The notes under the pieces were generated by a model. The model did no database searches. It saw only the letters and a list, made by a program, of their open reading frames with translations, and was not told the origin of the DNA. From Acidithiobacillus sp. AMEEHan (GTDB lineage: Bacteria; Pseudomonadota; Gammaproteobacteria; Acidithiobacillales; Acidithiobacillaceae), in NCBI RefSeq assembly GCF_030996345.1, contig NZ_CP118747.1:2230001-2294000 (forward strand): a DNA stretch of 64,000 nucleotides, read 5' to 3'. Shown one piece after another: positions 1 through 64,000 of this stretch. Each line of letters opens with the position of its first letter. Within the stretch, counting starts at the first letter, position 1. Both the position numbers and the translations under genes were made by a program.

Positions 1-189
1 GCCGTCGGCACGATATTGCACCACCGAAGGCAATAGATATCGCCCCTGCAGATCGCGCAATACCTCGGGCTGGGCAGAGCGTACCGTAGCGACCAGAGAA
101 TGCGTGGTTCCGAGATCGATACCCACCGCCAAACGATGGTCGTGCGGGGCGGTGGACTGCCCTGGTTCGGCTATTTGCAACAACGCCAT
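1..189 (-). CDS. hscA: HscA, Hsp70-type Fe-S chaperone (5' part only)
   Basis: Only the first 63 codons lie in the window; the gene continues off the left edge. The translation carries the Hsp70 phosphate-binding motif [10 protein letters not shown] near residue 24, after a roughly 20-residue N-terminal leader typical of HscA rather than DnaK. HscA is the ATPase that, with HscB, helps release Fe-S clusters from the IscU scaffold in the cytoplasm. It lies 25 bp downstream of hscB on the same strand, at the distal end of the iscR-iscS-iscU-iscA-hscB-hscA cluster, so co-transcription is likely. Confidence 0.93.
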
Positions 190-214
190 GTAAGCTCCTC
201 AACGCGAGTGGGCT

Positions 215-826
215 TCAGGCGAAATCCCACTGCTCTTCGTATTGATCGATTTCTGCGAGAAATTTGCGCAGATACTGCCACTCCTGCAGGAGTGGGGCAA
301 TGCGTCCGGCCTCGGGTGTGGTAAAGGCCGCGGCAAGCTCTGCTTCGATTTGCTTCTCTTCGGCCTGGGCTGCGGTACGCAGCCGATCCAAGGCTGCCTG
401 ATCCCGGATGGCAGCGGCATCTTCCAAGGCCTCGCGTCGCTCCATCTGGCGCATCAGGAGTTCGGGGTCGCGCAGACTGCCCATCTCCTCCCCCAAAGCG
501 GAGTGCCCAAAATGGCGGGAGAAGAGGTAATCGCCCCGTCGCAGCGGGTCGCCCAGTATCGCCTGCGCCTCGTTGATGCGTGTGGTCCACTCCAGCGATT
601 GCCTTTGCGTACGTCCATCGGCCCGCGCAAAACGATCCGGATGCAAGGCACGCAAACGCTCGAGTGAAGCGGAGCGCAACGCTGCCGAGTCGATGGCGAA
701 GCCTTCCTCCAAGCCCAAGACGGCAAAGAGGGAGAGAGACGGATCGAAAGGCTGCAACGCCCCACATTGCGGGCAAATGGCTGAGCCCGACTCCATCTCT
801 GCCCGGCAGACAGCGCAACGGATCAT
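215..826 (-). CDS. hscB: HscB, J-domain co-chaperone with N-terminal zinc-ribbon-like motif
   Basis: 203 aa with the J-domain HPD tripeptide (LHPDRF) around residue 65 and a helical C-terminal region, as expected for HscB, which delivers IscU to HscA and stimulates its ATPase. The chosen ATG leaves 1 nt after the iscA stop; an upstream in-frame start at 847 would overlap iscA. Unusually, the N terminus has four cysteines in two pairs (C4-x2-C7 and C18-x2-C21), a layout known from mitochondrial HSC20 and some bacterial homologues but absent from the E. coli protein. A zinc-binding or iron-sensing role is inference. Confidence 0.92.
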   Translation of the reverse strand: MIRCAVCRAEMESGSAICPQCGALQPFDPSLSLFAVLGLEEGFAIDSAALRSASLERLRALHPDRFARADGRTQRQSLEWTTRINEAQAILGDPLRRGDYLFSRHFGHSALGEEMGSLRDPELLMRQMERREALEDAAAIRDQAALDRLRTAAQAEEKQIEAELAAAFTTPEAGRIAPLLQEWQYLRKFLAEIDQYEEQWDFA

Positions 827-827
827 G

Positions 828-1151
828 TCAGACCGTAAAACTCTCACCGCAACCGCAGGTGTCCTTGACGTTGGGGTTGTTGAAGCGGAACCCCTCGTTC
901 AGGCCCTCACGGGTGAAATCCAGCTCAGTGCCGTCCAGATATAGCATGCTCTTGGGATCGACGAAGATCTTGACGTCGTCCTGCGCGCAGACGATATCGT
1001 CCGGCTGCGGCTGATCGACAAATTCCATCACGTAGGACAAGCCGGAACAGCCACTGGTCTTCACGCCGATGCGAATTCCCTGTCCTTTGCCGCGCTTTTC
1101 AATGCTCTTGCGCACCTGCCGCGCCGCGGCAGACGTCATCGTAAGTGCCAT
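828..1151 (-). CDS. iscA: IscA, A-type Fe-S carrier protein
   Basis: 107 aa, normal length for IscA. The three ligand cysteines are present: one in the SGCSGLSYV segment (Cys35) and the C-terminal pair in DTCGCGESF (Cys99 and Cys101). A-type carriers accept clusters from IscU and hand them to apo-targets, chiefly [4Fe-4S] enzymes. The gene sits 9 bp downstream of iscU and is followed after 1 nt by hscB, consistent with one isc operon. Confidence 0.96.
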
Positions 1152-1160
1152 CGCTCTGCC

Positions 1161-1562
1161 TTAGTGGGTTTCGCCGGAGGCAGCGCCGGACTTCTTGCGA
1201 TAGTCCTCGATCGCCGCCTTGATGGCATCCTCGGCCAACACGGAACAGTGGATTTTCACCGGTGGCAGCTCGAGCTCCTCGGCGATCTGGCTATTTTTGA
1301 TGGTCATCGCTTCCTCCAGCGTCTTGCCCTTCACCCACTCGGTGACCAGGGAACTGGAGGCAATGGCAGAGCCACAACCGTAGGTCTTGAACTTGGCGTC
1401 TTCAATGATGCCTTGCTCGTTCACCTTGATCTGCAGGCGCATGACGTCGCCGCAAGCCGGCGCGCCGACCATACCGGTACCCACTCCCGCTTCTTCCTTG
1501 GTAAAACCGCCCACATTGCGGGGATTTTCGTAATGATCAATTACCTTTTCGCTGTATGCCAT
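1161..1562 (-). CDS. iscU: IscU, Fe-S cluster assembly scaffold
   Basis: 133 aa. The three scaffold cysteines are at about residues 37 (GAPACGD), 63 (YGCGSAIASS) and 106 (KIHCS), and Asp39 is conserved. The LPPVK motif recognised by HscA is at about residues 99 to 103. IscU receives sulfur from IscS and assembles [2Fe-2S]/[4Fe-4S] clusters. It lies 24 bp downstream of iscS and 9 bp upstream of iscA, the standard isc order. Confidence 0.97.
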   Translation of the reverse strand: MAYSEKVIDHYENPRNVGGFTKEEAGVGTGMVGAPACGDVMRLQIKVNEQGIIEDAKFKTYGCGSAIASSSLVTEWVKGKTLEEAMTIKNSQIAEELELPPVKIHCSVLAEDAIKAAIEDYRKKSGAASGETH

Positions 1563-1586
1563 GATTTGTCTCCCGTTTTCTCCGAA

Positions 1587-2840
1587 TCAATGTGCCGCCC
1601 ACTGCACGGAATTCAGGTCGATGCCTTCCAGGTGCATCTCCCACAAAGGCGAAAGCTCCCGCAATTTGCCGACCTTCGCTGCCACCAGATCAATAGTTTC
1701 GTCAATCTCTTCTTCGGTGGTGTAGCGGCCGATACCGAAGCGGATGGAACTATGCGCTAGCTCGTCGGACTTGCCCAAGGCGCGCAGTACATAGGAGGGC
1801 TCCAGACTGGCCGAGGTACAGGCAGAGCCGCTCGACACCGCAATGCCCTTGAGTGCCATGATCAACGATTCCCCCTCGACAAAGGCGAAACTCAAATTGA
1901 GATTGTGCGGCACGCGATGTTCCATATCGCCATTGATGTACACTTCGTCAACCCGACTCAAGATGCCCTCAAGCAGACGGTCACGAAGCTGGCGAATGCG
2001 CCGGCCGTCACTTTCCATGCTCTGCACAGCAAGTTCCGCTGCCGCGCCCATGCCAACGATCTGGTGCGTCGGTAAGGTGCCTGAACGCATGCCGCGTTCA
2101 TGACCGCCACCATGAATCTGCGCCTCGATACGCACCCGCGGCTTGCGGCGCACATAGAGGGCACCAATACCCTTGGGACCATAAATCTTGTGGCCAGAGA
2201 GGCTCATCAGGTCGGCCTGGATGGCCTCGACGTCAACCGGCACCTTACCCAGGGCCTGCACCGCATCGACGTGAAAGAGAACTTTGTGCTCGCGCAGGAT
2301 CTTGCCGAGCTCTTCCATCGGCTGGATGACACCGATCTCGTTGTTGACGAAGAGCACCGAAGCCAGCACCGTATCAGGCCGCAGGGCGGCACGGAAGGCA
2401 TCGAGATCGACCAAGCCGTTTTCCTGCACGTCAAGGTACGTGACCTCGAAGCCCTCGCGTTCCAACTGGCGGCAGGTATCGAGGGTGGCCTTGTGTTCCG
2501 TACGCAAGGTGATTAGGTGCTTGCCCTTGCCAGAGTAGAAGTGCGCCGCACCTTTGATGGCCAGGTTGCTGGCCTCGGTAGCCCCAGAGGTCCACACGAT
2601 TTCCTTGGGGTCGGCATGAATGGCCGCTGCCACCTGGGCGCGCGCCTTCTCTACCGCCTCCTCCGCAGACCAGCCATAACTATGGGAGCGGCTGGCAGGA
2701 TTGCCAAAATTCTGGGTCAGGTAGGGCAACATCGCTTCCACGACCAATGGATCGACCGGAGTCGTTGCCTGGTAATCCAGATAAATCGGACGCTCTCGAA
2801 CCGCTTGGCCACGTACCGCGTCTGCCTGCACTGCACTCAT
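1587..2840 (-). CDS. iscS: IscS, cysteine desulfurase
   Basis: 417 aa PLP enzyme that takes sulfur from cysteine and supplies it as persulfide to IscU and to tRNA thiolation. The PLP lysine is in [11 protein letters not shown] (about residue 218) and the mobile active-site cysteine in [10 protein letters not shown] (about residue 341); the N-terminal YLDYQATTP motif is also present. The chosen ATG follows the iscR stop by 2 nt and has a GGGGA-type ribosome site 7 nt upstream. A GTG two codons upstream (2846) would overlap iscR. Compared with E. coli IscS it has about 12 extra N-terminal residues. Confidence 0.97.
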
Positions 2841-2842
2841 AT

Positions 2843-3340
2843 TCACCTCACTTCCCCATGGGCTGGACGCTGCTCGCGCCCGCGCTCCGTCATTCGTATC
2901 GGTAAAGAACCTTGCTGCTGCGCCTTTTGGCGTTGTTCACGAACCAGTTGCGCCAAGGTGATGCCACTCAGGAAACGGCTGATCTGCTCCCCCAGTGCTT
3001 CCCAGAGATCGTGCGTCAGACACTGCTGACCTTCGCCTTTGCAACAATGCACCGGGTCGCCGCCGCACTGCGTGGTGTTGATGGATTCGTTCACCGCGCG
3101 AATGATCTCGTCCACCGGCACATCTGCGCCCCCCGCACCCAGACGATAGCCACCGCCCGGTCCGCGCACACTCTCGACCAACCCCTGTTTGCGTAACCGC
3201 CCAAAAAGCTGCTCCAAGTAGGCAACAGAGATCTGCTGACGCCGAGAAATGTCGGCCACGGTCACCACCTCGTCCTCGGCATGCAATGCAAGGTCGAGCA
3301 TGGCGGTTACTGCGTAGCGACCTTTGGTCGTCAACTTCAT
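2843..3340 (-). CDS. iscR: IscR, Rrf2-family Fe-S sensing regulator
   Basis: 165 aa. Residues 1 to 65 form the Rrf2 winged helix with the signature [10 protein letters not shown]. Cluster-ligand candidates are Cys92, Cys99/Cys100, Cys107 and His110. The spacing is 1 to 2 residues wider than in E. coli (92, 98, 104, H107), so which cysteine binds is uncertain. IscR carrying [2Fe-2S] represses its own isc operon. It is the first gene of iscR-S-U-A-hscB-hscA, overlaps or abuts iscS, and has a GGAGG ribosome site. An IscR-type operator is found directly upstream at 3376 to 3400. Confidence 0.96.
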
Positions 3341-3368
3341 CTCGGTAATCCCTCCTGGTTGGAAAGGT

Positions 3369-3400
3369 ATCCTACTATCCCTACTGAATTAGTCAACTAT
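3369..3400 (-). promoter_or_regulatory. iscR promoter with type 1 IscR operator
   Basis: Read on the minus strand, 3400 to 3376 begins ATAGTTGACTAATTCAG and ends TAGGGATA, very close to the 25-bp type 1 IscR site known from E. coli iscR (ATAGTTGACC...). The -35 hexamer TTGACT (3396 to 3391) lies inside the operator; a fair -10 (TAGGAT, 3374 to 3369) follows with a 16-bp spacer. The operator overlaps the last codons of cysE. Holo-IscR binding would block the promoter, giving autorepression. The match was judged by eye. Confidence 0.8.
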
Positions 3401-4133
3401 TCTGCGCAGGGGTTCCCTCGCCTAGCGTCTCCAAGGGACAGTCTGGGCTTTCTTCAATCTGAATATCGTTTGCCTCAGGCCGCAACGCTGCCAGCTGGGC
3501 GCGCAGCTCGGCCAGCTCTTTATCCTGGTGCTGCATATGTTCGAGCATGCACTCCACTGCCCGCGCCACTGGATCGGGCATCTGCCCCGTCAGACCATAG
3601 GCCTCAAAGTGACGACCGTCGGCATCACTCTTGTTCACAACGCGACCAGGGATGCCGACCACCGTCGCTCCTTCCGGTACGTCTTTCACCACCACGGCAT
3701 TGGAACCGATACGGGCGTTGTCGCCCACCCGAATGGGGCCGAGCACCTTGGCGCCGGCGCCAACAATGACACCTCTACCCAGGGTAGGATGGCGTTTGCC
3801 TGGCTGCCACGAGGTGCCTCCCAGGGTGACTCCGTGATAGAGCGTGCAGTCATCGCCAATCTCTGCCGTTTCACCAATGACCACGCCCATGCCATGATCG
3901 ATGAAGAAGCGGGCACCGATCTGCGCGCCCGGGTGAATCTCGATGCCAGTCGCCCAACGAGCGATACTCGACAAAATCCGCGCGACCAGGCGCCAGCGAT
4001 GATCCCAGGCCCAATGCGCCATGCGGTAGAGCAGCAGTGCATGTACCCCAGGGTAGGTGAGCAGCAGTTCAAAGCGGTTACGTGCTGCGGGATCGCGGGC
4101 GAAGATAGAGTCGAGATCATCACGCAGAGACAT
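3393..4133 (-). CDS. cysE: Serine O-acetyltransferase
   Basis: 246 aa enzyme that acetylates serine with acetyl-CoA, the first step of cysteine synthesis. The left-handed beta-helix hexapeptide region ([36 protein letters not shown]) occupies about residues 65 to 160; catalytic-site segments DHGMGVVIG and YHGVTLGG are intact. The C-terminal tail is longer than needed for catalysis and has a [11 protein letters not shown] helix. The start ATG overlaps the trmJ stop (TGATG). Placing cysE directly before the isc operon couples cysteine supply with the desulfurase; this arrangement is common in proteobacteria. Confidence 0.95.
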
Positions 4134-4915
4134 CAATGCTCCTCGGGTGCGGTGCGCGTTGCCCAGCGCGAGATTTCCGTGAGGATACCGCGCAGAATAT
4201 CAACTTCATTGCGGCTTGGATGGGCACGATCGAAAAGGCGTCGCAGGCGCCGCATCATGTGTTCTTCGCGTGGTGCCTGCAGAAACCCAGAGGCCAGCAA
4301 CACCGTCTGCAACTGGCCATAAAATCCTTCGCGATCGGTGGCACTGGCTTCCTGCTCAGGCAATCCGTCGGATAGCAGAAACGATGACCGGCTGGCCATT
4401 TGCAGCTCATAGGCGATGATCTGTACTGCTTGCGCCAGATTGAGCGAGTGGTAGAGATCGCCAGTGGGGATCTGGATCAGGGTCTGGCAAAGATCCAGCT
4501 CGGCATTGCTCAGACCGCTACTCTCACGGCCAAAGAGTAGGGCCACCGGCGCCTGCGCCGCTTGCGCCACCATCGCCGCCGCCGCTTGCCGGGCGTCGAG
4601 CTGCGGCCACTGGATGTGGCGATCGCGTGCCGTGGTACCGTAGACGCGCTGACAGTCGCCAATGGCATCCTGCAGGTCCTCGTGCACTTGGGCACCGAGT
4701 AGAACATCCTCGGCGCCCGAGGCCAGGGCCGTGGCGTCGGGGTGGGGAAACTGGCGGGGCCGCACCAACGCCAAGTGGGTGAGTCCCATGACCTTCATGG
4801 CCCGCGCCGTTGAGCCAATATTACCCGGGTGGCTGGGCTCTACCAGTACCACACGGATCTGCGGCAGCACGGCTGCACCGTGCAGGGTGCCATGCTTTTC
4901 TCTATACTGGTCCAT
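4133..4915 (-). CDS. trmJ: TrmJ, tRNA (cytidine/uridine-32-2'-O-)-methyltransferase
   Basis: 260 aa SpoU-family (SPOUT, knotted) SAM-dependent methyltransferase acting on position 32 of the tRNA anticodon loop. Family motifs are visible: [16 protein letters not shown] near residue 28, [15 protein letters not shown] near 130 and the knot motif [11 protein letters not shown] near 160. The ATG at 4915 was chosen because the protein reaches family length from there and the open frame further upstream lacks similarity. Only 25 bp separate it from the divergent suhB start, so the promoters must overlap or lie inside the opposite genes. Confidence 0.93.
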
Positions 4916-4940
4916 ATTTGAATCCCGAGCCAAGGTTGTC

Positions 4941-5732
4941 ATGCAACATCCCATTCTTGTAACCGCGATCCGCGCCGCCCGCAAGGCTGGCGACATCATC
5001 AGCCGCAGTATCGACCGCGTCAACGAGGTGCGCGTCGCCAACAAGGGTCCGCACGATTTTGTGACGGAAATCGACCAACGGGCCGAGGCCGCCATCGTCG
5101 AGATCATTCAACGTGCCTATCCCGAGCATGGCATCCTCGCCGAGGAAGGTACGCGTGTCGAGGCCGAGGAATACGAGTGGATCATCGATCCCCTCGACGG
5201 CACTACCAATTTCATTCATGCCGTACCGAGTCTCGCTGTCTCGATTGGCGTGCGGCGTCATGGCCGGATGGAACACGCCGTGGTCTATGACCCCCTGCGC
5301 AATGAACTGTTTACCGCCAGTCGTGGCGGTGGCGCCCACCTCAATGACCGGCGCCTGCGTGTCAGCCAGCGCAAGGAACTCGATGACAGTCTGATTGCCA
5401 CGGGATTCCCTTTCCGAGATTTCAGCTATCTCGACCACTATCTTTCCATTTTCAAAAATCTGCTGCAGCGGACCGCGGGTCTACGTCGCGCCGGATCGGC
5501 CGCTCTCGACCTCGCCTATGTTGCCGCCGGTCGCTACGACGGCTTCTGGGAGTTCCATCTGAAACCCTGGGATATTGCCGCTGGTACCTTGCTGATTCAG
5601 GAAGCTGGTGGTTTGGCCACTGACTTTCACGGCGAACAGAACTTTTTCGAGTCTGGAAACATCGTCGGCGGCAACCTGCGCATTCACGCACTGCTGCTGC
5701 AACAGATCCAGAAAGAATTGCCCGCCGCTTAA
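4941..5732 (+). CDS. suhB: SuhB, inositol-1-monophosphatase family protein
   Basis: 263 aa Mg-dependent phosphatase of the inositol monophosphatase family. Metal-site motifs are complete: GILAEEG (about residue 64), WIIDPLDGTTNFIH (about 82 to 95) and PWDIAAGTLL (about 208). Proteobacterial SuhB both hydrolyses inositol phosphate and acts as a ribosome-biogenesis and antitermination factor. It is divergent from trmJ and converges on the DUF815 gene with only 3 nt between stop codons. Confidence 0.92.
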   Translation: MQHPILVTAIRAARKAGDIISRSIDRVNEVRVANKGPHDFVTEIDQRAEAAIVEIIQRAYPEHGILAEEGTRVEAEEYEWIIDPLDGTTNFIHAVPSLAVSIGVRRHGRMEHAVVYDPLRNELFTASRGGGAHLNDRRLRVSQRKELDDSLIATGFPFRDFSYLDHYLSIFKNLLQRTAGLRRAGSAALDLAYVAAGRYDGFWEFHLKPWDIAAGTLLIQEAGGLATDFHGEQNFFESGNIVGGNLRIHALLLQQIQKELPAA

Positions 5733-5735
5733 ATT

Positions 5736-6602
5736 TCAGGCCAGATCTTGCAGGCCACGACTGCCCACCCAATGGCGGGCGAAATGCTGTGCTACCCGAC
5801 CGCTACGCGAGCCACGCTGCAGGGCCCAGCGCAGGGCCTCTTCGCGCCATTCGTCTTCGCTGTCGGCATTGTTGAGCAACCGCAGGTGCTGGCGGACAAT
5901 GGCGAGGTATTGGTTTTGGTCGAAGGGATAGAAGCCAAGCCAAAGGCCGAAGCGCTCTGAGAGGCTGATCTTTTCCTCCGCCGTCTCCCCAGCGATGATC
6001 TCTTCGCCGTGGCGATGATACTCCTCGTTGTCGGAAAAATGCCTGGGCAAGAGGTGGCGACGGTTGCTCGTGGCGTAGAGCAAAACATTGCGCGGACGCG
6101 CCTCGACGCCGCCATCCAACAGGGATTTCAGGGAACGGTAGGCGGGATCGTCGGAGCCGAAGGAGAGATCATCACAAAAGAGCAGGAAACGGTACTTCTC
6201 ATCCGGATCTGCTTCGGCGATGGCAGCGAGGATCTGCGGCAGATCCAGAATGGCCTGACTGTCGATCTCCACTAGGCGCAGGCCCTGGTCCGCATAGGCG
6301 TGCAGCAAGGCCTTGACCAACGAGGATTTGCCGGTGCCGCGACCACCCCAAAGCAGCGCATCATTGGCCGGCAGGCGGGCAACAAACTGGCGGGTGTTGG
6401 TCTCGATGGTCCTTTTGATGTCCTCAATCCCCAGGAGGCTATCGAGACATGGCAAGTCCAGCCGCTCCAGGCCCTCCAGATGTCCAGCCAAGCGCTGACG
6501 ACGCCAACGCGCGGCCAGATGTCGCCCAAAGTCCGGAAACTCCCTCTTTTGCTGCTGCCCGAGGGCGCGCAGCAACGGCTCCAACCACTCTTCCTGTTCC
6601 AC
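5736..6602 (-). CDS. DUF815-family AAA-type ATPase
   Basis: 288 aa from a GTG start. Walker A is GGRGTGKSSLV (about residue 95) and Walker B FLLFCDDLSF (about 148); ATSNRRHL and the C-terminal FYPFDQNQYLAIV segment are typical of the DUF815 family. The function is not established. The upstream open frame (to 6950) crosses the divergent yciB gene and looks non-coding, so the GTG at 6602 is preferred; yciB starts 63 bp away in the opposite direction. Confidence 0.85.
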   Translation of the reverse strand: MEQEEWLEPLLRALGQQQKREFPDFGRHLAARWRRQRLAGHLEGLERLDLPCLDSLLGIEDIKRTIETNTRQFVARLPANDALLWGGRGTGKSSLVKALLHAYADQGLRLVEIDSQAILDLPQILAAIAEADPDEKYRFLLFCDDLSFGSDDPAYRSLKSLLDGGVEARPRNVLLYATSNRRHLLPRHFSDNEEYHRHGEEIIAGETAEEKISLSERFGLWLGFYPFDQNQYLAIVRQHLRLLNNADSEDEWREEALRWALQRGSRSGRVAQHFARHWVGSRGLQDLA

Positions 6603-6665
6603 TAGGCAAACTCTCCCGCAGATCGTTACACTGGCAGCCTTCACCCTACCCGTTTTGGTCCGTTC

Positions 6666-7223
6666 ATGAAACTGTTGATCGATTTTCTTCCGGTGATCCT
6701 GTTCTTCGTCGCCTACAAGATTCACGGCATCTATTTTGCCACCAAGGTACTCATCGTCGCCTCGGTACTGCTCATGCTCTGGCAATGGCGGAGCCAGGGT
6801 CGAATAGAAAGCATGACCTGGATCTCGACACTGCTCATCCTGATCTTTGGCGGTCTGACGATCTATTTCCATAATGCCACCTTCATCAAGTGGAAGCCGA
6901 GCATTCTGTATTTTTTCTTCGCCGTTGCCCTGCTCTGGACCCATTGGCACGAGACGCCGCTCCTACAACGTCTGATGGGAGCCCAGCTCCCGGTCAGCTT
7001 GCCGAACCGTTTTTGGCGTCGACTGAACCGCTATTGGATCCTCTTTTTTCTCGTCCTTGCTGGCCTCAATCTGCTCATTGCCTACACTTTCCCGACGGCA
7101 ATCTGGGTGGATTTCAAGCTATTTGGCCTCTTGCTTCTCACCGTGCTCTTCGTCATCTATCAGGCCATCCTCATCAGCCGCGCCCTCCCCCCCGATGCTT
7201 TGCACGATAAGGATTCGCGGTAA
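6666..7223 (+). CDS. yciB: YciB/septation protein A, inner-membrane protein
   Basis: 185 aa, almost entirely hydrophobic with about five membrane segments, starting MKLLIDFLPVILFFVAYK as typical for the YciB (IspZ) family. It carries the family features IYFATKVLI and the WKPSILYF segment. YciB is linked to cell-envelope and division functions in enterobacteria; the biochemical role is unclear. It is followed by a YciI-like gene and bolA, a cluster (yciB-yciI-bolA) seen in many proteobacteria. Confidence 0.93.
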   Translation: MKLLIDFLPVILFFVAYKIHGIYFATKVLIVASVLLMLWQWRSQGRIESMTWISTLLILIFGGLTIYFHNATFIKWKPSILYFFFAVALLWTHWHETPLLQRLMGAQLPVSLPNRFWRRLNRYWILFFLVLAGLNLLIAYTFPTAIWVDFKLFGLLLLTVLFVIYQAILISRALPPDALHDKDSR

Positions 7224-7266
7224 GCCGGACTATGCTAGACTGGGCCATTCTAACGGGAGAACAGGT

Positions 7267-7563
7267 ATGTATTACTGCATCATCGGCATCGATAACCCCA
7301 ATTCTCTGGCATTGCGCAAACAAGTGCGAACCGAGCATCTTGCCCGTCTGCATCAGTTGCAATCCGAGGGACGCCTGCTGAGCGCCGGTCCATTCCCGGC
7401 CATCGATAGCGAGGAGCCCGGCGAGGCCGGCTTTACCGGTAGCCTGATCATCGCCCGTTTCGATTCCCTCAGCGATGCCCAACACTGGGCCGCTGCGGAA
7501 CCCTATCTCAGTCATGGCGTCTATGCCGACGTGAGCGTACGTCCCTACAAGGCGGTGTTTTGA
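7267..7563 (+). CDS. YciI-like protein
   Basis: 98 aa ferredoxin-like-fold protein of the YciI family. It has the start MYYCIIGIDNP, the HLARLHQLQSEGRLLSAGPF stretch with the family histidine, and the C-terminal YADVSVRPYKAVF. The catalytic or binding role is unknown; the conserved His/Asp pair suggests enzyme ancestry. The stop codon overlaps the bolA start (TGATG), indicating translational coupling. Confidence 0.9.
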   Translation: MYYCIIGIDNPNSLALRKQVRTEHLARLHQLQSEGRLLSAGPFPAIDSEEPGEAGFTGSLIIARFDSLSDAQHWAAAEPYLSHGVYADVSVRPYKAVF

Positions 7564-7874
7564 TGAACAAGGAAGTAATCGAAAATGCCATACGCAGCGC
7601 CCTGCAGCCGCAGGAGCTGGATATCCGCGACCGTAGCGAAGCGCACGCCGGACATGCCGGTGCCACCAGTGACGGTGGTCACTACGAGCTGCGCATCGTC
7701 AGTGACAAATTCGACGGCCTGAACCCCCTCGCCCGGCATCGTCTGGTCTACGCCGCCGTCGATGGTATTGGCGAAAGCATTCACGCCTTTGCCCTGCAGA
7801 CCCTGACGCCCGAGGAAGCCGAGGCGCGTGCCCAGAAACGGTCACCGCGACGCACGATTTCCCTGCACTCCTGA
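7563..7874 (+). CDS. bolA: BolA-family protein
   Basis: 103 aa. The BolA core covers about residues 5 to 85, with SEAHAGHAGATSDGGHYELR and the FDGLNPLARHRLVYAAV helix. BolA proteins bind monothiol glutaredoxins and take part in iron/Fe-S homeostasis and in transcription control. The ATG overlaps the upstream stop and lies one codon after an in-frame TTG; ATG is preferred. A short basic tail (AQKRSPRRTIS) extends past the fold. argA starts 10 bp downstream, so the two may be co-transcribed. Confidence 0.9.
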   Translation: MNKEVIENAIRSALQPQELDIRDRSEAHAGHAGATSDGGHYELRIVSDKFDGLNPLARHRLVYAAVDGIGESIHAFALQTLTPEEAEARAQKRSPRRTISLHS

Positions 7875-7884
7875 ACCCTTGGCG

Positions 7885-9198
7885 ATGGCAAAAAGCAGTT
7901 TCGTTCGCCATTTCCGCGAGTCCTCACCCTATATTCATCGCTTTCGCGGGCAGACCTTCGTCATCAACTTCGGCGGAGATGTCCTCGCCGACGGACATTT
8001 CTGGAACATCGCCCAAGACATTGCCCTGCTCAACAGTCTGGGTATCAATGTCGTCCTGGTGCATGGCGCGGGGCCACAGATCGATGCGGCGCTGGAGCGT
8101 GACGGACTGGGCTCGGAGCGCGTCGAGGGGCGGCGTATCACCACCGAAGCCATCATGGAGCGGTTGATCCCGGCGGTCGGCGGCGTGCGTCTGCAGGTCG
8201 AGGCCATACTTTCCGAGGGACGTCTCGATTCCCCCATGGCACATGCCGGCCTGCAGATCAGCGGCGGCAATTTTATCATTGCCCAGCCCATCGGCATTCT
8301 CAGCGGGGTCGATTATCAGCACACCGGCGAAGTTCGGCGTGTTGCCGTCGAGGCCATCAATCGCCACCTCGCCGATGACGAAGTGGTATTACTCTCGCCC
8401 ATCGGTGTTTCTCCCACCGGTACTCTGTTCAACATCCGCGCAGAAGACATTGCCGTGGCCGCAGCAATCGATCTCAAGGCGGCAAAACTGATCTTCTATG
8501 CCGATTTCCCCGGCGTACTCGACGGTTCGGGAGAGTTGTTACGGCAGATTGTGCTCTCGGAGATTCCCGCCTTGCTGCAGGGCGAACTGCCAGAGGCCAT
8601 CCGCGAGCACCTGTTGAGTGCGGAGAAGGTCTGCCGCGCGGGTGTCGAGCGCGTCCACATCATTCCGCGAACAGAGGATGGTGCCCTGCTGCGTGAGCTC
8701 TTCACCCGGGATGGCCTGGGTACCATGATCTCCCGCGATCCCTTCGAGCACCTGCGCCCGGCAAGCCGCTCCGATATCCCCGGCATCATGTCCCTGATCC
8801 GTCCGCTGGAAGACAGTGGTGTTCTGGTACGTCGTGGACGTGAGCGCCTGGAGCGCGAAGTAGAGCGTTTCACGGTCATGGAACGCGACGGCAAGGTCAT
8901 CGGCTGCGTGGCGCTCTATCCCTACCCGGAACACGGGATGGCAGAGATCGCCTGCCTGGCGGTGGATGAACAATACCGGGAAGAAGGCCGCGGCGAACAG
9001 CTGCTCGATTACGGGATTGCCGAAGCAAAAAAACTGGGCTTGAGCGAAGTCTTTGTACTCAGCACGCAAAGCAGCCACTGGTTTTTGGAACGCGCCTTTC
9101 GCCGTGGCAACCTCAAAGAACTACCGGTACCCAAGCAGGCACTCTATAACTGGCAGCGGCGCAGCGGGATCTTCCTGCGCCGGCTGCGCGAGGCGTGA
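7885..9198 (+). CDS. argA: ArgA, N-acetylglutamate synthase
   Basis: 437 aa, the length of classical ArgA. The N-terminal amino-acid-kinase domain (about 1 to 290; VINFGGDVL, LVHGAGPQID) binds arginine for feedback inhibition. The C-terminal GNAT domain (about 295 to 437) has the acetyl-CoA loop in CLAVDEQYREEGRGEQLL. It makes N-acetylglutamate from glutamate, the first arginine-biosynthesis step. The ATG at 7885 is followed directly by AKSSFVRHFRESSPYIHRF, the usual ArgA N terminus. Confidence 0.95.
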   Translation: MAKSSFVRHFRESSPYIHRFRGQTFVINFGGDVLADGHFWNIAQDIALLNSLGINVVLVHGAGPQIDAALERDGLGSERVEGRRITTEAIMERLIPAVGGVRLQVEAILSEGRLDSPMAHAGLQISGGNFIIAQPIGILSGVDYQHTGEVRRVAVEAINRHLADDEVVLLSPIGVSPTGTLFNIRAEDIAVAAAIDLKAAKLIFYADFPGVLDGSGELLRQIVLSEIPALLQGELPEAIREHLLSAEKVCRAGVERVHIIPRTEDGALLRELFTRDGLGTMISRDPFEHLRPASRSDIPGIMSLIRPLEDSGVLVRRGRERLEREVERFTVMERDGKVIGCVALYPYPEHGMAEIACLAVDEQYREEGRGEQLLDYGIAEAKKLGLSEVFVLSTQSSHWFLERAFRRGNLKELPVPKQALYNWQRRSGIFLRRLREA

Positions 9199-9249
9199 CG
9201 CAGACGGACTACTCTTCCGCCTGCTCCACGATCATCTCCGCCTGCGCAT

Positions 9250-10176
9250 CTACCGACGACGGGGTGCTACCTGCAGGTGCCGGTAGGACTTCCAACTCCC
9301 GGGGTCCGAAGGCATGGCGGCGCTGTACTTGCCATCATAGCGATACACTACCGAGCAGCGCTTGGCTACAAAACCGCCACGTTCCATTTCGCTGGGCTCC
9401 AAATCGAATTCCAGGACGATGTCGCGGCTGGGCAGATCGCCCACATCCAGCTCGCGCGGCAGATCGGAAATATGCACAAAAGCGGAACTGTAGGGCGAGT
9501 CTTCCTGGCGGGTATCCGTCACCCAGAGATGGCTGCTGAGCTCCCGTTGAAAACGAATGAAGCCAAAACCCCGCTCCGCCTCCCAGCGACTGCAGATACC
9601 TCGTACCCGCGAGCCGAACTCGCCCCACGCCACCTTACCATCGCCCCGCGCCGGCAGTAAGCCGGGAATGAGATAACCGGAATAGAAGGCATCGGCCTCG
9701 TGTTGCAAGTTTAGGGAAACATTGCGAAAGCCGAGAACTTCTACCCGACATCCGCGATTTTGCAGCGCACGCACCACCTGCAGAAAATCACCATCGCCGG
9801 TTACCAACAACACCTGATCGAGACGTTCCGACTGCAGCATGACATCGACGGCCAGATCCAGATCGGCATTGGCCTTGGCTACTGCGTTGCCTTCGTCATC
9901 GGTAAACCAGCGTACCGGCTTTTCGATGATCTTCCAGCCCAGATCCCGTACTGCCTGCTGATAGGCGCGAATGCGATCGCGATATTCGCTATCCACGCGG
10001 ACACGCTGCCCATCGACGGCCATATAGGTGTTGAGACGGATGAGCTGCCCCGCCATGCGCCCATCGCCACGCGCGGCGAAGCGGCGCAGCACGTCGTAAC
10101 GCATGGCATAGCCGCCGTTGTAGCGCACATTTTCGGCATCGACATACACGCCGACGCGTAAAGCTGCTGCAGTCAA
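9250..10176 (-). CDS. NYN-domain putative ribonuclease fused to a cold-shock-like domain
   Basis: 308 aa from a TTG that has GGAG 7 nt upstream and lies just past the ilvD stop; an in-frame ATG at 10209 would overlap ilvD. Residues about 8 to 165 are a NYN (PIN-like, LabA/DUF88) domain with acidic residues VYVDAENVR, ADLDLAVDV and TGDGDFL that would bind metal. The C-terminal part (about 190 to 300) has RNP-like motifs RGFGFIRF and AFVHISDL of a cold-shock/OB fold. RNA cleavage is inferred from these domains; the substrate is unknown. It probably shares a transcript with ilvD. Confidence 0.8.
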   Translation of the reverse strand: MTAAALRVGVYVDAENVRYNGGYAMRYDVLRRFAARGDGRMAGQLIRLNTYMAVDGQRVRVDSEYRDRIRAYQQAVRDLGWKIIEKPVRWFTDDEGNAVAKANADLDLAVDVMLQSERLDQVLLVTGDGDFLQVVRALQNRGCRVEVLGFRNVSLNLQHEADAFYSGYLIPGLLPARGDGKVAWGEFGSRVRGICSRWEAERGFGFIRFQRELSSHLWVTDTRQEDSPYSSAFVHISDLPRELDVGDLPSRDIVLEFDLEPSEMERGGFVAKRCSVVYRYDGKYSAAMPSDPGSWKSYRHLQVAPRRR

Positions 10177-10177
10177 A

Positions 10178-11854
10178 TCAAGACTCCAGGATGGCGCCCA
10201 TGGCGGCATTGGTCACCAGCTTGCGATAGCGGCGCAACCACGGCGACTTGAGGGGCTTTTCTAGCGGCACCCAGCTTTCCCGGCGCTTTTCCAGTTCGGC
10301 ATCGCTGAGCTGCACGTGCAAGCTCCCGGCATCCAGGTCGAGTTCGATGATATCCCCATCCCGTAGCAGGCCAATGGGGCCACCCTCGGCAGCCTCCGGC
10401 GAGATATGGCCAATGCAGGCCCCCCGGGTGGCGCCGCTGAAGCGGCCATCGGTGATGAGCGCAACACTCTCTCCCAGACCCATGCCCATGATATTGGCCG
10501 TGGGCGTAAGCATTTCCGGCATCCCGGGGCCACCCTTCGGTCCCTCATAGCGAATTACCACTACTTGGCCTGGCTGCACTTCGCCGGCCAGGATCCCTTC
10601 TGCCGCTGTTTCCATGCTCTCGAAGATTTTTGCCGGCCCGGAAAATTTACGCATTGCCGGGATCACCGCGCCAATCTTGACGATTCCGCCCTGCGGCGCC
10701 AGGTTGCCGAAGACCGCCCGCAAGCCCCCGGTAGGCGAGATCGGCTCGGTGGCCAGATGAATGATCTTGCTGTCGCGCACCTGGGCACTCTCGACAATCT
10801 CCCGCAGACTCTTGCCGCTCACCGTGGGCTTGTCGAGATGCAATACCTCTGCATTACGTTTGTGTACTTCGTGCAGGATGGCCGGAATACCGCCAGCGCG
10901 ACCAATGTCTTCGATATGCACACTGGAAAGCGCCGGCGATACTTTGGCCAAGTAGGCCACCTTCTGCGCCAATTCGTTGACCCGCGCCAGGGGGTAATCG
11001 ATACCCGACTCCCGGGCGATGGCGAGGGTATGCAGCACCGTGTTGGTGGAGCCGCCCATGGCCATGTCCAGAATGAAGGCATTGTCGATGGCCTCGAAAT
11101 CAACCAACTGCCGCATGGTCGGCCCACCGGCGGCCACCAGGGCCATCACCCGCGCCGCCGCCTCGCGCACCAGATCGCGTCGCTCGCTGGCCGTCGCCAG
11201 AACGGTGCCATTACCGGGCAAGGCGATACCCAACACCTCCATCAGACAATTCATGCTATTGGCGGTAAACATACCCGAGCAGGAACCACAGGTCGGGCAA
11301 GCCTTATCCTCGATCTCCTTCAGGCGCTGCTCGGTAATTTGGCCTCGCTTGAATTGTCCAACCGCCTCAAACGCCGTTACCAGATCGATGGGCGTCCCAT
11401 CCTCCAGCTTGCCGGCCTCCATCGGTCCGCCGGAGACGAAGACCGTGGGAATGTCGCAGCGCAACGCACCCATGATCATACCAGGTACGATCTTGTCGCA
11501 ATTGGGAATACAGACCAGTCCGTCGAGATGATGCGCCTGCACCACGGTTTCAATGGAATCAGCGATCAGTTCGCGACTCGGTAGCGAATAGCGCATTCCA
11601 TCGTGCCCCATGATGATGCCGTCATCCACGCCAATGGTATTGAACTCGAAAGGGATTCCCCCGGCGGCACGGATCGCCTCCTTGACGATCCTGCCAAATT
11701 CCTGCAGGTGTACATGCCCCGGGATGATGTCGATATAAGAATTGGCGACGCCGATGAAGGGTTTATTCATATCGGCATCGGTAACTCCACAGGCTTTAAG
11801 CAAAGCGCGGTGAGGGGCCCGTTCAAAGCCCTTTTTGATTGTATCGGATCGCAT
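10178..11854 (-). CDS. ilvD: Dihydroxy-acid dehydratase
   Basis: 558 aa Fe-S dehydratase producing 2-keto acids for valine and isoleucine (and leucine/pantothenate) synthesis. Cluster cysteines are in [13 protein letters not shown] (about 120) and [17 protein letters not shown] (about 190); the C-terminal [12 protein letters not shown] motif is intact. As an Fe-S enzyme its maturation depends on the isc genes earlier in the window. The NYN gene follows with a 1-nt gap. Confidence 0.97.
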
Positions 11855-11962
11855 CGGTCACCTCGAAAAATAGGGCCCCGTAGAGCCTTGCTGTGTTGAT
11901 TGGAGCAGTATAGAACCCCAGGCAGGAAAGACCAAGGCAGATCCGGTAAAAGAAAGCATAGA

Positions 11963-13021
11963 TCAGGAGCCGGAAGCCACGGTCCGCAAGCTCTGCACGT
12001 AGCGCTGCCAGAGATTCAGGACCACGGCCAGCAACACGGGCCCGAGAAAAATCCCCAAAAAGCCAAAGGCGATGATCCCCCCCAGTACCCCAAACATCAC
12101 CAGCAGGAAGGGTAGATGCACGGCGGCGGAAATCACCCAGGGCCGGATCAGATTATCTACCCAGCTGACCACCAAAGCGCCCCACAAAAAGAGCCCGACA
12201 CCCGCGTAGTAATGTCCCTGCCAGAGCAACCAGAGGCTCGCCGCGCCCCAGACTAGTGGTGTGCCAAAGGGAATCAAGGAAAAGACCATCGTGAGAAAGG
12301 TCAGCAGCACCGGCGCCGCTATCCCACTCACCCAGTATCCCAGACCTGCCAGCAGGCCCTGGGCGATGGCAGTGGCGAAGATGCCGTACACCACCGCGCG
12401 CAGGGTGTTGCCCACCGTCTGTAGATACTGCGGGAACTGCGCACCCAAAAGACTGGCGAAGACATCCCGGCCTTGGCGCAGAAAGTCCTCACCATGGCGG
12501 TAGAAGACCAGGCTGCTGACCCAGATCAACCCCAGGGTACCGAGTGCTTTGCCGAGCCCTCCTGCGAAGACCCCTACCCGCGCTGCCCAGGCGTTTAGAT
12601 CCGGGCTCAACGCGCCGGCGTGAAGGCTGGCTCGCCAGGCGAGGGGAATGGCATCCCAGATCTTTGCAAACCAGAGGCTCTTTTGTACCTGTGCCAAGGG
12701 GTGCCAGTGGGCGTCGGCCGTGCTCCAGCTTCGTAGCAGGCTCTGCAGTTCATGAAAAAGATGAAAGCTGAGGAAGAGAAACGGGAGCAGAAACACCAGC
12801 GAAAAAAAGAACGTCATCAGAACGGCGGTGGGCCAGGGCGGTAAATGTCGACCCAGCCAGCGCCGCAAGGGCCAAGTGACATAGACGATGATCGAGGTCC
12901 AGGCGAGCACGCCAAAGAAGGGTGCCATGATCCGCCACACGAGGAAGGCAAAGACTGCCAGCAAAAACCCAACGGATGCGATACGCAGCAGATCGCGAAC
13001 CCCAAGATCCGCGAGGCGCAC
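11963..13021 (-). CDS. AI-2E-family (PerM-type) membrane transporter
   Basis: 352 aa from a GTG 4 nt after the malic-enzyme stop; an upstream in-frame start would overlap that gene by about 80 bp. Seven to eight hydrophobic segments with a long soluble loop after the third, and the conserved C-terminal WVDNLIRPWVISAAVHLPF region, define the AI-2E/PerM family. Members export small molecules or ions (autoinducer-2 or Na+); the substrate cannot be told here. Confidence 0.87.
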   Translation of the reverse strand: MRLADLGVRDLLRIASVGFLLAVFAFLVWRIMAPFFGVLAWTSIIVYVTWPLRRWLGRHLPPWPTAVLMTFFFSLVFLLPFLFLSFHLFHELQSLLRSWSTADAHWHPLAQVQKSLWFAKIWDAIPLAWRASLHAGALSPDLNAWAARVGVFAGGLGKALGTLGLIWVSSLVFYRHGEDFLRQGRDVFASLLGAQFPQYLQTVGNTLRAVVYGIFATAIAQGLLAGLGYWVSGIAAPVLLTFLTMVFSLIPFGTPLVWGAASLWLLWQGHYYAGVGLFLWGALVVSWVDNLIRPWVISAAVHLPFLLVMFGVLGGIIAFGFLGIFLGPVLLAVVLNLWQRYVQSLRTVASGS

Positions 13022-13025
13022 AGGG

Positions 13026-14249
13026 TTACCTGCGCGCGACGCCGCTATCCCGCGCCGCCTGCGCCACCGCACCGGCGACAATGCTACGTAGGCGCGGATC
13101 AAGCGGTTTGGGAATGATATAGTCTGGTCCGAAGTGGAGACTGTTCAAGGGTAGTCCATAGGCCGCATACAGCTCTTCCGGCACCTCGCTGCGTGCCAGG
13201 GAGGCCAGGGCCTCCACCGCTGCGGCGAGCATCTCGGCATTGATTGCCCGGGCGCGCACGTCCAAAGCCCCCCGGAAGAGAAACGGGAAACCCAGAGCAT
13301 TGTTGACTTGGTTGGGTAGGTCCGAGCGCCCAGTGGCGATGATGGCATCCGGACGTAGCTCGCGTGCACGCCACGGGTCTACTTCGGGATCGGGGTTCGC
13401 CAAGGCGAAAATCACCGGGCGCGGGGCCAGGCTGGCAAGCAACTCCAGAGGGATGGCACCTTTCACGGAGACGCCGATGAGCACATCCGCATCCCGGATC
13501 ATCTCTTCCAGTGTCCAACCGTCGGGTGCCGAAGCGTGGGGCCGATGCCACTCGCTCAAGTCCTGCCGCCCCTGGTGCAACACCCCATGCACGTCGCTCA
13601 GATAGCAGTGTTGGGCACCCAGCTTTTTCAGGATGCTGGCAATGGCGAGGCCCGCCGCACCGGCGCCGACGATGGCGATTTTCGCTCTGGCGAGGTCTTT
13701 TTTCTGGAGTTCGAGGGCGTTGCGCAAGGCCGCCGCCACAATAACCGCAGTGCCGTGCTGATCGTCATGGAATACCGGAATATCGAGGCGCTCTTGCAAG
13801 GCACGCTCGACGAGGAAGCAATCTGGTGCCGCGATGTCTTCCAGATTGATGCCACCAAAACCGGGAGCGATAGCGGCAATCACGTCGATTAGATGTTCGG
13901 CATCGCGCGCTTCCACCTCGATATCAAAGGCATCGATATCAGCAAACCGTTTGAACAGCACCGCCTTGCCTTCCATCACCGGCTTGCCGGCGAGGGGGCC
14001 GACTTTGCCCAGACCAAGCACTGCCGTACCATTGCTGATGACCGCGACCAAATTCCCCTTCGCCGTGTAGTCGTATGCCTTCTCCGCATCCGCAGCGATC
14101 TCGCGTACCGGCTCGGCAACGCCAGGCGTGTAGGCCAAGGTCAGATCTGCCTGCGTGGCGCAGGGCTTGGACGGGACGACGCTAACCTTCCCCGCCGGCG
14201 CTGCGGCGTGGTAGGCCAGGGCGCGATCCCGCAGGCTCTCGCTGGCCAT
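13026..14249 (-). CDS. maeB: Malic enzyme (short form)
   Basis: 407 aa oxidative decarboxylase converting malate to pyruvate, with [12 protein letters not shown] (about 40), the metal/substrate segment [17 protein letters not shown] (about 160) and the Rossmann motif [12 protein letters not shown] (about 195). It lacks the C-terminal phosphotransacetylase domain of E. coli MaeB, as in many bacteria; cofactor preference (NAD or NADP) cannot be decided by eye. The permease follows 4 nt downstream, and rpmE stops 9 bp upstream. Confidence 0.92.
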
Positions 14250-14258
14250 GGAGAAAGC

Positions 14259-14459
14259 TTACTTACCGTAACGCTTGCGAAACTTCTCGACCTGCCCCGC
14301 CGCAGCAACGGCACGTTGCTTGCCGGTGTAGAATGGATGACATTCAGAGCACAGGTCGATGTGCAGGTCGCGCGCGGCCGTGGAGCGCGTCTTGAAGGTA
14401 TTCCCGCAACTGCAGGTTACGGTGACTTCCTCATATTTCGGCTGAATTTCGAGATTCAT
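14259..14459 (-). CDS. rpmE: Ribosomal protein bL31, zinc-binding form
   Basis: 66 aa from ATG; an upstream in-frame GTG would add three residues. Cysteines C16-x-C18 and C37-x2-C40 (TVTCSCGN and DLCSECHPFYTGKQ) mark the zinc-containing type of bL31, part of the large ribosomal subunit at the intersubunit bridge. It lies between rho and the malic-enzyme gene on the same strand; the rho-rpmE neighbourhood is common in gammaproteobacteria and relatives. Confidence 0.95.
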   Translation of the reverse strand: MNLEIQPKYEEVTVTCSCGNTFKTRSTAARDLHIDLCSECHPFYTGKQRAVAAAGQVEKFRKRYGK

Positions 14460-14527
14460 GGTAAACACTCTGGTTTTTCAGAAAGTGGCGGATTATAAGC
14501 AGAGACGCGTTGGGGGTCCAGCACCGA

Positions 14528-15898
14528 TCAGCGGTTCATGGAATCGAAAAACTCGGCGTTGGTCTTGGTCGCTCGCACCTTGTCCAGCAGGAACTCCATC
14601 GATTCCATGGGATCCATGGGTGCCAGCAGCTTGCGCAGCACCCAGATCTTGTTGAGAAGCTCCTGCGGAATGAGCAGTTCTTCGCGGCGAGTACCGGATT
14701 TGTTCAGATTGATGGCCGGATAGACGCGTTTCTCGGCCAGGCGACGATCCAAGTGTACTTCCATATTGCCGGTGCCCTTGAACTCCTCGAAGATCACTTC
14801 GTCCATCTTCGAACCCGTCTCCACCAGCGAGGTGGCGATGATGGTCAGGCTACCGCCTTCTTCGATGTTGCGCGCGGCACCAAAAAAGCGCTTCGGCTTT
14901 TGTAGGGCGTTGGCATCCACACCACCGGTAAGCACCTTACCCGAAGATGGCACTACAGTATTATAGGCGCGCGCCAAGCGGGTAATGGAATCGAGCAGAA
15001 TGACCACGTCATGCTTGTGTTCCACCAGACGCTTAGCCTTTTCCAAGACGATCTCTGCGACCTGCACATGGCGGGTGGCGGGTTCATCGAAGGTCGAGGA
15101 CACCACCTCACCCTTCACGGATCGCTGCATCTCCGTCACCTCTTCCGGGCGCTCATCGATCAAAAGTACGATCAGGTAGCATTCCGGATGGTTGCTGGTG
15201 ATGGCATGAGCAATTTGCTGTAGCAGGACCGTTTTACCGGTCTTGGGCGGCGCTACGATGAGACCGCGCTGACCCTTGCCGATCGGAGAGATCAAATCGA
15301 TGATGCGTGCCGACGGCTCACCGTAGACCATATGGTCCGACTCAAGGCGCAGGGCTTCTTCTGGAAACAATGGCGTCAGATCATCAAAATTGACCTTGTT
15401 GCGGGTTGCCTCCGGCCCCTCGAAGTTGATGCTTTCCACTTTGAGCAGGGCAAAGTAGCGCTCCCCCTCCTTGGGCGGGCGAATCTGCCCGGAGACCGTG
15501 TCTCCAGTCTGCAGGTTGAAACGCCGGATCTGCGAAGGCGAGACATAGATATCGTCGGGACCCGCCATGTACGAACCCGATGCCGCCCGCAAAAAGCCAA
15601 AGCCATCCTGCAGGATTTCCAGCACTCCATCGCCATAAATGGCATCGCCATTGCGCGCATGGGCCTTGAGGATATTGAAGATCAGTTCTTGTTTCTTTTG
15701 CCTTGCCGCGCCATCGATTCCTAGATCCTGGCACAGGAGCGCCAGCTCGGTGGCCGATTTTCGCTTCAGTTCGCTGAGATTGACCGAGGGAGCTCCAGGA
15801 GCTGGGATGAAAGACTCTTCCTCTTCCAGGAGAAGGTCTTCATTGGGAAAAGATTTTGGGGAGCGTTGCGGCTTGCGGCGGGGTCTTGGAGCATTCAA
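14528..15898 (-). CDS. rho: Transcription termination factor Rho
   Basis: 456 aa hexameric RNA helicase. Core motifs include the cold-shock RNA-binding domain ([13 protein letters not shown]), P-loop [13 protein letters not shown] and the Q-loop/R-loop region [19 protein letters not shown]. The N terminus has about 38 extra residues, basic then acidic ([11 protein letters not shown] ... LLLEEEESF), before the usual NLSELKRK start of the Rho helix bundle. The only start at this point is TTG, overlapping the trxA stop (TTGA), so translation is probably coupled. The P-loop has T where E. coli has A. Confidence 0.95.
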
Positions 15899-16221
15899 AG
15901 CTGACTATCCAGGAAGGCGGTGAGCTGCGCTTTGCTGAGTGCGCCCACTTTGCTGGCCTCGAGTTTTCCGCCCTTGAACAGTAGCAGGGTGGGAATGCCG
16001 CGAATACCATATTGGGGTGGAGTGGCGGGATTCTCATCAATGTTGAATTTGACCACTTTCATGCGATCGGAGTATTCCCCGGCAACGTCCTCAAGAACCG
16101 GGGCGATCATCTTGCAAGGTCCGCACCATTCCGCCCAAAAATCAACCAAAACAGGCTTGTCGGACTGCAAAACTTCGGCGTCGAAGGTTTCATCAGATAC
16201 ATGGGAAATTACGTCACTCAT
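15895..16221 (-). CDS. trxA: Thioredoxin 1
   Basis: 108 aa with the redox site [13 protein letters not shown] (about residue 30 to 42) and the cis-proline [11 protein letters not shown] (about 76). It reduces protein disulfides in the cytoplasm. The ATG at 16221 has AGGAG about 10 nt upstream; the upstream in-frame ATG (16242) adds seven non-conserved residues. trxA overlaps rho, a conserved trxA-rho pair. Confidence 0.96.
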
Positions 16222-16829
16222 TGGGAGAGAGCTCCTCTGCATGGAATACAGATCAGGAATTATGCCTTGGGATCAGAGATAAGAGACTTGCACAGTATTG
16301 ATGTTCGATGAGCCTATACCGCTTGTGCGGCTTGATCAAGACTTCTACATCCTCCAAACATCGAACAGGGCGTTATCTTGGCTCCCTGTCGCGCAGAAAA
16401 ACGAGTGTGACACAGACACGTAGGTATCATAGCGATTGCAGCGCACGAGTCAAATAGTCCGAAATCCCGCGCGCGGCCTTGGTTTGCGCCCCCCTGGTGG
16501 GGTTGCCCTCTGCGCATGGAGGGGATGCTAGACCAATACCGGCCTGACATTGGCTGGATCAGACCAGCTTTCCTGTCCGGTCTCGACGTGACCAGCCGGT
16601 CCCCGGTGCCGATGCTTCCACGATCTCCAGCATTCCTGCGCATCCACGCTGCCGACTTCGGGAGCGGATGCGCCGACTATCAGTCGCATCCTCAGACATG
16701 CCAACAGGCGAATGGCAGAACGCCATGCGCGTCCGCGCATCGAGGCGCGCGCTCCCGAATCAATCTTTGCCGAAATTACACCGAGGCAAGGGGATAAACG
16801 GAAGGATACAATCCAACTTGCTGATTTTT
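16222..16829. other. Intergenic region between trxA and tRNA-Val
   Basis: About 600 bp without a convincing gene. Short open frames (for example 16314 to 16643 minus) lack a ribosome site and protein-like composition. The region must hold the trxA promoter (minus strand, near 16230 to 16300). Several short GC-rich inverted repeats occur at 16,470 to 16,620, but I could not fold them into a known RNA such as 6S or SRP RNA. Confidence 0.5.
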
Positions 16830-16904
16830 TGGTGGGCGGTACAAGGTTCGAACTTGTGGCCCCTGCCGTGTGAAGGCAGTGCTCTACCGCTGAGCTAACC
16901 GCCC
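16830..16904 (-). tRNA. tRNA-Val (CAC anticodon)
   Basis: On the minus strand 16904 to 16830 folds as a cloverleaf: acceptor GGGCGGT/ACCGCCC, D-arm AGCTCAGCGGTAGAGC, anticodon stem CTGCC/GGCAG with loop TTCACAC (anticodon CAC, reads GTG), T-arm with GTTCGAAC, and an encoded CCA end. A T-run follows the 3' end (forward A/T tract 16824 to 16830). Confidence 0.95.
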
Positions 16905-17034
16905 AACTCATTAAGAGCTGGCGATGATAGGGGATTCGACGGGCGAAATCAAGCAGTATGCAGCGCCCTACCCGACCATCGAGTGGGCTGCGTGACAGAG
17001 TTTGGCAAGTCCTGTGCTACACTCGAAGGCACAG

Positions 17035-18851
17035 ATGGAGGGAGATGGGGAGAGGGTGAGGCAGCTTCCGCATAGGCGCACGCAACCAAGGCGCGGCATA
17101 TGGGTCGCATGGGTTCTCGTGCCGTTGTTCGCGGCCTTGGCGACGGTCGCCCATGCCAACAACCAGATTTCTTTTCAAATCAAGGGGGCACCCGAGCAGC
17201 TCACGGCGAAGTTGAAGGATGCAATGCCAAGCCTTCCCTATGACGGCAAAGAAAGTCGTCTGCATGAGCTCATTCTGTCCTCCAATCTGCGTTTGCGCGA
17301 CGCGTTGCAGGCATACGGCTACTATCATGCCACTTGGCAGAGCAAAATCCTGCCCCAGAAAAATGGAGATGCCGTTGTCCAGTATGATGTCGTGCTTGGA
17401 CAACCCATTCGTGTAAGAAACACAGATGTGCGCATCCTTGGCGCGATCAATGAGACCCCTAACCTGCGTCGAGGAATAAAACCTTTTCCTCTCATCAACG
17501 GTAACATTCTCGATCAGGTCAGCTACGAAAGCTGGAAGGATCAAAGCCTCTCATTTTTGGAGTCGAGAGGGTACATCAGGGCTCACTATCAGCGTCATGA
17601 AATCCTCATCGACAAGAAATATGATTGGGCCGAAATCTATCTTTGGCTCAATAGTGGCGAACGTTTTCGCGTGGGTGCCGTCCGCATTGTGGGTGCCGAG
17701 CGGTATCCACGTTGGTTTATCCAACGTTACTTGACTTTCAAGCCTGGCGACTGGTATTCGCCCAGCGCTCTGTCCATTACCGAGAACAACCTGCACGATG
17801 CCAATCGCTTTGAGGATATACAGGTGATTGGAGACACTGCCCATCCTGTCGACAACGCAGTACCAGTGACGGTCAAGCTCGCCAGTCTGCCAGAACAACA
17901 TTTGAAAGCAGGTGTCGGTTACAGTACGAATATAGGCCTGAATGGCGTGCTCGATTACGATAACTACAACATGTTCCAACGTGCGCAGCACTTGCATGTT
18001 GCAGTACAGGCAGCACAGCGGTCACGGAACATTGGTGCAAGCTATACCTGGCCGATTGGTTCTGCCCTCGGCTCGGAATATATTGCCAATACTGCCTTTC
18101 AGAATGAAACCTATCAGATCTGGTCAGCCAACGAGCTCAGCGCGGCTATCGGTCGCCGTTGGGCACTTGCCGATAACGCCAGGAAAAATGTCAATGCCAC
18201 CATACAGGCGATGTTCAATCTGGAGCAGGCATCGTATACCGTATCTGGGATTAGTGATAGTTCGTTTTATCTTTTTCCCTCAGTGACCTATCGTGTGCAG
18301 AATTATCGCAATATCCTGCGACCGGTGTCTGGCTTCTATGTGCAGGCAACCGCAGAAGGGGCGAGCAAAGTCTGGGGTAGCACCAGCAATTTCCTGCGCT
18401 TGCGGGTGTGGGGGGATGGGATCAGATGCTTTCTCGTGACTGGGGGATCGGCGCGCGAGCAAACCTGGGGGCGCTGTGGCTGCACGGACCAATTCGCAAT
18501 TTGCCACCCGATCTGCGCTTTTTTGGCGGTGGACAAAACAGCCTTCCCGGATATGCTTACGAATCGCAAGGACCGACGGACGCCCAGGGAGCCGTGGTTG
18601 GTGGTCGCCTCTTGGCGGTAGCAGGGATTCATATCGACCGCTTTATTACCCACGACTGGGCAGTTGGCGCGTTTTACGATGCTGGCAACGCCTTCGATAG
18701 CTTTTCCTCGTTTCACGTCTTGCAGGATATCGGAATCGGGACGCGTTGGTATTCTCCCGTGGGGCCCATAATTCTCGATCTTGCACACCCCCTCATCGCG
18801 CCACGCGCCCCAGCCGTCCGCGTGGCACTCTCGGTAGGATTCAATTTCTGA
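17035..18851 (+). CDS. tamA: TamA, outer-membrane Omp85 translocation component (frameshifted)
   Basis: Signal peptide (VLVPLFAALATVAHA), three POTRA-like repeats (about residues 35 to 260), then a C-terminal beta-barrel. The frame is broken at a run of six G (18410 to 18415): upstream reading gives ...NFLRLRVWG, and the barrel resumes in the -1 frame as WDQMLSRDWGIGARANLG, ending VRVALSVGFNF with the terminal Phe of outer-membrane barrels. One added G restores a full-length protein of about 605 aa. TamA with TamB helps insert outer-membrane proteins and move lipids. ATG 17035 is preferred over TTG 17002; the stop overlaps tamB (TGATG). Confidence 0.88.
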
Positions 18852-21800
18852 TGCGTTGGCGGACAGTCTTGTTTCGCGCATTTTTATCTGGGTTATTATT
18901 GCCTATAGTCACTATTTTCGTGCTTTTCACCTGGATATTCCTGACCAGCGCTGGGGCCAACTGGATGTTATCCATGATTCCTGGCCTGCATTACCAGAGC
19001 CTTCACGGGAGCCTAGCGCATGGTCTGCGTTTGCAAGATGTGTCGTATGTGAAGCGCAATACAAATATTAATGCGCGAGACTTTTCCTGGAAGTTTTATC
19101 CCACTGCCTTATTATGGGGAAAGATCAAATTCTCATCGGTTGCCATCACCGATGCAATCATTCGTTTGCCTGCGGCCAAACCGAGCACCTCTGCCCTGAC
19201 ACTAGCAATGCCAAAATTGCCGGGCTGGGCGGACATCTTTAGTTTATCCATTTCTCCCGTACAAATTAATCAACTCAGAATCTACCAAAATGATAAGAAA
19301 ACGTTTTCTTTGGGGCGGGCGGAATGTGAAAGGATTGCCTGGAACAGAGGCAGCTTAGATATACAAAACCTGTTAGGTCAAGGGTCTTTCGGCAAGTTGC
19401 AGCTTACGGGCAGCGCCGACATCGACCAACGAAACGTCAGGCTCGTCGCTGACTGGCAGTCAGCGAGGGCGAAACCTACCTCCGTCGGTGTACAAGTGGA
19501 CTGGCATGGTCTACCCCAGGGCGGCTATGGCGGTCCGATCGCGCTCACCTTGCAACAAGGGAATTTCAGTGGAACGCTTCAGGGAAGTGCGGTGGTAGCG
19601 CCGTACGCTATAGAGCTGACGCATGCGCAGCTGCGTAGCGCGAGGCTGGCCAGGCCGATGCAGATCGCGTTTTCTGTGCATCTGCCCAAAGTGCTGCACG
19701 GCGACTATGCGACGGAGGGAAAATTGTCGGATATGGCCTGGGTCGGGATGCCCGAAGCACTGGGGAAAAGCGGCATCCAGGCCGACTGGCACGCGTCGGG
19801 AACGGATTCCCGCTACCAGGGTAGCCTGACCTTGGAGTCTGGCGAAAATAGATTACACGCCGATGTTGCAGGACTGCAGAAATCCATGACACTGCTACTC
19901 AGGGGCAATCTTTTGGGCGGCCAGCTTCTGCGTTCCAAGGTAGAGGCTAGCTTCGGAAGCACGGAGTCCGTGCAAGGCACCCTGGCCCTCCGGAGGATTC
20001 CTCTGCAGGCGGTTTTCAAGCGGGTTCCGGGCCACCTTTCTGCAGACATCACCCTGCGTGCAGCGGCGTCCTCGCCCGTTTGGACCGGGAATATCCGCTG
20101 GAATCTTTTGCCGAGCCAGATTTACCAAGAGCCGCTGAACGGCTCGGGAGAGCTGCAATTTTCGGGAAATACCTGGGATCTGAAGCAGGCGGTCTTGACT
20201 GGCCCCGGGCTACGGCTGGCAGCAGAGGGTAGTCTTGCGCAGCGGCTCACCATTGACGCACAAGTCGACCATTGGTCGGGCATATTGCCGACAGCCAGTG
20301 GTATGACCAAACTCCATGGCTGGATCGCCCAACGTGAGCAGAAATGGCAGGGGGAACTGCATCTTCAGGGAAAGCAACTACGATATCAAAAAGTTGCGCT
20401 GGCACGGCTAAATCTGGATGGCTCTCTGGGCGCAGGGGATAAGCTTCAGGCGGCGCTTCAGGCGACTGGAATAACGCTGAACGGACAGAAAGTAAATATG
20501 CGCAGCAACGTCTCTGGCTCTCTGCAGGAGGCGAATGTTCAACTTTCGCTGCAGGACGATCAGCGTAGCTTGGATCTGGGAGGCACGTTGCAGCATGCTG
20601 TCGCTTGGAAGTTCGATCTGGCGGAATTACGGTTTCAAGATCCCAGACTCGGGAGATGGTCCTTGGTTCAGCCGGCCGTCCTGCAATGGAGTCAAGGCAA
20701 TATCAGCATCGCCACGTTGCGCATTGATGGAGCGAATGGTGCCAGCATACGTGTTGCCGGCAACTATACGATCGGATCGTCCCAAGGGAATATCGATGCG
20801 GAAGCCACGGCACTGCCGCTCGATTTCTGGGACAAAGCGCTGGATAGCGGCATTCGTGGTCGCTGGAACGCACAGATTCAGGGTCGTTGCGCTGGGACAT
20901 GCCAAATACGCGCCGACTGGGGCGTGAGAGACACGGTATTGCATTGGGTGGCCGGAGATACGAGTCATCACGTTGCGATAACGCAATTTTCTGGAAATCT
21001 GCACTGGCAGAAAGACGGGCTGCACGTTCAGAGCAATCTGCGTTTGGCAGATCAGTTGGGGACCTTCCAACTGGATGCAAACAGCCCAGCCGTGCTGCAA
21101 CTTCCCTGGAAAGCACCCACGCAGCAGCCGTTACACGCTACAGTCACGGGCCATGTTCCAGGTCTGCTTCTTTCGCAGTTGCCGACTGGGAATATCGATG
21201 TCGACCCGAAAGGGGATATCACGATCAATCTGCGTGCAGCGGGAACGTGGGGGAAACCCCTCTGGCAAGGCCAGGCAAACGCCTCTGGCCTGGGGTGTTA
21301 TATTCCCGAGGCAGGACTGCATCTTGAGGATATCGCCGCCCAGCTCACCGGTAGCGGTGATCATTTGCTTTTAAAGAATCTCACCGTGCACTCCGGCTCG
21401 GGCACTCTGCACGGTAGCGGAGAGGTCGTGTTCTCCAAGGATTTACCCTATCAAATCCATATCACCGGAAATAACTTCCTTGCGCTCAATTTGCCGCAGG
21501 TACAAGCGGCTATTGATCCTGACATCGACATTCATCACGGGCAAGGAAAATTGACGATCAACGGAAAAGTGGAAACGACACGGTTGCGGATTTTGGGAAC
21601 CGATTTTGGTGGACCCAAGCCCTCCAGTGATGTCGTATTCGTCCATGGAGCCCAACAGAGCAACACCCCATCCAATCTGGCTGTAGACGTTCGTATTGGG
21701 CTCGGGAAAAATGCCCGTGTGCTGATTGGCGGTCTGCATGCGGATCTGCGCGGAGATCTACAGTTACGTATGGTACCTCCCTCCACCACGCCATTGCTGC

Positions 21801-22411
21801 AAGGCAATCTGCAAATGGTCGATGGAAAATACGAGATCTATGGCAATTCCCTCACCTTTGAAAGAGGAAAAATTCTTTTCAACGGTCCGCCGCAGGCGGC
21901 GAGCCTCGACGTACTTGCGGTGCGTCGCATCAAAAACAGTGACAGTTTTGCAGTGAATAATGAGACGATCGTTGCAGGTGTTCGCGTCACCGGAAATCTC
22001 AGTCATCCGGTGGTATCTTTATACTCCAAACCGAGCATGGCACAAAACGATATCCTGTCTTACCTGGTACTTGGGACACCGAGTACCGGGCTGCAAAGTC
22101 AGGACGCCGTTCTCTCTGCTGCGGCTGGACAACTGTTTTCTGCTGGGCGTGCAGCCGTATTCGGTAATAGTCTCAGCAGCACTGGGTTCGATTTTGGCGT
22201 CAGTTCCAGTGGATCCGGCAGCGGACTGGCAGCCGATATGGTCACCCTGGGACACTATATTACCCCGAATTTATATTTCAGCGTCGGCCAATCTGTACTA
22301 GGTGATGGTACGGTTGCCCGTCTGCGATATCGAATTACCCGCAATATCGAAATTCAAACGGAAAGCGGCACCCAGGATGGGGCAAATATCTTTTATCGGA
22401 TCGACTTCTGA
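18851..22411 (+). CDS. tamB: TamB, inner-membrane-anchored translocation/lipid-transport protein
   Basis: 1186 aa. One N-terminal membrane anchor (about residues 10 to 32), then a long periplasmic region of beta-rich, repeat-like sequence, and the C-terminal DUF490/TamB domain (about 850 to 1186; IYGNSLTFERGKILFNGPP, then VLGTPSTG) ending with FYRIDF. TamB bridges inner and outer membranes and works with TamA; members of this AsmA-like group form hydrophobic grooves for phospholipids. The ATG overlaps the tamA stop, so the genes are translationally coupled. Confidence 0.93.
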   Translation: MRWRTVLFRAFLSGLLLPIVTIFVLFTWIFLTSAGANWMLSMIPGLHYQSLHGSLAHGLRLQDVSYVKRNTNINARDFSWKFYPTALLWGKIKFSSVAITDAIIRLPAAKPSTSALTLAMPKLPGWADIFSLSISPVQINQLRIYQNDKKTFSLGRAECERIAWNRGSLDIQNLLGQGSFGKLQLTGSADIDQRNVRLVADWQSARAKPTSVGVQVDWHGLPQGGYGGPIALTLQQGNFSGTLQGSAVVAPYAIELTHAQLRSARLARPMQIAFSVHLPKVLHGDYATEGKLSDMAWVGMPEALGKSGIQADWHASGTDSRYQGSLTLESGENRLHADVAGLQKSMTLLLRGNLLGGQLLRSKVEASFGSTESVQGTLALRRIPLQAVFKRVPGHLSADITLRAAASSPVWTGNIRWNLLPSQIYQEPLNGSGELQFSGNTWDLKQAVLTGPGLRLAAEGSLAQRLTIDAQVDHWSGILPTASGMTKLHGWIAQREQKWQGELHLQGKQLRYQKVALARLNLDGSLGAGDKLQAALQATGITLNGQKVNMRSNVSGSLQEANVQLSLQDDQRSLDLGGTLQHAVAWKFDLAELRFQDPRLGRWSLVQPAVLQWSQGNISIATLRIDGANGASIRVAGNYTIGSSQGNIDAEATALPLDFWDKALDSGIRGRWNAQIQGRCAGTCQIRADWGVRDTVLHWVAGDTSHHVAITQFSGNLHWQKDGLHVQSNLRLADQLGTFQLDANSPAVLQLPWKAPTQQPLHATVTGHVPGLLLSQLPTGNIDVDPKGDITINLRAAGTWGKPLWQGQANASGLGCYIPEAGLHLEDIAAQLTGSGDHLLLKNLTVHSGSGTLHGSGEVVFSKDLPYQIHITGNNFLALNLPQVQAAIDPDIDIHHGQGKLTINGKVETTRLRILGTDFGGPKPSSDVVFVHGAQQSNTPSNLAVDVRIGLGKNARVLIGGLHADLRGDLQLRMVPPSTTPLLQGNLQMVDGKYEIYGNSLTFERGKILFNGPPQAASLDVLAVRRIKNSDSFAVNNETIVAGVRVTGNLSHPVVSLYSKPSMAQNDILSYLVLGTPSTGLQSQDAVLSAAAGQLFSAGRAAVFGNSLSSTGFDFGVSSSGSGSGLAADMVTLGHYITPNLYFSVGQSVLGDGTVARLRYRITRNIEIQTESGTQDGANIFYRIDF

Positions 22412-22418
22412 CACCAAC

Positions 22419-23519
22419 ATGCGACCTGCAGACATCCTGATCATTGGCGCCGGCGTCATCGGGCTCAGCGCTGCCTTGCGCTTGGCTCAGGCAGGCAGGA
22501 AAGTAACCGTCCTGGACCGCGGCAACCTTGGTGCCGAAGCCTCCTGGGCAGGCGGCGGCATCCTGAGCCCCTTACACGCATGGCGTTATCGCACGCCCCT
22601 TCTCCGGCTGGCAGACGAGGGCATGCGTCGTTATCAGGAATTCGCCAATGAAATTAAAGATGCCTCCGGCATTGATCCAGAGTGGCAAATGTCGGGAATG
22701 TGGATTCTCGATAGTAAGGAAGCCCCTCTGCCCAGCGATGTGCTAGCGTGGGGTGCGGCCTGGGGACGAGATTGGCAGTGGCACACGGCGACGCAGATGC
22801 AGCAGTTGGCGCCAATGCTGCGCGCGGATGCTGCACTGTTCTGCCCGGAAGTGGCACAAATACGGAATCCACGCCTACTTTCGGGACTCATCCGCTATGT
22901 AATGGCAGTAGGAGTACACACTCGGGACCATGCCGAAGTCACTGAGATTCGGAAAACTGGCGCGCATTGGGTGGTAACGGCTGATAATCTGCAGTTCCGG
23001 TCCGAGCGGATCATCATCAGCGCCGGTTCTTGGACCGGTAAAGTGCTCGCTGAACTGGGCATCTCGCTACCCGTCAGACCAGTACGCGGCCAAATGCTGC
23101 TACTGCAGGGTCAGGAAAATGCCTTGCCGCAGATTGTTTTGCAGGGCGGGCATTATCTGGTCCAGCGTCGCGATGGTCAGCTCTTGGTGGGCAGCACCAA
23201 TGAGGAGGTCGGCTTTGATAAGTCATGCACCCCCGAGGCAACCCACGAGCTTTTGGCATTTGCGCATCGCGTGTTTCCCGCCAGCCGATCCTATCCGGTT
23301 ACCCGCCAGTGGGCCGGCTTGCGTCCCGGGAGCCCGGACAATATTCCGTTCATCAGCAAGGTTCCGGGGCAGGACGGCATGTTCATCGCGAGCGGGCATT
23401 TTCGCTACGGACTGACCACTGCGCCGATTACTGCTGAGTTATTGGCCGACCTCGTCCTCGATAGAGCTCCGCGTCTCGACCTGGCACCCTATGCCCTTCC
23501 CTTCACAGTCAAAGAGTAA
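22419..23519 (+). CDS. thiO: Glycine oxidase-type FAD-dependent oxidoreductase
   Basis: 366 aa of the D-amino-acid/glycine oxidase family. The N-terminal FAD motif is DILIIGAGVIGLSAALRLA, followed by the AEASWAGGGILSPL segment typical of ThiO, and the C-terminal AGLRPGSPDNIPFI and ASGHFRYGLTTAPITAELL. ThiO oxidises glycine to iminoglycine for thiazole synthesis in thiamine formation. No other thi gene or TPP riboswitch lies nearby. It starts 7 nt after tamB and is probably in the same transcript. Confidence 0.9.
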   Translation: MRPADILIIGAGVIGLSAALRLAQAGRKVTVLDRGNLGAEASWAGGGILSPLHAWRYRTPLLRLADEGMRRYQEFANEIKDASGIDPEWQMSGMWILDSKEAPLPSDVLAWGAAWGRDWQWHTATQMQQLAPMLRADAALFCPEVAQIRNPRLLSGLIRYVMAVGVHTRDHAEVTEIRKTGAHWVVTADNLQFRSERIIISAGSWTGKVLAELGISLPVRPVRGQMLLLQGQENALPQIVLQGGHYLVQRRDGQLLVGSTNEEVGFDKSCTPEATHELLAFAHRVFPASRSYPVTRQWAGLRPGSPDNIPFISKVPGQDGMFIASGHFRYGLTTAPITAELLADLVLDRAPRLDLAPYALPFTVKE

Positions 23520-23558
23520 TATATTGGAACGAGTAAAGATTTTTATCGGGGTAAAGAC

Positions 23559-24008
23559 ATGAGCAGGGGACCTATGAACAAACAGGAAGTGTTGGAAACC
23601 CTACGTGACGCGGGGGTGAATCCAACCAGTCAGCGGGTGGAGATCGGTTATATCCTGTTTGCTGAACACGCCCACCTCTCTGCCGAAGAGATCATGCAGC
23701 GCGTGAACGCGGATTATGCCGTCGTATCCAAAGCAACGGTCTACAATACCCTGGGTCTGTTTGCGCAACATGGGCTGGTTCGAGAGGTCATAGTGGAGCC
23801 CGGAAAGGTTTTCTACGACTCCAACGTAGCCCCGCACCATCATTTCTACTACGTTGACACCGGCGATCTTATGGATATCCCCGCCCAGCAACTGCGTCTT
23901 GCGCAACAACCTCAGCTACCGGAGGACACCGAGCTGGAGGAAGTCGACATCGTATTGCGCGTACGCAAGCGCAAACCGGATTCAGAAACGTCACGTCTGC
24001 AGCAGTGA
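23559..24008 (+). CDS. Fur-family metalloregulator, Irr/PerR-like, cysteine-free
   Basis: 149 aa (or 144 aa from the ATG at 23574, which has a better-placed GGGG). Winged helix at about 10 to 85 (NPTSQRVEIGYILF, VSKATVYNTLGLFAQHGLV), then a dimerisation domain with PHHHFYYVDTGDLMDIP. The HHH segment and the absence of any cysteine resemble Irr-type Fur proteins more than classical Fur with its CxxC zinc site. It may respond to iron, haem or peroxide; which one cannot be read from sequence. It is the last chromosomal gene before the integrated element. Confidence 0.85.
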   Translation: MSRGPMNKQEVLETLRDAGVNPTSQRVEIGYILFAEHAHLSAEEIMQRVNADYAVVSKATVYNTLGLFAQHGLVREVIVEPGKVFYDSNVAPHHHFYYVDTGDLMDIPAQQLRLAQQPQLPEDTELEEVDIVLRVRKRKPDSETSRLQQ

Positions 24009-24055
24009 GTCGGATGCATTCTTAGGTGGCTGTGTTGTTCGTGCATTTACGGTAA

Positions 24056-24084
24056 CAGATTCCTGAGCGCGGCCCAGGAATCTG
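24056..24084 (+). terminator. Hairpin downstream of the Fur-family gene
   Basis: A perfect 10-bp inverted repeat, CAGATTCCTG (24056 to 24065) and CAGGAATCTG (24075 to 24084), with a 9-nt loop, begins 47 nt after the fur-like stop codon. There is no T-tract on either strand, so an intrinsic terminator is only probable; it may instead be a Rho-assisted end or a barrier against transcription from the minus-strand genes beyond it. Confidence 0.5.
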
Positions 24085-24111
24085 CTGAAAGAGCGAAGAC
24101 CTTGCCACTCT

Positions 24112-24291
24112 CTACCTGCCCATCTGCGATACTTGGTCCCAGATTGCCAGCCGCTTTTTCTTCAGCTCTTCTAAAGTGATGCTGCCGGAAGCAATGTCAT
24201 TAAGCTCGATGTGTTCAATCTCCAGGGTAATCGACTTGCATTCGTTGATTAGCTTCTCGAAGTGTGGTGAATTTTCCAAGAGAACTACCAT
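24112..24291 (-). CDS. Small hypothetical protein, 59 aa
   Basis: A 59-codon frame starting ATG at 24291 with a charged, helical translation (HFEKLINECKSITLEIE ... TLEELKKKRLAIWDQV). The composition is protein-like, and its start overlaps the stop of the upstream frame (ATGGTAG), the mark of a coupled pair. No family is recognised. It lies just outside the left attachment repeat and is AT-richer than the flanking core genes, so it may be left from an older insertion at the same tRNA. Confidence 0.4.
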   Translation of the reverse strand: MVVLLENSPHFEKLINECKSITLEIEHIELNDIASGSITLEELKKKRLAIWDQVSQMGR

Positions 24292-24479
24292 TTATCCGTC
24301 AATTCTGGAAATTCCAAAAACAATTCCTGACGTTCCGTTCTCCTATCTCCTCCTGCGCCGCCCGAGCCAATTTTTGCTAGGGCCTGGATCACCACCATAA
24401 CCCCCCGCTTTTCCTCTGACCTCAAGGCAATACGCAGAAAAGAAAGGCACTCAAGCGGTTGCCTAAGTGCCTGTTTCAT
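24285..24479 (-). CDS. Small hypothetical protein next to attL
   Basis: A frame of 64 codons; a more plausible start may be the internal ATG near 24398 (MVVIQALAKIGSGGAGG), giving 37 aa ending LFLEFPELTDKW. The first codons from 24479 lie in the 65-bp attachment repeat, which makes the longer version doubtful. It overlaps the 59-aa frame downstream by a few bases. No function recognised. Confidence 0.27.
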   Translation of the reverse strand: MKQALRQPLECLSFLRIALRSEEKRGVMVVIQALAKIGSGGAGGDRRTERQELFLEFPELTDKW

Positions 24480-24527
24480 TTGGCGCGCTCGGAGAGATTC
24501 GAACTCCCGACCTACTGATTCGTAGTC
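24463..24527. repeat. attL: 65-bp direct repeat with tRNA-Arg 3' remnant
   Basis: Identical to 48423 to 48487. It starts CTAAGTGCCTGTTTCATT and includes the last 47 nt of tRNA-Arg(ACG), from the anticodon loop to the CCA end (minus strand). After 24527 the tRNA identity stops, so this copy is the displaced 3' fragment, not a functional tRNA. Confidence 0.93.
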
Positions 24528-24633
24528 TTAAGGTATAGGCTTTATGGCACTTTGCGAAACTCACCGAACCTTGACGGAACAGTAACATAGCAAGATACTA
24601 CCTAACCAGAAATCACCCTAAATACCGCAAAAA

Positions 24634-24697
24634 GGTTAGCCCAAGGTTAGCCCAGAACACGTGGGGTGAGAAGGCGAGAAGGTTTTCCGGGCTAACC
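24634..24697. promoter_or_regulatory. Candidate integrase arm-type sites near attL
   Basis: The motif GGTTAGCCC occurs at 24634 to 24642 and 24645 to 24653, with an inverted copy GGGCTAACC at 24689 to 24697. The same motif recurs just inside the right end (48374 to 48393). Repeated short sites on both flanks of the core repeat are what tyrosine integrases use as arm sites; the assignment is inference. Confidence 0.55.
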
Positions 24698-24774
24698 AGG
24701 AAAAATGTTTTTGATCAATACGCTACGATTTTTGCTCGAGCAGATGACGGGTAATCAGTAGGTCAGGGGGCAAC

Positions 24775-25983
24775 ATGGCAACGAAGATCAACTTCACGAA
24801 GGACACAATCGCAAGACTGGAGCCAGTGCCTGGCAAGCGCACCACCGTCCACGATACCAAGCAACCGGGGCTGTGCATCCGTATCACCCAGACGGGAGCC
24901 AAGGCTTTCTACTGCGTTAAGAAGGTAGATGGCCGGGTGGAGTGGGTACGCATTGGAGACGCCGAAGCCGTCACCATCGAGAATGCCCGGAAACGTGCCG
25001 CCGAGATCATCAACGACATAGCCCGGGGGGTGAACCCGGCAGAGCAGAAGCGCGTCAAGAAAGCAGAGATGGCCTTCTCTGACCTGTTCGCCGCGTGGGT
25101 GAAGGACCGCACTGCCAAGGGCAAGCGAAGTCTCGGGAACGACGAGCGCAACTACCGCCTGCACCTACAAGGAATAGCGAAGAAGAAACTTTCAGACATC
25201 AAGCGTCAGGATATTCGCACCCTCCACCAAAGGATCGGTAGGGATAAAGGCATCTATCAAGCGAACCGCGTCCTGGCCCTAGTCCGTGCAGTGTTGAATT
25301 TTGGCATCAAGGAGCTTGACCTACCCATCGTAAACCCGGCGGCAGGCATCAAGCTCTTCAGCGAGGAGAGTCGTGACCGTCGCCTGCACCCGGAAGAGCT
25401 ACCGCGATTCTTTGAGGCCCTGAGCGAAGAGCCGAACGAGGATATCCGGGACTATGTTGTGCTGTCTCTGCTAACCGGTGGACGCCGCAGTAACGTGCTG
25501 TCTATGCGTTGGGATGAAGTGAGCATGGATCGCGCTCTCTGGCGCATCCCAAGCGCCAAGGCCAAAGCTGGCGCTGTCATCGAGGTCCCGCTATCTGCTG
25601 GCGCTCTAGGCATCCTGCGACGCCGCAGAGAGACGAACGGCGGGCAAGGCTGGGTATTCCCAAGTACCGGCAAGACCGGGCACCTGGTCGAGCCAAAGGC
25701 GGCATGGGCGCGACTCCTCAAGAGGGCAGGGATCGAGGACCTACGCCTGCACGACCTGCGCCGATCCCTGGCGAGTTTCCAGATTGACGCCGGTGCATCC
25801 TTGGCCGTCATCGGCAAGGCCCTCGGGCATCAGTCCCAGGCAACGACCGCAATTTATGCGCGGCTGGCGCTGGACCCAGTGCGCGACGCAATGGAGAAGG
25901 GCGGGGCTGCAATCCTCGCCGCCGCTGGCGTGAAGGACGCCGCCGAGATCGTGCCTATGAAGAAGGCGAAGCGCAGTGCATAG
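24775..25983 (+). CDS. int: Tyrosine recombinase/phage-type integrase
   Basis: 402 aa. An N-terminal DUF4102-type arm-binding domain (about 1 to 90; the start contains KRTTVHDTKQPGLCIRI), a central SAM-like domain, and a C-terminal catalytic domain. Catalytic residues are all present: Arg in LTGGRRSNVLSMRW (about 237), H-x-x-R in RLHDLRRSLASF (about 325), His in LGHQSQAT and Tyr in TAIYARL (about 360). It integrates and excises the island at tRNA-Arg(ACG). It reads inward, away from attL, with the ATG preceded by an AT-rich promoter region holding the GGTTAGCCC sites. Confidence 0.95.
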   Translation: MATKINFTKDTIARLEPVPGKRTTVHDTKQPGLCIRITQTGAKAFYCVKKVDGRVEWVRIGDAEAVTIENARKRAAEIINDIARGVNPAEQKRVKKAEMAFSDLFAAWVKDRTAKGKRSLGNDERNYRLHLQGIAKKKLSDIKRQDIRTLHQRIGRDKGIYQANRVLALVRAVLNFGIKELDLPIVNPAAGIKLFSEESRDRRLHPEELPRFFEALSEEPNEDIRDYVVLSLLTGGRRSNVLSMRWDEVSMDRALWRIPSAKAKAGAVIEVPLSAGALGILRRRRETNGGQGWVFPSTGKTGHLVEPKAAWARLLKRAGIEDLRLHDLRRSLASFQIDAGASLAVIGKALGHQSQATTAIYARLALDPVRDAMEKGGAAILAAAGVKDAAEIVPMKKAKRSA

Positions 25984-26230
25984 CCGCCGATTTGGCCGCC
26001 CGGTGGTGTTGACCCATCACGCAAGGCAACGGATGCAGGAGCGCGAGGTATCCGCCGCCGAGGTGCTGGAGATCATCGAGGGCGGCACGGTGCGCCACAA
26101 AGACGAACGCCGCGCCTGGATATATCGGGAGTTCCCAGAGCGCCTGGACAATCTGCTATGCGTGGCGGTATTGCTCGACGACGCCATCATCATTAAGACT
26201 ATCATGAACCATTGGGAGGTATCCCCATGA
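25976..26230 (+). CDS. DUF4258 protein, toxin-like
   Basis: 84 aa from a GTG overlapping the integrase stop by 8 nt. THHARQRMQEREVSAAEVLEIIEGG and the later YREFPERLDNLLCVAVLLDD fit DUF4258, a small family often found in mobile DNA beside DUF2283 genes and suspected, from context and a RelE-like appearance, to be a toxin. It overlaps the next gene by 4 nt. Toxicity is not shown by sequence. Confidence 0.7.
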   Translation: MHSRRFGRPVVLTHHARQRMQEREVSAAEVLEIIEGGTVRHKDERRAWIYREFPERLDNLLCVAVLLDDAIIIKTIMNHWEVSP

Positions 26231-26415
26231 AATCCGACTACGACGCCAACGACGATATCCTGGTCCTGCACTTCACCGACAAGCCGGTAGCGCGTGAAGT
26301 ATCCCAGGACTGGAACCTGCACATTTCCTACGCTGAGGACGGCAGCATCGTCGAGATTGTCATTCTCGACGCCAAAGCATCGGGAGCGTGGCCGATACCA
26401 CAGCATGCGGCCTGA
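26227..26415 (+). CDS. DUF2283 protein, partner of the DUF4258 gene
   Basis: 62 aa. YDANDDILVLHFTDKP and IVEIVILDAKA fit DUF2283, a short beta-rich family. The ATG is inside the end of the DUF4258 gene (4-nt overlap) and preceded by GGAGG about 8 nt upstream. The pair has the size and order of a toxin-antitoxin module; the antitoxin role is inferred from arrangement only. Confidence 0.7.
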   Translation: MKSDYDANDDILVLHFTDKPVAREVSQDWNLHISYAEDGSIVEIVILDAKASGAWPIPQHAA

Positions 26416-26420
26416 TCCAC

Positions 26421-26675
26421 ATGTTGCATATCTCCGAAGCAAAAGCCCTTCCTGGTCATCGTCTGTATGTCCGTTTCAGCGACGGACACGAGGGAGAAGT
26501 AGACCTGTCGCGAGAGCTTACCGGGCCGGTATTTGCTCCCCTTGCCGATGATGAGCAGTTCAACCGCGTAGAGGTTCATGCCCTGTTCCATACGGTGACC
26601 TGGTCGAACGGGGCGGATTTAGCGCCCGAGTGCCTGCGGGAATTGCTGGATCGACAGCATGAGGCGGTGGCGTGA
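26421..26675 (+). CDS. DUF2442 protein (first copy)
   Basis: 84 aa. ALPGHRLYVRFSDGHEGEVDLS is the typical DUF2442 core. DUF2442 genes commonly accompany DUF4160 genes in putative toxin-antitoxin pairs; no DUF4160 is seen here. It starts 5 nt after the DUF2283 stop and overlaps the second DUF2442 copy (GTGA), so all four small genes are likely one transcript with the integrase. Confidence 0.7.
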   Translation: MLHISEAKALPGHRLYVRFSDGHEGEVDLSRELTGPVFAPLADDEQFNRVEVHALFHTVTWSNGADLAPECLRELLDRQHEAVA

Positions 26676-26974
26676 AAGTCAGAGAAGACAACACGCGGCA
26701 CCACTTAGAGCGTGGTACAGGATTCGCCGATGAGCGCGTAGCAGACGTACAGATTACCGAGGACACCTTGACCGTACGCCTAATGGACGGGCGCAGCATA
26801 TCCGTTCCCCTGGAATGGTACCCGCGACTGGCACACGCCAGCGCAGAGGCCCGCGCAGCCTGGGAGATTGCAGGTGGTGGATACGGTGTCCATTGGCCGG
26901 GGATCGATGAGGATTTGAGCACTGAGGGACTGCTGAGATGTGCGCCAGCGCCGCGAGGTGAGCAAGTAGCCTGA
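26672..26974 (+). CDS. DUF2442 protein (second copy)
   Basis: 100 aa from a GTG overlapping the previous stop. ADVQITEDTLTVRLMDGRSI followed by PLEWYPRLAHASAEAR matches the longer DUF2442 type, in which the last segment is the best conserved part. The tandem with the preceding gene shows low mutual identity, so it is not a recent duplication. Function unknown; possibly an antitoxin or DNA-binding accessory. Confidence 0.72.
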   Translation: MKVREDNTRHHLERGTGFADERVADVQITEDTLTVRLMDGRSISVPLEWYPRLAHASAEARAAWEIAGGGYGVHWPGIDEDLSTEGLLRCAPAPRGEQVA

Positions 26975-27077
26975 CCAGTTTACGCCGTAACCTAGCCCAA
27001 CGGGGCGAAGGACCGGGCACCCTTCCCGGTTGGTGGCGGCACCTATTCCGAAGGGAGCGCAGATAGGGGCGCATGAC

Positions 27078-27794
27078 ATGGCTGTGCAATTACCTTATGA
27101 GTTGATGCCAGAGTGGTTCACTGTTAAGGCGCTGGCGAATCGGTGGCAAGTGGACACGGACTATATAGCCGCATTAATCGGGAGCGGAACGATACAGGGG
27201 TATGTATCATTTGTCCCACGGTCTCATCGGTTTTTTGAGTATGACTATAAAGTTGAGGCAGGGATTTACGCGCTATCTAGATGTGGTTACGATGACCCAG
27301 AACTTGCCCCTGAAATTCAATGGGTTGGTTGGGAAGCTTTTAGCCCTAGCTTCATCCGATCAGCTTCTGAATTTCTTCTTCCAACACAAAAAGAAGAGCT
27401 AAAAGAGATATGTTTCTCGTTGAATGTTGATATATATCTTTCTGGACCTGATGGGGAGCGCGACCCTTACGAGACTGAGGTCACTATTGTTGGGTATGTT
27501 ACTGACTTTCTAGTACATAAAGATCACATAAAAAATATAGAAGAGAGAATATCGCAAGCTGATATACAGTCTGGCGTTCTTCCCCAAGCTATCAATACCC
27601 GCCGCATACTTCTGACCGTCATCAATGCGCTGTGTGTAAAAGCAGGGATTGACCCAAGAAGCAGGAGCGCAACCACTGAAATTTTGACACTATTAGAGTT
27701 GCAGGGAACACCGGCATCTGACCGCACCATCAGGGATGCAATCAAGGATATCCCAGAGGCGATACAGAAACGCAAAACGGAAAACAGAAAATAG
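27078..27794 (+). CDS. Hypothetical protein, 238 aa, AT-rich
   Basis: Starts at ATG 27078 (MAVQLPYELMPEWFTVK), with AGGGG about 11 nt upstream. The first 30 residues look like a helix-turn-helix of the kind that begins with WFTVKALANRWQVDTDYI; the C-terminal 45 residues (TTEILTLLELQGTPASDRTIRD) also look like a winged or helical DNA-binding tail. A regulator or replication accessory is possible. The base composition is clearly more AT-rich than the integrase or primase genes on either side, suggesting a separate origin. No family recognised. Confidence 0.6.
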   Translation: MAVQLPYELMPEWFTVKALANRWQVDTDYIAALIGSGTIQGYVSFVPRSHRFFEYDYKVEAGIYALSRCGYDDPELAPEIQWVGWEAFSPSFIRSASEFLLPTQKEELKEICFSLNVDIYLSGPDGERDPYETEVTIVGYVTDFLVHKDHIKNIEERISQADIQSGVLPQAINTRRILLTVINALCVKAGIDPRSRSATTEILTLLELQGTPASDRTIRDAIKDIPEAIQKRKTENRK

Positions 27795-27871
27795 GCTTTT
27801 TTCCGCTTTCGGCAATAACTCCACTACAAACTAGCCCTCGTCATCTTCACTAACCGACGAGGTACCTAAGT

Positions 27872-28129
27872 ATGTTGGAACTTGACGAGCAAACCCGAAA
27901 CGAAATCCGGGCAGAAGTTGCCCACGCTCTCAATCTCTCGCCTGATTCCCTGCCTGCGCTGCTAGTGCCCAAGCAAACTGCCCAGGTACTCGGGGTGAAA
28001 GCGAGCACGTTGCAAAACTGGCGCGCTACTGGCCGCTATAACTTGCCATTCGTGAAGGTGGGACGCCTGCCCAAGTACCGTATCGGGGACCTGGTGGACT
28101 GGATCGGCAAGCGTAGGCGGGAGGGCTGA
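27872..28129 (+). CDS. AlpA/excisionase-like helix-turn-helix protein
   Basis: 85 aa. Residues 30 to 80 (LLVPKQTAQVLGVKASTLQNW, then FVKVGRLPKYRIGDLVDWI) are a MerR/AlpA-type HTH of the kind used by excisionases and satellite-phage regulators. It is placed just upstream of the primase-like gene, as AlpA-like genes are in P4-type elements. It could control excision or switch on the replication genes. Confidence 0.75.
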   Translation: MLELDEQTRNEIRAEVAHALNLSPDSLPALLVPKQTAQVLGVKASTLQNWRATGRYNLPFVKVGRLPKYRIGDLVDWIGKRRREG

Positions 28130-28133
28130 TCCC

Positions 28134-29176
28134 ATGCAGGCCAAAAAAAGCCGCCCAGAGGCGGCAAGCTCATCATACCTGCAGAATAGTAGCCGAATTG
28201 ATAAGCCGCTGCCCAGGGGCGACAGAGATGAATTACACTTCTCTTCCGTTAGTAATTGCCGGGACACTCGGCCGATGCCACGGCAGGCAAGGTGGAGCCA
28301 GTTTGCAGGCTGGCTACAGCAACCGCGTGTCAGTAAAAGCAAAGATGGCCTGGCGCTGATCTTCGCCACATTTGGTGAGCCACGGCGCATCGACAAGGCG
28401 GTTACTACCTGCACCGCGTTGGCATTTGACTTGGAAGCCGGGCATGAACCCGGAAGCCTACACCCAGAGCAGCCGGAGGCCCTGCACCATCGACTGACAA
28501 CCGCAGGCGTCGCTCATGTCATCTGGACCACCTACAGCCACAAGCTGGAAGCCCCCGGCTTCGGCTGGTGTTGCCGGTATCGGAACCATTCGCGCCACCC
28601 TATCTAGCCGACGCGCTCAGGATCATGGCGACCCGGCTAGGGCTGGGGCAGGTTTGGGATCACAGTTGCACCAATCCGAGCAGGCTCATGTACGCGCCAG
28701 CGATACACCCGAACCGCAAAGCCGAATACAAGGCTTTCAGCTTTCTGGATGCCGAGCCGGTGGACATGGGCTTGCTGATAGGCGACGTACTGGATGCTCA
28801 GGAAGCCAAGCGCAAGCAGGAGGAAGCTCACCGCCATCAGCAGCTCCGACAGGCCCAAGCAAATCGCCTACTGCGACGCGGGGAAGGCGGCGACGTGCTA
28901 GCGCTGATCCAGCAATTCAACGAGAGCACAGATATCGCCACTGAACTTGCAGCCGCAGGCTTTCTGCAGAAGGACAAACGTTGGATTGCACCGACCAGCA
29001 AGTCTGGCGTCCCAGGCGTCACCATTTTGGCCGAAGGGCGCAAGGCTTGGTCATTCCACGAGGGCGATCCGCTGAACGATGGCCACCCGCATGACGCGTG
29101 GGACATTGCTGTTGCCTACCGATTCCAAGGCGACCGCGAGGCAGCGGTTCGGGCACTTCGGGAGGGCAAGCTATGA
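28134..29176 (+). CDS. Primase/polymerase-like replication protein (frameshifted)
   Basis: Two frames join at a run of five C (28552 to 28556): the first ends TTYSHKLEAP, the second continues RLRLVLPVSEPFAPP, and one added C gives a single protein of about 347 aa. The segments ALAFDLEAG, WTTYSHKLEAP and CTNPSRLMYAPA resemble archaeo-eukaryotic-type primase motifs found upstream of DUF927 genes. ATG 28134 has GGAGGG 8 nt before it; an ATG at 28275 would start right at the conserved part and exclude the antisense terminator. The stop overlaps the DUF927 start (ATGA). Confidence 0.7.
28143..28165 (-). terminator. Strong intrinsic terminator reading leftward
   Basis: On the minus strand a GCCGCC/GGCGGC stem (28165 to 28150, 4-nt loop) is followed by seven T (28149 to 28143). 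No minus-strand gene is annotated upstream of it, so it may end a short antisense transcript arising within 28166 to about 28400, or insulate the AlpA gene from leftward transcription. It overlaps the first codons assigned to the primase gene. Confidence 0.65.
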
Positions 29177-30990
29177 GCGAAGTTGTCCAAGAAATCATTT
29201 TCGATGAGGGAACCGGGGGAACTCAGGGAACCACATTGAAAGATAAGAGTGTTTTCGGTTCTCCAGATGGGCGAGCCTCGGGGAACTCAGGCAATCGAAA
29301 GTCCAAGAGCAAGCCCATACCTGCCTCCGACCGCCCGTGCTTTATAACCCACGATGAGCCGGAGCCACCCTACATCCGCCCAGGCCTTTGGTACCACGGA
29401 ATCAAGGATGGTGACCCGCCGATACTCACAGATACATGGATTTGCACCCCGATCTATGCCGAGGCGCAGACCTTCGGTGAGGACGGCGGCAACCATGGTC
29501 TGCTGCTGCGGTTCAAGGCGTCGTCGGGCAAGTGGCGGGTGTGGGCGATGCCGATGCACTTATTGAAGGGCGACGGTTCCGACCTACGCGGGGAACTGCT
29601 GGATCGAGGCTGGCGTCTGGACCCGAACTGCCGGGCGCTCTTTGGTCGGTGGCTTTTAGCCGAGTACCCAAAAGAGAAATTGACCGCCGTCTCATCGGTG
29701 GGGTGGACCGCGAGCAGCTTCGTTCTTCCCGCGCGGATCGTCGGCAATGATAAGCTGGTTTTCCAGAACGAGGGCGCTGCCGACCACTTCAGCACGAAAG
29801 GTACAGTGGCGGAATGGCGCGAGCAGGTCGGGCGATACCTTGCCGGGAACCCGCTCTTGATCCTGGCAGCAAGCGCGGCGCTGGCCGGGCCGTTACTGCA
29901 CCCCACCGGCAGGCAAGGCGGCGGTATCCACCTCGTTGGAGATTCCTCGACCGGCAAGTCGACTGCTCTGCAGGTAGCGGCCTCAGTATGGGGGGCACCG
30001 GACTTCACACGCACATGGCGAGCGACTGCCAACGGGCTGGAGGGCGCGGCAGGCGAGGTGAATGACACCTGTCTAATCCTCGACGAGATCAGCCAAGCCG
30101 ATCCTCGAGACGTGGGCAGCATCATCTACACCGTGGGCAACGGCACCGGCAAGGCGCGGGCGAATCGGGTGGGGCTGGCGCGGAGAACAGCGAGATGGCG
30201 AGTTATGCTCCTGTCATCCGGCGAACGTACCCTTGCAGCGCACATGGCCGAGGACCGAGGCCGGGCACCGAAAGCGGGGCAGTTGGTCCGGCTCCTCGAC
30301 ATCCCGGTCAAGCGCCAGCATGGGCTTTTCGATGAACTCCACAGTTTTCCTACTGGCGCGGCCCTGGCTGACCACTTGAAAACGGCAACGGCCAAAACCT
30401 ACGGCGTTGCAGGTCAAAGGTTCCTCGACCGACTGGTCACGGAGCGCGAGACCCTAGACCTACCCAGCCAGCTATCCGCCCTCCTCACGACTACCGACTT
30501 CCATCATGTTGATGGCCTGCACCAGCGAGCAGCCGGAGCTCTGGCCCTCTGTGCGATCGCCGGAGAGCTTGCCCGGCAATGGGGACTGTTTCCCATCAGC
30601 GATGGAGAAGGGATAGCGGCAGCAGCATTGGCCTTCCGGCTCTGGGGCAGCTTACAGACCACCGGCCGCACGGAGGACCGGCAGGTGCTACAGGCGATTG
30701 TCGACTTCATAGATCGGCATGGCGGTTCTAGGTTCCAGTCCCTACTGGCCGACGACCATCCACCAATTCGTGATCGTGCCGGGTGGGTGACCGACAACAT
30801 CTTTTACTTCACCGGGGCAGGACTGCGCGAGGCGGTAGCTGGGCACGACCTAAGCCGGGCACTGGATGCCTTGGAATCGGCAGGATGGATAGCCGAGCAC
30901 GATCCCGGCAAGCGATCCAAGAAGATGAGGGTTGAGGGGCGGCCCGTGAGTCTATACGCCATTCGCGTCGGGGAGGTGGCACATGGCTAG
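29173..30990 (+). CDS. DUF927 helicase-like protein
   Basis: 605 aa. A variable N-terminal region (about 1 to 60), then the DUF927 domain with Walker A LVGDSSTGKSTALQVAASVW (about 258) and Walker B CLILDEISQ (about 305). Families of this type are replicative helicase-like ATPases found with primases in phages, satellites and integrated elements. With the preceding primase-like gene it would form an autonomous replication module. The N-terminal codons contain several GGGAACC copies that recur downstream of the gene. Confidence 0.85.
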   Translation: MSEVVQEIIFDEGTGGTQGTTLKDKSVFGSPDGRASGNSGNRKSKSKPIPASDRPCFITHDEPEPPYIRPGLWYHGIKDGDPPILTDTWICTPIYAEAQTFGEDGGNHGLLLRFKASSGKWRVWAMPMHLLKGDGSDLRGELLDRGWRLDPNCRALFGRWLLAEYPKEKLTAVSSVGWTASSFVLPARIVGNDKLVFQNEGAADHFSTKGTVAEWREQVGRYLAGNPLLILAASAALAGPLLHPTGRQGGGIHLVGDSSTGKSTALQVAASVWGAPDFTRTWRATANGLEGAAGEVNDTCLILDEISQADPRDVGSIIYTVGNGTGKARANRVGLARRTARWRVMLLSSGERTLAAHMAEDRGRAPKAGQLVRLLDIPVKRQHGLFDELHSFPTGAALADHLKTATAKTYGVAGQRFLDRLVTERETLDLPSQLSALLTTTDFHHVDGLHQRAAGALALCAIAGELARQWGLFPISDGEGIAAAALAFRLWGSLQTTGRTEDRQVLQAIVDFIDRHGGSRFQSLLADDHPPIRDRAGWVTDNIFYFTGAGLREAVAGHDLSRALDALESAGWIAEHDPGKRSKKMRVEGRPVSLYAIRVGEVAHG

Positions 30991-31321
30991 GACACTGGCG
31001 AAGTTAATAGCTGCAATACCCAAAGTTTCCTGAGTGTTTCCTCCGGTTCCCTCAGGTCCCCTGGCTCAGGGAACCAGAAAAACCTCGGCAAATCATGCCG
31101 GTTCTCCTGGTTCCCCCGGTTCCCACACAAAACAACAGGGCTCTGCTGCCGGTTACCGGCGTACTCCGCCCTAAACAGCAGAGTTGCGACCGATTCAAAG
31201 GTTGCTGGACACCTTTTTTGCTCCTGAGAAGAAAAATGAAGATATTTGTTGCAGAATCGCTCCTGTGCAACAAGTTTGCTCAAAATCATGCCGACTTTTT
31301 TAGCGCCAGTTTAGAGATTCC
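30991..31321. repeat. Intergenic region with GGTTCCC repeats
   Basis: No gene is supported here apart from a 16-codon frame (ATG 30983 to about 31033) overlapping the DUF927 stop, perhaps the stub of a lost gene. GGTTCCC occurs at 31045 to 31051, 31109 to 31115 and 31118 to 31124, and inverted as GGGAACC at 31069 to 31075, with close variants between. The same motif lies at 29208 to 29214 and 29226 to 29232. The cluster may be a replication-initiator binding region; this is inference. Confidence 0.5.
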
Positions 31322-31882
31322 TTAGTGTACGGACTTGGGTTCTTCGGAAAATATTGGACAAACCTGCACAGGCAAAAGTCTTGTCATAATTTTTATTGCT
31401 GCTTCCTCTTCCGCTAATAATTCAGTTTCCACTCCGCTGCTTGATTTGTCATCATTGCAGGCTAGATTTTCATACTCATTTGATAGAGAGTGAGCCATAT
31501 CAATAAAAATAACTGAGTGTTGGTAAATATTTTTCTTTAGACTGGTTAAAAAATTGTTGTCAATGGCAAGAGCCTCAGAAACATATTTGCACAGCAAAAG
31601 TCTGGTTGCAGACTTGATGATTGCATTTGGTGTAAGCTCTTCATCGATATCCGCGGCAAGAAAATTTGATAAATCATTATCGCTTGCAAATGATTTTGCT
31701 AACTTCGAAAGTAGATTGGAAACAAGGTCGGTCTTGGCTTCGCTGATTATTTTGAGGCCGCGAGAAATTATTTTTGCGTACAATCTAGGGTTAATTGTCG
31801 TCTGGTTTCCGCCGTTCGACAGAACTTGGAGGGCCAGAAGTTGTGCGCAAATGTTGAGATCAGTATTCGATTTTGCAAGCAT
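31322..31882 (-). CDS. Hypothetical protein, 186 aa, AT-rich
   Basis: The ATG at 31882 has a textbook GGAGGT 5 nt upstream, so it is taken as an independent gene even though the frame is open far upstream into the ParM-like fragment. The translation is helical and acidic (LNICAQLLALQVLSNGG, ISEAKTDLVSNLLSKLAKSF, ELLAEEEAAIKIMTRLL). No membrane segment or known motif. AT-rich composition contrasts with the GC-rich fragment just upstream, pointing to a junction near 31,900. Confidence 0.55.
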   Translation of the reverse strand: MLAKSNTDLNICAQLLALQVLSNGGNQTTINPRLYAKIISRGLKIISEAKTDLVSNLLSKLAKSFASDNDLSNFLAADIDEELTPNAIIKSATRLLLCKYVSEALAIDNNFLTSLKKNIYQHSVIFIDMAHSLSNEYENLACNDDKSSSGVETELLAEEEAAIKIMTRLLPVQVCPIFSEEPKSVH

Positions 31883-32236
31883 AGTTACCTCCGGTAGGTA
31901 GAAATGACTTCCTTTACAGCGAAGCAAGGGGCACGACCAAAGCATTGGATCACTGGATGTGAACAGCATGCCCTCCTTGGCGCGAGCCAGGGTGATGACA
32001 TCAGAACCCACCTCGTACACGGTGCCGTCTACGGTGACCTTGTGGGTGTCCCGCTGGCGCCCGATGCCATCATAGAGCCGGTTGGCTGGCGCGAAGGCAG
32101 AGGCGGCGAGGAAAGTGGAGGCCGGGGTGGAGAGCTTGATGTGACCATAGCCCAAGTTGATGCCGGCGCAGAGCGGGGCTGACTGGGGCGCGGTGGCGGC
32201 TGAATGTTCTTCCTGATCTGGTGCGGGGTGCGACAT
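31883..32236 (-). pseudogene. ParM/StbA-like actin-type segregation protein, 5' fragment
   Basis: From ATG 32236 the translation has CAGINLGYGHIKLSTPAS, the first phosphate loop of actin-like ParM/StbA proteins, then VTVDGTVYEVGSDVITLAR, matching the next conserved block. After about 110 residues similarity ends and the frame runs into the unrelated downstream gene. The adenosine-binding and phosphate-2 motifs are missing, so it cannot be a working filament protein. Plasmid segregation loci carry such genes beside centromere repeats; a phased repeat array lies 1.2 kb upstream. Confidence 0.6.
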
Positions 32237-32492
32237 GCGATGGTTCCTGCTGGCTGCTGGCAATTGGGGAATTATGCGATGGCGGTTAATGCAGCGGTTT
32301 TGCTGGCATCCAATGGTAAGGACGGCTTGGTGCCAGCGCAGGAGATGGCTGGGTAGGTGTCTTGAGGAGTTGGGCCAGGGAAAGGCTGAATTTCTTATGA
32401 TCAAATAAGCGGCGGCGGCAAAAAACGATTTCACAATAATCCCCGGTGGCTCTTGCGACCCTGTATGAGGCTTTTCTTTGTATAACAATCGG

Positions 32493-33446
32493 TTAAGCGT
32501 CACCCTCACTGTCGTCTCCAGATGGCTGCACTTGGTTTCTTAATAAGCCCCTGCGGCTCATGGCATCTTGATCAGAGAGTAGGCTGCGGCGCAATTGCAC
32601 GAGAGATCGGTGCGTTTTGGACAATGCGCCGATTTTTTTGACGAGTTCCGAACGCGCCTTTTCCTGCTGTTGGTAGTATCGTTTGTGCTTGCCATTGCCC
32701 GTCAGGGCGCACACTTTGACTGTCATTCGGACAGGGATATGGACCACCCTGGTCGGATCCTTGTAGTCCTTGCCAAACGTGGGAGTTGCCCGTTTCGCGC
32801 CGATCCATTGGCCCATTCGCCCACGGACCCAGATAGCCCAGCGTGGCACAAAGGCGCCCGACTGTTGATGGTCGATTCGGAACCCCAAGGCTCCCTGCCT
32901 GGCCACCTTGTCATGATGCGCGCGGTTGTTTTCTGTGTTCCAGTCCCTGGTTTCTCTTTGCAAAGCAAGGACTAGCCGATTGTTCTCAATCACTTTCCAG
33001 GCGAACAGGTGGTAAGGGATGGGGGTAAAAATGCCCTCCGGGCGCGGAGAGTCAGGCATGTCCCTTGAGAGGACCGCAACCTGGCGCATAGAGAGATCGG
33101 AATAATGGTCTAGTTTTTTCTGTATCTCTATGATCTGTCGTGCCTTTCGGTACTTGAAGGAGAGTTCTGCCACCGCCAAAGAGAGGAGACGGCCCTGACC
33201 CTGAAGACCGCGATAGGAAAAAGATGCGTGTGGACAAGCCGGGCAGCGGCTACGGCAATGCGTCTGCCGGATAGACCACCCTCTCGGCGGGGTCCAAGCC
33301 AACAGGGCATCGCGACGGTCCCGCAGGTCTTGCAGATGCTCGGCAAGCAATTGCGCCTTGGGTATCCAGATTGCCAATGGGGCCAAGGGGTTATGAGGAA
33401 GATAAGTGCGTTTCCTGGTCCGCGATGGTTGCTTCTGATCCGTCAT
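32493..33446 (-). CDS. Hypothetical protein, 317 aa, next to the decamer array
   Basis: Starts at ATG 33446, directly downstream of the phased decamer array, which therefore covers its promoter. It is basic throughout, with a cysteine cluster CRSRCPACPHASF (about residue 65 to 77) that could bind zinc, and a basic C-terminal half (GKHKRYYQQQEKARSELVKK). The charge suggests nucleic-acid binding. It could be the protein that reads the array, or an unrelated plasmid gene. No family recognised. The next gene on the strand is the ParM-like fragment, 256 bp away. Confidence 0.6.
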   Translation of the reverse strand: MTDQKQPSRTRKRTYLPHNPLAPLAIWIPKAQLLAEHLQDLRDRRDALLAWTPPRGWSIRQTHCRSRCPACPHASFSYRGLQGQGRLLSLAVAELSFKYRKARQIIEIQKKLDHYSDLSMRQVAVLSRDMPDSPRPEGIFTPIPYHLFAWKVIENNRLVLALQRETRDWNTENNRAHHDKVARQGALGFRIDHQQSGAFVPRWAIWVRGRMGQWIGAKRATPTFGKDYKDPTRVVHIPVRMTVKVCALTGNGKHKRYYQQQEKARSELVKKIGALSKTHRSLVQLRRSLLSDQDAMSRRGLLRNQVQPSGDDSEGDA

Positions 33447-33460
33447 GCAATCCTCGAAAA

Positions 33461-33700
33461 AACAGATTTGCCCATAATTCCCCATTTCTCCCCGTATTCA
33501 CCCGTAACTACCCAGAGAAAAACACTTCTCCCCATACTAGCCCGCGTTTGCCCATAGTTCCCCGCATTTCCCCACATTGGCCCGCTGTTCCCCGTTGTTC
33601 CCCGTTGTTCCCCGTTGTTCCCCGTTGTTCCCCGTTGTTCCCCGTTGTTCCCCGTTGTTCCCCGTTGTTCCCCACTTCTCAACAGATTTGCCCACGTTGT
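33461..33700. repeat. Helically phased 10-bp repeat array
   Basis: From 33471 to 33700 the sequence is built of 10-bp units, 21 of 23 beginning CCC in perfect register. Eight consecutive units (33591 to 33670) are identical (CCCGTTGTTC); the outer ones are degenerate. The array is bracketed by the same AACAGATTTGCCCA at 33461 and 33681. On the minus strand it gives a G-run every helical turn. Layout resembles plasmid centromere (parC-like) or iteron regions; a minisatellite expansion inside it explains the identical core. Confidence 0.9.
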
Positions 33701-33748
33701 ACTTCGATATTTTGGATCTTGTGGTAGTTGGCGCTGAGCGCCTAACCA

Positions 33749-33940
33749 ATGTCTGTGGATGCCGCCACTTACGAGAGCGACGCTGATACCATTACTCTTG
33801 CACCCCACACAATGGCCGCACCACGGATCATATGGTCCAGTTCCTGGCTCTTCCGTGGACTGGATCGTGTGGGTCTACACTTCACTCTGCTTTCCACTGC
33901 CTACAATCTGGTGCGCATGGCGCGACTAGGGGTGCCGTGA
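33749..33940 (+). pseudogene. Transposase C-terminal remnant, IS5/IS1182-like
   Basis: The last 30 codons read FRGLDRVGLHFTLLSTAYN then LVRMARLGVP, closely like the C-terminal end of IS5/IS1182-type DDE transposases. The rest of the transposase is absent; the codons before about 33830 do not look related. No terminal inverted repeats were found. A decayed insertion-sequence tail. Confidence 0.6.
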
Positions 33941-34100
33941 TGGGAGCACTGCGCACAGAATTCGGTAATTCGATTAATATGACCAAAAAAACCGCTGAAA
34001 AGCCGCCCAGAGGCGCGCTCAGGCAGTCATTCTTGAGAAAACCGAAGCATTGTCAGTTTTATTGCCCGGTTTTTCAGCCTGCTAATGGGCGGTAGATAGG

Positions 34101-34260
34101 ATGAGAAGCAAATGCAATCAGTTGTGCCCTGAAGAACGAAACTTGCTTACAGCGAGAGCTGAACGAAGGGCATACGACCAGCGGCATGGCTGGGACGATG
34201 GGGCGTAACACCAGCACCCTGAGCTGGGAGATTCGTCGGGGTGCCTGCAGGAATGCCTAT
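34101..34260 (+). pseudogene. IS30-like transposase N-terminal remnant
   Basis: ATG 34101 starts a frame beginning MRSKCNQLCPEERNLLTARA, like the start of IS30 transposases, and ends at a stop near 34206. In another frame GRNTSTLSWEIRRGACRNAY follows, the HTH part (GRHRSTISREIRRN in intact members). The catalytic domain is missing. Frameshift plus truncation mark it as a remnant. Confidence 0.6.
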
Positions 34261-34389
34261 AGCGCTGTTAGCGGGCGGGAATGGGCACAATCCCATCGAC
34301 GGCGTGGCCGGCGGAAACTGGTCTCTGTCAGCGTCTTGACGGCGTAGAAAAAGAACCAAGCGCGCCTTGCATTGCTAGGCAAGGAAGCC

Positions 34390-35142
34390 TCAGCTGCGCC
34401 GTATCTTCCGAGCATACATCCTCCTGGGCCGGTGCCAGTAGAACGCCAGCCATGCCTCGCCACTGTCGCCCTCTTCCTTGTCACCATCCACATGCACGAG
34501 GTCGCCACCCTCCTTCTCCATCTTGGCGAGGATGCCGCGCAGCGCTCCTCCGCTGGTGATGATCTTGGTCCCGTGGACCTGTTCGATGTACTGCGCGAGC
34601 CACTCCGGGCCGCCTGCAAGCAGATTGGATGCCTTGACCAGGTACTTCGCAGTCTCGGCGATAGCATGGCGTAGCGCGGCCCTTAGGTCCGCTGCGGAGC
34701 CATCCGCCACTGCCGCCGCATCCTTGATCTTTGGTTTGATAACCTGGATGTCGCAGACCGGGTCGTAGTCGAGGCGCATCGATTCCCGCCAGCGCCGCAC
34801 CCACTCGCTGGTCGGGACATAGCCCTTACCAAAGTAGGACGGCGGCACCATTAGCAAGCAGTGAAAATGCGGATGGGCGCTGCCATCCTCGCCGCGCGTC
34901 ACCTCTACAGCCCGTATCCAGCCATAGGCAGGCCAGTCTTTCCGATTAAGCAGACGGTGCCATCCCCGGTTCATGGCCGTGATGGTGTCGCGCAAGTCGG
35001 AGATAGCGCAGTCGCGGACGGTGAGCACGAGAAATATCCAGTGGCACTTCGGGTAGATATCCATCAATGCCACTTGCGCGGACCTTTCTGCCTGCAATGA
35101 AAGACCCCCATGACTTCTACCAAGGACTCCGGCGGGGTGCAA
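34390..35142 (-). CDS. Rolling-circle replication initiator (Rep_1-type), probably N-terminally truncated
   Basis: RCR motif 1 is seen as IFLVLTVRDC, motif 2 as AHPHFHCLLMVPPSYF (HUH histidines) and motif 3 as AETAKYLVKAS with the candidate catalytic Tyr and following Lys. Rep proteins of this family nick the plasmid double-strand origin to start rolling-circle replication. Relatives have about 60 to 100 more N-terminal residues including a CxxC segment, not found here; the frame opens with TTG 35142, and the first ATG is 35064. It is a sign of a captured small plasmid. Confidence 0.7.
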   Translation of the reverse strand: MHPAGVLGRSHGGLSLQAERSAQVALMDIYPKCHWIFLVLTVRDCAISDLRDTITAMNRGWHRLLNRKDWPAYGWIRAVEVTRGEDGSAHPHFHCLLMVPPSYFGKGYVPTSEWVRRWRESMRLDYDPVCDIQVIKPKIKDAAAVADGSAADLRAALRHAIAETAKYLVKASNLLAGGPEWLAQYIEQVHGTKIITSGGALRGILAKMEKEGGDLVHVDGDKEEGDSGEAWLAFYWHRPRRMYARKIRRS

Positions 35143-35199
35143 GGTGTCGCATGAGTTAGAATTCCCGCAACATCCATTCGAGAAACCAAGAAGCCATTC

Positions 35200-35673
35200 T
35201 TACTGGTTTAGTGCTTTGATCTTTGCCGCTGCTATGGAGTGCCCACCAGCCGCAGCTTTCCCAAGCCACTCTATGCCTCTCGCAAGGTCAGCCTCCGTGC
35301 CAAACCCCTCAATGTAACAGGTTGATAGCCAGTCCATGGCATCCAGGTGCCCCTTCTTTGCCGCCATATTGAACCAAACAAATGCGATGTCATAGACTTT
35401 GTTCTCGAAGAAGATGAGGCCAACTTCATTGAACCCTTCAGCCATACCTTTTTCGGCAGCATTCAATGCATTTTCCAGCTCTGTGGTAACTGGGATTGTC
35501 ATGAACGGGGCAATATCAGACAAGGAGAAGAGCAATTTCCCGCCAATTTTTCCCCCCGTCCAGCCTCCTTCATCCTGGGTAGCTGCCTTCATTTGGCCGT
35601 CATCGACCCATCGATAGATCGTTTTTGTCGATTTTCCAGTAAGCATACTTACGGTCGCAGTGGATAGTTGCAT
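35200..35673 (-). CDS. HTH plus Sel1-like repeat protein
   Basis: 157 aa. The N terminus (LSTATVSMLTGKSTKTIYRW) is a MerR/excisionase-type HTH with the usual VDDGQMKA wing. Residues about 70 to 157 are Sel1-like repeats (AEKGMAEGFNEVGLIFF, AAKKGHLDAMDWLSTCYIEG, LGKAAAGGHSIAAAKI). Such combinations suggest a DNA-binding protein with a protein-interaction tail. The function is unknown; it may be a plasmid-borne regulator acting with the Rep gene downstream on the same strand. Confidence 0.65.
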   Translation of the reverse strand: MQLSTATVSMLTGKSTKTIYRWVDDGQMKAATQDEGGWTGGKIGGKLLFSLSDIAPFMTIPVTTELENALNAAEKGMAEGFNEVGLIFFENKVYDIAFVWFNMAAKKGHLDAMDWLSTCYIEGFGTEADLARGIEWLGKAAAGGHSIAAAKIKALNQ

Positions 35674-35770
35674 AGAGCCTCCAGAGGATATCGAAGCCTA
35701 TGATGAGTGCTTGGCGGAAGCGTGTCCATCAAGAAACAGTGGGGTTTTCCGTGGGGAGGTTCAAAGATGC

Positions 35771-35880
35771 ATGTCGTCCGAACTCTCGGTGGACATTTTC
35801 AGGGGCAGTGGCTATGTCTACCGAACTCTCGGTAGACATTTTCAGGGGGGGTGATTATGTCCACCGACTTCCTCGAGACA
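35771..35880. repeat. 43-bp tandem units with internal inverted repeats
   Basis: CCGAACTCTCGG followed by ACATTTTCAGGGG occurs at 35778 to 35805 and 35821 to 35848, 43 bp apart; a third, decayed unit follows (from 35856). The second unit contains the perfect inverted repeat TGTCTACCGA-ACTC-TCGGTAGACA. Multiple spaced copies at one end are typical of IS21-family termini, so this may be an orphan IS end; an operator is the alternative. No IS21 transposase is nearby. Confidence 0.6.
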
Positions 35881-35941
35881 TGCCGAGAATATCACTATAC
35901 AGTCACTATGTGATAATAATAAAATCAGATAGTTAGTTATC

Positions 35942-35957
35942 TGGCATCGTTCTTGCT
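35942..35957 (+). promoter_or_regulatory. Sigma54-type promoter of pilA
   Basis: TGGCATCGTTCTTGCT matches the -24/-12 consensus TGGCAC-N5-TTGCW with the GG and GC doublets exactly 12 bp apart (positions 35943 and 35955). The predicted start lies about 12 nt downstream, leaving a leader of about 50 nt to the pilA ATG. Pilin genes of Pseudomonas and others are controlled this way by PilS-PilR; no PilR-like gene is present in the window. Confidence 0.75.
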
Positions 35958-36019
35958 ATAAAATTCTTAACTCGCAATGGGCGAGTGTAGATTCACTTCT
36001 CTGCAGGAGGATGTACCCC

Positions 36020-36604
36020 ATGAGCATGAAAGTACAGCAAGCGAAGCGGGCCGCCGAGGCCGGTTTCACCCTCATCGAGCTGATGATCGTCATCGCCATC
36101 ATTGGCATTCTGGCCGCCATCGCCATTCCGCAGTACGAGAAGTACATTGCGACATCTCAAGGAACTGACGTAGCGACGAACTTTCATTCCGCTGTAACTG
36201 CTGTTACCTCTGCAGTTGCTGCCGCCCAAGCTGGACAAACAACAACCTTGGTCGGCACCGCAACCACGCCTGGCGTGCTGGCCTATAACGCTGCCAATCC
36301 GATTCCTGGTCTCGCAGCGACAGATTATGCCTATGCTACTTCTGGCACTACGCTTGGCACAGTAGTAGTTGGTGGAACAACGGCTGGCGCCATCGGACCG
36401 ACAGATACAGGGCCTTTCACAGTTACGGTTAACCTAAAAGGAACGAAGGGCACAAATGCATCTGCTGCCACTGACGCGGCGGCTGCGATTCAAAAGGCTA
36501 TTCCTGGTGCGTGTATAGCTGCCGGAACTCCCATCACTTACCCATTTACTGGCACTTGCAAAGTTTCGGTGAGCGCAGGCGGACAGATTACTCCACAGTT
36601 TTGA
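36020..36604 (+). CDS. pilA: PilA-type major pilin
   Basis: 194 aa. [19 protein letters not shown] is a classical type IVa prepilin segment: cleavage after Gly, N-methylated Phe1 and Glu5, with a leader of 15 residues. A C-terminal disulfide loop is indicated by cysteines about 16 residues apart (ACIAAGT ... GTCKVS). AGGAGG lies 9 nt before the ATG at 36020; the ATG at 36011 is too close to it. It has its own sigma54-type promoter and a hairpin after the stop, so it is probably expressed much more than the following genes. Confidence 0.92.
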
Positions 36605-36613
36605 TATTACATG

Positions 36614-36647
36614 AAAGTATTACCGTTTTTCGGAACGGTAATACTTT
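36614..36647 (+). terminator. Hairpin terminator after pilA
   Basis: A perfect 14-bp stem (AAAGTATTACCGTT / AACGGTAATACTTT, loop TTTCGG) starts 9 nt after the pilA stop and ends in a short T-run. It is likely to terminate or attenuate transcription, and to stabilise pilA mRNA. Confidence 0.75.
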
Positions 36648-36687
36648 TCTAGCAACGTGACTAAGATTGAGCATCGGTATACATTGT

Positions 36688-37251
36688 ATGACAAAATGCT
36701 TATATATTTGTGCATTTACTTTCAGATGGATACATTCAAAGTGGTTATTGTTTTTGGCTCTTCCTCTTTCTGTATATCTTGATAGCCCTTGTTCATTGGA
36801 AGGTGCTGTTCTTCCGATGATCATTAGTATTCTATTTTTAGTTCGGTATTTTCACAAAATCAAAGACAAGAAACTCATATTTGGGTTTCTGCTCTTTGCT
36901 TGGACGATCGGAATGTCTTCGGAACGGTGGGGAGTGCTTGGCTTACACGTTTTTACCGGAAGTATCATTCTCTGGCCTTTACTTGTTTTTCTCTTGGGGG
37001 ATCGGTTCCCATGGCTTCTAGTGTATCCTCTGGCTTTCTTTTCTACCTTGATCCCAGACCTGTTTGGCGCGGGGACTGCGTCTCACTGGCAAACTGGATG
37101 GTTCTTTGGAGTCGGAGGCGCAGGATTTCAGGATGGACTCTTTTTGGTTCCGTTAAAGACAGCAACAGCATCCGCTGTGTTAACACTGCTTCAGAAGTGG
37201 TTCAGGCGTCAAGGACTTTTCACATCTCCTTCTTTTCCCGATGGTCTTTAA
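36688..37251 (+). CDS. Hypothetical multi-spanning membrane protein between two pilin genes
   Basis: 187 aa with about five hydrophobic segments (for example WLLFLALPLSVYL, VLPMIISILFLVRYF, IILWPLLVFLLGD, WLLVYPLAFFSTLIP). No enzyme motif is recognised; it is not a prepilin peptidase (no GGGD or paired aspartates). Its place between pilA and a second pilin-like gene suggests a pilin-accessory or assembly role, which is inference. AT-rich like the pil genes. The ATG follows an in-frame TTG at 36667. Confidence 0.6.
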   Translation: MTKCLYICAFTFRWIHSKWLLFLALPLSVYLDSPCSLEGAVLPMIISILFLVRYFHKIKDKKLIFGFLLFAWTIGMSSERWGVLGLHVFTGSIILWPLLVFLLGDRFPWLLVYPLAFFSTLIPDLFGAGTASHWQTGWFFGVGGAGFQDGLFLVPLKTATASAVLTLLQKWFRRQGLFTSPSFPDGL

Positions 37252-37271
37252 GAAATAGATGGGCGGAAAAA

Positions 37272-37775
37272 TTGAAAAGTGACTTTGTCCAAAATGGATT
37301 CACGCTCATTGATCTTACGATCGTTATCGCGATCATCGCTATTCTGGCTGCCTTGGCGATCTCCGCTTATTTCCAATACCTACAAACTGCAAAGGCACAG
37401 GCCGTAGCCACTGATTTCAAGATCGCCGTAGACGAGGTGTCCAATGCTTACGCTGCATCCCTGAATGGCGTACAGACGACCCTCTACAAGACCCTCAATG
37501 GTCAAGCCACGGACGACGTTGCTGACCCAGTTTATGGCCAGGGAACGCCCGCCTTCGTGACCGGAGGCCCGGGTACCATCTGCGGGCAGGTGGTTATCAG
37601 CTCTGCAGTGATCACCGCCAGCAGCCCCGCCGAGACCAACGTATCGGTTGTCACCAAAGACTGCTCCGGTGATCTAGGAACATACATCGCCCGCGCCTGC
37701 AGTGCCGCTGGTTTCCCCAGCGCCGCTACCGGTTCTGGCGTCGTCATTAACCAAAACGGCGGGATTACCCCCTAG
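37272..37775 (+). CDS. Second pilin-like protein with Asp at position 5
   Basis: 167 aa from a TTG with GGCGG 5 nt upstream (no in-frame ATG near). The prepilin segment is QNGFTLIDLTIVIAIIAIL: processing Gly and Phe1 are present, but Glu5, used in pilin assembly and methylation, is replaced by Asp. The body has two cysteine pairs' worth of residues (ICGQVV, KDCSGD, RACSAAG). It resembles the preceding PilA in overall plan (ATDFKIAVDEVSNAYAA) but is shorter. It may be a minor pilin or a pseudopilin. An open frame upstream (from 36900) is not coding. Confidence 0.78.
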   Translation: MKSDFVQNGFTLIDLTIVIAIIAILAALAISAYFQYLQTAKAQAVATDFKIAVDEVSNAYAASLNGVQTTLYKTLNGQATDDVADPVYGQGTPAFVTGGPGTICGQVVISSAVITASSPAETNVSVVTKDCSGDLGTYIARACSAAGFPSAATGSGVVINQNGGITP

Positions 37776-37802
37776 CCGTATACGCAACCAGGAGAGTGAA
37801 AG

Positions 37803-37985
37803 ATGAACGTTCAGGAACGCATCCAGCAACTGCAATCTCGCCGCCATCGCCTGCTTGACCGTCGCGCCGAGCGCGGCGCCCCCATCGCCAGCCTCGACCT
37901 GGAGCTGAATGTGGTGCGCAGCGAGCTCATTGCCCTGTACGAGATGCAGCGCGAGCGGCGCATCGCCCCGCGGCTGGCGAGCTAG
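37803..37985 (+). CDS. Small coiled-coil protein, 60 aa
   Basis: 60 aa, highly charged and helical (VQERIQQLQSRRHRLLDRR, VVRSELIALYEMQRERR). GGAG(A) precedes the ATG by 6 nt. GC-rich, like the diguanylate cyclase gene 18 bp downstream and unlike the AT-rich pil genes, so the two may be an insertion or a native pair. Function unknown. Confidence 0.6.
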   Translation: MNVQERIQQLQSRRHRLLDRRAERGAPIASLDLELNVVRSELIALYEMQRERRIAPRLAS

Positions 37986-38003
37986 TCGGGCCGCAGTGCC
38001 GCC

Positions 38004-39521
38004 GTGAGTAGCGACGACGCCCCCCGGAGTTCCCCTGGCCGCAGCTTCTGGCAGCGCCTGGGGCGCCCGCCGCAAGCCGACCAGACGGTGCGCGAGCAGC
38101 AGCAGTTGCTCGCCTGGCGCGGGGCCTTGTCGGCGGTATTGGTGCCGGCGGCGGAGGAACGGCAGGTTCTGCAGCGCTTTTGTGAGATCACCGTGCAACA
38201 GGGCGTGGCGGACCTGGCGGCATTGCTGCGCCCCGGCCCACAGTCGATGCTCCAGCCGGTGGCCCTGAGTGGTCCCCGCGCTTTCGTCAGTGATATCTGC
38301 TGTACACCGAGTGCCGCCATCACCGATACCCAGGGTCCACTGGGGAGGGCTTGGCGCGAGGGGCGCGCCTGGTACTCGGAGGAGCGCCCCTCTGCCGCGG
38401 CCTTGGCGGAGTGGAATGCACAGGCGGCGCGGCGCGGGCTGCGCGCCTCGGCCATCCTGCCGGTGTTGCGGCGTCGGCGCATCTGGGCCCTGCTGCTGCT
38501 GGCGCGGGAGCGGCAAAGCGACTGGCCCAGCGACAGCCAGATGCTCCTCGAATCCACGGCACAGTTGCTGGGCGATGTCCTCGAAGACCTCGCCAAACAG
38601 CAGTTGCAGCTCATTCTCGGCTCGGGCCTGCGCGCCGCCCTGGACAGCGTGGTGCTCACCGACACGCGCCGGCGGGTGCTCTATGTCAATCAGAGCTTCA
38701 CCTTGATGACGGGCTACAAGGAAGAAGAGATCTGCCACAAGGGGCTGAAGATCCTGCTAGGCCCGGAGACCAGTCTGGCGGATCTGGCGAGCCTCGACAT
38801 GGCCTTGCGCGATGGCGTTGCCTGGTCTGGCAAGCTGCTGAATTACCAGCGGAATGGTCAGACGTTCTGGAATCAGGTGAGTATCGTCCCGGTTCGCAAC
38901 GCCGCCGAGGAGTTGACCCATTTTCTGGGCATTTTGCGCGACGTGAGCCGCGAGCATTCGCTCCTGGGGCAACTGGAGTACGAGGCCCGCCACGACCGCC
39001 TGACCGGGCTGGCGAATCGCCAGGCGCTAGAAGAAGAAATGGAACAGGCCTTAGCGCGAGCCCAACGCAACAGATCGAACCTCGCGGTATGTTTCATTGA
39101 CTTAGATTCTTTCAAGCCCATCAATGACGGCTACGGCCATGACGCGGGCGATCTTGTGCTGCAAGTGGTGGCCCGCAGGCTGCGCGAGGGCCTGCGGCGC
39201 ACCGATTATGTGGCGCGTTTGGGTGGTGATGAGTTTGTGATTCTGCTGGAGGGGCATCAAAGTCGAGAGGGTCTGGAACTGGTCCTGGAAAAACTCGAAA
39301 TTCTGGTCCATTCACCCATTTCTCTGCCAAACGGACAAGAAGTTACAGTGCAACTTAGCATGGGAATTACTCGGTATCCAGAGGATGGCATGTTCGACGC
39401 GGGAAAATTGCTGCGCTTTGCTGACCAAGCGCTCTACAGAGCTAAAGCACTGCGGAACAAACGCAGCACCTATTGGGTGTACTACGAAAGTGTCTTTACA
39501 CCGGCCGCTGGGGCTTCCTGA
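38004..39521 (+). CDS. GAF-PAS-GGDEF diguanylate cyclase
   Basis: 505 aa from GTG. The N-terminal part (about 30 to 205) looks GAF-like; PAS at about 210 to 325 (VVLTDTRRRVLYVNQSFTLM, FLGILRDVSREH); GGDEF domain at about 335 to 495 with RLGGDEFVILL. The inhibitory I-site RxxD (RRTD) lies five residues before GGDEF, so product inhibition is expected. There is no EAL domain. It would make c-di-GMP, the usual control molecule for surface attachment and type IV pili, and lies within the pil module. Confidence 0.9.
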   Translation: MSSDDAPRSSPGRSFWQRLGRPPQADQTVREQQQLLAWRGALSAVLVPAAEERQVLQRFCEITVQQGVADLAALLRPGPQSMLQPVALSGPRAFVSDICCTPSAAITDTQGPLGRAWREGRAWYSEERPSAAALAEWNAQAARRGLRASAILPVLRRRRIWALLLLARERQSDWPSDSQMLLESTAQLLGDVLEDLAKQQLQLILGSGLRAALDSVVLTDTRRRVLYVNQSFTLMTGYKEEEICHKGLKILLGPETSLADLASLDMALRDGVAWSGKLLNYQRNGQTFWNQVSIVPVRNAAEELTHFLGILRDVSREHSLLGQLEYEARHDRLTGLANRQALEEEMEQALARAQRNRSNLAVCFIDLDSFKPINDGYGHDAGDLVLQVVARRLREGLRRTDYVARLGGDEFVILLEGHQSREGLELVLEKLEILVHSPISLPNGQEVTVQLSMGITRYPEDGMFDAGKLLRFADQALYRAKALRNKRSTYWVYYESVFTPAAGAS

Positions 39522-39622
39522 CGAAAACTCGAAAGGGTGGCCGATCAGCGTTGCCTCCGGCTTGGGCATGTAAAATTGAGGATCTGTCCTAATTACCTGG
39601 GAGGATTATACAGGAGTCTGCG

Positions 39623-40639
39623 ATGGCGACATCAGTTACCAAGAGTAAGACGCTTGCCAAGGAAGTAAGGTTCATCAACTTCCTCTGGGAAGCGAAGGGG
39701 CTCGACGCTAAGGCCCGGCAAAAAGGCGAGATGACCGCTTCCTCGGCCAACGTGGTCAAAGCCAACCTGCTCCGTGTGAAGCTCACGCCCACCGTCATCA
39801 AAAAGGCGCGAAGCCGCTTCTTGACGGTGAGCGCACCGGTCATGATGCGGCAGCTCTCGACCATGATCATCGCTGGGTGCCCATGGTGCAGCGATTTGAC
39901 TTGTTGATTTCGGCCACCTCCCAGCTGAGCATGCGCAAGCTGCTCAAGGGCACCCTGCGCCATTTGAACGAGGGAGAATCCCTCCCCCAGTCCTTCGCAC
40001 ACTACCCAAAGTATTTCGATCGCCTGTTTGTTTCTCTGGTGTCGGCAGGCGAGCAGGGCGGTATTCTCAGCACCATCCCGCTGCGTCTGGCGGACTATCG
40101 CAAAAAGAGACTGGCCCTGACCAAAAAGGTCACGTCGGCCATGTTCTACCCGGCAGCCATCCTTACCGTCATGATCTTCGTGATCCCGGCCTTTGCCCAT
40201 TTGTCCAGTAGTTTTGGTGCGACGCTGCAGCTCTTGACGCAAGTCGTCATCAAGATTTCCGACTGGATGAAAGAGCATTGGTACGTCGTCGTGGGAGCAC
40301 CCATCGCTGCCGTGTTTCTCTTTCACCATGCCTATCGGCGCAGCGACAAGCTCAGGGAGGACGCCGTGTTTCCGCTAATGGCGACGCAGATGTTCGCCAT
40401 AGGTGAAGAAACTGGCGCTATCGAGGTGATGTCGGGTAAGGTAGCGGACTCCTACGAAAATGAGGTCAACGAGGCAATTAACCGTACGACCATGCTCGTT
40501 GAGCCCATCATCATGGTCATTCTGGGCATCGTTGCCGGCCCTGGTGGTGGCCATGTACATGCCGAACTTCAGGATGGGTGCCGTGGTGACTCATAGGGGG
40601 GTAACAGATGGCTGTTCGTGTAAAGCGTTCATTCACTGA
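39623..40639 (+). pseudogene. pilC: PilC, type IV pilus platform protein, degenerate
   Basis: ATG 39623 has AGGAG 8 nt upstream. The N-terminal half is normal PilC (FLWEAKGLDAKARQKGEM, MRQLSTMIIAG). A base is missing near GGG 39875 to 39877, after which the frame continues PMVQRFDLLISATSQ; a base is extra near CCC 40539 to 40541, after which the original frame resumes (LVVAMYMPNFRMGAVVT). About 75 residues of the second cytoplasmic domain also seem lost: RRSDKLREDAV runs straight into FPLMATQMFAIGEETGAIE. PilC normally links the PilB motor to the pilus; this copy is unlikely to work. Confidence 0.8.
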
Positions 40640-41261
40640 CGTGCGCGCGCCCTTTCGGTACATGTGGAATGCACGCTTACCGTCCTCGTTTAACCTAGGG
40701 GAACAATCAGACAGATTGCGATGTTTTGTTTGTGGCCTTGCCAAGATTTATGCACCAAAATGGGATGATTTGCAGGCCAGCGCAGGAACTCCAGAACAAT
40801 CATTGTCGACACAAGTTTCAGCAGAAGCGGGATTTAGTTTGATTGAAATCCTAGTGGCAATGGTCGTTTTGCTGGTCGGGCTGCTAGGTGTTGCCTATTT
40901 GCAAGTCAGTTCCGCATTGGCCTTAGGGAATGCAGCCGTCAATGCGAATGCGGCATTCCTTGCGAACTCCATGCTCGCGAACGCCTGGGGTGGAGGTACC
41001 TCTCAGCTCAGTTCCTATGCGAACGTCGATACGGCTAACCCAAATTCCTGGCCACAAAGTGGTGCAGCTTCCTGGGCCGTGCAGAACTGGGCGACGAATG
41101 TGCAATCCATCTTACCTGGTGGTGTGGGGAAAATTTCCGTGCTGAATCCACAGGGCGACACGTGTGAGCAACCACCATGCGTTGCTACGGTAACCGTCAC
41201 CTGGACAGGCAAGACAGGAAAGGAGAGTTATGCGGCCAGCACATATATTGTCCAGCCCTGA
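40608..41261 (+). CDS. pilV: PilV-type minor pilin
   Basis: 217 aa if started at ATG 40608. The prepilin segment EAGFSLIEILVAMVVLLVG (residues about 74 to 92) is typical of PilV. A leader of 75 residues is far too long, so either translation starts later (a TTG near 40803 gives a leader of about 9 residues) or the first 190 bp are a rearranged junction with pilC, whose last codons it overlaps. The tail has paired cysteines (DTCEQPPCVATV). Minor pilins prime pilus assembly and carry PilY1. It overlaps pilW by 32 bp. Confidence 0.82.
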   Translation: MAVRVKRSFTDVRAPFRYMWNARLPSSFNLGEQSDRLRCFVCGLAKIYAPKWDDLQASAGTPEQSLSTQVSAEAGFSLIEILVAMVVLLVGLLGVAYLQVSSALALGNAAVNANAAFLANSMLANAWGGGTSQLSSYANVDTANPNSWPQSGAASWAVQNWATNVQSILPGGVGKISVLNPQGDTCEQPPCVATVTVTWTGKTGKESYAASTYIVQP

Positions 41262-42338
41262 GGCTGGCTTAACCTTGACCGAACTGTTGGTGGCAATTGT
41301 AATTTCTGCAATTGTCTCAGTCATACTTTTTACGTTCTTTATGCAAAATGAGTGGGGGTTTCTTGAGAACCAAGGTACAGCAGACGTCATCAATACTGAC
41401 CGCCATGCGTTGGAAGTAGTAGCAAACGATATCGCCAACGCTGGGTATGGGTTTGCCTCCATACCAGGGTGTACACAGATCGTGACCTATAACGGAAATG
41501 CGACGCCACTGAACCCGATATCTGTTACCCCAAATGGCACCCCAACCCAAACCAATCCGCCACCAGTATCGCTAACGGTTTATTTAGGAACTTCCGATTT
41601 TGCCGGAGTCCCTGTGGGAATGATGGTCGATAGTCCAAGCCCAAGCGCGTCGAACTTCCATATCAATTCGGCGCCCGGAGCAACCACGGGGTGTCAAACC
41701 CCCATCCAGAAAGGAGATGGACTGGTGGCGGCATTCTCCGGTGGGGAATGTGCAATGGTATATGCCACACAGACTCCTAGCAGCAACGCTGGCGCTTGTG
41801 TAGTAACCTTTGATCATGGAGAAAACCAGAACAATCCTTCCGGCGGGTTTGCGACATTGATTCCAACGTTGACGACTGCGGATATGGATGCTGCGCAGGT
41901 ATACGATACTGGCGCTTCCAATATCACGCAATTGACATACTCGGTCACCCCCCCAGCGGAGCAACTCCCGGTTCCCTTACCCTTTCTACAGGTGGTGGCG
42001 CTGCAAGTCTATTTGCCACGGGTATCGACGATCTGCAAGTTCTTTTTGGATACAACACCAACGGAGGACAATCTGTGCAAAGTTACGGTTATTATGACCC
42101 TAACTACGCGAACGATATCCGCACGGTAATGGTCGCAGTGGTTGCGCAAAGTCACGTACAAACACCGCAACAAGATGCGCCAACAAAGCTGCAACTTATA
42201 CCAGCTGTACCAGCCTCACAGAGCATAACGGGAGAATCGCTGCCAGCAGTCTATTTTTATCCGCCAGCAGGCTCTCATAACGCCCAATTTACAGTGATGA
42301 CCACCACAGTACCCGTCATGAACATGATCTGGCATTAA
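41230..42338 (+). CDS. pilW: PilW-type minor pilin (frameshifted)
   Basis: Prepilin segment PEAGLTLTELLVAIVIS at about residues 10 to 26. The first frame reads to LTYSVTPPAE; at a run of seven C (41948 to 41954) similarity moves to the -1 frame: GIDDLQVLFGYNTNGG, then DIRTVMVAVVAQS and a C terminus ending MNMIWH, the expected PilW end. One more C would give an intact protein of about 369 aa. PilW is a minor pilin of the PilV-W-X-Y1 priming complex. Confidence 0.83.
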
Positions 42339-42342
42339 CCAT

Positions 42343-42930
42343 ATGAAACGACACAATCAATCCGGACAGTCTCTGTTGTTCGCCATTATCATTCTCATGG
42401 TGCTCGCAATTCTGGGATACGCGGCCTTAGAGCTGGGCGGCCAGACAGAACGCCTAACCTATACCCAGGCAGAACACCAAACTGCAACCCAATTGGGATC
42501 GCTGGCCGTTCAGGCCGCTATTCAATGGGGAAATGCAAACATCTCATTTCCTCCCGGAATCCCCACAACCAAACCAGCATTTTTTTATAATGATGCATGC
42601 ACCAATGGCGCCATAGGCTGTGCCACACCCTTGACTAGTGCGCAGGTGGCAGATACCGGAAACATTTGGTCTACGGCGAATACAGTACCAAATAACGTCG
42701 TTGGTCCACTTGCATCCAGCTTACCAGGCGCTACCGTGAAATGGGTTATGGAATACTATGGGAATGGACTATGTACAGTACCGGGTTGCACGAGTAGTAA
42801 GGCACCAACGAACCTATGTCGCTGCTATTACTATCGAGTAACAGCGTTGACGACCAATGACCCAACTAATCCCCAAGATGGGCTGTCCGTAGTGACACAG
42901 ACCTTATATCGTATTCCGCAGTCTCGATAA
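42343..42930 (+). CDS. pilX: PilX-type pilus assembly protein
   Basis: 195 aa. The N terminus QSGQSLLFAIIILMVLAIL is the PilX version of a pilin helix: Gly before the cleavage position, hydrophobic helix, no standard FTLIE. The body has cysteines NDACTNGAIGCATP and LCTVPGCTSS that could form disulfides. It starts 4 nt after the corrected pilW frame and stops 10 nt before pilY1. It is AT-rich like its neighbours. Confidence 0.82.
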   Translation: MKRHNQSGQSLLFAIIILMVLAILGYAALELGGQTERLTYTQAEHQTATQLGSLAVQAAIQWGNANISFPPGIPTTKPAFFYNDACTNGAIGCATPLTSAQVADTGNIWSTANTVPNNVVGPLASSLPGATVKWVMEYYGNGLCTVPGCTSSKAPTNLCRCYYYRVTALTTNDPTNPQDGLSVVTQTLYRIPQSR

Positions 42931-42940
42931 GGATTATAGA

Positions 42941-45900
42941 ATGAATAGTAGAGCGATAGTTTCTCTCCTCGTTGGCGGAACCATATTCTTTGGTTTATTG
43001 CAGGACAGCGACGCAGGTACTCTTCCTCCGCTACTCTCTATATCTCCAACGCCGCTTTTGGCCACTCATTATGGAAAACCCAATATTCTTTTCATTCTAG
43101 ATAATTCTCAGTCTATGGATGGAGATCTATCTGGGGCAATTATGACAGGATCTGGGACAGCTACCTCCAATGGTTTCTCTCCTTCTGTAATTAATGCCAA
43201 CTCGAGCAGTCCGGCAGATTATTCTGTTCCAGCCGGGTTTACCGCGCCTGTCACCAATGCTACTTCAGGAACCACACCGTACACTGTATGCACTAACAAT
43301 ACCTGCACCGATAATTCCGCGAGCCGCCTTAATGTAGCAAAAGAGGCCATTCTGCAATCTTATAACCAATGGAATGGCTTGATGAATTTTGGACTGATGG
43401 ACTATAAGGTAAAAGGTACGCCAAGCATCAACACAACTTGGGTATATTACATGAGTGGTCCCGATGGTTTTTCCTTCGGTCAATCTGCTTCCGCTCCACC
43501 GCAGATCACACCGCAAGGAACAACGGTCCAATTACATGCCGTACCAAATCCATGTTATTATAGTAATACGCAGAATACCTACTCCTGCCAACAAATTCAT
43601 AACTTCTTCGCGTCTAACGGGGTGTCTGGTTCGTTCGGTGACGAATATCTCTACATCCAAGATACGAGTGATGAGCCGAATATTAATGACGTCTTGTACG
43701 CCGGAGGTGGATTGAATTCGAACTTCATCACCTACGGAGGTCCAAATCCAGGAAACCCGTATACGAATTACAACCTGCAACACTATAATAGCGGTAGCAT
43801 AAACGAAAATTATTATAACAGCGTTCCAAATAATGGACAGTTTAGCACCGGTCCTACCAATGCCGGTTATGTACCATATTCACCAGAGGTCTGGTATTCG
43901 GAAAGAGGTTTTGGATATTATAACAATATATCTAATGCAGGCAATCTTGTCATCCCTATAGCTGCCTCAACTACATCGCAGCTTAATGAGTTTAAAACAA
44001 ATCTTGCACCGGAAACAAACAATCCTAGTTCTTCAGAAATCAAGGCTGATGCGGTTAATGCGCCGATGTCGGAAACACTACAAAGTGCATTGAACTACCT
44101 TACTGGCACTACGTTGCCAAGCAGTAATGGATGTTCCGCCCCGACGTACATTATTTTTATTACAGATGGGCTACCGACGGTATCCAACAGTGGAGCCTTG
44201 TGGCCGCCGTTGGGAAGTGCTGCGGCATCGGGTTATACCGAATATGCGACATTTAATTCGAATGGTACAGTCAACTCTACCAATGACCGCGCACTCACGG
44301 ATACCATATCCGCTCTGCAGGAATTGGCAGATAATGGTATAAAAACCTATATCATTGGTGTGGGCGCGGGCGTTGATCCAAAGCTCAATCCTGTGGCTGC
44401 AGATACGCTGCAAGCCATGGCGTTAGCTGGTGGTACTGCCCAATATTTTCCAGCAACAAGTCCGGCCGCGGTTTCTTCTGACATTAGCGTTATCCTGAAA
44501 AAGGTTGAACAACAACTGAGCACGACCGGCGTCGCCTTAAACGCATCCAGCAATACGGCGGCGAATCTGGTATACCAAGCAAGTTTCAACACCAAGTTTT
44601 GGACTGGCAACCTGCTGGCGGAAACATTGAGCAGTGTCTACACGTCTCCCTCCTCACCTACAATCCAGTGGGAGGCGGTAGGTACCCACGGTAATGGAAC
44701 ACTTACTGCCACCAGCTTGAGCAATAAGGTGTTTACTTGGAATCCTGCATGTGGCAATAACGGTTGTGGAGAGCCTTTTATTTGGAGCAGTCTCTCTACC
44801 TCACAGCAATCGGAGTTGGAACAAGGTTGGTCTAGCCTCAGCGGTAGCCAGCAAGCGACATTTGGCGGAAGCTCAGCTACTTATGGGCAGGCAATCATGG
44901 CTTGGATGCTTACTGGAAACACCAGTGGAGGTATTTTTCGTTCTCCGGAGGCATTGCTGGGAGATATTGTCGATAGCAGCCCAGTATATGTTGGATCTCC
45001 TGACCAAGGATTGTTAACGCCCAGCTACCAAAGTTTTGCACAGCAGAATGCTTCGCGCACGCCTGTGGTCTATGTTGGGTCTAATGGCGGGCTCTTGTAC
45101 GCTTTTAACGCGACCACAGGCGCGCCTGTTTTTGCCTATGTTCCGGAAGGGGTGTATAACGATCTCTGGAAGCTCCCGCAGTTAAATTATACTCATCGCT
45201 TTTACGTGGATGGCACGCCGTCTGAGGCGGATATTGAGACGAGTTCCAACTCTTGGGAAAGCGTATTGGTCGGCGGATTGAATGATGGCGGAGATGCAAT
45301 TTACGCTTTGAATGTAACTAACCCCACGGGGTTTAATTCATCAGATGTTCTGTGGCAGTTCAAAAACCCGGACTTGGGACTCACGTATAGTCAGCCGCAA
45401 CTCTCTGAAGTTGATGTTAAAGGGGTACCAACATGGGTTGCTATTTTTGGATCTGGTTACAATAGTCCAGCTGGGTGGCCCTATTTATTTATTGTAAATG
45501 CGGGAACTGGGCGGCTTATTAAATCGGTCAATCTCTGCGCAGCCGTAAATTACAATTCTACATATTGCAGCACAAATTTTCCGGATGGTCTTTCCACCCC
45601 AGCTCTCGCATCATCCGGAAATGGTTTCCTGGCGGGTACGGCCTATGTTGGAGACCTGCAGGGAAATCTCTGGGACATTAATCTCAGTCAGCTACTCAAT
45701 CCTCCGTCTGTTCCGTCACCTAATACACCACCTACTGTGTCCGTGTTATTTCATGCAACAACAACCAGTTCGACAAATTGTCCAGGAGGGGCGTCTACTT
45801 GTACGGTTCCGCAGCCGATCACCACGCAACCACTGGTTACTACTGCTCCTGCTGGTGCGCCTGCCGGAAATTTTGTTCTATTCGGGACCGGGCAATTGCT

Positions 45901-46501
45901 TCAGACATCCGATCTCTCAAATACTTCTGTGCAATCAATATACGGGATATTATCTTCTGGAAATGGTAAGATAGTAACACTATCGCAGTTGCAGCAACGT
46001 GCCATTACGGGAGTTACAAGCAACAACGGTGAGCACGTGGTCGTTGAGTTGCCGCCATCGAGCGGCAACGGCCTTATAAACTGGGCCATGCAAAAAGGGT
46101 GGTACATGAACCTTACGGATAGCGCGAACGGTAATTTACCCGTTGGACTGCGGTCTATATCAAATATGGAAATCAATTTGAATAGGCTAATATTCACTAT
46201 GTACGCTCCATCTAGCGATACTTGTGGTGGCACAGGCACCAGTTATCTAATGATTATCAACTATATCGAAGGTACAACTTTTAGTCAGCCTCAGTTCTTT
46301 CTGAATAACAACCTCACGCAACCATTGACCGCCAATTCTCAGTACGTTTCTGGCGTGTCCTTAGGTGATGTTTATGCAAACACACCGACACAGGTTGGCA
46401 ATCATTTGTTGGTCCCCTTGGGAAATGGAGCCATCTCATCCTTTGTCCTTCCTTCCCCTCCTGTTTCGCCGATTGGATGGCGCAGTATTATCGCACCATA
46501 A
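42941..46501 (+). CDS. pilY1: PilY1-type tip adhesin/assembly protein
   Basis: 1186 aa. Signal peptide (IVSLLVGGTIFFGLLQDSDA), then an N-terminal von Willebrand A-like region with MIDAS-type motif FILDNSQSM (about 48 to 56) and IIFITDGLP (about 405). The C-terminal half is the PilY beta-propeller (VDSSPVYVGSPD, PVVYVGSNGGLLYAFNAT, GLNDGGDAIYALNV, with a likely Ca-binding loop). PilY1 sits at the pilus tip with the minor pilins and helps attachment and surface sensing. The N-terminal part is rich in Asn, Ser and Tyr; such variable regions set binding specificity. Confidence 0.9.
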   Translation: MNSRAIVSLLVGGTIFFGLLQDSDAGTLPPLLSISPTPLLATHYGKPNILFILDNSQSMDGDLSGAIMTGSGTATSNGFSPSVINANSSSPADYSVPAGFTAPVTNATSGTTPYTVCTNNTCTDNSASRLNVAKEAILQSYNQWNGLMNFGLMDYKVKGTPSINTTWVYYMSGPDGFSFGQSASAPPQITPQGTTVQLHAVPNPCYYSNTQNTYSCQQIHNFFASNGVSGSFGDEYLYIQDTSDEPNINDVLYAGGGLNSNFITYGGPNPGNPYTNYNLQHYNSGSINENYYNSVPNNGQFSTGPTNAGYVPYSPEVWYSERGFGYYNNISNAGNLVIPIAASTTSQLNEFKTNLAPETNNPSSSEIKADAVNAPMSETLQSALNYLTGTTLPSSNGCSAPTYIIFITDGLPTVSNSGALWPPLGSAAASGYTEYATFNSNGTVNSTNDRALTDTISALQELADNGIKTYIIGVGAGVDPKLNPVAADTLQAMALAGGTAQYFPATSPAAVSSDISVILKKVEQQLSTTGVALNASSNTAANLVYQASFNTKFWTGNLLAETLSSVYTSPSSPTIQWEAVGTHGNGTLTATSLSNKVFTWNPACGNNGCGEPFIWSSLSTSQQSELEQGWSSLSGSQQATFGGSSATYGQAIMAWMLTGNTSGGIFRSPEALLGDIVDSSPVYVGSPDQGLLTPSYQSFAQQNASRTPVVYVGSNGGLLYAFNATTGAPVFAYVPEGVYNDLWKLPQLNYTHRFYVDGTPSEADIETSSNSWESVLVGGLNDGGDAIYALNVTNPTGFNSSDVLWQFKNPDLGLTYSQPQLSEVDVKGVPTWVAIFGSGYNSPAGWPYLFIVNAGTGRLIKSVNLCAAVNYNSTYCSTNFPDGLSTPALASSGNGFLAGTAYVGDLQGNLWDINLSQLLNPPSVPSPNTPPTVSVLFHATTTSSTNCPGGASTCTVPQPITTQPLVTTAPAGAPAGNFVLFGTGQLLQTSDLSNTSVQSIYGILSSGNGKIVTLSQLQQRAITGVTSNNGEHVVVELPPSSGNGLINWAMQKGWYMNLTDSANGNLPVGLRSISNMEINLNRLIFTMYAPSSDTCGGTGTSYLMIINYIEGTTFSQPQFFLNNNLTQPLTANSQYVSGVSLGDVYANTPTQVGNHLLVPLGNGAISSFVLPSPPVSPIGWRSIIAP

Positions 46502-46798
46502 TTTGAGGATTATTGCTTGATTTTAAACGATCCTTGTAACCTACGCGTAGGTAATAGGTGTATTTTTAGCGGATGCTGTAACCTTAGCAGATCGATCCTC
46601 TGTGTTAAGTGCACGCGGGTGAATGGGACCGGCGTGCATGGTCTCTGACGTTCTTGTTTTTCGCCATTACGCATTACAGCCTGTTTTTTAGCGACCATGC
46701 TCTAGGATTGGGTGTGAACTAGATATTGCATAGGACGGGCACGTTGACACATGCAGAATCATGGTCCGAACCCGTTTTGCAACTAGCTGATATGACCT
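46502..46798. other. Intergenic region after pilY1
   Basis: About 300 bp with no supported gene. It holds a perfect 14-bp palindrome ACCTACGCGTAGGT (46539 to 46552) shortly after the pilY1 stop, and no T-tract hairpin for the pil operon. The palindrome could be a protein site or a Rho-independent-like pause; nothing more can be said. Confidence 0.45.
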
Positions 46799-46835
46799 AG
46801 AAAAACCCCAGGTCCGGAGACTTGAGGTTGGGGTT
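46799..46835 (-). terminator. Intrinsic terminator of the YqaJ-like gene
   Basis: On the minus strand AACCCCA (46835 to 46829) pairs with TGGGGTT (46810 to 46804), followed by a T-run (46805 to 46801), beginning 2 nt after the stop codon of the minus-strand gene at 46838. Confidence 0.7.
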
Positions 46836-46837
46836 AG

Positions 46838-47387
46838 TCAGTTATTAAGAATCTTGACGATCTCGCGTATAGATTCAGGCTTACGGAAGCACTCCAACGA
46901 ATCAGCCTCGATGCCTAGTTCCTTGACCGCTTTGGCAAAGTCGCTAGAGCCACGAACTTTGGATCGGGTGACTTCCACTCCGCAAGCAGCGAGTGAGCCC
47001 TCGCCAACCAAAGTAGACAAGAGTACCTTTTTCAAGGTTTTCTCGGTCTGATACTTCGGACAAGAGTTGCGCTACCTCTCGGTATTCTGCAGCAATCTCC
47101 GCAAACCCTTCTGGGAGCGATCCAGTAGCTACCGAATCAAAGAGGCTCCAGTCGCGCTCCTGAACCGCTTTCCAGAATGCTTCTTCCATGCGAAAGAGAC
47201 GATCCTGATAGACAGGAGCTGGTTTGACCTCGATCAGAATGGGCTTCGGATCCACTTCTGGGCGGTAACTGGCGTACACCAGCAAATCCGAGCGGGAAAC
47301 GGCAAGGGAGTGCTGCAACTGACCCTCATACTTGGGCGGTATCTTCCTAGACTTGGCAACGCCGTAATCCTTGGCGCCGGGGCACAC
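46838..47387 (-). pseudogene. YqaJ/lambda-exonuclease-like protein, 5'-truncated and frameshifted
   Basis: The frame reads KIPPKYEGQLQHSLAV and later LIEVKPAPVYQDRLFRMEEAFWKAV, as in YqaJ-type phage recombination exonucleases. At a five-base A-run (plus-strand T, 47028 to 47032) the tail continues in another frame (KVLLSTLVGEGSLAACGVEV to EIVKILNN) up to the stop at 46838. The N-terminal half with the first catalytic residues is gone, replaced by an IS66 fragment in frame. Not functional as read; a phage or plasmid recombination relic. Confidence 0.6.
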
Positions 47388-47893
47388 CTGGCGGTCCCAC
47401 CAGAGCAGACGGACTTTATCCCGGCCTTTGTTGAATCCCACAAAGACCGCCGTACGCAACGGCGCATTTCCCCAGCTCTCCAGCACCAGAGCGGCCAGCC
47501 CATCAATGGACTTGCGCATGTCGACGGGCTCTTGGATGACGAAGACCGTCCGCTCTGGCCCTACCCACACCAGCCTTCTCCCAATACCTGGAGCACGCAA
47601 CGAAGGGTCGATGGATCCGGGTCACGAGAAACCACCACCCGAGCACTACCAATCCTGATCTCGAGTTCCTGCGACGGTGCGGAAAATTCTGTTAGCCGTG
47701 CCTGGGGAAGGGGGTGAAAGCTCAGCGGGTTGGAGGGGCCGTTCTCCATAACAGATCCCAACCGGCGCCGCCACAGATAAAACCGGCCCCGGTTCAAGCC
47801 CCGTTCAGCACACCATTTCGACACCGACTGTCCGCTCTGTCCCCATTCGGCGATTTGGCGCTCCCAAAAAAACTTGCCGCTGCTGTTGCCAAC
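47388..47893 (-). mobile_element. IS66-family remnant (orf1 and orf2 parts)
   Basis: 47893 to 47561 encodes WERQIAEWGQSGQSVSKW, CAERGLNRGRFYLWRRRLG and a tail, as IS66 TnpA. 47600 to about 47388 encodes VFVIQEPVDMRKSIDGLAAL and KVRLLWWDRQ, the N-terminal part of IS66 TnpB, then runs into the YqaJ-like sequence. The large transposase (TnpC) and inverted repeats are absent. The TnpA frame begins after a stop at 47894 with no good start. Confidence 0.75.
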
Positions 47894-47989
47894 CTATCTG
47901 CTCCTCCCAAAAATCCAAAGCCTAAAGCTGGATTCTGGAAGCAGTGCCAACGACTGGGAAGAACGTCGAATACCGGGGGACTTACGTTC

Positions 47990-48140
47990 CTAGCGCAGCA
48001 ACAGCTGTTGGTCAGCGTGGTCAATCCGGCACAGATTCATGCGTTCGGGAAGGCCGAGCTATCCCGAGCCAAAATGGACAAGGCCGATGCCCGGCTCATC
48101 GCTCGCTTTTGTCGCATGCACCGTCCCGCACCTTGGGTGG
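47990..48140 (+). pseudogene. IS110-like transposase fragment
   Basis: The translation VSVVNPAQIHAFGKAELSRA and MDKADARLIARFCRMH (from 48011) matches the RuvC-like N-terminal domain of IS110-family transposases, where K-x-D-x-x-DA is part of the catalytic DEDD site. Sequence before and after is unrelated; no start, no C-terminal serine domain. Confidence 0.65.
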
Positions 48141-48161
48141 GTCACATACGTCATCAATTGA

Positions 48162-48232
48162 CTGATCGTGATCACCCGTGCCTTAAATCATGTCGGCCAG
48201 AATGTACCCTTTTCGGGGGTGCCCACGATCAG
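48162..48232. repeat. Inverted repeat, possible insertion-sequence end
   Basis: CTGATCGTGATCACCC (48162 to 48177) is repeated inverted, with one or two mismatches, at 48217 to 48232 (ending CACGATCAG), separated by about 39 bp. It lies between the IS110 fragment and the right attachment site and probably belongs to another decayed insertion sequence. Confidence 0.45.
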
Positions 48233-48373
48233 CGGAATCAGCGCCCTCGATCGCCGGAATACGCAGTGGTTATGGAAACGAGCATAGTCAAAAGCCAAGA
48301 AGAGGTATTTCAGGAGTTGAACCGCGCATCCGTACCACCAGCTTTGATCGCATACCCCCAACGAGCCCCTTAA

Positions 48374-48393
48374 GGTTAGCCTTGGGTTAGCCC
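48374..48393. promoter_or_regulatory. Candidate integrase arm-type sites near attR
   Basis: GGTTAGCC at 48374 to 48381 and GGTTAGCCC at 48385 to 48393, spaced 11 bp like the two direct copies near attL. They lie 30 bp inside the right 65-bp repeat, as expected for arm sites. Confidence 0.55.
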
Positions 48394-48422
48394 GGAAAAA
48401 TTTAGGCACCTAGAAAATCACT

Positions 48423-48487
48423 CTAAGTGCCTGTTTCATTTGGCGCGCTCGGAGAGATTCGAACTCCCGACCTACTGATTCGTAGTC
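48423..48487. repeat. attR: 65-bp direct repeat inside tRNA-Arg
   Basis: Identical to 24463 to 24527. Its right 47 bp are the 3' part of the intact tRNA-Arg(ACG); the left 18 bp are downstream of the tRNA. The element therefore supplied the present 3' end of the tRNA gene and kept it functional. Confidence 0.93.
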
Positions 48488-48517
48488 AGTTGCTCTATCC
48501 GGCTGAGCTACGAGCGC
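48441..48517 (-). tRNA. tRNA-Arg (ACG anticodon), island integration target
   Basis: Minus-strand cloverleaf: acceptor GCGCTCG/CGAGCGC, D-arm AGCTCAGCCGGATAGAGC, anticodon stem ACTGA/TCAGT with loop CTACGAA (ACG; A34 read as inosine, decoding CGN), T-arm with GTTCGAAT, discriminator G and encoded CCA. 77 nt in all. Its 3' 47 nt are duplicated at the far end of the island. Confidence 0.96.
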
Positions 48518-48541
48518 TGCGAGGGACGAAGAATACCGATC

Positions 48542-49327
48542 CTACTGGTGCGAGTCAATCCATCGCATGCGTCCAGGACCGTTGGTGCTCGTCTCTGGAA
48601 TCTCTTCGGGGGTGAGCTCTCGCCACTCGCCCGGACGCAGGGAGCCAAGCGTCAGAGTGCCAATGGCAATCCGCAGCAAACGTAGTACCTTGCGGTCCTG
48701 GCTAGCCAGCAAACGACGAATTTGCCGGTTACGCCCCTCTATCAGCTGGAATTCGAGCCACTGGGTCTTCCCTCCACAGCGGATTTCGCGGACTTGCATG
48801 GGCTGGTACTGCACCCCTTCGATCCGCGGACCTGCTGTGAGGGCGGCAATCTGCTCCGCCTCCAGAGGCGGCTGGATCTGCACATGGTAACATTTACACA
48901 GATGACTTTCCGGATCGAGCAGGGTCTGCGCCCAGCTCGGATCATTCGCGAACAGTAATAGCCCGCTGCTGGCTTGGTCTAGACGGCCCACCGGCGCCAG
49001 CCAGCAATCGCCGGGAAGCAGCTCATAGACCGTCCGACGTCCCCGTGTGTCGCTGCGGGTTACCAGATAGCCTCGCGGTTTGTGGAGCATGATGACGCGG
49101 CGCTCGGGTACAGCCACCAAGCCTCCATCGACGGCAATCGCGGCCTGCTGCAGAGGAAAGCCCTGCTCCGGATCAAGAATGATCTCTCCGGCTACGCTCA
49201 CCCGACCGGCTCGGATCCATTGCGCTGCAACGGTGCGGGAGCAGATACCACGTTTGGAAAGGATTCTCGCCAAACCAAAGCGCGCGGCTTTCGCCATATC
49301 CTGCGGTCGTCTATGATAATGAGACAT
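48542..49327 (-). CDS. RsuA/RluB-type 23S/16S rRNA pseudouridine synthase
   Basis: 261 aa (or 251 from ATG 49297). An S4 RNA-binding domain (GLARILSKRGICSRTVA, WIRAGRVSV) is followed by the RsuA-type catalytic domain: VGRLDQASSGLLLFANDP has the catalytic Asp, and LIEGRNRQIRRLLAS the conserved C-terminal motif. It converts a uridine in rRNA to pseudouridine; whether RsuA, RluB, RluE or RluF cannot be decided by eye. It is the first chromosomal gene right of the island and divergent from the ferritin-like gene, with only 26 bp between start codons. Confidence 0.9.
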   Translation of the reverse strand: MSHYHRRPQDMAKAARFGLARILSKRGICSRTVAAQWIRAGRVSVAGEIILDPEQGFPLQQAAIAVDGGLVAVPERRVIMLHKPRGYLVTRSDTRGRRTVYELLPGDCWLAPVGRLDQASSGLLLFANDPSWAQTLLDPESHLCKCYHVQIQPPLEAEQIAALTAGPRIEGVQYQPMQVREIRCGGKTQWLEFQLIEGRNRQIRRLLASQDRKVLRLLRIAIGTLTLGSLRPGEWRELTPEEIPETSTNGPGRMRWIDSHQ

Positions 49328-49353
49328 TCACAGACACCCTACGGAGACCGTCC

Positions 49354-49665
49354 ATGGCCCACGAAACCTTGCACGAACCTTTGGACAAACTAAGCAGCAA
49401 TACTCTGGATATCCACCGCGCCATCAGCTCCTTGATGGAAGAGTTCGAGGCCGTTGATTGGTACCAGCAGCGGGTAGACGCCTGCCAAGATGAAGCCTTG
49501 AAAGCCGTGCTGGCGCACAATCGCGACGAAGAAATCGAACATGCGGCCATGGTTCTGGAATGGCTCCGGCGCAAGCTCCCGAGGCTGGACAAGGAGCTGC
49601 GCGAATATCTATTCACCGAAGGATCCATTACCGGTCATGAGGCCGAGGCAATGGGCCACGACTGA
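49354..49665 (+). CDS. EncFtn-type (encapsulated-ferritin-like) protein
   Basis: 103 aa, two-helix ferritin-like subunit. HEPLDKLSSNTLDIHRA, LMEEFEAVDWYQQRVDAC and LAHNRDEEIEHAAMVLEW match encapsulated ferritins such as the Rhodospirillum rubrum protein, with Glu32, Glu59/Glu60, Glu62 and His63 in the region of the ferroxidase ligands. These proteins form ring decamers that oxidise Fe(II) and normally sit inside encapsulin shells. No encapsulin gene lies nearby, and the tail (SITGHEAEAMGHD) lacks an obvious shell-targeting peptide. Its 3' end overlaps hemW by 31 bp, convergent. Confidence 0.85.
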   Translation: MAHETLHEPLDKLSSNTLDIHRAISSLMEEFEAVDWYQQRVDACQDEALKAVLAHNRDEEIEHAAMVLEWLRRKLPRLDKELREYLFTEGSITGHEAEAMGHD

Positions 49666-50831
49666 ATTGTGCGCGTCTCGGGGAGAAACTGTCGACAGAG
49701 TTGATTGAGCCAGTTTATTCCCAGAGGGGTGGGGCGCCAGTGGCGCCCATCCCGCGCCAACAAACCATCACGTAGGGCCTGGCGCAGACGCGCCTCTACC
49801 AACAGGAAGCTGATTCCCGTTCGCTCCTCGAAGATCTCTTCGTCAAAGCCCTCCAGCAAACGCAGGGCGTTGAGAAAAAACTCGAAGGGTCTCTCTTGCG
49901 TTGGCACCCAATGTTCCTCGGCCAATTGCCCTTCACCATGCAGCGCCGCAGCCATATAACTCTCCGGACGCGGCGCTTTGCGACTGCGCCAGATGCCCTG
50001 CCCTGGAACCGTGATCTTTTCGTGTGCGCCTGCGCCAATGCCCAGATAATCACCATATAACCAGTAATTTCGATTGTGCCAACACTGCCGGCCAGAGCGT
50101 GCATGCGCCGATACTTCGTAGCGCTGCAGACCGGCAGCGGCCAATTCACTGCGTAGCGTTTCCTCCATGTCGGCGGCAGAATCGGCATCGGGCAAGCGCG
50201 CGGGAATTTGCGCGGCAAATGGGGTGCCCGGTTCCAGAGTCAGTTGGTACAGGGACAAATGGGGCGGCTGATAGGCAAGCGCGGTGCGCAGATCTCGCCG
50301 CGCGGCGGCAAGGTCTTGCGCAGGCAGAGCAAAAATCAGATCCAGATTCCAGTTTTCGAAGCCAGCTTTCTGCAATGCCTCGATGGCCATGTGCGCGGCA
50401 CGGGCGTCGTGTATCCGGCCCAGGGTTTGCAGAAAACGGTCAGCGAACGATTGTACCCCCAGCGATAGGCGATTGATTCCGGCATCACGAAATCCTGTGA
50501 ATGCAGCCGCATCGACGGCGCCGGGATTGGCTTCCAGACTGATTTCCGCCTGCGGCAGCAAACGAAGTCGGGCGCGAATGGCGCTCAACAAGCGATCGAG
50601 AGCCGCAGGAGAAAAGAGGCTTGGTGTGCCACCGCCGAAAAAGATACTGTGCACTTGGCGCCCCCAAACGCGGGGGAGTTCGCGCTCCAGATCGACGATC
50701 AGGGAGTCGACATAGCGCTCGGCCGGAAACTCTGCCGCGGCGTAGGAATTGAAGTCACAGTATGGGCATTTGGCCTTGCACCAGGGAAGATGCACATACA
50801 AGGAAAGGGGAGCTACACTAAGTTCAGGCAT
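49635..50831 (-). CDS. hemW: HemW-type radical SAM protein
   Basis: 398 aa from ATG 50831. The radical SAM cluster motif is CKAKCPYC (about residue 18 to 25, CxxxCxxC), followed by FFGGGTPSLF and ISLEANPGAVD. The C-terminal HemN-like part has NYWLYGDYLGIGAGAHEK. HemW (formerly grouped with oxygen-independent coproporphyrinogen oxidase) is a haem-insertion chaperone; it has the extra third Cys spacing shared by HemN, so substrate use must rest on phylogeny. Upstream in-frame codons overlap the divergent LON-domain gene and are excluded. Confidence 0.88.
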   Translation of the reverse strand: MPELSVAPLSLYVHLPWCKAKCPYCDFNSYAAAEFPAERYVDSLIVDLERELPRVWGRQVHSIFFGGGTPSLFSPAALDRLLSAIRARLRLLPQAEISLEANPGAVDAAAFTGFRDAGINRLSLGVQSFADRFLQTLGRIHDARAAHMAIEALQKAGFENWNLDLIFALPAQDLAAARRDLRTALAYQPPHLSLYQLTLEPGTPFAAQIPARLPDADSAADMEETLRSELAAAGLQRYEVSAHARSGRQCWHNRNYWLYGDYLGIGAGAHEKITVPGQGIWRSRKAPRPESYMAAALHGEGQLAEEHWVPTQERPFEFFLNALRLLEGFDEEIFEERTGISFLLVEARLRQALRDGLLARDGRHWRPTPLGINWLNQLCRQFLPETRTIQSWPIASAS

Positions 50832-50853
50832 GGCGGCTTCACAGGGGCGAACG

Positions 50854-51411
50854 ATGACGGCGCAGCAAGATGCGCAGGAGTGGGTTGACCTATTTTTACT
50901 CAGTTCGGTTCTTTTTCCCAATGCCCAAATGGGTCTGCGGATCTTCGAGCCGCGCTATCTGGACATGGTCAGTCGCGCCATGCGCAGCGGCAAACCCTTT
51001 GGCATCTGCCTGGCCGAGACAGAGTCGGCGCCAGTGCCGGTAGGCACCTTGGCAAGGATCATCGACTGGAACAGTGAAGATGGTCTTTTGCTTCTGGAAA
51101 TCGAGGGCATGCAGCGCTTCACCGTGCAAGAGTGGGAGCACGCCAACGATATCACGATTGGGCGCATTCACCTCTGGCCGGAGGAGCCCATTCTTCCCCT
51201 CGCCTTTGAGCATGACTGGCTGAGGCCCATCCTGCAGCAGATCACCGAAGACCCGGCGGCGCAGAATCTGGATGCCAGTCGCGCGGGCATGATTCTCGCT
51301 CAGGCGCTACCGGTCCGGGCAGCGGAAAAACAGCAACTGCTGCTGCTGCAGGATCCCCTCGAGCGCCTGCGGCGAATCGCCAGCATTTTGCACAAGCAGG
51401 TCGGCCGATGA
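50854..51411 (+). CDS. LON substrate-binding-domain protein
   Basis: 185 aa, about the size of the stand-alone Lon N-terminal domain. LFLLSSVLFPNAQMGLRIFEPRYLDMV is represented by its two halves (SSVLFPNAQMGLRIFEPRY; FGICLAETES). It lacks AAA and protease domains. Such proteins are thought to bind substrates or regulate proteolysis; the role is unproven. ATG 50854 has GGGG 7 nt upstream; an ATG at 50830 is within 1 nt of the divergent hemW start. Confidence 0.85.
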   Translation: MTAQQDAQEWVDLFLLSSVLFPNAQMGLRIFEPRYLDMVSRAMRSGKPFGICLAETESAPVPVGTLARIIDWNSEDGLLLLEIEGMQRFTVQEWEHANDITIGRIHLWPEEPILPLAFEHDWLRPILQQITEDPAAQNLDASRAGMILAQALPVRAAEKQQLLLLQDPLERLRRIASILHKQVGR

Positions 51412-51480
51412 TGTGGTTGCTTTTCCGCAGCCACAGCTTACAATTTGGCCCCTTTCTACGCTTTCCTTGAGGACTGTGCA

Positions 51481-52668
51481 GTGGATATTCGCCTTTCCAG
51501 CCGCGTTTCGTCGGTTCGACCCTCCCCTACCCTGGCGGTTACCGCCCGCGCCGCAGAGCTGAAACGACAAGGGAAAGACATTGTCAGTCTGGGCGCTGGT
51601 GAGCCGGACTTCGACACGCCGGAACCCATCAAAGATGCCGCCAAGCTAGCTCTGGATCGCGGCTTCACCAAGTATACTGCGGTGGGTGGCACCCCCGAGC
51701 TGAAGGCGGCAGTCGCCGCCAAATTCGCCCGCGACAATGGGCTGCAATTCAGTGCCAGTCAGATCCTGGTCTCCGTCGGCGGCAAGCAAAGTTTTTTCAA
51801 TCTTTGTCAGGCGCTGCTCAACCCCGGGGATGAGGTCATCATCCCGGCACCCTATTGGGTGTCGTATCCCGACATGGTCCTGCTGGCCGAGGCGCGTCCG
51901 GTGATCCTGGAAACGGACATTAGCGTGCATTTCAAGATCTCGGCCGAGCAACTAGCCGCAGCAATCACCCCGCGTACGCGTCTGTTGGTGCTCAACAGTC
52001 CATCCAATCCCTCGGGGATGGCATATAGCCGGGAAGAACTTGCCGCCTTGGGCGAGATTCTGCGGGCCCATCCAGGGATTCTCATCGCCAGCGACGACAT
52101 GTACGAAAAGATCCTCTTCGGTGCTGCGCCGTTTGTGAACATTGCCAATGCCTGCCCGGACCTGCTGCCGCGTTGCATCATCCTGAACGGCGTTTCCAAG
52201 GCCTACGCCATGACCGGATGGCGAATTGGCTATTGTGCCGGACCATCGGCGCTCATCGCCGCCATGGAAACCGTGCAGTCGCAGAGCACCTCCAATCCGT
52301 GTTCCATTGCGCAGGCGGCGGCCCAATCTGCCCTGGAGAGTGGAGATAGCCTGCTCACTCCCATGCTCCAAGCCTTCGCGCGGCGCCATCAGTATGTCTA
52401 TGATCGCCTGCGTAGCTTTCCCGGCGTTACCGTTTTGCCATCCGCAGGGACATTTTACAGCTTTCCCAATGTGCAGGGCGTGATGCAGACCAGAGGCATC
52501 GAATCCGATCTGCAGTTAGCCGAGCAGCTTTTGGAGGCTGGGGTTGCTGTGGTTCCCGGCAGTGCCTTCGGTTGCCCTGGTCATCTGCGGCTTTCCTTTG
52601 CCACCAGTGACGAAAATCTTCGCCTGGCCCTCGACCGCATCGGCGCGTATATTACCGCGCCTGCATAG
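51481..52668 (+). CDS. Aspartate aminotransferase, class I/II (type 1-beta-like)
   Basis: 395 aa from GTG (VDIRLSSRVSSVRPSPTLAV). PLP-binding lysine is in NGVSKAYAMTGWRIGY (about residue 239); SLGAGEPDFDTPE and LNSPSNPSGMAYS are conserved subfamily motifs. It interconverts aspartate/2-oxoglutarate and oxaloacetate/glutamate; members of this subgroup may also accept prephenate. Monocistronic by appearance, with 24 bp between its stop and the efflux gene that follows. Confidence 0.93.
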   Translation: MDIRLSSRVSSVRPSPTLAVTARAAELKRQGKDIVSLGAGEPDFDTPEPIKDAAKLALDRGFTKYTAVGGTPELKAAVAAKFARDNGLQFSASQILVSVGGKQSFFNLCQALLNPGDEVIIPAPYWVSYPDMVLLAEARPVILETDISVHFKISAEQLAAAITPRTRLLVLNSPSNPSGMAYSREELAALGEILRAHPGILIASDDMYEKILFGAAPFVNIANACPDLLPRCIILNGVSKAYAMTGWRIGYCAGPSALIAAMETVQSQSTSNPCSIAQAAAQSALESGDSLLTPMLQAFARRHQYVYDRLRSFPGVTVLPSAGTFYSFPNVQGVMQTRGIESDLQLAEQLLEAGVAVVPGSAFGCPGHLRLSFATSDENLRLALDRIGAYITAPA

Positions 52669-52692
52669 ACGCCTCGGTCCTCACGTGGTACC

Positions 52693-54213
52693 TTGGCCAG
52701 ACGCATCGCACAAGGTATCCAGTCGGTGACGAACAACCCCCGCAAGACAATTTCCCGGCGGTTTTGCGTCCTGCAGATCGTCTGTTCGATCGTGGCCGTC
52801 GGCGGCCCTGCGACTGCCCTCGCCGCCCCTCTTGATCTGCTCTGGCAGGATCCATTCGCTACCCAAGGATATATCGTGCCCCTTGGCAAGACCTGGACGG
52901 GCGCCCCGAATAACCTGCCGCGAGCGACGTTGCCAGAGGCAAAACCCTTCAGAAAGCCGCAGAGCCTTGCGGCCCTTACCGCCTACGCCCTAGCACATAA
53001 TCCGCAAACGCGGGTCGCCTGGGAAAATTTGCGCGCATCGGCGGCAGGGATAGGCGTCGCCGATGCGGCTTTCCTGCCCAGCCTTTCTCTTTCGGCCAAT
53101 GCCGTCCGGTCACAGAGCAACACTACCGCGGGTTTTCGCATTCCAGTCCTGAATAGTAGTTCCGAGAGTCTCAGCCTGACCTGGGTCTTGTACGAATTTG
53201 GCCTGCGTGCCGCGCAGCGCGACAACGCCCTGGCGCAATTGTATCTCTCGGGATTCCAGAATAATCAGGCCCTGAACCAGGTGGCGCTAACGGTAACGCA
53301 GAATTACTACCAGGTCATTGGTCAAAAGGCCCTGGTGCAATCCTATCGGCAAACGGTGCGGGAAGATCGCGCCAATCTGGATGCCGCGCGCCTCAAGCAA
53401 CGCTCGGGAATGGCGACCATTGCCGATGTCCTGCAGGCGAAATCTGCCCTGGCCCAAGCCGTTGCACAGTTGCTTTCCGCCCAGGCGACACTGCGCTCCG
53501 ATCAGGCAGCCCTGGCGGAAAGTTGTGGCCTGCCACCGTACAATCCCATTCCAGTGGCGCCACTGAATCTGCATCACCTGCCTCCAGATATCACGCCCAG
53601 GATGGCCGCGCTGGTGCATCTGGCCGTACGCAATAATCCGCTGGTGCAGGAGGCCGCCGCGCGGATTCTCGCCGCACGCGCCACGTTGCGCGAAGACGAG
53701 GCGCAAGGTTTGCCTAGTTTGGCGTTTTCGATGAGCGCGGGAAAACGCTTCCAGAATAATCTGCAGCCCTCGGAAAACTGGGCACTTGGTTTTACCCTCA
53801 AGGTACCGCTCTTTACCGGCTTTCAACAGAGTTATGCCATTCAGGAAGCGCAACGACAGGAGCGCAGTGCGCGAGCGAGTCTGAACCAGGAAGCGCAGAG
53901 CATCGCCCTGACCGTGGCGCAGGATTATCAGACGGTGATGGGCGCCCGCTCTGCCGCGCGTGCCTCACAGATTGCGGTAGAAAGCGCCAGGGCATCGCTC
54001 GCCGCCATTCGCGCCCAGTATCGCGTCGGATTGGCGACCATGCTGAATTTGCTCAGCGCCCAGGCGACGCTCACTAGCGCCGAGCAGACCCGCGTGCAAG
54101 ACATCACCACCGCCTACACGCAACTGGCCAATCTGGTCAACGCCCTGGGGATGATCGGCCTTCCGCGCAACGAGGCGGGACTTCCAGCCCTGGGTGCAGG
54201 CCCCAAGGAATGA
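52693..54213 (+). CDS. TolC-type outer-membrane efflux protein
   Basis: 506 aa if started at TTG 52693 (or 495 from GTG 52726; no ATG available). Signal sequence FCVLQIVCSIVAVGGPATALAA, then two outer-membrane-factor repeats of paired long helices (TAYALAHNPQTRVAWENLR, TVTQNYYQVIGQKAL; LAVRNNPLVQEAAARIL, LTVAQDYQTVMGARSAA). It forms the exit duct of the RND pump encoded by the next two genes; start and stop overlap (ATGA) with the adaptor gene. Confidence 0.9.
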   Translation: MARRIAQGIQSVTNNPRKTISRRFCVLQIVCSIVAVGGPATALAAPLDLLWQDPFATQGYIVPLGKTWTGAPNNLPRATLPEAKPFRKPQSLAALTAYALAHNPQTRVAWENLRASAAGIGVADAAFLPSLSLSANAVRSQSNTTAGFRIPVLNSSSESLSLTWVLYEFGLRAAQRDNALAQLYLSGFQNNQALNQVALTVTQNYYQVIGQKALVQSYRQTVREDRANLDAARLKQRSGMATIADVLQAKSALAQAVAQLLSAQATLRSDQAALAESCGLPPYNPIPVAPLNLHHLPPDITPRMAALVHLAVRNNPLVQEAAARILAARATLREDEAQGLPSLAFSMSAGKRFQNNLQPSENWALGFTLKVPLFTGFQQSYAIQEAQRQERSARASLNQEAQSIALTVAQDYQTVMGARSAARASQIAVESARASLAAIRAQYRVGLATMLNLLSAQATLTSAEQTRVQDITTAYTQLANLVNALGMIGLPRNEAGLPALGAGPKE

Positions 54214-55304
54214 CCATGGACATGAGAATTAGATTCCTGCTTTTGGCGATTGTCGGGCTTGCCTTGGCTGGCTGCGGCCACCAGGCGAAACATCATCCGC
54301 CGCCGATTGTCGTAAGCAGCACGGTGGTGCAGCGCGGTGACTTGCCGCTCAAGGTGCAAACCCTGGGGCAGGCCCAGGCCTCGCATGCGGTCACCATCGT
54401 GCCGCAGGTGAGCGGAATCCTGCAGAAGGTTGCCATCCACTCGGGCGAACAGGTGCAGAAAGGGCAATTATTATTTGTCATTGATCCCTCGACAGCGGCG
54501 GCGCAGGTAGCCCAGGACGAAGCCAACTTGCAGGGCGAGAAGGCGCAGGAACGGTATGAGCGCGAGCAGGTGGAGGCATATCAACCATTACTGAAAAAGG
54601 ACTATGTAACCCGACAGACCTTCGAGCAGGCGCAGTCGCAGGCGCAAAGTGCAGCCGCCAGTATTGCCGCCGATCGCGCGGCTTTGCGGGCGGCAGAAAT
54701 CAATCTGCGTCATACGCAGATCACTGCGCCGATCGGCGGTGTGGCAGGACTGTTGCAGATCCGGTCGGGCAACCTTGTGACTGCGAACAGCACGCAACTC
54801 CTCACCATTGAGCGAACGCAGCCCATGTACGTCCAATTCAGCCTTCCGGAGAAATACCTTGGCGACCTGCGACGATCTCTGGCGACGGGAAGCGGAAAGG
54901 TGCAAATCTGGGACGAAAACCACCAAAAAATCCTGGCCACTGGTGTGTTGAGGGCGATCGACGACACCGTCAACACTGCCTCGGCAACGGTTACGGCACA
55001 GGCAATGGTGCCCAACCAAGACCAGACTCTCTGGCCGGGGGAATATGTACAGGTGGAATATATTGCCAGGATCCTGCACGACGTCGCCGTCATCCCGGCG
55101 ACTGCTCTGCAACAAGGTATCTCCGGGCCTTATGTCTACCATATCGTGGATGGTAAGGCACAAATGCAGCCGGTGGAATTTTTGGGCCAGGATGAAAATC
55201 GGGTAGCGGTCCACGCGAAACACCTGATCGGAGAGCAGATCGTTGTTGGTGCGCCTGCGCGTCTCCACCCCGGTATGACGGTCACGGCTCTGAGCGCGCA
55301 ATGA
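54210..55304 (+). CDS. RND efflux periplasmic adaptor (membrane fusion lipoprotein)
   Basis: 364 aa. Lipoprotein signal LLLAIVGLALAGCGH with Cys as the lipid-anchored residue. Biotinyl-lipoyl halves (VPQVSGILQKVAIHSGEQV and HTQITAPIGGVAGLL) flank an alpha-hairpin (about 105 to 165), then beta-barrel and membrane-proximal domains. It joins the inner-membrane pump and the TolC-like duct. Both ends overlap neighbours by 4 nt, giving a tightly coupled three-gene operon. Confidence 0.93.
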   Translation: MTMDMRIRFLLLAIVGLALAGCGHQAKHHPPPIVVSSTVVQRGDLPLKVQTLGQAQASHAVTIVPQVSGILQKVAIHSGEQVQKGQLLFVIDPSTAAAQVAQDEANLQGEKAQERYEREQVEAYQPLLKKDYVTRQTFEQAQSQAQSAAASIAADRAALRAAEINLRHTQITAPIGGVAGLLQIRSGNLVTANSTQLLTIERTQPMYVQFSLPEKYLGDLRRSLATGSGKVQIWDENHQKILATGVLRAIDDTVNTASATVTAQAMVPNQDQTLWPGEYVQVEYIARILHDVAVIPATALQQGISGPYVYHIVDGKAQMQPVEFLGQDENRVAVHAKHLIGEQIVVGAPARLHPGMTVTALSAQ

Positions 55305-58300
55305 ATCTTTCCGCCCCCTTCATTCGCCGCCCCGTCGCTACGACCGTGCTGGCGGTGGCGGTTGCCCTTCTCGGCCTAGTGGCCTACCTGCAATTGCCGA
55401 CGGCGCTACTGCCGAATGTCAGTTTCCCAATGGTCATGGTAACCGCACAACTACCGGGCGCCAGTCCCAGGACCATGGCCAGCGCTGTCGCGACACCACT
55501 GGAGCGGCAGTTTGCCAGCATTCCCGGCATCAATTCCATGAGCGCGGTGAGTGAAAATGGGGTGGTCCAGATTACCCTGCAATTCAACCTGAGCACCTCG
55601 GCACTGGGCGCCACCCAGGAGGTATCCAACGCCGTCGCACAGGCGCAGCATCTGCTTCCACCCGCAATGCCGCAGCCACCTGCGGTCCGGCAGATGAACC
55701 CTGCCGCCCAGCCGGTCTTTTATCTGGGGATGTCGGCATCGAACATGCCTCTGTATACCCTGGATAAATACGCTCAGACCAAGGTGGCAACGGCGCTTTC
55801 AGGGGTCGCGGGGGTCTCCAACGTGCAGATCTATGGCGCCCAGACCTATGCCGTGCGCATCTATCTCAATCCTTACGCCCTTTCCGCCCGCGGCCTCAGT
55901 CTGCAGGCGGTACAGGCGGCCATCGGCAACGCCAATGTCAATCTGCCCGGCGGAACCCTGGATAGCGGTCCACAGGCATTCGCCACCCGTGTGCATGGCC
56001 AACTGCACGATGCCGCTGCCTTCAACCATCTCGTCCTCGCCTATGCAGGCGGTCAGGCCGTTCCGTTGGACGCCGTAGGCAAAGCAGAGAATAGTACCGA
56101 AGACAATCAGCAGGAGACCTGGATCGATAAAACACCGGGCATCGTCCTCGCCGTGGTGCGGCAGCCCGGTGGCAATACCGTGGCCATATCCGATAAGATC
56201 CGCGCCCTACTGCCCAAGTTACAGGCGCAGATGCCGGGTGGGGTAAAATTGAAGCCGGTGTTTGATCTGGCCGATTATGTGCGGGCCGCGATTCAGGAGG
56301 TCTTGATCACCCTACTGATCGCCTCCCTACTGGTCGCCGGCGTCATGTGGCTCTTTCTGCGTCGTCCTTCGGCGACCCTGATTGGAGCGGTGGCCATCCC
56401 CCTCTCGCTGCTGGGCAGCTTTCTGGGGATGCGGCTGCTGGGCTTCAGTCTGAATACCTTGACTCTTCTGGCACTCACCCTGGCGGTGGGTTTTGTTGTG
56501 GATGATGCCGTGGTCATGCTGGAAAACATCAATCGGCACATCGACCGCGGTGAGACCGGAATTACCGCGGCCCTACGCGGTAGCCGAGAAATCAGTTTCA
56601 CCGTACTGTCCATGACGATCTCCTTGGCAATCATCTTTCTACCGCTGATCTTCCTAGGCGGCTTTGTCGGACATCTGTTTGCCGATTTTGGCATCAGCAT
56701 CTCCATGGTGATCCTCATTTCCGGCGCCGTCGCGTTGACCGTTACTCCCATGCTCTGCAGTCAGTACCTCAGGCCCAGCCATACGCATGCGCTGGTGGGG
56801 CCGCACGACCCCGATCACTTACCGGAAAACGGCTGGTTTCAACGCCTCTTCAAGCGCAGTCGCGATGCCTATGTCGGCAGTCTGGAACTCGCGCTGCGGC
56901 ACCGAAACTGGATGCTGTTCCTGGCGTTTCTTTTTCTGCTCGGGAGTCTCGGTTTGGCTACGCTGGTCCACAAGGCGTTTCTTCCCTCGCAGAACTCCGG
57001 CTTCATCAACGCTAACATTGAGTACCCCTCCAATATGACCTTTGCTGAGATCGTAGCGGAGCAGGGACAAATCGCGCGAATGGTGAAGGCAGACGATAAA
57101 ATCCAGTCGGTGGTCTCTTCGGTGGGGCAAGGTCCCGGCGGCTTTGGCAATCGGAGTACCGGACATATGTTCATCCATATCAAGAACGGCTTCGCACCGC
57201 AAACACCGGCTATCATTCGCCAACTCGACCAGGCGAGCAAACCCTTCCATAACGTGCAGATTGTTTATCAAGGCCCGCAGAGCGCCCATTCCGGGACCGC
57301 CAGTGGTAACGGGAGTGTGGTCTATGAGCTGGTGGGCGGAAGCTGGGCGGAGCTGCATGCCGCTACTCGCAAGATGACCGCAGCCCTGCGGCAACTTCCC
57401 CAGCTTCGCAATGTCAACAGCAGTCTGCAAAACGATAGTCCACAGATCAGCATCCAAATCCATCGTGCACGTGCCACGGCACTAGGAGTTACTCCGGAAG
57501 CCATCGAGAAGACATTGGGGCTGGCCTTCGGCGGACGGGAAGTGGGGACCATCTACGGCGCAAGCGATCAATATGAGGTGATCGTGGAGCTCCAGCCCCA
57601 ATATCAAAAGGACATCAATGCCTTATCCACGCTTAGCGTACCCGGGAGTGGGGACAGTCTGGTGCCGTTGTCGGCCGTCGCAGGATTTCGCTACAGCGCG
57701 GCACCGGAAAATCTGATGCAGCACAATGGGCAGCCATCGACGACGATCTCCTTCAATCTGGCGTCCGGTGCTACGTTGGGAAGCGTGATTCCGAGTATCG
57801 AAAAAACGGCGCAGGCGGTGCTACCGGCAGGAATCGTCGGCGAATTTGGCGGCAATGCTCGGCAGTTTCAGTCCGCGTTCCGGAGTTTGCCTTTCCTGCT
57901 ATTGGCCACGATCTTACTGATTTACGTCGTACTTGCGATTCTCTATGAGCATTTCCTACATCCGCTAACCATTCTCACCGCTCTTCCGTTCGCAGCGTTC
58001 GGGGCGCTATTTTCGTTGTGGATTTTTGACCTTCCCCTGGATTTGTACAGTTTTATTGGCATCATCATGTTACTAGGCCTGGTGAAAAAAAACGGTATCA
58101 TTCTGGTGGATTTTGCCGTCAGTCGCAGGCGCGAAGGGGCATCGGCGCAGGAAGCAATCGTCGATGCCTGCCGCATTCGCTATCGACCCATCATGATGAC
58201 CACCTTCGCCGCCATTCTCGGGGTTTTGCCGATCGCCGTTGGCTTTGGGGCGGGTGCGGATAGCCGCGTGCCTCTGGGGGTAGCAGTGGCAGGTGGCCTG

Positions 58301-58393
58301 ATCTTTTCGCAATTTCTCACCCTCTATATTACCCCGGCATTTTATTTGTGGTTTGATCGCTGGGGGAAAGGCAGGGCGAGGCAGGCGGAGTGA
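55301..58393 (+). CDS. RND family multidrug efflux pump (HAE-1/MdtB-like)
   Basis: 1030 aa with 12 expected membrane helices and two large periplasmic loops. The proton-relay aspartates are in VGFVVDDAVVMLENINRH (about 405) and the TM10 lysine in LLGLVKKNGIILVDFA (about 930). The sequence is of the MdtB/MdtC or AcrB general class; the substrate is unknown (drugs, organic acids, or metals less likely, as no CusA methionine cluster is evident). Third gene of the efflux operon. Confidence 0.94.
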   Translation: MNLSAPFIRRPVATTVLAVAVALLGLVAYLQLPTALLPNVSFPMVMVTAQLPGASPRTMASAVATPLERQFASIPGINSMSAVSENGVVQITLQFNLSTSALGATQEVSNAVAQAQHLLPPAMPQPPAVRQMNPAAQPVFYLGMSASNMPLYTLDKYAQTKVATALSGVAGVSNVQIYGAQTYAVRIYLNPYALSARGLSLQAVQAAIGNANVNLPGGTLDSGPQAFATRVHGQLHDAAAFNHLVLAYAGGQAVPLDAVGKAENSTEDNQQETWIDKTPGIVLAVVRQPGGNTVAISDKIRALLPKLQAQMPGGVKLKPVFDLADYVRAAIQEVLITLLIASLLVAGVMWLFLRRPSATLIGAVAIPLSLLGSFLGMRLLGFSLNTLTLLALTLAVGFVVDDAVVMLENINRHIDRGETGITAALRGSREISFTVLSMTISLAIIFLPLIFLGGFVGHLFADFGISISMVILISGAVALTVTPMLCSQYLRPSHTHALVGPHDPDHLPENGWFQRLFKRSRDAYVGSLELALRHRNWMLFLAFLFLLGSLGLATLVHKAFLPSQNSGFINANIEYPSNMTFAEIVAEQGQIARMVKADDKIQSVVSSVGQGPGGFGNRSTGHMFIHIKNGFAPQTPAIIRQLDQASKPFHNVQIVYQGPQSAHSGTASGNGSVVYELVGGSWAELHAATRKMTAALRQLPQLRNVNSSLQNDSPQISIQIHRARATALGVTPEAIEKTLGLAFGGREVGTIYGASDQYEVIVELQPQYQKDINALSTLSVPGSGDSLVPLSAVAGFRYSAAPENLMQHNGQPSTTISFNLASGATLGSVIPSIEKTAQAVLPAGIVGEFGGNARQFQSAFRSLPFLLLATILLIYVVLAILYEHFLHPLTILTALPFAAFGALFSLWIFDLPLDLYSFIGIIMLLGLVKKNGIILVDFAVSRRREGASAQEAIVDACRIRYRPIMMTTFAAILGVLPIAVGFGAGADSRVPLGVAVAGGLIFSQFLTLYITPAFYLWFDRWGKGRARQAE

Positions 58394-58413
58394 GTAGATG
58401 ACGTTTGACGACA

Positions 58414-61152
58414 CTAACGCAGAAGATCGGCGGGAACGTTCCAGTTTTCGAACTGTTCGGCAGGCATTGGCCGAGAAAACAAATACCCCTGGTAGACAGA
58501 GCAGTTGAGCTGTTGTAGTGCCCTGAGTTGCTCTTTCGTTTCCACTCCCTCGGCAACCACCGACAGATTGAGCAGTTCCCCAACATAGGTGATTCCTGAA
58601 ACGATTGCGAAATCTTTCGGATCCTCCAAGATGTCCCGAATAAAACTTTGATCAATTTTCAAGGAGCTGACGGGAAGCTGCTGCAGATAACTCAAAGAAG
58701 CATTTCCTGTCCCAAAATCATCTAGGGCCAGGGCGCAACCCAACTCCTGACACCTGCTCAATACCTGGCGAGCACGTTCAAAATGCAGCATCGGCGCCGT
58801 TTCCGTAATTTCCAGCACAAGATTATGACGTAACTCGGTACCATATTCGCCCAAAGCCACTTCCAGATCCTCCAAAAATTTGGGATCGAGCAGGTATTGC
58901 GCACTGACATTGATGGAGATTTTTGGTCGGAAGCTGCGCTCGAGCCACTGTTGCAGTTGCTCCAGTGTCCGATGAAGAACGAAACGTCCAACTCGCGCAG
59001 CCAACTGCGGGTGATCAAGTGCCTCGCTGAATTCCTGTGGTCCAAGCAAGCCGCGCGCCGGGTGCCGTAAACGCAACAGAACCTCAGCACCCAGCAATCC
59101 ATCCATTTGATGGACGATAGGTTGGAAGTGTAGTTGCAAATGTCCTTCAAGCAGGGCCGTTTCCATGATCCGCAAGCTTTCGATCTGCCGCCCCTGCTGG
59201 TCTTCCATGTCTTTGGTGAACATCGATAGCGTATTGCCACCTCGATCCTTACTGGCATAGAGGGCCAGATCCGCGTGACGCATCAATTCCACGCTACTCT
59301 CGGCATAATCCAATGGAAAAATTGTCAAACCCAGACTGGCATGCACGGTGCGTTGCTCAGTGGCGAGTTCCACGGGAAGAGTGATCATCTTCAATATTCG
59401 GCGAGCAATTTGTTCGGCTTGGCCGATATTTCTTACCTCACTGACAAAAAACGCGAATTCATCCCCCCCGAAGCGACATAGGATGTCGCCGTCGCGGAGT
59501 TCTGCGCGCAAACGTTGGGCAACGTGGGTCAGTAGACAATCGCCGGCAGCGTGACCCAGGCGGTCGTTTATGAGCTTGAAGTCGTCCAAGTCCAGAAACG
59601 CGATGATCAGCAATGATTCGCTACGTTTGGCCTTGCGCATCGCCTGCTCCAGGTGCTCCTGAAACAACGCTCGATTGGGAAGCCCGGTGAGCAGATCATG
59701 GGTAGCCTGATAGGACAAGCGGGTAAGAAGCTCATGTTTCTCGCTGACGTCGTGGAATACGAGCACTGTCCCCAACACCTTGTCGGAACGATCCCGAATG
59801 GGCGCTGCTGAGTCTTCGATGCTTCGGCGTTGGCCCTGTCGATCAATCAAAATCGTATGGTTCGCCAGTCCCACGATTCTGCCCTCGATCAGCGCCCTCT
59901 CCGCAGGATTGGCGACTGGGCGACCATCGGCCTCGCTGACAATGGAGAATACTTGGGTGATCGGTTTGCCACGCGCCTCTGCCAGGGTCCAGCCGGTCAG
60001 CGACTCGGCGATCGGGTTCATGTTGGTTATCAACCCATTACAATCCGTGCTGATGACACCATCACCGATCGAGCGCAGGGTAACTTCCGCATGCTCCTTG
60101 GCCTCCCAAATCTCCTTCTCGGCTGTCCGACGCTCCAGCTCCCGGGAGCGATTCGTCCGCGCTAGGTAACGGTAGAAAAAGAAACTCAGGAACAGTAGCA
60201 GCAGGGCACCTGCCGTCGGCCAACGCATCGATCTCCACCAGCTGGTTGCAAGAATCGATTGCCCAACACACTGACCAGCGAGGAGATGGTATTCAGCAAT
60301 CGGTTGGGCTGCGCACATGCGCCATCCGCGCGCCGCGGAACTATAGCCAGAGAACGTCTTGGCGAAGCCACTGCTCCCCAAGAGCCAATGCTTTACGACG
60401 GTTCCGCTTTGCACTCCGGCGTAATCCACCTGCGGGGAGTACGGATACCGGCTCAACAACATGCCATCGGACCGCAACAAAAACGAATCACCCCGATGCA
60501 ACAGGTGGAGGCCCGACCAGGCAGGGAACAAACCCGCGTTGACGGGGATCCAGGCGAGCAAAAACGAGGCCGGCCCGGAGCGCCCGTTAACGGGCTGAAT
60601 AACCGGGAACCCCCAGCGAGAAGACGCGCCCGCGACCGAAGGGTCCGGTAACAACGGACCGACACAGAATGCGTTATCATGAAGACAACGCTGCAGGGCC
60701 GCAATCTGCGCATGTGTCCAGGAGCGGGAATGCGACGAAGTCGCCGAGTCCCATAACTGACGCAAGAAAGCCGGGTTTTCTCCAGCAACCAGGCCATGCT
60801 TTGCGGAGAACAGGCCGACAGATTGGATCGGCGCCAGATGAATGAGTGGCTGCAAGAGCCGGGTAGTGGGGCTCGTTGCATTGGCGATCTGCATCGCGAC
60901 GAGGGAGAGACTGGTTTCGATTTCAGACAATTGCAACTTGGATGTTCGTGCCAAAGAAAAGGCGTTTTCCTGTAACACCCTCCCCTGTTCTGCATTGACA
61001 ACATCCCAGGTGATGACTGCAAGAATCAGCCAAGCAAAGAAGATGAGCAGAGCCACGAGCAGCCACGCCGCGCGTAACCATCTGTCGGTATAACTTTCGG
61101 CCGAGCGCTTGGCCTTGCTCCATTGCATTGACGGGGTCTCGGCGTTTTGCAT
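58414..61152 (-). CDS. Membrane-bound PAS-GGDEF-EAL c-di-GMP enzyme
   Basis: 912 aa. Two membrane segments (about 28 to 52 and 315 to 335) frame a periplasmic sensor; PAS at about 350 to 480 (LRSIGDGVISTDCNGLITNM); GGDEF at about 490 to 650 (CRFGGDEFAFFV, I-site RDGD upstream); EAL domain at about 665 to 912 with GAEVLLRLRHP (EVL for EAL), NVSAQYL, LEITETAP, ALDDFGTGNASLSYL and SVVAEGVET. Both active sites look intact, so direction of activity is open. It converges on the RND operon with 20 bp between stops. Confidence 0.92.
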   Translation of the reverse strand: MQNAETPSMQWSKAKRSAESYTDRWLRAAWLLVALLIFFAWLILAVITWDVVNAEQGRVLQENAFSLARTSKLQLSEIETSLSLVAMQIANATSPTTRLLQPLIHLAPIQSVGLFSAKHGLVAGENPAFLRQLWDSATSSHSRSWTHAQIAALQRCLHDNAFCVGPLLPDPSVAGASSRWGFPVIQPVNGRSGPASFLLAWIPVNAGLFPAWSGLHLLHRGDSFLLRSDGMLLSRYPYSPQVDYAGVQSGTVVKHWLLGSSGFAKTFSGYSSAARGWRMCAAQPIAEYHLLAGQCVGQSILATSWWRSMRWPTAGALLLLFLSFFFYRYLARTNRSRELERRTAEKEIWEAKEHAEVTLRSIGDGVISTDCNGLITNMNPIAESLTGWTLAEARGKPITQVFSIVSEADGRPVANPAERALIEGRIVGLANHTILIDRQGQRRSIEDSAAPIRDRSDKVLGTVLVFHDVSEKHELLTRLSYQATHDLLTGLPNRALFQEHLEQAMRKAKRSESLLIIAFLDLDDFKLINDRLGHAAGDCLLTHVAQRLRAELRDGDILCRFGGDEFAFFVSEVRNIGQAEQIARRILKMITLPVELATEQRTVHASLGLTIFPLDYAESSVELMRHADLALYASKDRGGNTLSMFTKDMEDQQGRQIESLRIMETALLEGHLQLHFQPIVHQMDGLLGAEVLLRLRHPARGLLGPQEFSEALDHPQLAARVGRFVLHRTLEQLQQWLERSFRPKISINVSAQYLLDPKFLEDLEVALGEYGTELRHNLVLEITETAPMLHFERARQVLSRCQELGCALALDDFGTGNASLSYLQQLPVSSLKIDQSFIRDILEDPKDFAIVSGITYVGELLNLSVVAEGVETKEQLRALQQLNCSVYQGYLFSRPMPAEQFENWNVPADLLR

Positions 61153-61425
61153 AGAAACATCTTTGCTTGATCTATACTGCGACCGTTATAACGAATATAT
61201 CGGGGAAAGTCCAAAGTTCTGGGCCAAAACCGCGGCTCCCACTCATGTTGCGCTGCTTCCCGGACCGTTGCAGAAGAACGGAGGCGCAACAGTTCTTCGC
61301 GCAAAGAAAATCATAACCAATTGTTTGTTCAATCCATATTGGAGCTCTCACCATGGCATCAATCCTGCTTCCAAGCCTGACGAGACCATTCGGCCTCAAC
61401 ATTAGCAACACAGGAGAGACAGAGT

Positions 61426-61821
61426 ATGGCAGAATTATTTTCCCCGGAGTGGATGGAAAGATTTGCGGCAGAGTGGAACAAGGAGCCGGATCTGGCGGGT
61501 GCCCTCGCACAAATTGATTTTGCATCGAACATTGCCTACGGCTTTGTTGAAGAGGAAGGACCGCGCGGATTACTGCAGGTAACGCAAGGACAGGCAGTGG
61601 CGGCCGGTGCCTATCAGGGGCAGGCGGTAAACTGGGATATCCGTGCCAGTGTAGATCAATGGATGAAGTGGATTTCCAGCCCTCCTGGCATGACGGGACT
61701 GGGTATGGCTTTTACCACAGGTAAAATCAAGTTCAAGATAGGTGATTACAAGAGCATGTTAAAAGATCCCCGCATGGCCGGACCTTTTGTAAAAAGCTTT
61801 TCTGTCATGGGACGCGTCTAG
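61426..61821 (+). CDS. SCP2-like sterol-transfer-domain protein
   Basis: 131 aa. FSPEWMERFAAEWNKEPDL and the later ASVDQWMKWISSPPGMTGLG and GKIKFKIGDYKSML fit the SCP2 fold, a hydrophobic pocket for lipids or acyl-CoA. GGAGA precedes the ATG by 8 nt. No neighbouring pathway gene indicates the ligand. About 270 bp of promoter region separates it from the divergent GGDEF-EAL gene. Confidence 0.8.
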   Translation: MAELFSPEWMERFAAEWNKEPDLAGALAQIDFASNIAYGFVEEEGPRGLLQVTQGQAVAAGAYQGQAVNWDIRASVDQWMKWISSPPGMTGLGMAFTTGKIKFKIGDYKSMLKDPRMAGPFVKSFSVMGRV

Positions 61822-61828
61822 CGAAGAG

Positions 61829-61854
61829 AAAAAAGGGCAGAGCATGCTCTGCCC
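61829..61854 (-). terminator. Intrinsic terminator between convergent genes
   Basis: The perfect palindrome GGGCAGAGCATGCTCTGCCC (61835 to 61854) is followed on the minus strand by six T (61834 to 61829), a strong terminator for the TPR gene. On the plus strand the hairpin is followed by C, so it would mainly act on minus transcripts but may also stabilise the SCP2-like mRNA. Confidence 0.85.
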
Positions 61855-61878
61855 CCGCCTTAGCCATGCAAATATTCG

Positions 61879-62742
61879 TTACTGCACAGGAAGGTCCGCG
61901 CCATAGCCGTCATCCTGTGGACTGTGCGATAGGGCTACTTGTACCTTTTGCGCCATTGCCGGATCGAGGGCACCCAGGACAGGAATGAGACTGGCAGCCC
62001 GTTGGTCATGACCCTGCTGGATCAGCAGCAGAGCCGCACGTTCAAAGTTTTCTGCGGCTTTCTCCCGTTGGCCATTCATGTAATACACATTGCCCAATTC
62101 GCCGTAGGCGAAGGCTGCGTCTGGCACCTTTTTGATCAAATCTTCATATTGACTGATGGCTGCGGGAATGTCATGGTGCCAGTAAGCTGCCCGCGCCGAC
62201 ATCAACTCTTGTTGTTGATCCGCACTCAATTTCGGCGCTGGCTCCGCGGTCGCCATCCCCGGGGCAGCGATGGGAGCGACTTGCAGGGTTTTCTGCGACG
62301 GCCGCTCTACGGACTTCTTTTCTGGCATATTGGCCTGGTTGGCTGTAATTCCCCAGATAAACAGGATGATGATAATGATCACCAACAGAAAAACCAATGC
62401 CGGCCAGGAAAAGACCAGCCTGGCGACGCTTTTCCTGGGTTGCCGCGGCGGTAGGGGCGGGTAGCTGCTTCCGCTGCCAGGCGGAGTTCCAGGCGGAGTC
62501 GTTCCGGCCGCCCCGGCTCCGAGCTTGGGTGTGCTGGTACCCGAGCCTGTAATGTTGGGCGCCGTCGTCCCGGTATCTGTTTTCATCTGCGGCGGCGTCG
62601 TGCCGGAAGCACTTTCGGTTTCCGCCTGGATCACCGACGCGGAGTCCTCTCCGCTAGCCGGAGCGGAAACCTCCGCATCTACTGCGTTGGAAGAGGGCTC
62701 AGCAGGCGTTTCCGCAACGAGCTCATCATCTTTCTTCGTCAT
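61879..62742 (-). CDS. Single-span membrane protein with periplasmic TPR domain
   Basis: 287 aa from ATG 62742 (GGAG 6 nt upstream). The N-terminal 100 residues are low-complexity Ala/Ser/Thr/Pro/Gly; one membrane helix (about 108 to 132; VFLLVIIIIILFIWGI) follows the basic RQPRKSVARL; the C-terminal part (about 175 to 287) has TPR-like repeats (ARAAYWHHDIPAAISQYEDL, FAYGELGNVYYMNGQREKAA). The topology suggests a cytoplasmic linker and periplasmic protein-binding domain. It lies downstream of the sulfur-globule-like gene and may be co-transcribed with it. Function unknown. Confidence 0.75.
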   Translation of the reverse strand: MTKKDDELVAETPAEPSSNAVDAEVSAPASGEDSASVIQAETESASGTTPPQMKTDTGTTAPNITGSGTSTPKLGAGAAGTTPPGTPPGSGSSYPPLPPRQPRKSVARLVFSWPALVFLLVIIIIILFIWGITANQANMPEKKSVERPSQKTLQVAPIAAPGMATAEPAPKLSADQQQELMSARAAYWHHDIPAAISQYEDLIKKVPDAAFAYGELGNVYYMNGQREKAAENFERAALLLIQQGHDQRAASLIPVLGALDPAMAQKVQVALSHSPQDDGYGADLPVQ

Positions 62743-62809
62743 AGGTATCTCCACTATTCATTGCACCAAAAGTCCGCCATACCGTCCGCCGATATGGCGT
62801 GCGATCGCT

Positions 62810-63337
62810 TTACCGATACCCGTAACCATAGCCATCGTAGGGGTTGTAAGCGGGTCCGTAGCCGTAGGGACCTGCAGGTGGCGCATAGTTCTGGGCCTGT
62901 TGCGGGTACTGCGGCGCCGGGTACCCGCCGCCATAGGCTGGGTAGGGGGAACGCGGCTGGTACTGGGGATAGGCCGGTGGATAGTTGTTGTAGCCATAGC
63001 CTTCGTCGTATCCATTTCCATAGGCCCCGCCATAATAGCCATTGTAGCCTTGTCCGTAGCCGCCGTAGCGGCCACTGTCAAAGTTCATGGGTCCACCATG
63101 GGGCGCGTTGAAGCTCATCGAGCCCATGTCCCACGGGCCACTATTTCCGGTGAAGGGGCCACCATAGCCGCTGAATGGTCCGCTGTTTCCCCAGAACGGG
63201 TTGCTGTAGCCATCACCCCACGGAAATCCTCCCCACGGGCCCCACGCAAAGGCAGGCGCTGCGACTAACAATGCTGACACGCCAGCCGCTACTACTGATC
63301 CCACGATCCAAGTTTTCTTCTGAATCAACGTTTTCAT
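62810..63337 (-). CDS. Secreted Gly/Tyr/Pro-rich protein, sulfur-globule-protein-like
   Basis: 175 aa. Clear signal peptide (WIVGSVVAAGVSALLVAAPAFA) and a mature part built of Gly, Tyr, Pro, Asn and Trp (WGPWGGFPWGDGYSNPFWG; YGGYGQGYNGYYGG). No cysteine. Composition and export signal resemble the structural coat proteins of sulfur globules in purple sulfur bacteria, fitting a sulfur oxidiser; other structural or matrix proteins have similar makeup, so the assignment is tentative. AAGGAG lies 7 nt before the ATG. Confidence 0.6.
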   Translation of the reverse strand: MKTLIQKKTWIVGSVVAAGVSALLVAAPAFAWGPWGGFPWGDGYSNPFWGNSGPFSGYGGPFTGNSGPWDMGSMSFNAPHGGPMNFDSGRYGGYGQGYNGYYGGAYGNGYDEGYGYNNYPPAYPQYQPRSPYPAYGGGYPAPQYPQQAQNYAPPAGPYGYGPAYNPYDGYGYGYR

Positions 63338-63826
63338 CGACGCACTCCTTACACACACTGTAATTTCACTCCGTGCGGATTACCTGTACGACGGGAGTCC
63401 TGACGGAACCTGGCAATCCATGTAGGAGATCGCCTAGCTGCTTTACAGCAGATTCCATGCCATCATGTAACTCATTGATATTTATACTAGTCTGACAACG
63501 CTGCTACACAACATATGTGCAACAAGAAAAATAGTAATCTAATTTTTTCAATACGTTACGAATTTCTCGATTGTTGCAAGCGTTGCAGCACTTACGCTAA
63601 AAGCCACGAAAATGTGCCTCACAGTGATCATCAGGACACTAATCAGCGAGTTAAAGAGGTGATGCAGACGCCACCGCAACGCAACAGCGCCACTGCAACG
63701 GTCTAGTCCTTTGTTTTTGCTTTTTTGTCCGATCTGGGTCGCAACACTATCAGAGCTCCAGAAATAATACTTTATTATAAAACAATTTGTTACGAAGTGG
63801 CATGGAATATGCTTTTTCGGTGAAAA
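63338..63826. other. Intergenic region upstream of two exported-protein genes
   Basis: About 490 bp that should contain the divergent promoters of the sulfur-globule-like gene and of the secreted-protein gene at 63827. A 63-codon frame (63515 to 63706 plus) has no ribosome site and an odd composition and was not accepted. The segment 63,760 to 63,800 is AT-rich, suitable for a promoter, but no clear hexamer pair stands out. Confidence 0.45.
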
Positions 63827-64000
63827 ATGCCTATTTCGAGGAATGTCTCAACCATGACTGCCCGAACTTCTTCTCTTTGGCGCCTACTCCCCTGTCTCGC
63901 GTTGAGCGTAGCCCCGGGGTTTGCCTTCGCTGAACCCAGCTTGGTCAAGGTGCATGCCGCTCCCTCTTTGGGGCCCTTACTCGGCGCCCGCGCGATTCCC
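63827..64000 (+). CDS. Exported protein, 5' end only
   Basis: A frame open to the window edge begins at ATG 63827, or at ATG 63854 (MTARTSSLWRLLPCLALS). The N terminus is a standard signal peptide with cleavage likely after GFAFA, followed by EPSLVKVHAAPSLGPLLGA. At most 58 codons are visible, so the product cannot be named. An outer-membrane or periplasmic location is expected. Confidence 0.65.
   Translation, partial: MPISRNVSTMTARTSSLWRLLPCLALSVAPGFAFAEPSLVKVHAAPSLGPLLGARAIP

Follow-up and report, generated by a model that had tools for sequence, protein, structure and literature searches.

The locus analyzed here raises the question of what a long run of phased 10-bp repeats does beside a gene of no known family and a broken actin-like gene, and which protein would bind such repeats. 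The locus lies in a 64,000-nucleotide stretch of Acidithiobacillus sp. AMEEHan DNA (hereafter, the window), and the repeats form an array on the minus strand at 33461..33700 (24 units; coding-strand consensus GAACAACGGG, with a looser core N-R-A-A-Y-R-Y then GGG). The first-pass annotation had described an exact 10-bp register with CCC at the start of 21 of 23 units, and this was confirmed: counted from 33471, the register was exact over 23 decamers, units 33521 and 33681 (starting with AAC) being the exceptions, and an extra unit at 33461 (AACAGATTTG) brought the array to 24 ungapped decamers. Position 3 of the unit was C on the forward strand in all 24 units (position 8, G, on the coding strand), position 7 of the coding strand was a pyrimidine in 24 of 24, and the GGG of the coding strand (CCC on the forward strand) was present in 21 of 24. 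Tandem Repeats Finder detected the core of the array, with a score of 179, as well as a degenerate stretch, and the lag-10 autocorrelation was high relative to Markov shuffles (z = 17.9). Elsewhere in the window, none of the ten trinucleotides tested occurred in phase in more than 8 of 23 units at any place; no similar array was found elsewhere in the genome, and in other genomes of the family the CCC-decamer pattern had nothing beyond isolated, chance-like matches. The DNA helix makes one turn in about 10.5 bp, so a 10.0-bp period drifts by about a full turn over 23 units; the earlier proposal that CCC/GGG is displayed on one helix face at every turn therefore holds locally, and fails over the whole array.

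A block of eight identical decamers (CCCGTTGTTC; 33591..33670, minus strand) probably arose by recent slippage, and this expansion, together with the location of the locus as a relic on an island, would favor reading the whole array as a non-functional minisatellite. Against that reading, the 24 units comprised sixteen distinct sequences, those outside the identical block being degenerate yet kept in register without indels, and the columns were very unequally constrained: mismatches per column among the 16 distinct units were 8, 5, 5, 12, 11, 9, 10, 0, 2 and 2, an unevenness greater than that of all 20,000 permutations (p < 5e-5). Such strongly unequal constraint is not explained by slippage alone, and the column pattern, as read from the sequence, fits a recognition constraint rather than the uniform decay of a slipped repeat. 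A minisatellite without function is accordingly considered improbable. A minus-strand ORF of 121 aa crossing the array was set aside as a coding reading, given its overlap with the array and the orf317 start and the lack of anything supporting it.

The array ends 14 bp from the start of the adjacent 317-aa gene (orf317; 32493..33446, minus strand), the position of which had been given correctly by the first-pass annotation, and a Shine-Dalgarno-like GAGGA (33451..33455, minus strand) lies 4 nt ahead of its ATG. The predicted protein is basic (pI 10.6) and carries a CxxxCPACPH motif. Following it on the same strand, the ParM/StbA-like fragment noted earlier was also verified, being an actin-like N-terminal segment only (31988..32236) that matched Pfam ALP_N over no more than residues 25-81 (E 6.5e-5); its homology to the complete ParM of the relative described below stops near 31988, and no complete actin-like ParM ATPase was found in the window. 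In frame behind this stub, an AT-rich ORF of 186 aa with its own GGAGG/ATG (31322..31882, minus strand), which matched no family, probably replaced the rest of parM. A profile search of the genome of the window yielded no ParR-like gene, and no ParR-type RHH protein was found. Since parM is reduced to a stub and the genome search gave no ParR-like gene, segregation driven by ParM cannot take place at this locus.

A rolling-circle plasmid replication protein (Rep_1; 34390..35142, minus strand; E 1.2e-53) is encoded upstream of orf317 in the same direction, and genes for a DUF927 primase and a tyrosine integrase lie on the other side of the locus. The surroundings are island DNA of plasmid origin that has partly decayed. 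A rep gene is commonly preceded by iterons and followed by par genes, and the orf317 protein is basic, so the array might be taken as a replication origin with orf317 as its initiator. However, orf317 matched no Rep family, the window has its own Rep_1 initiator, and contiguous 10-bp units are closer to parC (pB171) than to usual iterons, which are roughly 20-bp; little probability is therefore given to an iteron origin. Several other sequence features were recorded around the locus. Between the array and the Rep_1 gene, a sequence of about 230 bp (33851-34086), probably an insertion-element remnant, has several other genomic copies (77-86% identity) and occurs also in related genomes. An exact 18-bp direct repeat (AAAAGCCGCCCAGAGGCG) is found at 28146-28163 and 33998-34015, 5.85 kb apart, and a 43-bp unit occurs in two tandem copies at 35771-35856. 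Clustered GGTTCCC/GGGAACC motifs and an inverted repeat (31040-31130 and 29205-29232) flank the DUF927 primase gene and are a candidate replication origin of the integrase-primase element, and an int-alpA RNA (Rfam RF02996, 39.5 bits) lies at 26985-27054, between the integrase gene and an AlpA-like HTH gene.

An intact counterpart of the locus was found in Acidithiobacillus ferrivorans DSM 22755 (locus L014, identical in DNA to L010). It is the sole intact relative with the full layout, and its assembly carries a flag for 7% contamination. There, a decamer array is followed by orf354, whose product is 30% identical to that of orf317, then after 23 bp by a full parM, and after a further 3 bp by a gene for a 157-aa protein. 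The ParM is complete (ALP_N, 8e-15; MreB-like_C, 3e-7), and its match to NCBIfam PRTRC_D (2e-26) falls below that model's own cut-off. The 157-aa protein had no Pfam match; it carries a motif, P-L...ERL..LA..GL, common to small ParM-linked proteins of other plasmids and of an ICE-like locus, and contains two copies of the motif segment, as does a Delftia protein. Judged by this short shared motif and by gene position, it is likely a ParR-like protein.

The L014 array was located with a matrix trained on the 16 distinct units of the window, with the GGG columns omitted. Runs of eight consecutive decamers were scored on both strands of 262 kb, comprising the L014 contig, the second homologous locus with its contig, a plasmid, additional ParM loci and the remainder of the window. 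The highest-scoring run was L014 7801-7880 (24.3), abutting the orf354 start codon in the same orientation; the second best adjoined it (15.8), and the next unrelated place scored 12.8. Among periods 7 to 15, period 10 alone scored, and 3 of 5000 shuffles of the L014 promoter reached the score of the array. The order of the columns was less decisive, since 380 of 5040 column permutations scored as well, so the likeness between the two arrays lies mainly in the 10-bp period and the R-A-A-Y-R-Y core, and their motif similarity beyond the AA core is modest. TGAATAC occurred in register in both arrays, and in both loci the direct repeats lie upstream of the operon, as in parC. Taken together, the layout and the array match indicate that array, gene and parM are a conserved unit, which supports the earlier proposal of a partition-type locus; the presence of a related array at the same place also counts against the minisatellite reading. 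The comparison bears as well on the G-quadruplex that the first-pass annotation had proposed for the minus strand. The corresponding sequence motif is indeed present in the window, with GGGG every 10 nt and 25 overlapping G3N1-7 matches, but the L014 array contains no GGG run, so that G-quadruplex potential is not the shared feature and the GGG part is specific to the window. That the coding strand carries a conserved regulatory G-quadruplex is thus considered extremely unlikely.

Relatives of orf317 were found only in A. ferrivorans contigs. Profile and sequence searches returned two full-length homologues, both in A. ferrivorans DSM 22755, the second being orf346 (L015); a draw of 398 genomes from the phylum and one of 369 from the class yielded no additional homologue, and a tblastn search of orf317 against plasmids and phages, together with viral-contig scans, gave no matches. 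The orf346 protein used as a query also gave no matches, and orf354 recovered nothing from plasmids but broken remnants, present in three plasmids of A. ferrooxidans. The junction between the gene and parM persists as a remnant in A. ferrooxidans plasmids: in pACF1 (L017, 5990-6330) and p1 (L033, 46781-47104), part of the C-terminal end of a broken orf354 is retained, and in both a parM start, read by eye, follows the orf354 end and is apparently joined to a MobA/MobL gene. Neither parM nor an array adjoins orf346, and no periodicity was detected there; the predicted co-occurrence of homologues with phased repeats and an actin-like gene was therefore observed for one homologue out of two. Proteins of the family are strongly basic (pI 9.9-10.6) and share an invariant CxxxCxACPH; orf317 and orf354 matched no Pfam, PDB or other known family. 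A DUF6788-like assignment was considered for orf317 and rejected, as there was no Pfam match and DUF6788 also had no match in the genome. Because AlphaFold models built from three sequences were poor (pLDDT 42 and 57) and Foldseek searches gave no match with E below 0.1, no fold is claimed.

These features bear on which protein binds the array. The first-pass annotation had suggested that the 317-aa protein, although not a recognized ParR, could form a new adaptor/centromere pair with the array. A replacement of ParR by this protein was not supported: ParR is a small RHH protein encoded after parM, while the orf317 family (317-354 aa) is encoded before parM and has no similarity to it, so that by size, position and sequence similarity orf317 is not a ParR. 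Moreover, parM of the intact relative is followed by a gene for a ParR-like protein, and the adaptor role need not fall to the 317-aa protein. The orf317 family might nevertheless bind the array itself, either as a new centromere-binding adaptor or as an operator-binding autoregulator, with or without a motor, like StbA of R388. The array abuts the orf317-family gene in both copies that have an array, the proteins are strongly basic with an invariant cysteine motif, array and gene were kept in the window after the loss of parM and parR, and R388 StbA stabilizes its plasmid via phased repeats without its ATPase (PMC3098194). Set against this are the ParR-like protein encoded in L014, the homologue at L015 that has no array, and the absence of a recognized DNA-binding fold, the models being poor and neither PDB nor Pfam giving a match; binding by the orf317 family is a possibility we take seriously, though we hold it to be unlikely.

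Phased arrays were also found at other ParM loci. In a Diaphorobacter and a Delftia plasmid (L034 and L036), 11-bp phased arrays precede parM (z = 4.4 and 4.7), located between mobI and parM (1992-2551 and 2027-2515, respectively); they are probably unannotated parC sites. No orf317 relatives occur in these two ParM-ParR loci, so an array of the type found in the window could be the site of ParR. The ParM genes of two further loci (L026 and L027) had no 10-bp array upstream, the latter showing a weak 12-bp period. A different 10-bp phased array (TTCGCTTTCC / AAAGCGAAGG; z = 10) was observed at 5790-5960 of L032 (A. ferrivorans contig C883), preceding a 140-aa gene and a gene for a ParA/MipZ-like ATPase, with a TraI/TrwC-like relaxase-helicase gene nearby; this locus looks like an R388 stb-type system with decamers.

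The reading that we favor, with moderate confidence, is that the array is the centromere and operator (parC-like) of a type II actin-like partition locus ordered array - orf317 - parM - parR, surviving here as a relic. In known systems, parC consists of direct repeats upstream of parM, the pB171 ParR binds 10-bp repeats, and ParR wraps DNA into a coil (PMC9426499; PMC5016525). In an intact relative, cooperative coating of the decamers by a DNA-binding protein, with one unit for each turn, would wrap the promoter DNA into a nucleoprotein coil; the operon would thereby be repressed, and the coated array would present the plasmid to growing ParM filaments. The array would thus be bound by a protein and act as both centromere and operator, the binder being more likely ParR and possibly orf317. 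The orf354/orf317 gene would be an extra first gene of the operon, and the 157-aa protein of L014 its ParR. In the genome of the window, parM is reduced to its N-terminal stub and parR is missing, leaving the array and orf317; the intact orf317 frame and the constrained array columns suggest that the orf317 protein may still act as an autoregulator that binds the array. A bolder proposal, advanced only tentatively and rather doubtful, is that orf317 and orf354 represent a novel class of basic, zinc-knuckle-like proteins that bind centromeres by coating 10-bp arrays, cooperating with ParM or, in the window, outliving it. The partition locus would then have four parts, namely the array, a new protein serving as adaptor or accessory, ParM and ParR. 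If orf317 is a real part of the locus, this would be a variant of actin-based partition in which centromere and motor are separated by a gene that belongs to no known family; its hosts are acidophiles employed in biomining, for which few genetic tools exist. The window may also illustrate a decay route of a partition locus on an island, in which motor and adaptor are lost while the centromere and the first gene stay.

Compared with known systems, the locus resembles type II ParMRC (R1, pB171, pSK41) in that short direct repeats in tandem precede an operon encoding an actin-like ParM, and pB171 in particular in its 10-bp units (PMC9426499). It differs in the extra gene for a 317-354-aa protein between the array and parM, and, in the window, in the truncated parM, the absent parR and the length of the array (24 units). 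It thus likely works like, or descends from, a type II partition system, the window having neither a complete ParM nor a ParR, and L014 having a complete ParM and a likely ParR. The srpMRC system of SXT/R391 ICEs is similar in that the protein encoded after its ParM-type gene is small, basic and ParR-like and has no recognizable domain, and its centromere lies upstream of srpM; srpC, in contrast, is described as four 13-bp repeats, with no contiguous decamer array (PMC4489591). The mobI-adjacent plasmid ParM-ParR loci (L034 and L036) carry phased 11-bp arrays at the same place. The stbDRs-StbA system of R388 shares helically spaced short direct repeats (11-bp-spaced stbDRs) ahead of a gene whose product is a stability protein that binds DNA and confers stability without a motor (PMC3098194). 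Family searches gave no link between orf317 and StbA, and the next gene is ParM-like, with no StbB-like gene. For a protein that binds repeats and acts without its motor, the nearest precedent is R388 StbA-stbDR (PMC3098194).
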